Both the position numbers and the translations under genes were made by a program. A stretch of DNA of 43,073 nt from an uncultured Pseudomonadota bacterium. Its GTDB lineage: Bacteria > Pseudomonadota > Gammaproteobacteria > Enterobacterales > Succinivibrionaceae. This document shows positions 1 through 43,073 of the stretch, piece by piece. Positions within the stretch are counted from its first letter, which is position 1. The number at the start of each line of letters is the position of its first letter. The notes beneath the pieces were generated by a model, which was not told the origin of the DNA, did no database searches, and worked only from the letters and a program-made list of their open reading frames with translations. The stretch spans positions 1 through 43,073 of the forward strand of contig OMYE01000010.1 of assembly GCA_900315145.1 (NCBI GenBank), written 5' to 3'.

Positions 1-92
1 ATAAAAACGCCCGGGAGGGGGAGTCGTGATTTTTTTGGGTGTGTCGTAAAGACATGGAGCTTTCTTTTAGTAATTTATTCTTTGGAAAAACA

Positions 93-1445
93 ATGATAAA
101 TATTAAGAAAGGATTGGATCTCCCTATTAGTGGTAAACCGGAAAATGTGGTTAATGCCGCCAACAATGTTGTTAAGCATGTAGCCATTCTGGGATCAGAC
201 TTTCATGGGCTTAAACCGTCTATGCAGGTTGAAGTCGGTGACGCCGTAGACAAAGGGCAGGTTCTTTTTACCGATAAAAAGAATCCTGGCGTTTGTTATA
301 CCGCCCCGGTTCCAGGCAAGGTAGTAGCCATTAATCGCGGTGAGAAAAGAGTATTCCAATCTTTAGTTATTGAATTAGATTCTACAATCGTCGGCTGCAG
401 AAAGTTTAATGCTTATCCGAACGAGGAACTGTCCACTCTTGGTCGTGAAACTGTTGCTAAACAGCTTATCGAATCAGGTGCATGGGTGGCGTTTAAAACC
501 CGTCCGTACAGCAAAACCCCTGCTGTTGATGCAGTACCTGAACATATTTTTGTTACAGCCATGGATACCAACCCTTTAGCTGGGGATCCGAAGGTTGTAA
601 TCAGCAGTCATGCAAAGGATTTCTGTGACGGTCTTGATGTTATCAGTAATCTTACCGGTGGAAACGTATACGTCTGCAAGAATGAAAACTCTCTGCCGAC
701 TGAATATCATTCTACCAGGATTCAGGAAAGAACATTTACCGGAAAGCATCCTGCAGGTCTTGCCGGCACACATATTCATTTCGTATCAAGAGCTTCTGAA
801 GAACACGTTATGTGGTCTATCGGCTATCAGGAGGTTATTGCAATAGGTCATCTGTTCAGAACCGGTGAAATCTACAATGAAAGAATCATCAGTCTCGCAG
901 GTCCTAACGTAATTAATCCAAGACTGGTGAGAACCATCCAGGGTGCATGTATCTCCGAACTTACAGCTAATGAATTATCCGGTACAAACTACCGTGTGAT
1001 TTCCGGCTCTGTATTTAACGGTAATACTGCTGAAGGTGCCTTTGACTACCTTGGTAGATTCCATCAGCAGGTGAGCGTTATCCCTGAAGGTAACAAGCGT
1101 GAGTTCCTCGGCTGGTTAATGCCTGGTGCTAAGAAGCATTCTGTTACCAGAACTATGCTGAGCTGTTTATTCCCTCCTAGAGATTTCGAAATCAATACTG
1201 CTGTTAACGGCGGTTCAAGAGCCATGGTGCCAATCAGTTCATATGAAAGAGTAATGCCGCTGGATATTATTCCATCCATGCTTCTTCGTGCTATTGAAAT
1301 TGGCGATACCGATGCTGCAAAGCTTCTTGGCTGTCTCGAACTCGATGAAGAAGATTTGGCTTTGTGTACTTATGTATGCCCTGGCAAGACTGAGTATGGA
1401 AGACTGCTCAGAAAGTGCTTAACCAAGATTGAGCTGGAAGGGTAG
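93..1445 (+). CDS. nqrA: Na+-translocating NADH:quinone reductase subunit A
   Basis: Cytoplasmic-side subunit of the six-subunit Na+-NQR, which passes electrons from NADH to quinone and exports sodium. From the ATG at 93 the protein (450 aa) begins MINIKKGLDLPISGKPE, matching the start of Vibrio NqrA (recalled), and ends with the family-typical LALCTYVCPGKTEYG segment. The reading frame is open back to 39, but the extra 18 residues have no counterpart in the family, so 93 is preferred despite only a weak GGA ribosome-binding site. The middle carries conserved stretches such as FVTAMDTNPLAGDPK and HPAGLAGTHIHF. It is the first gene of nqrABCDEF; nqrB follows after 11 bases. No promoter could be placed, because only 92 bases of upstream sequence are visible. 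Confidence 0.95.
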   Translation: MINIKKGLDLPISGKPENVVNAANNVVKHVAILGSDFHGLKPSMQVEVGDAVDKGQVLFTDKKNPGVCYTAPVPGKVVAINRGEKRVFQSLVIELDSTIVGCRKFNAYPNEELSTLGRETVAKQLIESGAWVAFKTRPYSKTPAVDAVPEHIFVTAMDTNPLAGDPKVVISSHAKDFCDGLDVISNLTGGNVYVCKNENSLPTEYHSTRIQERTFTGKHPAGLAGTHIHFVSRASEEHVMWSIGYQEVIAIGHLFRTGEIYNERIISLAGPNVINPRLVRTIQGACISELTANELSGTNYRVISGSVFNGNTAEGAFDYLGRFHQQVSVIPEGNKREFLGWLMPGAKKHSVTRTMLSCLFPPRDFEINTAVNGGSRAMVPISSYERVMPLDIIPSMLLRAIEIGDTDAAKLLGCLELDEEDLALCTYVCPGKTEYGRLLRKCLTKIELEG

Positions 1446-1456
1446 AGGGGTAAAAG

Positions 1457-1546
1457 ATGATTCTTTCAATATTAAACAAGTTGGAACCTCTCTTTTCAAA
1501 GGGCGGTAAGTTCACGTACGCGATTTCATCGATTTCAAGCGTATGA
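1457..1546 (+). other. Detached N-terminal segment of NqrB in a different frame
   Basis: The ATG at 1457 has a fair ribosome-binding site (GAGGGG, 1445-1450) and opens a 29-codon frame, [19 protein letters not shown], which resembles the first 19 or so residues of NqrB. It then runs out of frame and stops at TGA 1544-1546. The stop overlaps the ATG at 1543 that opens the main nqrB frame (ATGA). Compared with Vibrio NqrB (from memory), the ~26 residues between the GGK and HVRD motifs are missing here: GGK is encoded in frame 2, ending at 1510, and [12 protein letters not shown] starts two bases later in frame 1. That implies a net loss of roughly 76 bases, not a multiple of three. Confidence 0.7.
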
Positions 1547-2637
1547 TGATTATGGTATTCTTTGCCGTATTCCCATGTATGTTCTGGGGCTGGTTCAATA
1601 TCGGCAACCAGACTATAAATGCCATTCAGTCAGCTCCTGAATTAATGAAGCTTGCGTCTGCAAGTTTCAGCCTTTTCAGCGAAAACTGGCATTATGCTAT
1701 TGTACAGATGCTGGGCGGTACACTGGAGGCTGATGCCGGAATATACAGCAAGATGCTGATAGGTTTTGTATATTTCCTGCCTATCTATGCTGTTTCATTC
1801 GGTGTCGGTGCATTCTGGGAAGTACTTTTCTGTATTATCCGTAAGCATGAAGTAAATGAAGGTTTATTTGTTACCTCATTGTTCTTTGCTCTGATTGTTC
1901 CTCCAACCATTCCGTTATGGCAGGTCGCTCTAGGTATTTCCTTCGGTGTTATTATCGGTAAGGAAGTGTTTGGCGGTACCGGTCGCAACTTTATGAACCC
2001 TGCATTAGTAGGCCGTGCATTCCTGTTCTTTGCATACCCTGCTCAGATTTCCGGTGATGCAGTCTGGGTTCCGGTTGACGGCTATACCGGTGCGACAGCA
2101 TTAAGCTTCTATTCAAAGAACGGTCATTTACCGGATAACATGTCTTTTGTAGATGCATTTATCGGTAATATGCCTGGATGTATCGGTGAGGTTTCCACTC
2201 TCGGTATTCTGATCGGCGGTATTGCTCTGCTTTTAATGCGCATTTCATCAAGCAGGATTGTAATAGGCGGCATTATCGGTCTGATTATAATGACCATTAT
2301 CTGCAACATGTTTGTATCACCTAACGGTAATCCGATGCTGAACATGCATTTCCATGAACATCTTGTTCTTGGCGGTTTTGCCTTCGGTATCTTCTTCATG
2401 GCAACCGATCCTGTTTCTGCAGCGTTTACCGGTGCGGGTAAGTGGGCTTACGGTATTCTTATCGGGGCGATGGTTGTTCTGATTCGTGTAGTGAATCCTG
2501 CCTACCCTGAAGGCGTGATGCTGGCAATTCTTTTTGCCAACTGCTGGGCACCGCTGTTTGACTATGCTGTTTCACAGATCGGTATCAATCGTCGTAAGCG
2601 TATTGCGGCAAGACCAAAAGTTATCAGGGGAGAGTAA
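1543..2637 (+). CDS. nqrB: Na+-NQR subunit B, main body (N-terminus disrupted)
   Basis: Integral-membrane subunit of Na+-NQR that carries covalent FMN and riboflavin and forms part of the sodium path and quinone site. The open frame gives 364 aa, about 50 fewer than the family. It starts at [17 protein letters not shown], just where the first membrane helix normally begins. The frame extends five to ten codons upstream to a TAA at 1507 and includes [10 protein letters not shown], but has no usable start codon there. The flavinylation site is intact: YTGATALS near residues 171-178, with Thr175 the expected FMN-bearing residue. Other hallmarks are [26 protein letters not shown] and [14 protein letters not shown]. 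Translation may restart at ATG 1543 after the short upstream frame ends there. Real mutation and assembly error cannot be separated from one sequence. Confidence 0.85.
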
Positions 2638-2643
2638 TTTAAG

Positions 2644-3444
2644 ATGGCTAATAAAGATAGTACATTAAGAACCTTCACTGTAATAGGTTTGTTGTGTTTC
2701 GTGTGTTCCATTCTTGTTTGCGGCACAGTAGTTGTACTGAAGCCTCTTCAGGAAAAGGAAATGAATTCCGATCGTGAAAAGAGTGTTTTAGAAGCTGCCG
2801 GTATTGATTACTCCGGAAGTAACGTTTCTGAAGTCTTTGCTCAGAAGATTGAAGCTAAGCTTCTCGATCTTAAGACCAGTGCCTATGTTGATTCAAAAAC
2901 AATGAGAGAAATTGTACAGTGTGATGAAAAGAAATCAGATTCAGACTGTGCCGGTTCATATAATTTCGTTTCTGAATCAAAGCTTCCTGAAAAGAATGTT
3001 GCCATTTCTAAAGCTGAGGACTTCGGTGATATCAAGGTTCGCGCCAGATATATGCCGGTTTATCTTGTAAAGGCCAACGGTCAGGTTTCTGAAGTTGTAT
3101 TGCCGTTCTACGGTCAGGGTCTGTGGTCCACCATGTACGGTTACCTCGCAGTAGATGCTGACGGTTCAACCATTAAGGGTGTTAAGTATTACAGCCAGGG
3201 TGAAACCGCAGGTCTGGGAGCTGAGGTTACCAATCCGGCATATACCGGAAAGTGGATAGCCAAGAAGCTATACGAAAACGGAGAATACAAGTTTAAGGTC
3301 ACTAAGGGTGCTGACAAGACCAGTCCTTATCAGGTAGATGCCATCTCCGGTGCTACTTTAACCAGTGACGGTGTTAATAATTCAGTTAAGTACTGGTTCG
3401 AAAAGGTATATGTAGATTACCTTCGCGGGCTTAATCATAAGTAA
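2644..3444 (+). CDS. nqrC: Na+-NQR subunit C
   Basis: Periplasmic flavoprotein subunit of Na+-NQR, anchored by one N-terminal helix (about residues 11-33, [20 protein letters not shown]). The C-terminal part holds the flavinylation motif [10 protein letters not shown]; Thr238 of SGAT is the expected site of covalent FMN attachment by ApbE. Length 266 aa is normal for the family. A purine-rich AGGGGAG lies about 12 bases upstream of the ATG. It starts six bases after the nqrB stop. The stretch around residues 93-102 (two cysteines in a charged loop) varies among species and I attach no function to it. No apbE gene is present in the window. Confidence 0.95.
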
Positions 3445-3455
3445 GAGGTGAGATA

Positions 3456-4118
3456 ATGAGTAACGATTTACCTTCCTCAAAAGAGGTTTTTGTAAGACCG
3501 CTGATTAAGGATAATCCGGTAATGATTCAGGTACTCGGTATCTGTTCATCACTGGCTGTTACCTCTAATATGAAGACTGCTCTGGTTATGAGTCTGGCTT
3601 TAACATTTGTTACTGCATTCTCAAACCTCATTATTTCTTCTATTCGTAAACAGATTCCTAACAGCGTGAGAATCATTGCCCAGATGACGGTTATTGCTTC
3701 TCTGGTAATCATCGTTGACCAGCTTTTAAAGGCATTCAGCTATGATTTATCAAAGCAGTTATCCGTATTCGTAGGTTTGATTATTACCAACTGTATCGTA
3801 ATGGGACGTGCAGAAGCTTTTGCAATGAAATATCCTCCGGTACTCTCATTCTTTGACGGTCTGGGAAACGGCTGCGGTTATGCGATTGTGCTTTGTGTAT
3901 TGGGTACCGTTCGCGAACTGTTTGGTAGCGGTAAGTGGTTTGACATTACTTTAATGCAGACTGTAAATGATGGCGGCTGGTATATTCCGAACGGATTCAT
4001 GTTAATGCCTCCATGTGCATTCTTCCTTATCGGTTTATTAATCTGGTTGACCAATCAGATATATAAGGGTAATGCCAGCAAGCCGGAGTATGATACCTCT
4101 CGTAAGGATGCCTCATAA
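3456..4118 (+). CDS. nqrD: Na+-NQR subunit D
   Basis: Hydrophobic membrane subunit (220 aa, about six helices) that pairs with NqrE in an inverted arrangement. Cys30 ([11 protein letters not shown]) and Cys113 ([14 protein letters not shown]) are at the positions known in this family to bind the iron-sulfur cluster shared between NqrD and NqrE. The ATG at 3456 follows GAGGTGAG at an appropriate distance. The stop overlaps the nqrE start by one base (TAATG), which suggests translational coupling. The charged C-terminal tail after residue 205 is cytoplasmic by the usual topology. Confidence 0.95.
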
Positions 4119-4711
4119 TGGATTATGTTAATTTATTCATAAAGTCTGTCTTTGTGGAAAACCTTGCCCTGAGTTTCTTTCTGGGTATGTGTACATTCCT
4201 TGCCGTATCAAAGAAGGTAAAGACAGCCATCGGTTTAGGTATTGCGGTTATTGTTGTTCAGACAATTGCCGTACCTGCCAATAACCTGGTGTATACATAT
4301 GTGCTTAAGCCGAATGCAATTCAGGTTGGTATCGACCTGTCATTCCTCGGCTTCATCACTTATATCGGTGTAATTGCGGCTCTGGTTCAGATTCTGGAAA
4401 TGTTTCTTGATAAGTATGTACCAAGCCTGTATTCAGCATTAGGTATCTTCCTGCCGCTGATTACTGTAAACTGTGCTATTTTCGGTGGTGTATCATTCAT
4501 GGTACAGCGTGAATATAATTTTGCTGAATCTATCGTTTACGGTATCGGTTCAGGTTCATCATGGGCCATTGCCCTGATCCTGCTGGCTGCAATCCGTGAA
4601 AAGCTGAAATATGCACATGCTCCAGAAGGTCTTAACGGTCTCGGTCTTGTGTTTATCACAGCCGGTCTGATTGCATTGGGCTTTATGTCCTTCTCTGGTA
4701 TAAAGCTTTAA
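4118..4711 (+). CDS. nqrE: Na+-NQR subunit E
   Basis: Membrane subunit of 197 aa, homologous to NqrD in the opposite topology. Cys25 ([18 protein letters not shown]) and Cys119 ([13 protein letters not shown]) are the expected cluster ligands facing those of NqrD. The N-terminal sequence [21 protein letters not shown] is typical of the family. It shares one base with the nqrD stop codon and is probably coupled to it; nqrF starts 12 bases after its stop. Assembly of the NqrD/E cluster is known to depend on NqrM, whose small gene often follows nqrF in other gammaproteobacteria but is not found after nqrF here. Confidence 0.95.
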
Positions 4712-4723
4712 GGAGACAGACTG

Positions 4724-5950
4724 ATGTTGACAATATTATATGGTGTTGGTTTATTTATCATAATCGTACTGGCTCTGGTAACAGCCATTATCATTGCCAA
4801 GTCATTTATGGTAAACAGCGGTGACGTTACCATCGGTATAAACGGTGATGCTGATAAGGCTATCAAGGTTCCTGCCGGTGACAAGCTCCTCACTGCGCTT
4901 GCTAATCAGGGTATATTTATTCCGTCTGCCTGTGGCGGCGGTGGTGCCTGCGGTCAGTGCCGTTGTAAGGTTACTAAAGGCGGCGGTGATGTACTTCCTA
5001 CTGAACTCGGTCACCTAACCAAGCGTGAAGTCCGTGAAGGATGGAGACTTGCCTGTCAGGTAGGCGTACGTCAGGATATGGAAATTGAACTTCCTGCATC
5101 AGTATTCGGTGTTAAGAAGTGGACATGTACTGTTATCTCCAACAACAACGTGGCAACTTTTATCAAGGAACTCCGTTTACAGATTCCTGAAGGAGAGGAA
5201 GTTCCGTTCAGAGCCGGCGGTTATATTCAGATTGAAGCTGAGCCTCATGAAGTTAAATACCGTGATTTTGATATTCCGGAAAAGTACCTCGGTGACTGGG
5301 ACAAGTTTAAGCTTCGCGATTTAGTATCAAAGGTTGATACTCATATTCTGAGAGCTTACTCAATGGCTTCATATCCGGAAGAAAAAGGTCTTATCATGCT
5401 GAACGTGAGAATTGCTACTCCGCCTCTTCGTGATTTAACCCTTCCTCCAGGGCAGATGTCCTCATATATCTGGTCTCTGAAGCCTGGTGATAAGGTTACA
5501 ATTTCAGGTCCGTTCGGTGAATTCTTCGCCAAGGAAACAGATGCTGAAATGGTATTCATCGGTGGTGGTGCAGGTATGGCTCCAATGCGTTCTCATATCT
5601 TCGATCAGCTTAAGAGAATTAAGACCAACCGTAAGATCAGCTTCTGGTACGGTGCACGTTCTCTGAAGGAAATGTTCTATCAGGATGAGTTCGATCAGTT
5701 AGCCAAGGAACATCCTAACTTCACCTGGCACATTGCTTTAAGTGATGCCCAGCCTGAAGATAATTGGACCGGCTATACCGGATTTATTCACAATGTTCTT
5801 TATGAAAACTATCTTAAGAATCATAAGGCTCCTGAAGATTGTGAATTCTATATGTGCGGACCTCCAATGATGACTAAGTCCACAATCGATATGCTTCACA
5901 GCATCGGTGTTGAGGATGAAAACATTCTTCTGGATAACTTCGGTGGTTAA
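4724..5950 (+). CDS. nqrF: Na+-NQR subunit F, NADH dehydrogenase flavoprotein
   Basis: Entry point for electrons: oxidises NADH through FAD and passes electrons to a [2Fe-2S] cluster. The 408 aa protein has an N-terminal membrane helix (about 5-27) and a ferredoxin domain with Cys70, Cys76, Cys79 and Cys111, in the spacing of the Vibrio enzyme. A ferredoxin reductase-like part follows, with the FAD motif [11 protein letters not shown] and the NADH-binding motif [14 protein letters not shown]-terminal CGPPMM motif precedes the aromatic end (LDNFGG). The ATG at 4724 follows AGGAG by eight bases. A strong terminator starts 21 bases after the stop, so the operon ends here without apbE or nqrM. 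Confidence 0.97.
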
Positions 5951-5971
5951 TCCATAAATATTCTGATATAG

Positions 5972-6002
5972 AGCGGTGTCCTTTCGGATGCCGCTTTTTT
6001 TT
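5972..6002 (+). terminator. Rho-independent terminator of nqrABCDEF
   Basis: Ten-pair stem AGCGGTGTCC / GGATGCCGCT (5972-5981 with 5986-5995, two G-T wobbles), a TTTC loop and a run of eight T ending at 6002. It lies 21 bases past the nqrF stop. Confidence 0.92.
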
Positions 6003-6257
6003 GGCCCGTACAGGGCTTTAGAGACGGCTTCGTCGGGTAGATTAAAAGTAGGCATGCAATATGCATTAAGGAGTGTAATGATAATTTTTGTGGCATGATT
6101 CCCCGTTTTTAAGCTTTTTGCTTGGTCAGTCAGAGAGATATGATCTTAAAAGATGCATAATAACTGCACAAATGCTTTGTAATGGGGCTGATTTATTTGT
6201 TCATTGCCTTATGGACTTCAGCGTTCAATTTTATCAGATAAACAGGATGTAATTTAT
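6003..6257. other. Intergenic region upstream of glnD
   Basis: No gene is supported here. The region should hold the glnD promoter, but no -35/-10 pair is convincing. A minus-strand frame through 5738-6055 is a shadow of nqrF and its terminator. No nqrM-like small membrane ORF was found on the plus strand. Confidence 0.6.
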
Positions 6258-8891
6258 ATGACAGCGGAAAACACTAATTTTTGGCCTGAAGGAATCATTG
6301 ACATGCACAATGGCCGGGAGGTCATTGCCAGACAGTCTGATATTCTGCGGGATGATTTTTTTGCAGGAGTCAGTGTTAATGAATTAGTGATTACTAGAAC
6401 CCTGTTTATTGATGAACTGATGTCCCGTCTTTTTATTCAGTTCGGTTTAGACAAATTTCCGACATTAAGTCTTGTGGCGGTGGGAGGTTATGGAAGAACC
6501 GATCTGCAGCCTCATTCAGATATTGACATCCTTCTTATCAGCCGTGATGCGATTACGAATGAGCTTAACGAGTGCATTTCAAAGTTCACCAGCCTGCTGT
6601 GGGATTTGCGGCTGGATATAGGTCAGTCTGTCCGTACCCTTGAGGAATGTTTTTCAGAAGGCGCCAAGGATGTCACCATTGCCACTAATTATCTTGAATC
6701 AAGATTTTTAACCGGTTCTCTAGAGACTTATGAAAATTTCCGTAAAATGGTTGATTCAGATGAATTCTGGCCGGCAGGTGAGTTTTACGAAGCTAAAATG
6801 GCTGAACAGAATAAACGCCATTCCTCTCATAAAGATACCATTTACATGCTGGAGCCGGATCTTAAGAATAATCCCGGAGGATTGCGTGATATCCAGAATA
6901 TCCTGTGGGTGGCTAGAAAAGCTATCGGTATTACCGGCCTCCGTGAACTTTATACCAACGGTCTCCTTACGAGGATGGAATATCTTGAGCTTAAGGAATG
7001 TCAGGATTTTTTATGGCGGGTGAGGTTTGCGTTGCATCTTTCTATAAGCAAACCGGATAACCGTCTAACCTTTGACAGACAGCAGAAGGTTGCCCAGAGT
7101 CTAGGGTATACCGGTGAGGGTAACGATCCTGTGGAGTCACTGATGAAACGTTTTTATCAGACTCTGCACCGTGTTCTGGAACTTAATGAAATATGTATGC
7201 AGCTTCTGGCGGAAAAGATTTATGCCGCGCGTACTACCAACAGCAAGGTTTTTAATCAGTATTTTCTGATAAGAGACAGTCTTATTGATGTTATTGATCC
7301 GCAGATCTTTATTTCCAAACCTCAAACCATTCTGGAACTCTTTTTAATACTTACAGAGCATCAGGAATTAACGGGTATCTACGTAAAGTGTATCAGATAT
7401 CTGCGCAGCGCCAGACGCAGTATTAATTACCATCTGTACGAAAGACCTGAATGCCGGGCAACGTTTATAAAACTTATCAGTAATCCCCGCTCCCTGGTGG
7501 TGGCATTGCCTATAATGCACAAGTATCACATCCTGTCAATGTATATGCCTCAATGGGAAAAAATAGTCGGTCTGATGCAGTTTGACATGTTTCATGCCTA
7601 TACTGTTGATGAACATACTATGAGGGTTTTAAGCAATATCTACCGCTTTACTCATGACAGAAATTCGGAATTCAGTCTGTTCCGGCAGGTGTACAGTCAT
7701 ATTAATTCTCCTGAACTGCTGTTTATAGCCGCTCTTTTCCATGATATAGCCAAGGGAAGAAGAGGGCATCATGCGGAGCTCGGAGCTCCGGAGGCATTGT
7801 ATTTCTGTCAGCTTCACGGCTATAACCGCTATGAAAGCAAGCTTGTTTCATGGGTGGTACGCAATCATCTTTATATGTCAATGGTGGCTCAGCGCAGGGA
7901 TATTTCCTCTCCTGAGGTGGTTACGGAGTTTGCCAAGAAGGTCGGTGATGAAATGCAGCTGAACTTCCTCTACTGTCTGACCGTGGCAGATATCTGTGGT
8001 ACCAATGACACTGAATGGAATAGTTACAAGGATACGCTGTTAAGAACACTCTACTTTGAGACCAGGGATGTGCTTCGTAAAGGCCTTGAAAATCCGCCAG
8101 ATATCAGTCTGCATGTAAGAGAGAACCAGAAACGGGCTATAGAAATGCTTACCGTTATAGGCATAAGTCCTCTGGATATTTTTAAGATATGGACTAATCT
8201 GAAGCTGGATTATTTTATTCGTTATCTTCCGGAGCAGATCGCCTGGCATACCCAGAATATAATCAGTCACACTGATAACAGCAGACCGTTGATCCTGTTC
8301 GGTCAGAATCATGCCACCAAAGGGACGGAGTTATTTATTTATGCCAGAAACAGCAGGGGAATGTTTGCCAGAGTAACAGCAGTGCTTGCGGAAAAAAATC
8401 TGAATGTACTGGCCTCCAATATTTCCAATACCAATAATAATTTTGCTCTGGATACTTTTACCTTTGTGGATAACAATGACCGGCAGATTGATTTTGACAG
8501 GGTTCCGGCTATCAGAAAGGCGCTTACCACTGCTCTTCTGTCTGAAGAATTCAGGCATCCTAAGATTAAGCCGGTTTCTCAAAAACTCAAGCAGTTCCGT
8601 CATCCGACTATAGTTACATTTCTAGATGAACATAATACCAGTCTTACCTCTTTTGAGATTTCCACTCTGGATATTCCGGGACTACTGGCAAAAATCGCCC
8701 AGATATTCAGTGAAAATGAACTGGTTATTCATGCGGCTAAGATTACCACCACCGGCGAGAGAGCTGATGATTTCTTTTCAGTCACAGACAGTAACGGTAA
8801 ACCGATGAGTGAAGAGGCTAAAGAAATATTAAGAGAACAACTTGTATCACAGCTAGATACACAATTTGATATACAGAAGGATGCACAGATT
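6258..8891 (+). CDS. glnD: Bifunctional uridylyltransferase/uridylyl-removing enzyme
   Basis: Sensor of glutamine that adds UMP to, or removes it from, PII signalling proteins, setting glutamine synthetase activity and nitrogen control. From the ATG at 6258 the protein is about 878 aa. The frame is open from 6204, but family members begin a few residues before the equivalent of WPEGI, and AGGA sits 11 bases upstream of 6258. Domain order is typical: nucleotidyltransferase with GGYGR (76-80) and the SDID metal motif (Asp88, Asp90); a central helical region including NPGGLRDIQN; an HD phosphohydrolase domain with HAYTVDEHT and HD at about 495-496 (ALFHDIAKGRRGHH); and two C-terminal ACT domains (about 690-760 and 800-875). 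The stop is 8892-8894. dapD follows after 21 bases. Confidence 0.96.
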
Positions 8892-8915
8892 TAAGGTGCA
8901 TAATGGAGAAAATAA

Positions 8916-9743
8916 ATGATTGAGCAGTTAAAGTTAATCATTGAACAGGCGTATGAGCGCAGAACGGAAATTACCCCGAAAAACGTTGATCCGGTAACCA
9001 GGGTTGCCATTGAGCAGACAATTGAAAAGCTTGATTCCGGTGAAATTCGTGTGGCAGAAAAGGTTAACGATGAATGGGTTGTTAACCAGTGGGTGAAAAA
9101 AGCAGTGCTGCTTTATTTCAGAATTAATGAAAATACAGTAACAGAAAGTGCCGGTAACCGTTATTACGACAAGGTGCCTTTAAAGTTTGCCGATTATACC
9201 GCTGAACGCTTCAAGGCTGAAGGAATAAGAGCCGTTCCCGGTTCAATTGTCCGTAAAGGTGCCTATATATCCAAGGATGTGGTACTGATGCCGTCATTTG
9301 TAAATATCGGTGGCTATGTAGGTGAGGGAACCATGGTTGATTCATGGGTTACCGTAGGTTCCTGCGCCCAGGTCGGTAAGCATGTTCACCTGTCCGGAGG
9401 TGTAGGCATCGGCGGGGTGCTTGAACCTTTGCAGGCTAATCCGACAATTATTGAGGATAACTGCTTTATCGGCGCCCGTTCTGAAATTGTTGAAGGTGTT
9501 ATTATCGGTGAAGGTTCCGTAATCTCCATGGGAGTGTTTATCAGTAAGTCCACCAAGATTTTTGACCGCACTACAGGTGAGATTTATACTGGTGTGGTTC
9601 CACCGGGATCTGTTGTTGTATCCGGCAATCTGCCTTCAAAGACCGGTAACTGCAGTCTTTATGCGGCGGTTATTGTAAAGCATGTGGATGCCAAGACTTT
9701 GGGAAAGACAGGATGCAATGAGCTGCTCCGTTCAATTGAGTAG
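8916..9743 (+). CDS. dapD: 2,3,4,5-tetrahydropyridine-2,6-dicarboxylate N-succinyltransferase
   Basis: Cytoplasmic enzyme of the succinylase branch of lysine and meso-diaminopimelate synthesis; it transfers succinyl from succinyl-CoA to tetrahydrodipicolinate. At 275 aa it matches the usual length. It has a left-handed beta-helix built of hexapeptide repeats (about residues 105-240), with [20 protein letters not shown] and the signature [20 protein letters not shown]. The ATG follows GGAGA at normal spacing. It is probably cotranscribed with glnD, as also occurs in enteric bacteria. A bidirectional terminator separates it from the convergent map gene. Confidence 0.97.
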
Positions 9744-9775
9744 CAGGATCTGAGACTGTACTATAACAAAGAATT

Positions 9776-9807
9776 AAAAAAAGGAAATCAGCAGGATTTC
9801 CTTTTTT
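9776..9807. terminator. Bidirectional terminator between dapD and map
   Basis: Perfect ten-pair stem AAAGGAAATC (9780-9789) / GATTTCCTTT (9795-9804), five-base loop, A run on the left and T run on the right. It can stop dapD (plus) and map (minus) transcripts. A weaker GC-rich hairpin near 9837-9858 might back it up for map. Confidence 0.9.
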
Positions 9808-9871
9808 GTTAATCAGAATATTTAATACATTTAAAACGGGCCGAGCCCCCGGGTGACGTTATGTTCCCCGG

Positions 9872-10672
9872 TTATTTGCAGGTTATGTAACGTCCAAGTG
9901 TTTCCTCTTCTTCGGCACGGAGTGTTAAAACCTCGCAGCCGGTTTCGGTAATTAATATGGTATGTTCAAACTGGGCTGAAGGCTGCTTGTCGGCAGTAGT
10001 CACGGTCCAGCCGTCCTTGTGGTTTATTTTAACCTTCCAGGTTCCGGCGTTGAGCATAGGCTCGATGGTAAATGTCATTCCCGGTTTAAGAATAAGGGAG
10101 TATGGATTAGGGTAGTAGTGGACAACCTGAGGCTCTTCGTGGAATCCTTCACCGATGCCGTGACCGCAGTAATCCCTTACGACAGAGAAGTTATTGGCGT
10201 TGGCAATCTGCTGGATAACCCTGCCGGCTTCAACTAGATTACGGTTTGGTCCCATGGCTCTGATGGCGGCATATAGTGCCTCCTGTGTTACCTTAACCAG
10301 CTGGTGGTTTCTTGGGGATGTTTGTCCGACAATGAACATTTTGCTGGTGTCACCGTGCATGCCATCCTTAATTACGGTAACATCAATATTAACGATATCA
10401 CCGTTGTGAAGCTTGTGATTTCCTGGAATACCGTGACATACTACTTCATTGACAGAAATGCATGTGCACTTCGGATAGCCGTGATATCCTAAACATGCGG
10501 ATATGGCGTGGCGATCCTCTTCAATGAATTTTAACATGATATCGTCAAGTTCCTGAGTGGTTACTCCGGCTTTTACATAGGGGGCAATCATTTCAATAAC
10601 TTCAGCAGCAATTTTTCCGGCAATTCTCATTTTCTCAATTTGCGCCGAATTCTTAATAATTACTTTACTCAT
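9872..10672 (-). CDS. map: Methionine aminopeptidase, type I
   Basis: Removes the initiator methionine from nascent proteins; a cytoplasmic dinuclear-metal enzyme. The five metal ligands are visible: two Asp in NIDVTVIKDGMHGDTSKMF, His in YCGHGIGEGFHEEPQ, Glu in FTIEPMLNAG and Glu in AQFEHTILITE. The frame is open to a TTG at 10708, but the N-terminus of the family corresponds to MSKVIIKNSAQIEKMRIAG, so the ATG at 10672 (266 aa) is preferred; the ATG just before it (10675) is equally possible. No strong Shine-Dalgarno is seen. It is divergent from rpsB, as in E. coli, but convergent with glnD-dapD, unlike E. coli as I recall it. Confidence 0.95.
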   Translation of the reverse strand: MSKVIIKNSAQIEKMRIAGKIAAEVIEMIAPYVKAGVTTQELDDIMLKFIEEDRHAISACLGYHGYPKCTCISVNEVVCHGIPGNHKLHNGDIVNIDVTVIKDGMHGDTSKMFIVGQTSPRNHQLVKVTQEALYAAIRAMGPNRNLVEAGRVIQQIANANNFSVVRDYCGHGIGEGFHEEPQVVHYYPNPYSLILKPGMTFTIEPMLNAGTWKVKINHKDGWTVTTADKQPSAQFEHTILITETGCEVLTLRAEEEETLGRYITCK

Positions 10673-11021
10673 CATTTTTATCAGATTATTTATTAAAAGG
10701 AAATTCAAAAAAAATAATGCCTGACTGCCGGGTAAACGTCAGAAGGCGGTGATGAAATCAAAAATATGATTTCCATAATTCATTTCCTTCATTATACCAT
10801 TTATGTATCTTTTTTGTTTTTATCCTGATAGGAAAGATTGTCAGTATGGTCGAGCCTGTCCAGGCGTATTACCCGCATCTTTCCGGTCAATAGTGACTGC
10901 GTATCGAACTGTAATGCGGTTGAAACATGTTTAATTCTGTCCTGCTGCTGATGCAGAAAATCTGAAAACACAGGAAAAATAAAAAAATATCTGTAATCAG
11001 TGAAAGAAAATGTCCCCGCGG
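10673..11021. other. map-rpsB intergenic region, no supported gene
   Basis: Should contain the map promoter on the minus strand, but I cannot place it. Frames at 10801-11169 (minus) and from 11010 (plus) lack ribosome-binding sites and recognisable protein features, and the latter runs into rpsB out of frame. Confidence 0.5.
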
Positions 11022-11050
11022 TTGTATTTAGGAGCGGTACAGTGTATAAT
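11022..11050 (+). promoter_or_regulatory. rpsB-tsf promoter
   Basis: A perfect -10 TATAAT (11045-11050) sits exactly 17 bases after TTGTAT (11022-11027), followed by a GC-containing discriminator (CTGCTCG) of the kind seen at growth-controlled ribosomal promoters. The start near 11057 would give a leader of about 200 nt, similar in scale to the E. coli rpsB leader. Confidence 0.75.
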
Positions 11051-11180
11051 CTGCTCGCTTTTTGTTCTGTTTCGGGAAATATTCCGTTTTGATGAACTGT
11101 TTTCCCTGAAAAGATCATGGCCCGGTGTCCTGAAGAGAATACCGGAGGTTTATTTTGTAGTACACACATCGGATATTAAA

Positions 11181-11250
11181 GGTAAATGTGGGGGTGCTTT
11201 ATATAAGTTCACATTCCCGTCCGATGGAGGATTAACCCCTTTAAGGAAAT
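11181..11250 (+). promoter_or_regulatory. rpsB leader with pseudoknot potential (S2 autoregulation candidate)
   Basis: AATGTG (11185-11190) can pair with CACATT (11210-11215). The loop sequence GGGGT (11191-11195) can pair with ACCCC (11235-11239) just upstream of the ribosome-binding site AAGGA (11243-11247): an H-type pseudoknot. Gammaproteobacterial rpsB leaders are known targets of S2 feedback control; assignment to that family is inferred from position and structure only. Confidence 0.5.
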
Positions 11251-11254
11251 TAAA

Positions 11255-11995
11255 ATGGCAAAAGTTTCAATTAATGAAATGTTCGAAGCTGGTGTTCATT
11301 TCGGTCACCAGACCCGTTACTGGAATCCTAAGATGAAGCAGTATATCTACGGTTCACGCAACGGTGTACATATTATCAACCTCGACAAGACTGAAGCTCT
11401 TTTCAACGACGCTTTAAACTTCATCAGCAAGAAAGCTGCCGCTAAGGGTAAGGTTCTTTTTGTTGGTACTAAGCGTACTGCTTCTGAACAGGTTAAGGAA
11501 TTTGCTTTACAGTGTGGTCAGTTCTACGTTAATCACCGCTGGTTAGGTGGTATGCTTACCAACTACAAGACTGTAAGACAGTCAATCAAGCGTCTTAAGG
11601 AACTTGAAACCCAGTCTACCGATGGTACTTTTGACAAGCTTACCAAGAAAGAAGCTCTTGAACGTACCCGTGATATGGCTAAGCTCGAAAAGAGCCTCGG
11701 CGGTATCAAGGATATGGGCGGTTTACCAGACGTTCTGTTCGTAATTGACGCTGAAGTTGAACACATTGCTATCAAGGAAGCTAACAAGCTCGGTATCCCT
11801 GTAGTTGCAGTTGTTGATACCAACTCAAACCCTGATCAGGTTAATTATGTAGTTCCTGGTAACGATGATGCTATCCGTGCCATCACTCTTTACCTCAGTG
11901 CTGTTGCAAGTACTGTAAACGAAGCTCGTGAATCTGTTTCTGCTGCTAATGCCAAGGAAGAAGCTGCAGCTGCAGAGGCTCCTGCTGAAGCCTAA
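11255..11995 (+). CDS. rpsB: 30S ribosomal protein S2
   Basis: Small-subunit protein S2 (246 aa, near the usual 241). It begins [27 protein letters not shown] and contains the family signatures [11 protein letters not shown] and [19 protein letters not shown]. The C-terminus is an alanine/glutamate-rich tail ([14 protein letters not shown]), common in this family. The ATG follows AAGGA by seven bases. Codon use is strongly biased toward a small set (AAG, GAA, GGT), as expected for high expression. tsf follows after 100 bases holding a hairpin. Confidence 0.98.
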
Positions 11996-12019
11996 TAACA
12001 CTGATTAATCAGGTGTAGA

Positions 12020-12050
12020 AATAAATGGGGGGATATTCTCCTCATTTATT
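12020..12050 (+). promoter_or_regulatory. rpsB-tsf intercistronic hairpin
   Basis: Fourteen-pair stem AATAAATGGGGGGA (12020-12033) / TCTCCTCATTTATT (12037-12050) with two wobbles and a TAT loop. No T run follows, so full termination is unlikely; partial attenuation or protection of the rpsB 3' end fits better. Confidence 0.7.
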
Positions 12051-12095
12051 CTAAAGACTTAAGTATTAAAGATTCAAAATTAAGGAATATTAAAG

Positions 12096-12995
12096 ATGGC
12101 TAATATTACTGCTGCTCTTGTAAAGGAACTGCGTGAACGTACCGGCGCAGGTATGATGGATTGTAAGAAGGCTCTTGTTGCTGCTGACGGTGATATCGAA
12201 AAAGCAATTGACGATATGCGTAAGAACGGTCAGGCTAAGGCAGCCAAGAAGGCAGGTCGTGTAACTGCTGAAGGTGTTATTGTTTCTGCTACCTCTGCAA
12301 GCGGTGTATATATCGCTGAAATCAACTGCGAAACCGACTTCGTTGCCAAGGATGCAAGCTTCAACGAATTCTGTAACACTGTTGTTAAGATTGCTGCTGA
12401 AAACAATACTACTGACGTTGCCACCATCAAGGCTTTACCATATGGTAACGGCGAAACTGTTGAAGTATATTTAAACAATCTTATCGCTAAGATTGGTGAA
12501 AACATGTCAATCCGTCGTTTCGCTTCAATCCAGGCTAGCAATGTAGGTTTATATATCCATAACAACAAGCGTATCGGTGTTTTAGTTGCTATGGATGGCG
12601 GTGATCAGGCTCTGGCTAATAACATCGCTATGCATGTTTGCGGTCTTGCTCCACAGTATGTTAACCCTTCAGATGTTCCTGCTGAACAAGTTGAACGTGA
12701 ACATCAGGTTCAGCTTGAACTTGCTATGAAGGAAAATGCTGAAGCTGCTAAGCCAAAGCCAGCTGAAATTGTTGAAAAGATTATTAACGGTCGTATGGCT
12801 AAGTACACCGGTGAAGTTTCTCTGGTTACTCAGAACTACGTTATGGATGACAGCATCACTGTTGGCGATCTTCTTAAGAAGAACGGTGCAGTTGTTAAAT
12901 CATTCATCCGTATGGTTGTTGGTGAAGGTATTGAAAAGCAGACTGTTGACTTCGCTACTGAAGTTGCTCAGCAGGTTGCTGCTGCCAAGAAGTAA
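12096..12995 (+). CDS. tsf: Translation elongation factor Ts
   Basis: Nucleotide exchange factor for EF-Tu. The N-terminal UBA-like segment has the classical motif [16 protein letters not shown] (about residues 12-27), followed by the core signature [11 protein letters not shown] (about 80). At 299 aa it is about 16 residues longer than E. coli EF-Ts. The ATG at 12096 has TTAAGGA upstream. It is cotranscribed with rpsB and ends before a terminator about 50 bases downstream. Codon bias matches rpsB. Confidence 0.98.
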
Positions 12996-13042
12996 TTCAG
13001 GCGGGATATATACCTGTAGCTTATAGCTGCTAAATTAAGAAG

Positions 13043-13072
13043 CCGATCCGGTTTTGCCGGACCGGTTTTTTT
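13043..13072 (+). terminator. Rho-independent terminator of rpsB-tsf
   Basis: Stem CCGATCCGG (13043-13051) / CCGGACCGG (13057-13065) with one A-C mismatch, loop TTTTG, followed by seven T. Confidence 0.9.
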
Positions 13073-13281
13073 ATGCCTGAAAGAATTTGACTGTCCGGGT
13101 AACAATACTGTTTTGTAACTGGGTAACATCACCGGTGCTGTCGCATAATTACTTTGATTTTTAAAAAGCTTAGGAATTCATAGTGATATAAGATCTGTTT
13201 ACAATTGATAATGTAGACTAAAAATGTAAAGTTAGATTATAATTACTTGATTTTTAAAGAAAGAAGTTTAAATATTGCCTC
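13073..13281. other. Intergenic region upstream of the pyrH promoter
   Basis: No coding potential was recognised. Two GGGTAACA octamers (near 13099 and 13123) are spaced about 24 bases apart; their meaning is unknown. The second half is very AT-rich and leads into the pyrH promoter. Confidence 0.5.
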
Positions 13282-13312
13282 TTTGACTAAGTCAAAGAAT
13301 AATATGTATAAA
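13282..13312 (+). promoter_or_regulatory. pyrH promoter with palindromic operator-like -35
   Basis: TTGACT (13283-13288) and TATAAA (13307-13312) are separated by 18 bases, each one base off consensus. The -35 lies inside a perfect inverted repeat, TTTGACTAAGTCAAA (13282-13296). The predicted start near 13319 gives a leader of about 105 nt. Confidence 0.7.
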
Positions 13313-13425
13313 ATTTATACAATGAATGGTTTTATACCTGACATTAATGTAGATCGACGAATCGTATATTAGTGTGAAATTTCTTTTTGGGAAGACAGAA
13401 ATATATAAATAAATTGGTATTCAGT

Positions 13426-14142
13426 ATGAGTTCGGACATAGCTTATAAGAGAATTTTATTAAAGCTCAGCGGTGAGGCCCTTGAGGGAAAGGAGGCATTC
13501 GGTATTGATCCGGATGTGCTTCAGAGAATGGCGGAAGAAATTGGCGAACTGGTTAAATCCGGTGTACAGGTAGGTCTGGTTATCGGCGGCGGAAACATCT
13601 TCAGAGGTGCAAAGTTAGCTGAATCCGGAATGAACCGGGTGGTCGGCGATCATATGGGCATGCTGGCTACGGTGATGAACGGACTCGCCATGAGGGATTC
13701 TCTGGAACGTAACGGTATTAAAACAACATTGATGTCTGCTATGCCTATTCAGGGAATTACCACAGCATATTCCTGGATGGATGCTATTTCCAGACTGGAA
13801 AACGGTGAGGTTGTTATTCTTTCTGCCGGTACCGGTAATCCTTTCTTTACTACAGACAGTGCCGCCTGCCTCAGAGGTATTGAGATTCAGGCTGATGTCG
13901 TTATCAAGGGAACTAAGGTTGACGGTGTGTACAGTGCTGACCCTATGAAGGACAGCAGTGCAGTACTTTATCATGAACTTTCATACAAAGAAGTTGTCGA
14001 AAAAGAATTGAAGGTTATGGATCTTAGTGCATTTATTCTGGCCAGGGATCATAAGATGCCGATAATGGTATTCAATATGAACAAGCAGGGTTCACTGATG
14101 AAAGTTGTTCGCGGTGAACGAGAAGGTACAATCATTAGATAA
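13426..14142 (+). CDS. pyrH: UMP kinase
   Basis: Phosphorylates UMP to UDP in pyrimidine nucleotide synthesis; the bacterial enzyme is a hexamer of the amino-acid-kinase fold. The start at 13426 gives [21 protein letters not shown] (238 aa), matching the E. coli N-terminus. The frame is open from a TTG at 13387, but those residues are not family-like. Motifs: VVIGGGN-type loop ([12 protein letters not shown]), [31 protein letters not shown]-type loop ([15 protein letters not shown]) and the C-terminal [14 protein letters not shown]. No clear Shine-Dalgarno is visible. frr follows after 66 bases. Confidence 0.96.
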
Positions 14143-14208
14143 TTAAACATCTATTATCACTCTATAAGTTTAAATTATTTAATAGCGCACTAAAAGTGGA
14201 GTTTTATT

Positions 14209-14766
14209 ATGATTAAAGAAATACAGAAACAGGCTAATGATAAAATGACTAAGGCCGTAGAGTCTTTAAAGTCAAATCTTTCAAAGATCCGTACCGGACG
14301 TGCCCAGCCGGCAATCCTTGATTGCGTCATGGTTGATTACTACGGTTCCGCCACTCCTTTACGTCAGGTAGCTCAGGTTAACGTTGAAGATGCGAGAACT
14401 CTCGTGGTTAATGTTTTTGATAAAGGTTCAATTACAGCAGTTGAAAAGGGCATCATGAACAGCGGTCTCGGTCTGAATCCTGTTACAGCCGGCACAAGCA
14501 TCCGTGTTCCTCTTCCTCCGTTAACTGAGGAACGCCGTAAGGATCTCATCAAGGTTGTTCGTGGTGAGGTTGAACAGAGCAAGGTTCAGGTTCGTAACAT
14601 CCGTCGTGATGCCAATGCCGAAGTAAAGGCTTTATTAAAGGAAAAAGAAATTTCTGAAGACGATGAACGTAAGTCACAGGATGAAATTCAGAAGCTTACT
14701 GACAGCTTTATCAAGAAGGCTGATGTCCTGCTGGCTGAAAAAGAAAAGGAACTCATGGAAATTTAA
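14209..14766 (+). CDS. frr: Ribosome recycling factor
   Basis: Splits post-termination ribosomes together with EF-G. The protein has 185 aa, the same length as the E. coli factor, with a three-helix bundle and a small beta domain. Conserved stretches are [35 protein letters not shown] and [23 protein letters not shown] lies just upstream of the ATG. It sits between pyrH and uppS, in the usual gammaproteobacterial position, and uppS begins 20 bases after its stop. Confidence 0.97.
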
Positions 14767-14786
14767 TATCCTTTATTGGATGCATT

Positions 14787-15536
14787 ATGAATCAGATTGC
14801 GGATCTCCAGAATATAAGTAAAAAATCCGTTCCCGCTCATGTGGCAATCATTATGGATGGAAACGGCAGATGGGCTAAAAGCCGTGGTAAACCGAGAATC
14901 TTCGGTCATAAGGCCGGGGTTGAGGCGGTACGTCAGGCTGTTTCTTTTGCCTGTAAAAACGGCATCAAAGTCCTTACGCTTTTTGCATTTTCATCAGAAA
15001 ACTGGCGCCGTCCCGATGATGAGGTTTCCGGTCTCATGGAGTTATTCACCTGGGCTCTCGGCAGTGAAGTCAGTAAGCTTAATGAAAGTAATGTCAGGCT
15101 TAAGATTATCGGAGATCGCAATGTTTTTTCAGAAAACTTCCGAAGAAAGATAGCAGAAGCTGAAAATAAAACGGCCGGCAATGACCGGCTGCTGCTGAAT
15201 GTGGCTTTGAACTACGGCGGCAGATGGGAAATAGTTAATGCTCTGCAGAAGATTGCCGGAAAAATCAATTCCGGTGAGCTTGCAGCCGGTGATATAAGTG
15301 AACAGCTGCTAACTGATAATCTTGAGATTCCTCAGGATGTGGATCTTCTGATCCGTACTGGCGGTGAAAAACGTATCAGTAATTTTTTACTGTGGCAGCT
15401 TGCGTATAGCGAGATGTTTATACCGGATGTCCTATGGCCCGAATTTACTGAAGAGGTCTTTAAGGAGGCTGTGGATTATTTTGCTTCACGCGAAAGAAGA
15501 TTCGGCTGTACCGGAGAACAGATCAGAGGCGAGTAG
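14787..15536 (+). CDS. uppS: Undecaprenyl diphosphate synthase (cis-prenyltransferase)
   Basis: Adds isopentenyl units to farnesyl-PP to make the C55 lipid carrier for peptidoglycan and O-antigen. The 249 aa protein has the cis-prenyltransferase signature HVAIIMDGNGRWAKSRG with catalytic Asp24, then FSSENWRRP, and the C-terminal pyrophosphate-binding segment DLLIRTGGEKRISNFLLW. It comes before cdsA and dxr here; in E. coli dxr precedes it, so the three genes are locally reordered. There is no strong Shine-Dalgarno; the start is supported by fit to the family N-terminus. Confidence 0.95.
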   Translation: MNQIADLQNISKKSVPAHVAIIMDGNGRWAKSRGKPRIFGHKAGVEAVRQAVSFACKNGIKVLTLFAFSSENWRRPDDEVSGLMELFTWALGSEVSKLNESNVRLKIIGDRNVFSENFRRKIAEAENKTAGNDRLLLNVALNYGGRWEIVNALQKIAGKINSGELAAGDISEQLLTDNLEIPQDVDLLIRTGGEKRISNFLLWQLAYSEMFIPDVLWPEFTEEVFKEAVDYFASRERRFGCTGEQIRGE

Positions 15537-15710
15537 TTCCGCTATTGATTTTTGAATAATATATAGATTCCCCCCGCAGGGAATTTAGAAACGTAATGAA
15601 TTAAGAATTCATGGTATGTCAGGGGCATTCTCTGACTTACTGTTTTTTCTGATAATGCAGTTTCCTGACAAAAATGGGAATAAGTATCTATCAGACTGTA
15701 GGAAAAAATA

Positions 15711-16703
15711 ATGAAACAGAGAATTATAACAGGGATAATACTGATAATCCTGGCGGTAGCATGGCTGGTGCTGTGCATACCGGGACAGGAGTTATCTATT
15801 TTTGTATACGGTCTTTCTTTGATATGTGTACTGGCAGCCTGGGAATATTCTCAGTTTGTTTTTCCTAATGTAATTAACGATGAACACTTTTTAAAGAGTC
15901 CGAAGGGGTACTTTCAAAAGAACAGTTCCTATGCTCTGGCGCTAAGAACTCTATACACCGTATCTGTATTTGCAGGAATATCATTTATTGTAAATCTTTA
16001 TTACAGAAACAGTGATCTGGATTATCCTTTAATTGAGGACATCCGGATCAATCAGATATTCAGACCGAGTAACGGCAGTAATATTCTCTACACTTTGTTT
16101 GTTTCTAGCTTTGTGTGGTGGATAGTGGCTGCATGTATGGTTCTTTTTTATCCCCGTTCATCAAAGATTGTTCATTTTAAATCGGTTAAGGCTATTACCG
16201 GTTTCTTAAGTATTGTCCCTTTTTATGTCGCCATGCTGATTATCCGTTCGCAGAGTGTTGGTACTGATTTTTACTGTGGTGCTAGAACTGTTCTTTCCGT
16301 TATGATGCTGGTATGGGCTGCTGACTCCGGAGCGTATTTTGTGGGAAAGGCTTTGGGCAGACATAAAATGAGTCCGAATGTGAGTCCTAACAAGACTTTT
16401 GAGGGACTTGGCGGAGGAATATTGTTTGCGTTACTAGTATTTGCCTTACTGACCTACTTTAACTGCTATGGTCAGGCTTATCAACAGAACCTCACGGCTT
16501 TGACCGTTGCTGCTGTTGCTACAGTAGTCTTTTCCGTATTTGGTGATTTGTGGGAAAGTCTTTTAAAGCGGGAAGGGAATATTAAAGATTCCGGTTTTAT
16601 TTTCCCGGGGCACGGCGGAATGCTCGATCGTATAGATTCGTTATTAGCTGCTATACCTGTATTTCTTGTTGTTTATGCTGCAGTGTTTAGAATTATGGAG
16701 TAA
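15711..16703 (+). CDS. cdsA: Phosphatidate cytidylyltransferase (CDP-diglyceride synthase)
   Basis: Inner-membrane enzyme making CDP-diacylglycerol, the precursor of bacterial phospholipids. It has about eight hydrophobic segments, beginning with IITGIILIILAVAWLVLCI. The C-terminal family signature is complete: LLKREGNIKDSGFIFPGHGGMLDRIDS (in two halves around residues 281-312), with the PGHGG and DRxD metal-binding elements. At 330 aa it is about 45 residues longer than the E. coli enzyme; the excess lies in the region around residues 60-130, between early helices. The ATG at 15711 follows AGGAAA. It has a one-base contact with an alternative dxr start (TAATG). Confidence 0.94.
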   Translation: MKQRIITGIILIILAVAWLVLCIPGQELSIFVYGLSLICVLAAWEYSQFVFPNVINDEHFLKSPKGYFQKNSSYALALRTLYTVSVFAGISFIVNLYYRNSDLDYPLIEDIRINQIFRPSNGSNILYTLFVSSFVWWIVAACMVLFYPRSSKIVHFKSVKAITGFLSIVPFYVAMLIIRSQSVGTDFYCGARTVLSVMMLVWAADSGAYFVGKALGRHKMSPNVSPNKTFEGLGGGILFALLVFALLTYFNCYGQAYQQNLTALTVAAVATVVFSVFGDLWESLLKREGNIKDSGFIFPGHGGMLDRIDSLLAAIPVFLVVYAAVFRIME

Positions 16704-16708
16704 TGATT

Positions 16709-17899
16709 ATGAAAAAAATTGCTATTCTTGGAGCTACTGGTTCAATAGGAAGAAGCACTATCGATGTTATAAAGAGAAATCCCGAGGAATACTCTCTTTA
16801 TGCGGCTACAGGCAATAAGAATTACTCTGTTATGGCCGGTATTATCAGAGAATTTTCACCTCAGGTGGTGGTAATGACCGACAGGTCAGCCTATGAAAAG
16901 CTCAAGGAGATTGTTCAGACCGAACACAGAAGTACTGAGGTTCTTTTTGGAACTGAGAATCTTAATGCTGTTGCCGCCAGTGAGGAATATGACGGTCTGA
17001 TGTCCGCCATCGTCGGAGCTGCTGGGTTAAGACCAACCCTTTCAGCAATCACTCAGGGAAAGACGGTTTATCTTGCCAATAAGGAATCTCTGGTAATGAG
17101 CGGCCATATTTTTATCGACGCTGCCAGACGTTTTAAAGCCAGAATTATACCGGTGGACAGTGAACACAGTGCCATTTTTCAGTGTCTTCCTGAACAGGAA
17201 CAGGAACGAATCGGCCGTTGCGATCTTAAATCTGCCGGGATTAAAAATATTATTCTGACCGGTTCAGGAGGGCCGTTCAGAAATCGTGATGTGGCAACTC
17301 TGGATAAGGTAACTCCTGCTGAAGCTGTGAGTCACCCTAACTGGAGCATGGGTCAGAAAATAAGTGTCGACAGTGCTACCATGATGAACAAGGGACTTGA
17401 ATTTATTGAAGCCAAATGGCTGTTCAATGCGGATCCTAAGGATATAAAGGTGGTTGTTCATCCGGAATCAGTCATTCATTCCATGGTTCAGTATATTGAC
17501 GGTACAGTGATGGCACAGATGGGCAGACCGGATATGCGTACACCAATCGCCAGAGCCATGGGGTATCCTAAGCGTACAGTGAGCGGGGTGGGGGAACTGG
17601 ATTTCTTTGTTAATTCCTCATTAACCTTCCAGCAGCCTGATTATCAGAAGTATCCTTGCCTGAAGCTGGCAATTGATGCCTGTGCAACATCTCAGGCTAT
17701 GACCACTGCCGTTAATGCGGCGAATGAAGTGGCGGTTTATGCTTTCCTTGATAATAAGATTAAATATACCGATATCTACAAGGTATGTGCCAAGGTTGCC
17801 GGTAATTTTGCGGCGGTGAATGCTCCTGACTTGGAATCAATATTAAATGTTGATACTCTGGCCAGATCATATGCATATAACGAGCTGGCATTACTTTAG
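16709..17899 (+). CDS. dxr: 1-deoxy-D-xylulose 5-phosphate reductoisomerase
   Basis: Second step of the non-mevalonate isoprenoid pathway, making 2-C-methyl-D-erythritol 4-phosphate with NADPH; it feeds UppS and quinone synthesis. Starting at 16709 the protein is 396 aa and begins MKKIAILGATGSIGRST, with the dinucleotide loop at residues 8-14. An in-frame ATG at 16703 overlapping the cdsA stop is possible but gives an atypical MIM start; GGAG at 16697 fits 16709 better. The active-site elements VDSEHSAIFQCL and NWSMGQKISVDSATMMNKGLE carry the Asp/Glu metal ligands. rseP follows after eight bases. Confidence 0.96.
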   Translation: MKKIAILGATGSIGRSTIDVIKRNPEEYSLYAATGNKNYSVMAGIIREFSPQVVVMTDRSAYEKLKEIVQTEHRSTEVLFGTENLNAVAASEEYDGLMSAIVGAAGLRPTLSAITQGKTVYLANKESLVMSGHIFIDAARRFKARIIPVDSEHSAIFQCLPEQEQERIGRCDLKSAGIKNIILTGSGGPFRNRDVATLDKVTPAEAVSHPNWSMGQKISVDSATMMNKGLEFIEAKWLFNADPKDIKVVVHPESVIHSMVQYIDGTVMAQMGRPDMRTPIARAMGYPKRTVSGVGELDFFVNSSLTFQQPDYQKYPCLKLAIDACATSQAMTTAVNAANEVAVYAFLDNKIKYTDIYKVCAKVAGNFAAVNAPDLESILNVDTLARSYAYNELALL

Positions 17900-17907
17900 G
17901 AGTTGCA

Positions 17908-19353
17908 GTGACTACTATTTTCATCAGCATTTTCTTTTTTGTGGTGGCTCTGGGCATACTAATTGCTGTTCATGAGGCCGGGCATTTTATTGTTGCCAGA
18001 ATGTGCGGGGTCTATGTTGAGCGTTTTGCTTTAGGATTCGGTCCCCGTCTCTTTTCTTTTCATGATAGTAAGGGGACGGAATATGCCCTGTGCGCCGTTC
18101 CTCTCGGCGGTTATGTCAAGATGTTCGGGGAAGAGGATGACAGCGGTGATCCGGAAAAAAAACAAAGCGGCGAAAAATCATCTAATGAATCTGCTGATGC
18201 TGTAAAGGCCGCTGTTAAACCAGAGAGAAACGAGAGTGAAGCTTTCTGCAAAAAGAAACTGTGGCAGAAATTTCTTATTGTGTTTGCCGGTCCCTTTTTT
18301 AATATTGTACTTGCCTGGTTTCTTTATACATTTACCTTTATATACGGTATTCCTGATTTTAAGCCGGTAATAGATATCACCGACTCTCATGGTGTTGCTG
18401 CAGAGGCCGGTATTGCCAGTGAGGATTTGATAGTTGCCGTAGACGGAGTCGAGGTGACAGACTGGGAGGATACTATATATGAACTTGTCAGTCATGTCGG
18501 TGAGGAAAAGGTTTCTCTTGAGCTCGTTACAGACCTAGGACGCGGTACTCCTAAAAATGTTGATCTGAATCTTAAGTCCTGGGAGATAGACCCGAGAAAC
18601 GGGGATGTTCTGGGATTACTCGGAATCAGTCCGCTGAGGGGCAGAATTATTAACGAGGTGGCTCAGGTTATGGACGGTTCTGCCGCTGAGAAAGCAGGTT
18701 TTAAGGTCGGAGACAAATTTATTTCATTTGACGGCAGACCATACACCTCATGGAGGGAATTCAGTGAAGTCGTCAGATCATCTCCGGATAAAAACATCAG
18801 GGTTGTAGTGGAGCGTGAAAGAGCTCAGGTTACACTTGATTTACGCCCGGAGGTTAAAACCGGGGCACAGAAGGAGGGGGAACCGGAAAAAAGATACGGT
18901 TTTGCCGGACTGTCGCCTAGAGGAGAGGAAATTAAGGAAGTATTCTTTGAAAGAAAGTATAATCCTTTTGTTGCAGTTGTGAAGGGCGCAACCAAAACAG
19001 TCAGAATGGGGGTTGTAACTTTTGAGGTCATTAAGAAGTTTTTCACCGGTGATCTCTCAATAAAGAATGTTTCTGGACCTATAGGAATTGCCAAGGGAGC
19101 TGGATTTACCGCGAAACTCGGGCTGGTTTTCTATTTAGGTTTTATAGCAATGGTCAGCGTCAATCTTGGATTGCTGAATTTACTGCCTATTCCGGTGATG
19201 GACGGCGGTCATCTAATGTTTTATATAATTGAGGGCGTAAGAGGCAAGCCTTTAAGTCCGGCAATAATGCAAAAATTGCTGATTCTGGGAATGTGCCTGC
19301 TTATGTCACTTATGGTACTGGCCGTTTTTAATGACATTTATTACGGTTTGTAA
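17908..19353 (+). CDS. rseP: Site-2 intramembrane metalloprotease RseP
   Basis: Inner-membrane zinc protease that cuts anti-sigma factors such as RseA within the membrane to release the envelope-stress sigma factor. The GTG start at 17908 follows AGGAG. The zinc motif HEAGH is at residues 22-26 in the first helix; the third ligand lies in LLNLLPIPVMDGGHLMF near the C-terminus. Two periplasmic PDZ domains lie between, with AEAGIASEDLIVAVDG and AEKAGFKVGDKFISFDG. At 481 aa it is about 30 residues longer than E. coli RseP, mainly from a Lys/Glu/Ser-rich insertion near residues 72-108. It is next to bamA, a known member of the envelope-stress regulon in relatives. Confidence 0.96.
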   Translation: MTTIFISIFFFVVALGILIAVHEAGHFIVARMCGVYVERFALGFGPRLFSFHDSKGTEYALCAVPLGGYVKMFGEEDDSGDPEKKQSGEKSSNESADAVKAAVKPERNESEAFCKKKLWQKFLIVFAGPFFNIVLAWFLYTFTFIYGIPDFKPVIDITDSHGVAAEAGIASEDLIVAVDGVEVTDWEDTIYELVSHVGEEKVSLELVTDLGRGTPKNVDLNLKSWEIDPRNGDVLGLLGISPLRGRIINEVAQVMDGSAAEKAGFKVGDKFISFDGRPYTSWREFSEVVRSSPDKNIRVVVERERAQVTLDLRPEVKTGAQKEGEPEKRYGFAGLSPRGEEIKEVFFERKYNPFVAVVKGATKTVRMGVVTFEVIKKFFTGDLSIKNVSGPIGIAKGAGFTAKLGLVFYLGFIAMVSVNLGLLNLLPIPVMDGGHLMFYIIEGVRGKPLSPAIMQKLLILGMCLLMSLMVLAVFNDIYYGL

Positions 19354-19382
19354 CACGGACAATAAAAATATATACTAAGAAA

Positions 19383-21842
19383 ATGATTAATTCTTTTTTT
19401 AAGCGCAGTTTACTGGCCATTTGTATGGCCGCTCCCTGGTTTGCCGGTCAGCAGGTATATGCTGCTGACGATACTGACAAAGGTCGCGGACCGGTCATGC
19501 AGATTACAGATATCAGGGTTAAGGGACTGTATCGTGTAACCAAGGGGGCTGTTCTTCTGGCCATGCCTATTCAGGTTGGGGATGTGGTAACCAAGGATGA
19601 CATTTCCCAGTCACTGAAGAAGATTTATGCCACCCATAACTTTGATGAGGTTAAGGCATACATTAATGAGAACGGTGTTTTAACCATTGATGTAAAAGAA
19701 AGACCTACTATTGTAAATATCACTTATGCGGGTAATGATGCCATAAAATCGGATCAGATATCTGAAATTATCAATGCTAAGGGCGTGAAGGTAGGTGAAA
19801 CTCTTAATGTGATTACACTCAAGGAACTTGAAGCATCACTTGAGGATTATTATCACAGCATGGGCCGTTATCAGGCCAAGGTTAACACTATTCTGGTATA
19901 TCTGCCTCGTAACCGTGTTGACGTTAAGTTTAATTTGGTTGAAGGTGTTAATGCCAAAATTGACCAGATCAACATAGTCGGTAACAAGGTTTTCAGTGAA
20001 GAAAAGCTTCTCGGACAGTTTGAACTCCGTGATTCTGTGCCGTGGTGGAATTTTTTGGCAAACAGAAATTTCTACAGTCAGCGTTTTAATGGCGATCTGG
20101 AAACTCTGCGCTCATACTATATGAACCGCGGTTACGTCCGTTTCAATATAGAATCAACCCGCGTTGAGGTTACTCCGGATCGTAAAGGGGTATACGTTAG
20201 TATATCTGTTAAGGAAGGGGAGAAGTATCAGCTTAATTCTTTCAGAATTCTCGGTGAGACGTACGGCCATGCAGGTGAAATGCTGAAGATTATTCCTTTG
20301 GAAAAGGGGGATACATACAATGCGGCTCAGGTTTCTCATGCTGAAGAGATTCTGGCTAATTACATGGGTAAATTCGGTTATGCCTACACCAAGGTTAAAG
20401 CTTTCACTGAGATTGATGATGAAAATAAGATAGTTGATATTAATTTTCACGTGGAACCTGGACGCCGTATATATGTTACCAATGTAAAAATCGTCGGCAA
20501 CAGCATTACCACTGATGAAGTTATCCGTCGTGAAATACGACAGATGGACGGTACCTGGCTGTCAAATGAAGCTATCAACACATCAAAGGAAAGATTGAAT
20601 CAGCTGGGTTTCTTCGAATCAGTTGAAATGGAGCCTAAAAAGAGCGGTTCCGAACCGGACACTGTCGAACTGGTGACTACAGTGAAGGAGAGACCGACAG
20701 GATCAATCAAGGCCGGTATCGGTTTCGGTACGGAGACCGGTCTTACTCTTAATGGTGAAATCTCCCAGAATAACTTCTTAGGATACGGTGGCAGAGCAGC
20801 TATAGAGCTTAATACCAATAAGTATGACCGTAAAATTCAGCTGAGTTATGACGACCCGTATTTTACTATCGATGGTATATCTCTCGGCGGTAACGTCTTT
20901 TACGAAAAGTTTGAGGCCGGTGACGCTAATCTGGTTGACTATACTAATACCCGCTGGGGTGGCGGTTTAAATCTCGGTTATCCGCTGGACGAACATAATT
21001 TCATCAGATACGGCATATCCTATGAGAACAACCGTCTTTCCCAGACCAACTCCTTTGAACAGATACAGAAGTTCTGGGATATGTACTCCGAGGAGGATTC
21101 TGATAACAAGATTACCTTTGAAAACTATGTAGCCACTCTGGGGTATTCAAGAAACTATCTGGACCGTGGCGTGTTTCCTACATCAGGAAACAGACAATGG
21201 GTGAATCTGTCTGTAGCTGTTCCTGCCTCAGACACGCAGTACTATAAGACCTCAGTGGAGACCACTCATTTCTGGCCGCTGGACAAAGAACGCAACTACA
21301 TCATCAATTTCCGCGGTAAATTAGGCTACGGCAACGGTTATGGTACCAAGAACGGTTATGAACAGGTGCTGCCGTTCTTCGAAAACTATTACCTCGGTGG
21401 CGGTGACTGGTTGAGAGGGTTTAAATATAATTCTGTCGGCCCGCGGGCTCTTTATGATTACACGCTTCTCGGTAATAACGGTGTAGTCGCCACCAAAAAT
21501 GCCATCGGCGGTAATGCTATGGCGGTTGCCAGTCTGCAGCTGGTTGTACCTACACCATTTGCTTCGGAAGGATATGAGAGCAAGCTTAGAACCACCCTGT
21601 TTGTGGATGCTGGTTCTCTGTGGGATACTACCTATGACCCTGATTATGTGAAGCAGTGTCTGGGCAATTGTGAATATATGTATGATTACTCTGATCCGAA
21701 GTACTATCGAGCTTCATACGGTGCCTCCATTGTATGGATGTCTCCTATGGGACCTATCGGTGTGACACTGGCAAACCCTCTGAAGAAGAAGGAAGGCGAC
21801 CGGACGGAAATCTTTACCTTTACTTTGGGGAGAACCTTCTAA
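19383..21842 (+). CDS. bamA: Outer membrane protein assembly factor BamA
   Basis: Central beta-barrel of the BAM complex that inserts outer membrane proteins. The 819 aa protein has a signal peptide with likely cleavage after VYA27, five POTRA repeats (about 38-440; starts such as ITDIRVKGLYRVTKGAVLLAMP and INIVGNKVFSEEKL), and a 16-strand barrel. The barrel contains the conserved lid-loop motif as WLRGFKYNSVGP (the usual VRGF element appears as LRGF). It ends in phenylalanine (FTLGRTF), as outer-membrane barrels do. Two cysteines in the last extracellular region (CLGNCEY) could form a disulfide. It is flanked by rseP and skp, as in E. coli. Confidence 0.97.
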   Translation: MINSFFKRSLLAICMAAPWFAGQQVYAADDTDKGRGPVMQITDIRVKGLYRVTKGAVLLAMPIQVGDVVTKDDISQSLKKIYATHNFDEVKAYINENGVLTIDVKERPTIVNITYAGNDAIKSDQISEIINAKGVKVGETLNVITLKELEASLEDYYHSMGRYQAKVNTILVYLPRNRVDVKFNLVEGVNAKIDQINIVGNKVFSEEKLLGQFELRDSVPWWNFLANRNFYSQRFNGDLETLRSYYMNRGYVRFNIESTRVEVTPDRKGVYVSISVKEGEKYQLNSFRILGETYGHAGEMLKIIPLEKGDTYNAAQVSHAEEILANYMGKFGYAYTKVKAFTEIDDENKIVDINFHVEPGRRIYVTNVKIVGNSITTDEVIRREIRQMDGTWLSNEAINTSKERLNQLGFFESVEMEPKKSGSEPDTVELVTTVKERPTGSIKAGIGFGTETGLTLNGEISQNNFLGYGGRAAIELNTNKYDRKIQLSYDDPYFTIDGISLGGNVFYEKFEAGDANLVDYTNTRWGGGLNLGYPLDEHNFIRYGISYENNRLSQTNSFEQIQKFWDMYSEEDSDNKITFENYVATLGYSRNYLDRGVFPTSGNRQWVNLSVAVPASDTQYYKTSVETTHFWPLDKERNYIINFRGKLGYGNGYGTKNGYEQVLPFFENYYLGGGDWLRGFKYNSVGPRALYDYTLLGNNGVVATKNAIGGNAMAVASLQLVVPTPFASEGYESKLRTTLFVDAGSLWDTTYDPDYVKQCLGNCEYMYDYSDPKYYRASYGASIVWMSPMGPIGVTLANPLKKKEGDRTEIFTFTLGRTF

Positions 21843-22194
21843 TATATACGGGTAGAGAGTTTTTATACGGATAGAGAATTCACTTTTCAAGGATGATTTA
21901 AGGTTTAATCAGTAATAAAAAGTTTATTGAATACGGAATTATTACAGAATTTTTATATCTAACAGGATAGAGAACACATGGTGTCAGCATCTGTGATGTT
22001 TCAGAGCGGCCAGGTGTACGCCCGCTGGGATGAAAGTTCTGTAAGTGGAGACAAAGGTGTAAAGATATTATTATCTATAAACATCGCAATTTTTTACTGT
22101 TAAACTTTTCAAATACAGAAAGTTGGCATATTTTGTTAAAACTCAAGAGAATGAGAAAATTCTCATGTTTTGATTTATTTATTTAGGAGTAATT
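21843..22194. other. bamA-skp intergenic region with short direct repeats and a palindrome
   Basis: Contains two copies of ATACGGRTAGAGA (21846-21858 and 21865-21877) and a third partial copy, AGGATAGAGA (21964-21973). A palindrome, ATGAGAA-AA-TTCTCAT (22151-22166), lies 29 bases before the skp start. A 41-codon frame (21978-22103) is discussed separately. I found no convincing -35/-10 pair and no sigma-E type site. Confidence 0.55.
21978..22103 (+). other. Possible 41-codon ORF upstream of skp
   Basis: The frame begins MVSASVMFQSGQVYARWDESS and ends at TAA 22101-22103. A weak purine-rich AGGATAGAG precedes it at 8-12 bases. I recognise no family. It could equally be chance in the skp leader. 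Confidence 0.15.
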
Positions 22195-22710
22195 ATGTTA
22201 AAGTCATTATCAGCTTTAGCTATGGGTGTTTCTTTGGTACTGGGTTCAGTTGCTTTTACAGATGCGTGCGCCGACAGCAAAATTGGTACTGTTAGTGTAC
22301 CATACGTTTACAGCAAGATTCCGCAGGCTAAGGCTGCTGAGGACAAAGTAAATAAGGCTACTGCGTCAAAGAGCAAGGCTGTTGAAAAATTACAGAGCCA
22401 GGGTGAATCATTGCAGAAGTCTTTAAATGACCCTAAGCTTGATAATGAAGCTAGAGCTAAGAAGCAGCGTGAATTACAGATTCTTCAGACTGAATTCCAG
22501 GTGAAGTTCAGTGAACTCAGAGAGGAGCAGCAGAAGATGATGGTTAAGGAAAAGATTGAAATCGACAAGAAGATTGAAGAAGCCATTAAGAATGTTGCCA
22601 AGCAGAACAACATCGATGTGGTTATCCGTGCTGAAAGCTTACTTTATATTTCCAACGACTCAATCGATCTTTCTGAAAAGGTTATCGATGCTGTAAGCAA
22701 GGCTAAGTAA
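22195..22710 (+). CDS. skp: Periplasmic chaperone Skp/OmpH
   Basis: Trimeric periplasmic chaperone that carries unfolded outer membrane proteins to BamA. At 171 aa it is close to the family size. The signal peptide MLKSLSALAMGVSLVLGSVAF probably ends at ACA26. The mature part begins KIGTVSVPYVYSKIPQ and continues as a long charged coiled coil (about 40-140), ending with the conserved return strand IDVVIRAESLLYISND. The ATG follows TAGGAG. It is placed directly after bamA, its functional partner, and has its own terminator. Confidence 0.93.
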   Translation: MLKSLSALAMGVSLVLGSVAFTDACADSKIGTVSVPYVYSKIPQAKAAEDKVNKATASKSKAVEKLQSQGESLQKSLNDPKLDNEARAKKQRELQILQTEFQVKFSELREEQQKMMVKEKIEIDKKIEEAIKNVAKQNNIDVVIRAESLLYISNDSIDLSEKVIDAVSKAK

Positions 22711-22737
22711 CTTATATTTGTATTTATAAAATAAATT

Positions 22738-22764
22738 AAACTGACAGCAGGTCTGTCAGTTTTT
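22738..22764 (+). terminator. Rho-independent terminator after skp
   Basis: Perfect ten-pair stem AAACTGACAG (22738-22747) / CTGTCAGTTT (22753-22762), CAGGT loop, and T run to 22764. lpxD starts only about 40 bases later, so lipid A genes probably rely on read-through or a promoter inside this gap. Confidence 0.88.
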
Positions 22765-22805
22765 ATTAATAATATTATGTCGATAGTTAGCAGGGGTTCT
22801 TATAT

Positions 22806-23837
22806 ATGAAAGTTTCTGAAATTGCAGAAAGAATCGGCGGCAGGGTCATTGGCGACGGCAACCATGAAGTTGATCGTGTGGCCAATCTTGCCACTGCCAA
22901 AGCTAATGAGATTAGCTTTCTGTCCGATGAAAAAATGCATAAATATCTTTCCGAAACAAAAGCCGGTGCGGTGATTGTTCAGGAAAATGCGGTTACTCCG
23001 GATGCACATATAAATTTTATTGTGGTTAAATCTCCATATATAGCCTTTGCTAGGGTGGCTCAGATTTTTGATACCACTCCGAGAAGTGCCACAGGAATTC
23101 ATCCGAGTGCAGTTATCGACAGTACCGCTATCATTGAACAGAATGTTTCCATAGGAGCCAATGCTGTAATCGAGGCGGATGCCCGTATATGCGAAGGTGC
23201 ACAGATTGGTGCTAACTGCTTTATCGGTAAGGGAACCGTAATCGGCAGGGATACCAAGTTATGGGCCAATGTCAGCATCTATCACAACTGTGTTGTCGGT
23301 GAACGCTGTCTGTTCCAGTCAGGTGCCGTAATCGGCTCTGACGGTTTCGGTTATGCAAATGACGCCGGTCGCTGGATAAAGATACCTCAGGTGGGACGTG
23401 TCGTTATCGGTAACGATGTGGAGATCGGGGCTTCTACCACAATCGATCGCGGTGCAATTGATGACACAGTAATAGAAGATAATGTTATAATAGACAATCA
23501 AGTACAGATTGCGCATAACGATAAGATAGGTTTCGGTACAGCAATAGCCGGAGCTACAGTTGTTGCCGGAAGTGTAACCATCGGTAAATACTGTATTATA
23601 GGCGGTACATCTGTATTTAACGGTCATATTTCAATATGCGATGGCGTACATATTTTAGGTCAGGTCGGTTCAAATATAAAGAAACCCGGAAAATATCAGT
23701 CATTTTTGCCTGTACAGGAAGCATCAACCTGGTTCAGAACACAGGCACGCATGTATCAGATTGAAAAAATTTATAAGCGTTTGGTCGGAGTTGAGGCCAA
23801 AGTTGCGGAATTGACAGGTAATCAAGATAAGGAATAA
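22806..23837 (+). CDS. lpxD: UDP-3-O-acylglucosamine N-acyltransferase
   Basis: Third step of lipid A synthesis; adds a 3-hydroxyacyl chain from acyl carrier protein to the 2-amino group. The 343 aa protein has an N-terminal uridine-binding domain (about 1-100, [11 protein letters not shown] and [10 protein letters not shown]), a left-handed beta-helix of hexapeptide repeats (about 100-300) and a C-terminal helix region. The catalytic His is expected at His237 in [12 protein letters not shown]. The ATG follows CAGGGG. It is the first gene of lpxD-fabZ-lpxA-lpxB. Confidence 0.96.
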
Positions 23838-23841
23838 ACAA

Positions 23842-24303
23842 TTGAGTACTACACAGAAAGAACTAGATATTCAGAAAATATTAAATCTTTTGCCACATCG
23901 CTATCCGTTCCTTTTGGTGGATAGAGTTCTTGATTACTGCACAGAAGGTGAACATAAAACTCTCCGTGCCATAAAGAATGTTTCATTTAATGAACCTTTT
24001 TTCCAGGGGCATTTCCCGGGGAAACCTGTTCTGCCAGGAGTGCTGATTCTCGAAGCTATGGCTCAGGCCACAGGTATTTTGGCTTTTACCATGGTAGGTA
24101 AGCCTGCAGCTGATGAACTCTACTATTTTGCTTCAATCGATAACGCCCGTTTCAAGAGACCTGTTGTTCCTGGTGATCAGCTGGTTCTTGAGGTTGAATA
24201 TCTCAAGGAAAGACGTGGTATTGCTAAATTTACAGGCGTTGCTTCAGTAGATGGCGAAGTAGTCTGCTCTGCAGATCTTATGTGCGCAAAGCGTAAGGGT
24301 TAA
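23842..24303 (+). CDS. fabZ: 3-hydroxyacyl-ACP dehydratase FabZ
   Basis: Dehydrates 3-hydroxyacyl-ACP in fatty acid elongation and competes with LpxA/LpxD for the same substrate. The start is a TTG at 23842, preceded by AAGGA at nine bases; it gives the family-like [25 protein letters not shown] (153 aa). His57 in [14 protein letters not shown] and Glu71 in LEAMAQATG are the hot-dog-fold catalytic residues. It sits four bases after the lpxD stop and 32 before lpxA. Confidence 0.96.
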
Positions 24304-24335
24304 TGATTTAACTTAACTATCAGGGATGGGAAGCT

Positions 24336-25124
24336 ATGATTGATAAAAGTGCGGTTATACATTCAACAGCCATCGTCAGTGAAGATGCGGTAATCGGTCC
24401 TGGTGTAAGTGTAGGTCCGTGGACCATTATAGGCTCTGAAGTTGAGATAGGCGAAAACACCTCCATTGCTTCTCACTGCGTAATAAAGGGGCCTGTGAAG
24501 ATCGGTAAGCGCAACAGAATTTTTCAGTATGCTACCATTGGTGAAGACTGCCAGGACAAGAAATACGCCGGTGAAAAAACGTATCTTGAGATTGGTGATG
24601 ACAATGTTATCCGTGAGCACTGTACCTTTCATCGCGGTACCGTTCAGGATAAGGGACTTACCAAGGTAGGTAGCCGTAATCTGTTCATGGTTAATGTTCA
24701 TGTTGCTCATGACTGCGTTGTCGGTGATGATTGTATTTTTGCCAACAATGCAACTCTGGCTGGTCACGTGCATATCGGTAACTGGGTTATATTCGGCGGT
24801 TTGGCAGCAATTCACCAGTTCGGAAGAGTTGGTGATCATGCGTTTATTGCAGGTATGGCAGCTCTTAATAAGGATGTTCCTCCTTTTGTTATGGCCGCCG
24901 GTCATTATGCTAAACCTTTCGGTATCAATAAGGAAGGTCTGCATCGTCGCGGATTCAGTCAGGAATCTATTGCAACAATCCGTCATGCATATGTAATCAT
25001 ATACAAAGACAGTAAGACCATTGAAGAGGCAATTGAAAAGCTTGAACCTTTGTGTCAGCAGGAACCGTCTGTACAACTTTTAATAGATTTCCTTAAGGAC
25101 AGTACCCGCGGGATATGCCGATAG
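24336..25124 (+). CDS. lpxA: UDP-N-acetylglucosamine O-acyltransferase
   Basis: First step of lipid A synthesis: transfers a 3-hydroxyacyl chain from ACP to UDP-GlcNAc. The 262 aa protein is the same length as the E. coli enzyme and has hexapeptide beta-helix repeats over about residues 1-190 and a helical C-terminus. The catalytic His is at His125 ([12 protein letters not shown]), the E. coli position. The ATG follows a GGGA-rich stretch. The stop overlaps the first codons of lpxB, suggesting coupled translation. Confidence 0.97.
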
Positions 25125-26479
25125 ATATGGAAAATAAATCTGTAGCAGATTCCGGCAGTATGAAGGGGGCAAATTGTCACCTGTATGCCATGGTTGCCTG
25201 TGAGTCATCAGGTGATGCTCTTGGTGAAGGGCTTATAAAAGCTATTCGCAGTCTGGATCCTGACGCTATATTTATTGGCGTTTTCGGTCCGAAAATGCGT
25301 CAGGCAGCCGGGAACAGCGGCAGACAGCTTTTTGATATGGAAGATCTAGCGGTTATGGGGATTGGTGAGGTTATCAAGTCCCTGCCGAAAATTCTCTATA
25401 TCCGGCGCAATCTGATAAAAACTCTGAAGGAGCTTCATCCGGTAGTTTATGTGGGGATAGATGCTCCCGATTTTAATCTTCATGTGGAATTAAAACTGAA
25501 AAATGCAGGTATTTCCACAGTTCATTATGTCAGTCCTTCCATATGGGCCTGGCGTCCAAGCAGAATTCATAAAATAAAGGCGGCAACCGATATGGTGCTG
25601 TCGATACTTCCGTTTGAAAAGGACTTTTATGCTAAGTATGATGCGCCGTGCACATATGTCGGTCATCGTCTGGCTAGAGAGATACCGATGAACGTGCCGA
25701 TGAATGCGGCAAGACTGGCTCTTAATTTTTCTGATGAAGCCATGAAAAGCAATCAGGTTGTAGGTATCCTTCCAGGTAGCAGAAAGGCAGAGATTACCTT
25801 TTTAACTCCTGAATTTGCAGAAGCTGCATACGGTCTGCAGAAACGTTACCCGGTTATGCGTTTTATAAGTGCTGCCACTACTAGGGAAAAGGCGGAGCTT
25901 ATTTCCAGATTATGGCAGAAGCATGCTCCGAATATTCCTTTGACCATCTGGGTTGGCAGATCCAAGGAGGTTATGAGTGCCTCCAACGCCCTGATGATAG
26001 CCTCCGGCACGGCAACATTGGAGGCAATGCTTCTTAATAAAAGCATGGTCGTATGCTACATTGTAAGTAATATTACGGCAATGATCGGCAGGAAAATGCT
26101 TAAGGTGGATATGTTTTCGCTGCCTAATCTTCTGAGCGGGGGAAAGATTGTTCCAGAACTGATTCAGGATGACTGCAATCCTACTAATATAATCAGGGAA
26201 ATTAATAAAATCTTTATTTCCGATAACCGTAAGCTGTTTATGGAGTTTAACAGACTGCATAAACTTCTTAATCTTGATTCTGATAGACTTGCCGCAGCAG
26301 CTGTATTCAAAGTAATTGCCGACAGAGAAAAAAGGATGATGAACGAGAATACCCCTGATTCTGCTACCGAAAGTCATGGAGGAAACATGAGTAACGGTGA
26401 AGCTTCACCTGAAAACGCGGAATCATTAAGGAAAGTCACTGAGCAGAAGGTATCTACTCTTAATCAGGATGCCGGGTAG
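25115..26479 (+). CDS. lpxB: Lipid A disaccharide synthase
   Basis: Glycosyltransferase (GT-B-like) joining UDP-diacylglucosamine and lipid X on the inner face of the inner membrane. Motifs: [58 protein letters not shown] and [14 protein letters not shown]. The start at 25115 overlaps lpxA by ten bases; an ATG at 25127 is an alternative, and I cannot decide between them. At 454 aa it is some 70 residues longer than E. coli LpxB: about 18 extra at the N-terminus and a hydrophilic, Ser/Glu/Asn-rich tail of about 48 residues after DREKRMM, which looks disordered. Confidence 0.95.
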
Positions 26480-26674
26480 ACTGTAGAATCTGCAGTCCGG
26501 CATGCCCTTTCAGAATGTCTGTAGCTTCCGGTAAATATGATCGCATGTAATGACATATTTAGTTTTATTCATTAACCTATATATTATATTGGCCGGAGTT
26601 ACCTGATTTCTCCAGAAAAGTATATTTCGTTTCAAGCACACTGCTGTGTGTTCTATTTATGGTTGGTATCAAAA

Positions 26675-27334
26675 ATGGTTAAAACTAAAGAAACCGTTCC
26701 TTTTGTTTATCCTTTAGGCGATAAGGCTGTTTATGCAGGTACTGATGAGGTGGGAAGAGGTCCCTTAGTCGGTAATGTTGTTGCGGCGGCGGTTATTCTG
26801 GATCCAGACAATCCTATTGAAGGTCTGACTGATTCCAAAAAACTTACTGAAAAGAAAAGAGATGCCCTTTTTGACGTTATCATGGAAAAAGCTCTGGCAG
26901 TGGGAATCGGTGAAGCTACGCCGGCGGAAATTGATAAACTCAATATTCTGTGGGCCTCCATGCTGGCTATGGAGCGGGCTGTGGCAGCACTTAAAACAGA
27001 ACCGGAAATGGTACTTGTAGACGGTAATAAGATTCCTCGTAATCTAGGAATACCCGCAATAGCAGTAGTTAAAGGTGACATGCTGGTAAAGGAAATAAGT
27101 GCTGCCTCCATTATTGCCAAGGTTACAAGAGACAGGCAGCTCATTGAACTTGACAGACGCTATCCGGAATACGGTTTTGCCTCACATAAAGGGTATCCGA
27201 CGGCTGCGCATCTTCAGGCCATTAAAGAATTCGGCCTTATACCTAATCAGTACCGCTGTTCCTACCGGCCTGTAAGAGAGATTCTCGAGCAGGGGATTGT
27301 CCGGGTTGAGGAGGAGATTTTTACCCTGTCATAA
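26675..27334 (+). CDS. rnhB: Ribonuclease HII
   Basis: Cleaves RNA in RNA-DNA hybrids and excises misincorporated ribonucleotides. From the ATG at 26675 the protein has 219 aa. The frame is open from a GTG at 26648, but the family N-terminus corresponds to [23 protein letters not shown]. The catalytic Asp24-Glu25 are in TDEVGRG; a third Asp lies in LVDGNKIP and the C-terminal motif is [11 protein letters not shown]. The ribosome-binding site is weak. Unlike E. coli, where rnhB is tightly linked to lpxB, here nearly 200 AT-rich bases separate them, so it may have its own promoter. Confidence 0.96.
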
Positions 27335-27384
27335 TTCAGGATAGAGTATTCAGTAAAAACATCTGTTATTATGCGGAGTGTGTA

Positions 27385-27429
27385 CCGGATGCATAGAGAA
27401 ACTGCTACGTCGTTTTTCTATACATCCGG
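27385..27429. repeat. Large inverted repeat between rnhB and dnaE
   Basis: Arms of 18 bases, CCGGATGCATAGAGAAAC (27385-27402) and GTTTTTCTATACATCCGG (27412-27429), pair with one C-A mismatch and one wobble around a nine-base loop. No T run follows on either side, so a simple terminator is unlikely. Confidence 0.75.
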
Positions 27430-27585
27430 CAGGAATATGTCTTAAGCTGTGGCCGGTTTGCTTATTCCGTTGGTCAGCGTTATACCTGAATTTGTATTTT
27501 TAATCATATTTTTTTGATTTTAAGATTCCTGGAAAAGTTGCTAAAATGGAATCTCGACTTTTTTGACAATAATACGGGGGCGTTC

Positions 27586-30500
27586 ATGTCAGATAGCAGG
27601 TTTGTTCATCTCTATGTCCATACTGATTATTCCATGTGTGACGGATTAATGGATGTCAAAAAGGTTGTTAATACAGCTAAAAATCTCGGTATGGATGCCG
27701 TTTCCATTACAGATTTAATGAACCAGTGTAATGCTGTTAAACTGTATGAATGCGGTATGGGTTCCGGGGTAAAGCCGATTTTCGGTATTGAACTCAATGT
27801 CTATGATGATACCAAAAAGAATGCCACGGAAAAGTTTTTTTTCAGAATAAAGCTTTATGCCATTAATCTTACCGGTTACCGCAATATTGTTGATTTGCAG
27901 TCATACGGTTATCAGCAGGGGGCACTTGATCATGTATTCAGGGTTAATCTCAGCTGGCTGAAAAAGTACAGTGACGGGGTTATCATGCTTTCAGGCGGTC
28001 TGAACGGTGATTTGGCCAAATTTCTGCTTGCCGGAAGGGAGGATCTTTATCAGAAACGTTTAAGCTATTACAAGGAGTGTTTTCCGAACAGGCTTTATTT
28101 TGAGATATCCCGTGCTGGGCTCCCTGATGAGGAGGAATACATCGGTATAGTTCTGCAGAAATCACTTGCGGATAATGTACCGGTTGTGGCGACTAATCCT
28201 GTTATGTTTGCTGTCAGAGAGGAGTTTGAGATACATCGTGTCAGAGTGGCCATTCAGGATAAGGTAACCATTCATAACAGCAAGTGGGTTCATCCGTATA
28301 CTGACAATATGTATATGCGTTCACCTGAGGAAATGTGTGAGCTTTTCAAGGATATTCCCGAGGCTGTGGAGAACACTTTGCAGATAGCCAGAAGATGTAA
28401 TGTTGAGCTGTCACTTGGTACCAATTATCTGCCAAAATTCCCTACAGGTGATTTATCCGATGCGGAGTATTTGAGAAAAGAGGCATATAAAGGTCTTGAT
28501 GAAAGACTAGCGGTGATTTATCCGGATGAAAAGGAAAGAGAAAAGAATAAACCGCGGTATCTTGAACGTCTAGAAATAGAGTTAAACGTAATCATAACCA
28601 TGGACTTCCCCGGATACTTCCTTATAGTGATGGACTTTATCCAGTGGTCAAAGAATAATAACATTCCGGTAGGTCCGGGGCGTGGTTCAGGTGCCGGCTC
28701 ATTGGTGGCTTATGCCATTAAAATTACAGATTTCGACCCTCTGCCTTATGATCTTCTCTTCGAAAGATTCCTTAATCCTGAACGTGTATCCATGCCGGAC
28801 TTCGACGTTGACTTCTGTATGGATAACCGCGGCAAGGTTATCGAATATGTTGCTTCAAAATATGGCAGAAACTCAGTATCACAGATTATTACCTTCGGTA
28901 CTCTGGCTGCCAAGGCGTCCGTAAAGAGTGTGTGCCGTGCTCTGGGAAAAAGCTATAGTTTCGGTGACAACTTATCCAAACTCATCATGACCAAACCGGA
29001 CGTCTCTTTAAAGGCGACTCTCGGACGGGATCCGAAGAAGGAGGAATACCGGGTACAGGAGTTTATCGATAAGTATGAAAATGATGAAGAGTACCGCTAT
29101 ATCATAGATATTGCCTTGAAACTTGAAGGTGTGACTACCTCTCATGGTAAGCATGCCGGCGGTGTGGTTATTTCACCGACAGTAATTTCTGATTTTGCTC
29201 CTCTTATGTGTGATGAGGAAGGTGGTGATTTTAAAACCCAGTTTGATAAGCATGACGTAGAAGAGGCTGGTCTTGTTAAATTCGACTTCCTGGGGTTGAG
29301 AACTCTTACGGTAATCCATTGGGCTGTTGATATGATTAATAAACGGTTGAAACAGCGTAATGAGGCAGCTGTGGATATTAGCAGAATCGATTTAAAGGAT
29401 GAACTCTCCTTTGAACTTCTGCGTTCAGCTGAAACCACGGCGGTGTTCCAGCTTGAATCCAACGGTATGAGAGAGCTTATTAAAAAAATGCAGCCTGACT
29501 GCTTTGAAGATATGATTGCTCTGGTGGCACTATACCGTCCCGGTCCTCTCGGTAGCGGCATGGTGGACAACTTCGTTGACCGTAAAAGAGGAAATGAACC
29601 AATAGCCTATCCGCATCCGGACTTTCAGCATGAGGATTTGAAGCCGGTACTGGGTCCGACATACGGTATTATCGTATATCAGGAACAGGTAATGCAGATT
29701 GTACAGGTGCTGGCAGGATACTCTCTCGGCAGCGCCGATATACTTCGCCGCGCTATGGGTAAAAAACAGCCTGAGGTTATGGCGAAGCACCGTGTTACCT
29801 ATGCTGAAGGTGTTGAGAAAAAGGGCATTATTTCTGTCGATAAGGCCATGAAAATTTTCGATCAGGTGGAAAAGTTCGCCATGTACGGCTTCAACAAGTC
29901 ACACTCTGCGGCCTATGCTCTGGTTACTCTGCAGACTCTTTGGCTGAAAGCTCACTATCCTGCCGAGTTTATGGCGGCCATGATGTCATCTGAAAAGGCC
30001 AATGCCGAAAAAATAGAAGTCTTTGTAAATGAATGCCGCCGTTTGAAGATTCCGGTAGATCCGCCAAACATTAATGAAGGGGAAACGTTCTTCATCGTAA
30101 ATGACCAGGGGCATATCGTATTCAGTCTGAGTGCTGTAAAAGGTGTGGGTGACCTGCCTGTGGAGGCGATTATGGCTGAAAGAAGAAACGGACCTTTTAA
30201 GAACATCTTTGATTTATGCCGTCGTGTGGATAACCGCCATCTATCAAGAAGAGTACTGGAGGCTCTGATTAAATCCGGGGCTCTCGATAAAATCGGTCCG
30301 AGCCGTAGTCCGAAGGACAGAAGTACACTGCTTTCCTCACTTGATCTGGCATTGAATCTTTGCAGTGCCTCATCCAAGGAAAAGCAGAGCGGCTATATTG
30401 ATATGTTTGCGGATGTAGCTGTGGAATTCAAGGATCCTGATTATCAGTTCAGCAGACCGTTCTCTGATCAGGAACTGCTTCAGGGTGAGGTGGAGACATT

Positions 30501-31122
30501 AGGACTCTACCTGACTATAGACCCGTTATCAAGATATCTGAGTGAAATAGATTATTTCCATGTAAGCAAGATATCTGCCGTGGTTCCTTCATACGGCGGT
30601 TTCGGTTCTGAGAGACCTGTGGCGACGGTGGCGGGGATACTGATAGAGCTGAAGCGCAGCGTTACCAGTAAGGGGGATCACCTTTTAAGAGGAGTAGTCA
30701 TGGATAACACCGGACGCATGGTGTTTACGCTGTGGCGTGATCAGATATCTAAATTCGAGGATAAGCTCTTTTTAAACACACTGGTGGTTGTTTCCGGAAG
30801 AATCGGTTACGATGAAAGAGAAAAAATGAAAAAGATCTTTATAGACCGGGTTGAAACCATTACCTCCATGAGAGAAAAGCTGGCTATGGCCATGAGACTT
30901 TATATAAAGACCTCACAGCTTGCGGACAGAAGTATTTTTGAAAAGGTGAAAAACATGGTTCAGGGGCAGAGGGGGAATGTCAGACTTGAACTTGCCATTG
31001 ATAACGGCAGTTCCATTATGTCCGTTCCTACCCAGTATTATGTTACCCCTGAGGACTCTCTCATTGATACATTGGAATATTATGTTAATAACAAGGTTGA
31101 AATGATTTATTCGGCAGAGTAA
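27586..31122 (+). CDS. dnaE: DNA polymerase III alpha subunit
   Basis: Replicative polymerase catalytic subunit. The ATG at 27586 (after GGGGG at six bases) gives 1178 aa beginning MSDSRFVHLYVHTDYSMCDG, matching E. coli; the 24 extra codons back to 27514 are not family-like. Domains in order: PHP (about 1-270), polymerase palm and thumb with GPGRGSGAGSLVAYA, catalytic Asp405 and Asp407 in MPDFDVDF, and Asp567 in VKFDFLGL; fingers with RRAMGKK and YGFNKSHSAAYA; helix-hairpin-helix and OB fold (about 1010-1110, RPVATVAGILIE). The internal clamp-binding motif, QADMF in E. coli, reads YIDMF here (about residue 945). Confidence 0.97.
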   Translation: MSDSRFVHLYVHTDYSMCDGLMDVKKVVNTAKNLGMDAVSITDLMNQCNAVKLYECGMGSGVKPIFGIELNVYDDTKKNATEKFFFRIKLYAINLTGYRNIVDLQSYGYQQGALDHVFRVNLSWLKKYSDGVIMLSGGLNGDLAKFLLAGREDLYQKRLSYYKECFPNRLYFEISRAGLPDEEEYIGIVLQKSLADNVPVVATNPVMFAVREEFEIHRVRVAIQDKVTIHNSKWVHPYTDNMYMRSPEEMCELFKDIPEAVENTLQIARRCNVELSLGTNYLPKFPTGDLSDAEYLRKEAYKGLDERLAVIYPDEKEREKNKPRYLERLEIELNVIITMDFPGYFLIVMDFIQWSKNNNIPVGPGRGSGAGSLVAYAIKITDFDPLPYDLLFERFLNPERVSMPDFDVDFCMDNRGKVIEYVASKYGRNSVSQIITFGTLAAKASVKSVCRALGKSYSFGDNLSKLIMTKPDVSLKATLGRDPKKEEYRVQEFIDKYENDEEYRYIIDIALKLEGVTTSHGKHAGGVVISPTVISDFAPLMCDEEGGDFKTQFDKHDVEEAGLVKFDFLGLRTLTVIHWAVDMINKRLKQRNEAAVDISRIDLKDELSFELLRSAETTAVFQLESNGMRELIKKMQPDCFEDMIALVALYRPGPLGSGMVDNFVDRKRGNEPIAYPHPDFQHEDLKPVLGPTYGIIVYQEQVMQIVQVLAGYSLGSADILRRAMGKKQPEVMAKHRVTYAEGVEKKGIISVDKAMKIFDQVEKFAMYGFNKSHSAAYALVTLQTLWLKAHYPAEFMAAMMSSEKANAEKIEVFVNECRRLKIPVDPPNINEGETFFIVNDQGHIVFSLSAVKGVGDLPVEAIMAERRNGPFKNIFDLCRRVDNRHLSRRVLEALIKSGALDKIGPSRSPKDRSTLLSSLDLALNLCSASSKEKQSGYIDMFADVAVEFKDPDYQFSRPFSDQELLQGEVETLGLYLTIDPLSRYLSEIDYFHVSKISAVVPSYGGFGSERPVATVAGILIELKRSVTSKGDHLLRGVVMDNTGRMVFTLWRDQISKFEDKLFLNTLVVVSGRIGYDEREKMKKIFIDRVETITSMREKLAMAMRLYIKTSQLADRSIFEKVKNMVQGQRGNVRLELAIDNGSSIMSVPTQYYVTPEDSLIDTLEYYVNNKVEMIYSAE

Positions 31123-31596
31123 AAACAATGAAGCTCCGGCTGACTCATGTTGAGGTAACGGACAGCGGGAGGGAGAAATTCCGTCAGCCTGTTTTACAGA
31201 AGTTTTGTGGTTAAATCCGGATTATTTAAGGCTGATGAAACAGGCATCAGGAGGATAATCATGGAGCCAGTTATTTCAGAGGATTCCAGATACTTCTACA
31301 GCCGTTAAAGTTAGGAGAGTGTCACATGGATGTATTAAGTGACATAAAAATGTCGAAATTCATGCCTGTTTAGTTTAAAATGATGTAATTTTAGATTTTT
31401 TTATTTTTAGGTACACCGTTTAGTTGTTCCATACAGAAATAAGCAGCCTTAAAATCCGGATATGCCTGCAAAAGCCGGCTTTTTTCCGGCGGATGCCGGA
31501 TTCGAGATTTGATATGATAACTAAAGGTCAGGGCTCTTATTAATTAGTTGAATATTCAGGTGTATATAATTCTCTTTAGAGATGAGGTATCGTGAT
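31123..31596. other. dnaE-accA intergenic region with inverted repeats
   Basis: No gene was recognised. GGCTGAC (31138-31144) pairs with GTCAGCC (31183-31189), followed by TGTTTT; this may be a weak dnaE terminator. AATCCGG (31453-31459) pairs with CCGGATT (31496-31502) and encloses GCCGG (31474-31478) / CCGGC (31486-31490) around a T6 loop. A TATAAT at 31565-31570 lies 26 bases before accA, without a recognisable -35 element. Confidence 0.5.
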
Positions 31597-32553
31597 ATGA
31601 ATATGGATTATCTTGATTTTGAACAGCCTATTGCTGAGATTTTAGCTCATATAGAGGAATTAAAGAAGGTTAGTACAAATATCGGTGATAGTCTGGACTT
31701 TACTGATCAAATTGAGTCAATGAAAAAGAAGCAGGTGGAGCTCACCACCAAGATCTTTTCCAATCTTGGTGCCTGGCAGATCTCCCAGCTTTCACGTCAT
31801 CCGTTAAGACCTTATACTCTGGATTATATTGAAAATATCTTCACTGATTTTGAAGAATTCCATGGTGACAGAGCTTATGCTGATGATAGTGCCATTGTTG
31901 GCGGTATTGCCCGTCTTGATGGTGAATCAGTTATGGTTATCGGTCATCAGAAGGGACGTGATGTTCAGCAGAGAACATTAAGAAATTTCGGTATGCCGAG
32001 ACCAGAAGGATACAGAAAGGCATTACGATTAATGCAGACTGCTGAAAGATTCAATCTGCCAATCATTACTTTTATTGATACTCCGGGGGCATATCCAGGT
32101 GTAGGTGCTGAGGAACGCGGGCAGGCTGAAGCCATTGCCAGAAATCTTAAGGTGATGAGTGCTTTGAGAGTGCCTATTGTCTGCACAGTAATCGGTGAAG
32201 GCGGTTCAGGCGGTGCTCTCGCTATCGGTGTAGGTGACAGAGTGAATATGTTGCAGTATTCTACTTATTCAGTAATATCTCCTGAAGGCTGCGCCTCTAT
32301 TTTATGGAAGAGTGCCGACAAGGCAAATCTGGCGGCTGAAGCGATGAACATTACAGCTACAGCTTTAAAGGAACTCAAGCTTATTGATAATATCGTTGAA
32401 GAGCCTCTCGGCGGTGCACACCGTGATTATCAGACCATGGCTGAAAATCTTAAGATGAGACTCGTGATGGATCTTACCCAGCTCAAAATGCAGTCAATGG
32501 ACCAGTTGCTTGAAAACCGTTATAAGAAGCTGATGTCCTTCGGCTACTGTTAA
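31597..32553 (+). CDS. accA: Acetyl-CoA carboxylase carboxyltransferase alpha subunit
   Basis: With AccD, transfers the carboxyl group from biotin carrier to acetyl-CoA to make malonyl-CoA. The ATG at 31597 gives [15 protein letters not shown], which aligns without gaps to the E. coli N-terminus, and has GAGGT at eight bases; an upstream ATG at 31582 is less likely. The 318 aa length is normal. Hallmarks: [52 protein letters not shown] and [16 protein letters not shown] (oxyanion and CoA-binding loops). It follows dnaE as in E. coli, but at a distance of about 475 bases. Confidence 0.97.
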
Positions 32554-32572
32554 TTCCTTACCTGTGTATATA

Positions 32573-32596
32573 TCATCAGGACGCTTTGCCTGATGA
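32573..32596 (+). terminator. Hairpin after accA, possible terminator
   Basis: Perfect eight-pair stem TCATCAGG (32573-32580) / CCTGATGA (32589-32596) with an eight-base loop, 20 bases after the stop. The next T run (from about 32605) is not adjacent, so termination efficiency is doubtful. Confidence 0.45.
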
Positions 32597-32611
32597 ATGT
32601 ATGATTTTTAA

Positions 32612-32680
32612 AAAGCTCTCATTCCAGCGGATTATGATAAATAAACAGTAATCCGGATTGCGGAAATAAATGAGAGCTTT
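32612..32680. repeat. Long inverted repeat between accA and tilS
   Basis: Perfect 12-base arms AAAGCTCTCATT (32612-32623) and AATGAGAGCTTT (32669-32680) enclose a second perfect pair, GGATTA (32629-32634) and TAATCC (32649-32654). On the minus strand the outer stem is followed by a short T run, on the plus strand by ATTATTTT, so it might act weakly in both directions. Confidence 0.65.
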
Positions 32681-32829
32681 ATTATTTTGGAGACTATCAA
32701 ATAATAGCTACTATTTTTAATTCTTTATTTGATATACAGATAACCGGAATTACGAGGTATTCCTTTTATCAGGAATTTTTGTTTGAATGAGAGACTCTCG
32801 GTTTTATTTAATTTACGTGGAAAAGACAA

Positions 32830-34293
32830 ATGCTTGGTGGTAATGATGAGGAATTGCGGCAGATTGCCGGTATAGCAGCCAAGGCTGATTTTTCAGCATG
32901 CGGAAAATGTCACTGGGTAGTGGCACTCAGCGGCGGAGCTGATTCCAGAATGCTGCTGCAGCTTGCAAGAGAAAACGCCGATGCATGTGAAGCATTGAGT
33001 CTTCAGGCGGTATATGTACATCATCATCTGCAGCAGGTGGCGGACGAATGGGCCATATTCTGCGGTAAAGAATGCCACTCTCTAGGGATAGAATATCATG
33101 TTGAACATGTGCAGGTTTCTCACGAGGGTTCTGTAGAGGCTAATGCCAGAGAGGCAAGATACAGGGCTCTGGCAAAATATGTGAATTCTCCTTATCATGT
33201 GCTATTCACTGCTCATCATGCTGATGATTTAATTGAAACAATGCTTATGGCTCTGGTACGGGGCTGCGGTATAACCGGAATAAGTGCTATTCCTCCGGTT
33301 CAGCCTTTTGCTTCGGGTAGACTGGTGCGCCCTATGCTTAATATCAGTAGGATTGAAGTTGAGCAGTACTGTCACGGGAGACACCTTTCTTTTGTGACCG
33401 ATCCTACCAACAGTGATACTAAATTTGATCGTAATTTTCTCCGTCATGAGGTGGTTCCGGTTATTAAACGTCGTTTTCCCCAGATTGTTACTGGGGCAGT
33501 GCGGGTTTCCGAGAATTTAAGAGATGATTTACAGCTTCTGGATGATTATCTTGCAGAGCTTATTGAAAACCTGGTTAATCACATTCGTTATGCCGGCCCC
33601 GGACTAAGTTTCCCTAAAGTTAATGAACTGGCGGAAAAAAAAGGCTCTGTTTACAAAGCCTCTCTTATACGCTATTTTTTAAAGAAATATTTCGGTATAA
33701 CAGTATCAAGAATTCAGCTTGCTGAAATAATGAAGTTTGCTGACTGCTCAAATGATGCTAAATCGTTTCTAAACGCCGGTGAATATGGAATATCAGTTTA
33801 CCGTAATCATTTGATAGTAGTTCCCGTAATTGATGAAAAAGACTTTGATGAACTTGTTATGCAGCCTGGTGATGCGGTTACTGTGGGAAAGGTGCGGATT
33901 TATCTTGATGAGTTGAATGACTGTGATGAGGCATTATATAGCGTACCGGATTCATCTGCTGTTGATTGCAGAGAGCAGCTTGAATTTGTAGAGGTTACTG
34001 ATTTTTATGATTTAGAGGATTTTCCGGAAGGAATACTGAAGATTCAGTTTCATCCGGCAGGTGCTCTGAAGCTGAAACCTCAAAGAAGGGCACACAGCCA
34101 GGTTTTGAAGCAGTTGTGGAAAGAGTACGGAGTACCTTTGTATGTGCGTATACTTCATCCGGTGATTTATAACGGTAATAATATCCCGGTAGCGGTTCAC
34201 GGGGTATTTAAAACGGAAAATTCCGGCAGACATTTTTCAGATGAAAAAAAACTTATCAGAAAACTGCGGCTTAAAATAGTATGTGGTTCATAG
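32830..34293 (+). CDS. tilS: tRNA(Ile)-lysidine synthetase
   Basis: Modifies C34 of the CAU-anticodon isoleucine tRNA with lysine, so that it reads AUA. The PP-loop ATP-binding motif SGGADS is at residues 34-39 in VVALSGGADSRMLL. Further family elements are YVHHHLQ, NAREARYRAL and FTAHHADDLIETMLMALVRG, then RPMLNISR and FVTDPTNSDTKFDRNFLRHEVVP. The C-terminal domain (about 390-487) includes FHPAGALKLKPQRRAHSQVLKQ and is the tRNA acceptor-binding part. At 487 aa it is about 55 residues longer than the E. coli enzyme. The ATG follows a weak GGA site. It is the last recognisable core gene before the recombinase island. Confidence 0.94.
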   Translation: MLGGNDEELRQIAGIAAKADFSACGKCHWVVALSGGADSRMLLQLARENADACEALSLQAVYVHHHLQQVADEWAIFCGKECHSLGIEYHVEHVQVSHEGSVEANAREARYRALAKYVNSPYHVLFTAHHADDLIETMLMALVRGCGITGISAIPPVQPFASGRLVRPMLNISRIEVEQYCHGRHLSFVTDPTNSDTKFDRNFLRHEVVPVIKRRFPQIVTGAVRVSENLRDDLQLLDDYLAELIENLVNHIRYAGPGLSFPKVNELAEKKGSVYKASLIRYFLKKYFGITVSRIQLAEIMKFADCSNDAKSFLNAGEYGISVYRNHLIVVPVIDEKDFDELVMQPGDAVTVGKVRIYLDELNDCDEALYSVPDSSAVDCREQLEFVEVTDFYDLEDFPEGILKIQFHPAGALKLKPQRRAHSQVLKQLWKEYGVPLYVRILHPVIYNGNNIPVAVHGVFKTENSGRHFSDEKKLIRKLRLKIVCGS

Positions 34294-34376
34294 GAAATAC
34301 CGCAGCAGGTGTGAAACTGAGGATGGATATTAAACTTGTCCGGTTACTCAGCCAAATAGAAGCTGTGTTTTTTTCC

Positions 34377-34466
34377 AAAAAAAACGGTCATCATAATATG
34401 GAATGATGACCGAAAACACGGAATGAAAAACAAAGATTAGTAAACATTACATCTTCGTTTCGCAGG
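34377..34466 (-). ncRNA. Candidate small RNA, copy A
   Basis: Minus-strand unit with no convincing ORF. A promoter-like pair lies at 34473-34501. The predicted start is near 34466. The 3' end is a perfect ten-pair hairpin (34385-34394 with 34403-34412, eight-base loop) followed on the minus strand by eight T (34384-34377). The same architecture recurs in copies B and C; similarity outside the promoter is low. A 19-codon frame overlapping the terminator (starting ATGTTTACT) lacks a good ribosome-binding site. I do not recognise an RNA family. Confidence 0.55.
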
Positions 34467-34472
34467 TATTAT

Positions 34473-34501
34473 ATTAGATACATGAATTTATAAAAAGTTC
34501 A
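34473..34501 (-). promoter_or_regulatory. Promoter of small RNA copy A
   Basis: On the minus strand: TGAACTTTT (34501-34493), 14 bases, then TCTAAT (34478-34473). Read as a sigma-70 promoter this is ATGAAC-18-TCTAAT with an AT-rich upstream stretch. The element and spacing are identical in three places in this region. Confidence 0.6.
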
Positions 34502-34850
34502 TTCAAATTCTAAAAAATTTTAATCAGTATAAACTAAAAGCAGTTATGTCATATATTAAATGTGAATAGTCTTTTATTTTTTTTGAGAAATATCGCATTT
34601 ATTCTTTGAAATATCCTCTTGTATGTAAATAAGATTGTGGGCAACCTGTTTTTAACCTATGAACTATATATGTAGAATAATGTCGTATTGTTCTGACAGG
34701 CAGCAATATAGCTAGTTTAAAGTATGGATATTTCTAAAAGGCATGAGTTATTAGAAACAGATGGATATTGCCGGAGTAATTAACATACTTATCTACATTG
34801 AATAGTTGTGAATATGTTGATATCTTTAATAAAAGATTTTTTCAAGGCAT
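34502..34850. other. AT-rich spacer between small RNA copies A and B
   Basis: About 350 bases without recognisable genes, repeats or hairpins of note. An isolated ATTAGA near 34750 lacks the partner element found in the three promoter copies. Confidence 0.5.
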
Positions 34851-34933
34851 AAAAAAAGCCACGGTTCCTGTTATAACCGTGGCCTGTGTAAAGCACTTAT
34901 ATGAAGGAGAAAAACAAGTTTAATTAGCTTAAC
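34851..34933 (-). ncRNA. Candidate small RNA, copy B
   Basis: Minus-strand unit of roughly 83 nt without an ATG-initiated frame. The promoter-like pair is at 34940-34968. The 3' end is a perfect nine-pair hairpin (34858-34866 with 34875-34883, eight-base loop) followed on the minus strand by seven T (34857-34851). Its body shares CTAATTAAAC and a CTTCAT-containing pyrimidine tract with copy C. It lies between copy A and the recombinase gene. Confidence 0.55.
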
Positions 34934-34939
34934 TTCTTT

Positions 34940-34968
34940 ATTAGATAGAAGATGATTAGAAAAGTTCA
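34940..34968 (-). promoter_or_regulatory. Promoter of small RNA copy B
   Basis: On the minus strand: TGAACTTTT (34968-34960), 14 bases, TCTAAT (34945-34940); the -35 reads TTGAAC, the best of the three copies. Confidence 0.6.
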
Positions 34969-35082
34969 AACTTATTTTTGATTATCTGAAAATTTTTACA
35001 AAAGGTAAAAAACTGCTGTTCACAATATCTGACTATGAGTCTATTAGGATAATTTCCTGTTTTAATTAATATTGAGGATTCA

Positions 35083-36225
35083 ATGAAAATGGTTGACGAT
35101 AAGAAGAGAATTTTAATAAGCGGAACCTTCAGTATTGAATTGACAAAGGATGAACTGGTTGAATTCTTGGAATTTCTAAATAAACGTAAAATTCATGTTG
35201 TGCTTAATAACCGGAACATTATGCAGGTTGATGATAAATATGATGATCTGACATTAAAAGACGCTATAAATATGTATTTTAAAGAAAAGAATCTGAAAAA
35301 ATGGACCATCAGAAACTATATCAGTTCATTCCGGGCGGTGTTTTCTAAATTGTGTGAAAACGGGATGGATAACTGGAGGAGTCTGAAGGTAAAAAGCATT
35401 GATTATGAATTCATCAGCAGATTCAGGATTCAGAGCTCAACTGATTATCAGTACTGCTATTCAGTTAATATTGTGTTCTCCTGGATGGAGAGGATGGAAA
35501 TAATCAGCAACAATCCTTTTTCGAAATATCTTTCGCAGATAACTAGATTTAAACATACTGTAAGACCGGCTCTTAACTGTGATGAGTGGATAGACAGGCA
35601 TCAGGCAAAAGAAGAAATTTCTTATTTTTTCAGCAGAATAAGGGGGATGATTAAGCCGGAACTGTACTATTTTTTAGTTCTGCATTTTATTCTGGCAACA
35701 AGGATAACTGAAACATTGAATTATATAGATGCTGTGAAGACTCAGTATAGGAAAAAACCGGAGATTACTGACGGCGTATATATTAAAACAAAATGTACCA
35801 GACAGGGAGATGCTGCTGATTTCAGAATACCTGTACCGTCATTTATTTACGAAATGGTGTTGAACTGCAGTGTTCTTTTTATGAGGTATAGACCGGGAAC
35901 TGTACTGGCTCTGTTCAGAAAAACCCTTGTGAAAAATTTTAAGAATGAATTCTGTCTGCATGGTACTAGAGCGATTTTCAGGACAACTATAGATTTTTTA
36001 ACAGAAGGGGAAAATTTTACGGATGATGCTAAGGAATGCTATATAAATCATAAAGTGGATTCATATGTGAAGAGTAGATATCATCGTAATGATTATTTTA
36101 TGGAGCGCATCAGAATGATGTGTATTTATGCCGGCTTTATTTATGAGTGTGCAGGATTTACTAAAGAAATCAAAAAACTGAGGTCATTCGAATCAGATTT
36201 CTTTAAAAGAGAGAATAAGGTGTGA
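35083..36225 (+). CDS. Tyrosine recombinase / integrase, P4-like catalytic domain
   Basis: Predicted DNA strand-exchange enzyme of 380 aa. The N-terminal ~55 residues are hydrophilic and unrecognised; about 57-155 resembles a SAM-like core-binding domain (LTLKDAINMYFKEKN, WTIRNYISSFRAVFSKL). The catalytic domain (about 165-345) shows Arg207 (FILATRITETLNY), a candidate Lys at 235 or 237, His293-x-x-Arg296 (LHGTRAIFR), His323 (YINHK) and nucleophile Tyr333 (KSRYHRNDYFMERIRMM). The last motif is like that of P4-type integrases, but the usual P4 N-terminal domain is absent. The ATG follows GAGG at seven bases. No tRNA target, att repeats or phage genes are adjacent. It is flanked by three small-RNA-like units on the opposite strand. 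Target and role are unknown. Confidence 0.85.
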   Translation: MKMVDDKKRILISGTFSIELTKDELVEFLEFLNKRKIHVVLNNRNIMQVDDKYDDLTLKDAINMYFKEKNLKKWTIRNYISSFRAVFSKLCENGMDNWRSLKVKSIDYEFISRFRIQSSTDYQYCYSVNIVFSWMERMEIISNNPFSKYLSQITRFKHTVRPALNCDEWIDRHQAKEEISYFFSRIRGMIKPELYYFLVLHFILATRITETLNYIDAVKTQYRKKPEITDGVYIKTKCTRQGDAADFRIPVPSFIYEMVLNCSVLFMRYRPGTVLALFRKTLVKNFKNEFCLHGTRAIFRTTIDFLTEGENFTDDAKECYINHKVDSYVKSRYHRNDYFMERIRMMCIYAGFIYECAGFTKEIKKLRSFESDFFKRENKV

Positions 36226-36385
36226 TTGGAATTGTATATGGTTAGTTTGACTTATAGGTGTATTTATATGGTCGGACAGGGAAGTCTAAAATTATAAATT
36301 ATTTGTCTGAGGCAGATTAATTCTTCTGAGTAGCATCATTCATGTTCGCAGAGAGTGTAGTTATGTCCATTATACTGCAGTAAAA

Positions 36386-36458
36386 ATAAAAAACTCGCCT
36401 TATAAAGTGCTAAAGCGAGTTAAGAAAGATATTATTATGAAGAAGAGCTTGCGTGCTC
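36386..36458 (-). ncRNA. Candidate small RNA, copy C
   Basis: Minus-strand unit of about 73 nt on the far side of the recombinase gene. The promoter-like pair is at 36465-36493. The 3' end is an 11-pair hairpin (36388-36402 region with 36411-36421; AACTCGCTTTA / TAAGGCGAGTT on the minus strand, one wobble, eight-base loop) followed by TTTT-rich sequence. There is no coding frame on this strand. Confidence 0.55.
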
Positions 36459-36464
36459 TGTTTA

Positions 36465-36493
36465 ATTAGAATGCCTTTTTTGTAAAAAGTTCA
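36465..36493 (-). promoter_or_regulatory. Promoter of small RNA copy C
   Basis: On the minus strand: TGAACTTTT (36493-36485), 14 bases, TCTAAT (36470-36465), preceded by a strongly AT-rich stretch. Confidence 0.6.
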
Positions 36494-36656
36494 TTTTTTA
36501 TTAAAATATTTTCCATTGAGACTCATATATAAGTTTTATATTACTGATTTTGCAGACAGATGAACGCAATAAGAGGGGATGTATTCTGGATAGATTATTC
36601 AGATATATTGTAGGTAGTTAAACTTGGGAAAGATTCCGGTTATAAATGTTAGAAAG

Positions 36657-36690
36657 AGGAAAAGGAAATTCCGAAGAATTTCCTTTTCCT
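36657..36690 (-). terminator. Rho-independent terminator of rpsT
   Basis: Perfect 15-pair stem (36657-36671 with 36676-36690). Read on the minus strand the loop is TTCG closed by C-G, a very stable tetraloop, and the stem is followed by the T-rich CTTTCT. It lies about 30 bases past the rpsT stop. Confidence 0.85.
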
Positions 36691-36717
36691 GATAACTATA
36701 ACATTAAAGAAATGTTA

Positions 36718-36981
36718 TTAAGCTAAAGCCTTGATCTGAGCACTTAAACGAGACTTATGACGAGCAGCCTTGTTCTTGTGGATTAAACCGTTGCCGGCAG
36801 CACGGTCAAGAAGAACCTGAGCATTGTTGAATGCTACCTTTGCTTCTTCCTTCTTACCTTCAGCGATTAAAGCAACTACCTTCTTAACAGCAGTACGCAT
36901 AGCAGAACGCTGAGCAACATTACGAACACGATTTCTTTCGCTTACAAGCACACGCTTCTTAGCAGATTTGATATTAGCCAA
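36718..36981 (-). CDS. rpsT: 30S ribosomal protein S20
   Basis: Small basic 16S rRNA-binding protein (87 aa): starts [20 protein letters not shown] after the initiator, and its C-terminus is [24 protein letters not shown]. It starts with TTG (36979-36981), preceded by AGGAG at six bases. A UUG start is also known for E. coli rpsT, where it matters for S20 autoregulation, so the same control may operate here. It is monocistronic with a strong terminator. Confidence 0.98.
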
Positions 36982-37492
36982 AATAAACTCCTAAAATCTA
37001 TAAAAAACAATTTTAAGTAATGCAATAAAAACATATATTGCAGAACCAATGATGTTTAAAATTCAATTTTTGTTAGTGTTATCTTTAAACATACAAACTA
37101 ACAATATTATCCAGTTTTTCAGTTGCCGGCATTATAAATACCTTTGTATAAAAATACAACATAAAAAGCTGAATAAACCTTTTTAAAACAATAGCCGGTT
37201 GTTTCATACAAAGTTTGTCAGTTTGACCTGTTTATGGAAAGCTTTACTGCATAAAGAGACACTTCCCGGAATATAGGATTTCATGAGTATTGCAATCAAA
37301 CCAGGTTTGGACAACAAACGGTGATAATTTTAGCAAATTTTGTGGAAAAAGTCATTTTAATAAAGAATAAATTTAGCAGACTGTTTTCTGTTCATGTGTG
37401 AATTAGTCCAAAGGATAGCTGTTGTGGAATTAAGATGGAGAAAAAGAAGCTTTGGATATGATCTTTAGAAATGCTTTGCAGAGAAAAGACAT
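36982..37492. other. pilY1-rpsT intergenic region
   Basis: About 500 bases without a supported gene. It must contain the rpsT promoter on the minus strand; several AT-rich candidates between 37040 and 37130 exist, but none has a clear -35/-10 pair. Confidence 0.5.
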
Positions 37493-37520
37493 AAAAAAAG
37501 CGGAGCATCGAGCCCCGCTT
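37493..37520 (-). terminator. Rho-independent terminator of the pilY1 gene
   Basis: On the minus strand: AAGCGGGG (37520-37513), seven-base loop, CTCCGCTT (37505-37498) with one wobble, then a run of T to 37493. It starts 31 bases after the stop codon. Confidence 0.9.
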
Positions 37521-37550
37521 CTTTAGTGAATCAAATTACTGCTTTATTAG

Positions 37551-40500
37551 TTAGTAAAGTCTTAACCATGAAGCATTCTTTGATACTTTTGTCGGAGAGG
37601 TCTCACTGGTGTTGCCTGTTGGACCATTTTCATTTGCCTTTGACATCTGGGTATTATCAGTCAGTCTTCCTTCATCATCAAGCTCTAATGTAGTTTCATT
37701 ACTTAAGGAATTAATCTTAACTGTTGATTCATTCTTAATGTTGTAAGGATTAATTGCCCATTTACCTCTCATAATGTATGAGTGACCGCCTCCTTCGCAA
37801 CTGTCTCCTACATTAGGGACATTGACTGTTATGACCATTTCTTCAGTACTCTTTATTATAGGATCAGTATATATACGGGCCAGCCCCTGGTCGTTTTCAC
37901 TGAATCCATTAAGATCGAAATACCAGCCATAAACACGTTTAGGAACAGATTTAATGGAAGGACTTCTGGAGAGTTTGATTTTTTGATTGCCGTTTTTATC
38001 CGTGAGGACACTTTCCTGCAGAGGGAAAAGACATCTTGGAGAAATGGCATCACTGTAGTTATCACAACGTCTTACCATATTGTCACTGCTACTAATATTA
38101 GAAGCGTTAACTTCCGGTTGATTACCGTTCAGGTCTCTAATCATATAGACTGACTGAGTGTCATTATAATACTTGGAAGGGAGTCCCTGATCCGCTTCAG
38201 ACCATAATGCACCGGTACCGAATAATAAGCCAATACCGCCTGACTTATGGTAGGATGTAGCTATCTGAGTGGTGATTGGCTGAGCCTTGTGGCTTGCATC
38301 CATAGCTTTGAAGATTACTTTAGGCTTAGAACCATCAGTTGTACCCCAAAGTTTTGCTTCAGTGGCATCTTCCCCGAGCGAATTCATATCCATTTTCCAA
38401 ACATTACCATACAGGTCACCGAAGTACATAGCCTCATAGTATAATGCCTGAGTTGCTTTTGCATACTCGTCCAGTAAAGTAGAGGTGTAGTCCGAAATTG
38501 GAGATAAGACATTCTTTCTGCTGGTAGAACCCTCACCATACAGATCTTTCCATGGGTCTTCAGCAGGTATATCAATTTCATTGACAATACATGGTCTGTA
38601 CTTTGCAGTAGAACCACACTCAGAATATCTCTTTCCGAGCATATCTACTATTACTAAGCCTGCATTGTCTGATGTGTGATTATAACCACTGCCGAATACA
38701 AGGAACGGGAAGGAAGGATACAGATCTGAGTTCTTATTGGCTAGAGACAGTAATGCCGGAGCTTTTCGCTGTTTACCAATATAGTCTGAATCATGATCTG
38801 AAATTTCCCATAAGAGGAAATCATCGCTAAGAGCCGCCATTCTCGCTTTTGGATCTTGGATACTGGCTAAATTAGCAACACTGGAAACGTTAAGCACGTA
38901 CCCGCCCTTGAAACCAAGACCGTATGTACCGTAGAGATAGGTATTTGTAATCTGGCTTTCAGTTTCGGTTGCTGATGCCTTTATAAATATCTTGTCATAG
39001 TACACTTTAGGCGTGCTGTCTACGAAAGGAATGTGGGCCTTTGTCTGATAGGTTTCGCGTACAAGTTCCATAAGACTTGGTAACATCACTGTTGGTACAT
39101 ATGAAATTATAGGTTTACCATTGAGATCATCAAGGATGTGCAGCATTCCGTCATTTGCTCCGACAGCGATGAACTGTTTGCAGCTTTCCCTATTTGTGTC
39201 AGGGTTCAGCTTGCAGTCCAATTTGAATGCGGTAGCGTCAGAATTAATAATATCACCGAGAACGAAATGCTTATTATTTCTTTCACGTGGTCTTAAAGGA
39301 GTTTCATTTAAGAACGCAAAGTCAATCTTTTGATTTGCTGTATCATTAATTCCTTCATACTTGTCATCACCGGCTAACCAGCGTACAAGCTTATCCACAA
39401 ATACCTGATAATCACTACTTGCATCGATTGCCTCATCGGATATGTTTTCATTGATGAGTTTTCTGAATACGTTATAGCCTGCATTGGCTAACAGACCTTT
39501 TCCAGAGGCTGCTGTTTTATAGTTATTAGAACTGTCTCTCTCGTATGGAATTTCTTCAGCGTAAAGTCGTACCAGCTTTGGAGTATCAGCATCCATGTCA
39601 GCTGTTACGATAAGACGCTCCTCAGGGCTGAGTTTAGCAAACTGATCAGCAGCGTTCCAACCTACACCATCTATGATTTCAAACTGGTAGTTTTGGTCGA
39701 AGGTTGTTTTTCTTAATGAACCATACCAGGTTCCGGCGTCGTACATCGTGCTGTATACGTATTTACTGTTCGGATCATTCTTAGTATCACTGTTTTCCGG
39801 AGTTTTAGCTATTATAAAACTAGAACCTGAAGAAAGAGATTCCTCCATCTTGCTGAGCATTTCCGCAATGCCGTCACGAAGCTTGAGTGGATTTGTTACT
39901 AAATAATAGTTATCCGGCTCAATATTCGGATTTGAGCGAGTTGGTTTTTGGGATGCATTGATACCATATTTGGCAGCATACCAGAGAGGGGATTTTAACC
40001 ATCCTGACTCAGTATTGTTTTCATCAACTCTGAATACACGGCTGGAGGTAACTGTTGTCCCATTAGTTTTAGCAACCTTTCCCATTGAGGAATCCTGATC
40101 ACCGTGAAGACGATAACTGTTTGCTCCGCCGTTAAAGTCTCCGAATTTTGCGTACTGCGTGTATCCTAAATTATATAAAGTCCTTCTGTTTCCGTAATAA
40201 ATCTGGGCATGAGGTTTAATAAAGGTATTATAATAATTCGCTATATTTGAAGAAGTCCAGAATCCCTGATAATTTGGTTCCTGATAATCCCATGAAGGAA
40301 ATAAGCACGCATCACCACCTTTACCGTCTTTACCGGAATTAGCTACCTGAGTAAGACCTGAACTGCCGTCATCTGTGATTTTTCCCCAATGATCTTTATT
40401 CTTGCATGAATCAATGGAGGCATCATTTATAATGGTATCAAGTTCGTACAGGAGTGATTTACATGCTTTATCGTTACCTGCAGACAGTTTTCCTAAATCA

Positions 40501-43073
40501 ACATATACCCCTTCATTTTCTACACCTGTTATTACGTAACCCGCATGCTGAGGTGCATAAGGGTCACCATCCTCATGGGTTAACATGATATGCACGTAGG
40601 TATTTCCATCACTACCCTGAAGAACCTGATATTTATAACCGACAACCCAGTCCATATCATAATCTGAACCATATTCAAAGTCTTCATAGCTGATACGGAA
40701 TACACCTTCGTTGTCGCCTAAACTTTCAACATAGAAATCAGCAACCTGATTGGTTGACTGAACGATTCTGTCTAATCTGTTAATAGGATCATCTTTGTAA
40801 TCAATACCTTTTTTACATGTTGAACTATCACCACTTACGCTCTTGGCAAATGGCAGTATTTCTACGGTTTTTGTGTACTGTTTACCTGAGCTATCGGATA
40901 ATGTAATAGGGATATTGATTTGTGGAAGATTAGGCTTCATGGCTACAACGAATGTTTGCAGATTTAATGCTTTCTCATTGTCATTAGGACCTTTGGTAAC
41001 ACGTAAAGTTTTTCTACTGTATAAAGATGCAACACCGGCAACGTTATAACTACCAAAGCTGAAGGCTACAGCCGGAGCCAGTCCCACGATCTGATTTAAA
41101 TTGGTTACATACTTTTTGGAAGGAATAAACTCATACATTGCAAGAGGATCATTTTTCTTAAATCCTCCTTTCATGCCCCCCATGAAGTAATATCCTGATT
41201 TAAAACCGGATTCATTAGATACAGCACCGGTTTCGTTTTCCACCGCTGTAGTATCCCCTCCGTATGCATTTTTATCTTTTTCGGTGCTATCAAAACTGAT
41301 ATTTTCGTCTGCAATAACGAGTGCATACGGTTTGGCACAGTATTCTGGACTTCCGTCAGGGTATGGATCAATCGCATCAACATGACCGATTTTTAATTCA
41401 GCTTCTTCATAGCCAGTATCTTGATTGGTAAGATCATTGTGTTTAAAATATCTAACCGTCTGATAAAGCATTTCACCGACAGGATTACCCCAGTCGTGAC
41501 ATAATCCTCCCTTCTCATCAGCCATATTCTTTAGATTGTTGTATGATCTAGAGCAGCTGTTGTACACACCGCCTCCATTAGGGTCGCCGTTCCAACCACC
41601 TTCTTTTGCTGCAATGTTAAAACGATCCAGAGAGGCTACAATACCGCAGATTGTGTCACTTCCGGAACAGTTACTTTCTGACAGGGTTTTAAAGTTAAAG
41701 TCTCCGGCAAAATGATCATTATTACTTTCTGTGAATATTTCTTTGCTAAAGTCTCCAATATTGGCGCGTAAAGTTCCCCCTTTGATATTATTCTGCCAGC
41801 TGCCGGATAATAAGCCGAATTTCATTCTAGGAGAGTCGCCCTGACCATACTGCTGCAGAAGACCTGATGGCTGCCAGATAGGATTGGCTTCAGTACCGTA
41901 ATTGTAGCAGCTGTCCAGATCATGGAATTCATCAGTACAGGCAACTACAGCGATACCTTTAGTCTGAACTTCACCGGTGAATAGATTAACATTTGTAGTC
42001 TTACTGCCTTCGGCTTTCTTACTTCTGTCTATACGCTTTTGCTGGGTTGAACCAATAGCATCGTTATTATTACTATTTGTCTGACGGCTTGCCCAGTCCC
42101 AGATATATGCCGGGTTGTCAACAGTTGGAGCTCTTCCTGGCATACCGCTGTTTTTTACCAGACCGTAACGCAGATATGACGGAGACCAGCGCATGGTATT
42201 AGTGAAGGTGTCATTGTCTGTTTTATCGTTGTGTTTTGTATTGCCACTGTCCGGTGATGCAACTAAAAAATACCAGGCATCTTCAGAACTGCCGGTATTT
42301 GATGATACGCCGGCAAAATCCCGAACAGTGAGCTTCTGTTCGTACATAAGATCGGAGAGAACTTTACCCCAGGCGTGGGAATCTCTGACTATACGGGAGT
42401 GGGTTAACAATGAATATTTGTTTTTGTATTTGGTGGTTTTGGCTTCTCCTGAACGTAAGTCAGCTCCTTTGGTGGAACTGTAAACACGTGCTCCGCCATA
42501 TAAAACTTTTCTTATTACGTCTATTCTGCTGGATGTGGCATAGCTTAAAAAGTTACCGCTCCATTCACCACTGGCCCCATCGCAGTATTTTACATCTCTT
42601 GTCGGTTTTGCGGTATCTGCCCACATTTTTAGTGACACATTTTCTTTTGTATCTGCTTCTCTTACTGGAATCCAGTATCCTGGGAATTTCTTGTAGGAAT
42701 TACCACCTTTATCCTGTACAATTCCCTGAGTCGGAGCATTTGTTAAATTTTCAAAACCATCAGAAGTATCAACGTACTTATAACAGTATTTATTATCAAA
42801 CAGCCCGTAATAATCAAATGAAGGATCGAACATAATTTCCAGTTTGCCGTCACCGTCGAGGTCAGTGTAATCTGAATATGCTTCGGTAAACAGATTGTGT
42901 TCGCGTCCCATGGTAATCATAACCAAAGGAGGAACGTTTAAGCCGCCCACGCCAAACGGGATATTGGCTGGTTTGCCTCGCATGATCATAGTTTTATCGT
43001 CATCAGTCAAATTTTCACTGGAATCAGCGTAGACAATCCCGATTGAGGTAGCAATCCCCATGGAGCCTAGTAA
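37551..43073 (-). CDS. pilY1: PilY1-type type IV pilus tip adhesin, N-terminus outside the window
   Basis: Large secreted protein associated with type IV pili (adhesion, mechanosensing, pilus stability in other species). The frame runs off the window at 43073; the first ATG inside (43061) lies within what looks like a signal peptide h-region (LLGSMGIATSIGIVYA, cleavage before DSS), so the true start is further out. More than 1,836 residues are visible. An N-terminal DLDGDGKLE (about residues 67-75) looks like a calcium-binding loop. The C-terminal PilC/PilY1 beta-propeller includes FVLGDIINSDATAF, VGANDGMLHIL, VDSTPKVYYD, YGTYGLGFKGGYVLNV and GDLYGNVWKMDMNS. The chain ends NASWLRLY. No metal-ion-dependent adhesion motif (DxSxS) is evident. 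It is probably the last gene of a minor-pilin operon lying beyond the window. Confidence 0.85.
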   Translation of the reverse strand, partial: LLGSMGIATSIGIVYADSSENLTDDDKTMIMRGKPANIPFGVGGLNVPPLVMITMGREHNLFTEAYSDYTDLDGDGKLEIMFDPSFDYYGLFDNKYCYKYVDTSDGFENLTNAPTQGIVQDKGGNSYKKFPGYWIPVREADTKENVSLKMWADTAKPTRDVKYCDGASGEWSGNFLSYATSSRIDVIRKVLYGGARVYSSTKGADLRSGEAKTTKYKNKYSLLTHSRIVRDSHAWGKVLSDLMYEQKLTVRDFAGVSSNTGSSEDAWYFLVASPDSGNTKHNDKTDNDTFTNTMRWSPSYLRYGLVKNSGMPGRAPTVDNPAYIWDWASRQTNSNNNDAIGSTQQKRIDRSKKAEGSKTTNVNLFTGEVQTKGIAVVACTDEFHDLDSCYNYGTEANPIWQPSGLLQQYGQGDSPRMKFGLLSGSWQNNIKGGTLRANIGDFSKEIFTESNNDHFAGDFNFKTLSESNCSGSDTICGIVASLDRFNIAAKEGGWNGDPNGGGVYNSCSRSYNNLKNMADEKGGLCHDWGNPVGEMLYQTVRYFKHNDLTNQDTGYEEAELKIGHVDAIDPYPDGSPEYCAKPYALVIADENISFDSTEKDKNAYGGDTTAVENETGAVSNESGFKSGYYFMGGMKGGFKKNDPLAMYEFIPSKKYVTNLNQIVGLAPAVAFSFGSYNVAGVASLYSRKTLRVTKGPNDNEKALNLQTFVVAMKPNLPQINIPITLSDSSGKQYTKTVEILPFAKSVSGDSSTCKKGIDYKDDPINRLDRIVQSTNQVADFYVESLGDNEGVFRISYEDFEYGSDYDMDWVVGYKYQVLQGSDGNTYVHIMLTHEDGDPYAPQHAGYVITGVENEGVYVDLGKLSAGNDKACKSLLYELDTIINDASIDSCKNKDHWGKITDDGSSGLTQVANSGKDGKGGDACLFPSWDYQEPNYQGFWTSSNIANYYNTFIKPHAQIYYGNRRTLYNLGYTQYAKFGDFNGGANSYRLHGDQDSSMGKVAKTNGTTVTSSRVFRVDENNTESGWLKSPLWYAAKYGINASQKPTRSNPNIEPDNYYLVTNPLKLRDGIAEMLSKMEESLSSGSSFIIAKTPENSDTKNDPNSKYVYSTMYDAGTWYGSLRKTTFDQNYQFEIIDGVGWNAADQFAKLSPEERLIVTADMDADTPKLVRLYAEEIPYERDSSNNYKTAASGKGLLANAGYNVFRKLINENISDEAIDASSDYQVFVDKLVRWLAGDDKYEGINDTANQKIDFAFLNETPLRPRERNNKHFVLGDIINSDATAFKLDCKLNPDTNRESCKQFIAVGANDGMLHILDDLNGKPIISYVPTVMLPSLMELVRETYQTKAHIPFVDSTPKVYYDKIFIKASATETESQITNTYLYGTYGLGFKGGYVLNVSSVANLASIQDPKARMAALSDDFLLWEISDHDSDYIGKQRKAPALLSLANKNSDLYPSFPFLVFGSGYNHTSDNAGLVIVDMLGKRYSECGSTAKYRPCIVNEIDIPAEDPWKDLYGEGSTSRKNVLSPISDYTSTLLDEYAKATQALYYEAMYFGDLYGNVWKMDMNSLGEDATEAKLWGTTDGSKPKVIFKAMDASHKAQPITTQIATSYHKSGGIGLLFGTGALWSEADQGLPSKYYNDTQSVYMIRDLNGNQPEVNASNISSSDNMVRRCDNYSDAISPRCLFPLQESVLTDKNGNQKIKLSRSPSIKSVPKRVYGWYFDLNGFSENDQGLARIYTDPIIKSTEEMVITVNVPNVGDSCEGGGHSYIMRGKWAINPYNIKNESTVKINSLSNETTLELDDEGRLTDNTQMSKANENGPTGNTSETSPTKVSKNASWLRLY

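Follow-up and report, generated by a model that had tools for sequence, protein, structure and literature searches.

The best-known small RNAs (sRNAs) that are controlled by sigmaE (RpoE) and silence outer membrane proteins come from enterobacteria and Vibrio. Among them, MicA pairs through its 5' end. Sibling sRNAs present in multiple copies under one regulator, other than sigmaE, are exemplified by Qrr and OmrA/OmrB. The published accounts present MicA, the locus of which is luxS-gshA, as a short sigmaE-dependent RNA that represses the synthesis of OmpA (PMC1804206) and acts by base pairing (PMC2628432). RybB, encoded between ybjK and its neighbour, is equally described as sigmaE-dependent, and speeds the decay of several omp mRNAs (PMC1804206). 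VrrA of Vibrio, 140 nt in length, depends upon sigmaE, represses ompA and is reported as no homologue of MicA or RybB (PMC2628432), thereby setting a precedent for an independent family. Outside enterobacteria, sigmaE-linked sRNAs are represented by FoxJ of Fusobacterium (PMC11005410) and a MicA homologue of Bordetella (PMC12235514); these cases, which we liken to ours by their description and not by sequence, show RNAs of this kind to be present in distant groups as well.

The window considered here is a stretch of 43,073 nt from an uncultured member of the Succinivibrionaceae, in which the plus strand carries lpxB, rnhB, dnaE, accA and tilS, followed by three minus-strand modules that we call A, B and C. 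A and B come after tilS, then a 380-aa ORF on the plus strand, then C and finally rpsT, which is also on the minus strand; the region of the modules is AT-rich and intergenic. A first-pass annotation of this DNA had proposed that the modules are small RNA genes, each with the promoter TGAACTTTT-N14-TCTAAT and a terminator. The three promoters, all on the minus strand, are indeed exact matches without a single mismatch, at 34473..34501 (A), 34940..34968 (B) and 36465..36493 (C), and precede putative RNAs of about 90 nt (A, 34377..34468), 85 nt (B, 34849..34935) and 73 nt (C, 36388..36460) on the same strand. As had been claimed, the ORF list of the window shows nothing of 60 aa or longer on the minus strand over the modules, and the window has no tRNA genes. 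The minus-strand terminator hairpins combine 10 pairs with a following T8 in A (34385..34412), and 11 pairs with a following T run in both B (34856..34885) and C (36392..36421), always around an 8-nt loop, which bears out the earlier description of 9-11 pairs with eight-base loops; the distance of 52-95 bases given there has to be corrected, since the stems start 61, 55 and 44 nt after TCTAAT in A, B and C, respectively, according to their coordinates. T follows these hairpins on the minus strand only, in agreement with the claim that they end minus-strand transcripts. All three modules possess their own promoter and a rho-independent terminator with its U run, without any ORF. Scanning positions 34250-36700 retrieved four terminator-like sites vs 0.8 expected from shuffles, three of which are those just described.

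When folded with estimated ends, the 5' end being taken 5-7 nt after the -10 box, each of the predicted RNAs beats 200 of 200 dinucleotide shuffles, with z values of -6.2 (A), -3.3 (B) and -5.1 (C). All have a U-rich linker ahead of the terminator hairpin, and A and C also have a short 5' hairpin before the linker. In the predicted folds the linker is unpaired in C, partly paired with the 5' end of the same RNA in A and weakly paired in B. The source genome encodes Hfq (TIGR02383, 101.6 bits vs a cut-off of 61.7), to which A, B and C, with their U-rich tracts, would probably bind.

In comparison with the described systems, it is a natural reading by analogy that A, B and C would act like MicA, RybB and VrrA. 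They share with MicA the short length and the sigmaE-type promoter, to which C would add an OmpA target, as predicted from sequence; with RybB the dependence upon sigmaE, as suggested by the promoter, and, for C and its siblings in another genus, omp mRNAs as predicted targets; and with VrrA the likely dependence upon sigmaE and, for C, the predicted choice of ompA. The differences are equally clear. The modules sit between tilS and rpsT and not between luxS and gshA, and their locus differs from those of RybB and VrrA as well; their estimated length is 73-92 nt vs 140 nt for VrrA; C would pair via an internal linker lying behind a 5' hairpin, unlike MicA; and one to five siblings lie together here, unlike RybB. 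At the gathering score, Rfam has no match in the window or in the loci of 13 relatives, and the Rfam copy searched, for which the inclusion of each family is not listed, gave no model match for MicA, RybB or VrrA. A lax Rfam search returned Spot 42 (E 3.4) and a fungal snoRNA (E 3.2), both of which we took as chance. The Qrr and OmrA/OmrB systems resemble the present one in having several similar RNAs under one regulator, with the difference that their regulators are others; a narrow literature search found no case of multi-copy sibling sRNAs under sigmaE. The titles and abstract beginnings retrieved for sRNAs of Succinivibrionaceae, or for sRNAs at tilS or rpsT, include none on this locus.

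The promoter element looks like a sigmaE promoter. Published sigmaE motifs are given as GGAACTTTT for the -35 box and GTCAAA for the -10 box (PMC1804206), and the -35 box TGAACTTTT agrees with the former at eight of nine bases, whereas the -10 box, TCTAA, differs from the latter; both boxes stand at the fixed N14 spacing in each of the three modules. Allowing up to three mismatches, the full pattern occurs five times in the window vs 3.4 expected from shuffles, the matches without mismatch being those of A, B and C only. Across the whole source genome (2.98 Mb), the pattern with at most one mismatch has three matches, all at this locus, vs two for the reversed control. The looser GAACTT-N16-TCTAA, again with at most one mismatch, has 54 sites vs 128 for its reversed control, and for this reason we count as signal only the strict box (GAACTTTT-N14-TCTAA) or a telling position. 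Such a position is found in front of the rpoE gene of the source genome, where GAACTTTT-N14-TCTTA, a version of the box with one mismatch, lies 44 bp before the start. This rpoE exceeds the cut-off of TIGR02939 in a curated family search and is followed by rseA and rseB in an rpoE-rseA-rseB cluster. In relatives of the same family, the strict box stands before rpoE in five genomes; before lpxC in three (L180 identified by family search, L249 and L267 only by a similar N-terminus); before lptD in two (of which L176 is confirmed and L178 recognized by equal length and a near-identical start); and 197 nt ahead of rpoH in one. It also precedes genes for an FKBP-type isomerase and an M23 peptidase. 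The presence of the box before rpoE, lpxC, lptD and rpoH makes it most likely that A, B and C are sRNAs that depend upon sigmaE.

Could the same sRNAs be under another sigma factor, for example a different ECF factor, and have roles beyond the control of outer membrane proteins? The divergent -10 box and our failure to find targets for A and B would be compatible with this possibility, which we nevertheless regard as improbable in view of the positions of the box at rpoE, in the source genome as in relatives, and at lpxC, lptD and rpoH, and also of the fit of C and its siblings in the genus g11 to the starts of ompA and porin-like genes that is detailed below. As to sigma-70, a scan of the region gave 11 sites vs 12.9 in shuffles, none being in register with the starts of A, B and C; the nearest one on the minus strand has its end at 34981, which is some 46 nt ahead of where B is estimated to begin.

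The most legible of the three modules is C. Its linker (36422..36443, minus strand), which is predicted to be single-stranded, is antisense to the ribosome-binding site and start codon of ompA according to pairing computations: the complementarity extends from the Shine-Dalgarno sequence to codon 3 in 21 contiguous pairs, with -26.7 kcal/mol. The target encodes a 345-aa protein with OmpA membrane and OmpA C-terminal domains, and its start is the one place in the source genome, besides C itself, that matches the complement of the linker with up to three mismatches. None of 5000 shuffles of the linker pairs as low. The duplex ranks first among 351 gene starts (next -17.4, mean -8.2, sd 2.9), a rank that is not independent, as the ompA locus was originally found with a pattern derived from the linker; the 351 starts were sampled from 20 stretches, the window, L173 and L284, the last of which, containing ompA, was included deliberately. 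Orthologues of C are present in three congeners (G023, G024 and G025), and CTTCATAATAATATCTTTCTT within the linker is identical in all four genomes. In G023 a 17-nt match also falls at the ompA start, with a pairing of -26.1 kcal/mol, while no match of linker and ompA was found in G024 and G025. By computation, C would pair strongly with the translation start of ompA. Other near matches that we translated, three orthologous ones in the congeners and two in the source genome, stay open for only 3-16 codons. The porin family PF13609 has no match in the source genome and one in each of the three congeners, and the duplexes predicted for these three porins with A, B or C reach -15.9 kcal/mol at best.

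The same complementarity raises the question of whether the plus strand might contain decayed or miniature genes, namely inverted 5' ends of outer membrane protein genes, of which the minus-strand match to ompA would be a by-product. Indeed, C on its complementary strand gives AAGAAAGATATTATT-ATG followed by MKKSLRAL, vs MKKSLVAL in ompA. However, the frame is shifted in G024, as judged by eye, the T runs after the terminators lie on the minus strand only, and pairing outside the linker is matched by 12 of 150 shuffled 5' arms in the source genome (G000) and by 22 of 150 in G023. We consider this account very improbable; on the last ground, lack of significant complementarity beyond the linker, we also rejected the idea that C arose as an inverted duplicate of ompA.

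The arrangement of promoter, spacing and hairpin recurs across the bacterial family. The strict box has 111 sites in 56 family genomes vs 43 for the reversed pattern, and at least one site occurs in 50 of these genomes. We applied a fixed synteny rule under which a site must have, no more than 2.5 kb away, either rpsT upstream on its own strand or one of tilS and accA downstream on the other. This places 44 of the 111 sites at the same locus and in the same orientation as here, distributed over 29 of the 56 genomes and 10 of 14 genera. Another 62 fit neither this rule nor rpoE and may in part be due to chance, 27 of them being poorly judged because they lie at most 1.7 kb from the end of the fetched stretch. 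There are exceptions: G019 has two sites about 2 kb from tilS that are on the tilS strand, and G041 one site with rpsT on the opposite strand. The number of sibling copies per locus varies from one to five, the five being those of G044 if two TCAAA sites are counted. Terminators were detected after 57 of the 111 sites vs 47 of 504 random positions, with a detector that overlooks some visible ones (e.g., at L181); they were also found in 23 of the 111 stretches that precede the sites and may contain tandem neighbours, and only six occur on the opposite strand of the 57 terminator-bearing sites. This recurrence of the arrangement beside the same genes lends support to the original proposal of small RNAs with their own promoter and terminator. 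It also makes hardly credible that the boxes arose by chance in AT-rich intergenic DNA beside the terminators of ordinary genes. The pattern is frequent in loose versions, but here three exact sites fall within about 2 kb with none elsewhere in the genome at one mismatch or fewer, the same neighbours return in 10 genera and the RNA bodies of A and C are conserved. In named bacteria, an sRNA gene beside rpsT was sought and rejected, as none of the best 80 of 567 named rpsT loci obtained by tblastn, some of which are bounded by contig ends, has tilS or accA in the flanks that were fetched; four loose sigmaE-like sites among these 80 lie 2-10 kb from rpsT.

In genus g11, several sibling linkers read GAUGACUUUUUCAUAAUAUAUUUCC or similar. 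The complement of this type, with at most two mismatches, occurs at 30 places in eight genomes vs four for the reversed control, the sRNA loci accounting for seven of these 30. Translation of 18 of the other 23 places, with protein names given by eye, produced eight porin-like starts (MKKSLLALAV...) and one OmpA-like barrel; the remaining nine are two HU-like proteins, two MetQ-like proteins, two copies of a 148-aa membrane protein, one protein of 193 aa and two non-genes. The term porin-like rests on appearance, Pfam having no match for the single such protein scanned (L244). When the linker of G029 and G030, which is one sequence, was paired with 195 gene starts of g11, porin-like and OmpA-like genes took all 10 top places, and with other linkers they took nine (G044), eight (G034) and six (G042) of the top ten; these ranks are not independent, since the porin loci were fetched with a linker-derived pattern.

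The first-pass annotation had regarded A, B and C as diverged paralogues, and had overlooked both the fit of the promoter to sigmaE and that of the linkers to the starts of outer membrane protein genes. Judged by their sequences, A, B and C are three different types at one locus and do not represent a single body that has diverged. Orthologues of A occur in six relatives (G023, G024, G025, G021, G027 and G028), and the seven loci, which belong to genera g1, g7 and g10, can be aligned along both promoter and RNA. Invariant or nearly so are both boxes, the 5' arms AACGAAGAU/AUCUUUGUU, the linker UUUUUCAUUCCGUGUUUUC and the terminator stem; variable are the 14-nt promoter spacer, the loop of the 5' hairpin, which is at least 10 nt shorter in three of the seven loci, and the terminator loop. 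In type A, boxes and RNA body are kept while the spacer varies. The invariant linker UUUUUCAUUCCGUGUUUUCG (34411..34430, minus strand) is presumed to be a region for pairing or for Hfq. The covariance-model search that had been proposed with all three copies worked for A, whose model recognizes the seven loci with 122-144 bits; the window's own B and C stay apart from it at about 20 bits (E 0.3-0.4), and other sites in the 40 searched sources reach at most 33 bits, so that a single ancestral body for the three RNAs was rejected. Covariation was discarded as support for A, the one compensatory pair being equalled in 221 of 500 shuffles because the stems hardly vary. Regarding the sharing between B and C that had been pointed out, the CTTCAT tract is common to both and lies within the linker, whereas CTAATTAAAC, read directly, is the -10 box plus start region in C and lies inside the RNA in B, and is thus no homologous segment of their bodies.

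The tilS-rpsT gap of the congeners G023, G024 and G025 has A and C only, with no counterpart of B seen; the distance between the A and C promoters is 363, 462 and 462 bp, respectively, vs 1992 bp in the source genome, implying that B and the 380-aa ORF fill about 1.5-1.6 kb that is missing in the congeners. Among the 351 sampled gene starts of the source genome, the best value for B is -26.8 (mean -12.6, sd 3.6), with interrupted pairing, and that for A is -18.6 (mean -9.2, sd 2.5). Neither RNA has a convincing mRNA target among these starts, and whole-genome pattern searches gave no clear target at a start codon.

We consider it highly probable that the modules are genes for sigmaE-dependent, probably Hfq-binding sRNAs which lower the synthesis of outer membrane proteins in envelope stress. 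Misfolded outer membrane proteins would release RpoE from RseA, and polymerase carrying RpoE would start transcription of A, B and C at their TGAACTTTT-N14-TCTAAT promoters, each RNA stopping at its own terminator. The linker of C would cover the ompA mRNA between its Shine-Dalgarno sequence and third codon, blocking the binding of ribosomes and speeding decay, and the g11 siblings would do likewise to porin mRNAs. If so, another bacterial family would have its own set of sigmaE sRNAs, often at one locus in one to five copies, and some of their targets could be read from the sequence. It would become testable how this half of the envelope stress response has evolved repeatedly, and the gain, loss and retargeting of siblings could be traced alongside the ompA and porin genes that each genome carries. 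We also expect that genes and targets would thereby be named in stretches that annotation probably leaves empty.

In evolutionary terms, a more speculative and rather doubtful extension is that the tilS-rpsT gap serves as the nursery of sigmaE sRNAs in the family, with one to five fast-evolving siblings in tandem that have near-identical promoters and carry exchangeable antisense copies of outer membrane protein starts. The stress response could then be retargeted as the set of porins changes. Within this extension, type A would perhaps act off mRNA, pairing with an intergenic RNA containing CCGAAAACACGGAATAAAAA as a sponge or the partner of a sponge. The observation behind this last idea is that the complement of the A linker, CGAAAACACGGAATGAAAAA, occurs with one or two mismatches at an orthologous intergenic place in G023, G024 and G025, which lies before a gene resembling NAD synthase by eye, and not at its start codon. 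Rfam gave nothing above chance for this place. In the three congeners CCGAAAACACGGAATAAAAA is invariant while its flanks diverge, and a long terminator-like hairpin comes afterwards; from its sequence, the block could possibly be an RNA sponge or partner of A, or possibly a DNA element shared with A.

The intergap ORF of 380 aa, on the plus strand between the candidate sRNAs B and C (35083-36225 of the window), is missing from the corresponding gap of the congeners and may possibly represent a mobile insertion within the sRNA cluster. In Pfam it weakly resembles the SAM-like domains of phage integrases, at an E of 0.03 that falls short of the cut-off; NCBIfam and PDB gave no match to it, and by eye its C-terminus looks like that of a tyrosine recombinase. 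Beyond rpsT, the downstream ORF of 1836 aa on the minus strand (37551-43061) matched nothing in NCBIfam, nor in Pfam at E values as high as 1.

In G011, another genome of the same family, three exact copies of the sigmaE-type promoter box lie within about 0.6 kb (876-1505 of stretch L179). Two of the three RNA bodies at these sites are alike, and all three have near-identical terminators, GACCAAGTTA...TAACTTGGTC or TGACTTGGTC; the triple looks like a recent tandem amplification. Genes for secreted-looking proteins of 338-360 aa, resembling each other by eye, lie between or beside the sRNA copies of another genus, g11 (L190, L194, L195 and L189).

An intergenic block, CCGAAAACACGGAATAAAAA, found near 1480-1620 in stretches L307, L308 and L309, is unchanged across three congeners, is complementary to the linker preceding the terminator hairpin of A and has a terminator-like hairpin after it; it could be a sponge RNA, a partner or a DNA element. 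In the genome carrying the window, words resembling CGGAAACACGGAAT(A/G)AA occur away from start codons, near 1501 in both L310 and L312; one of them stands shortly ahead of a terminator that lies behind a small secreted-protein gene. The same genome has a second Hfq-like stretch (L286, C140:17830-18006), scoring 58.3 bits, slightly under the curated Hfq cut-off of 61.7.
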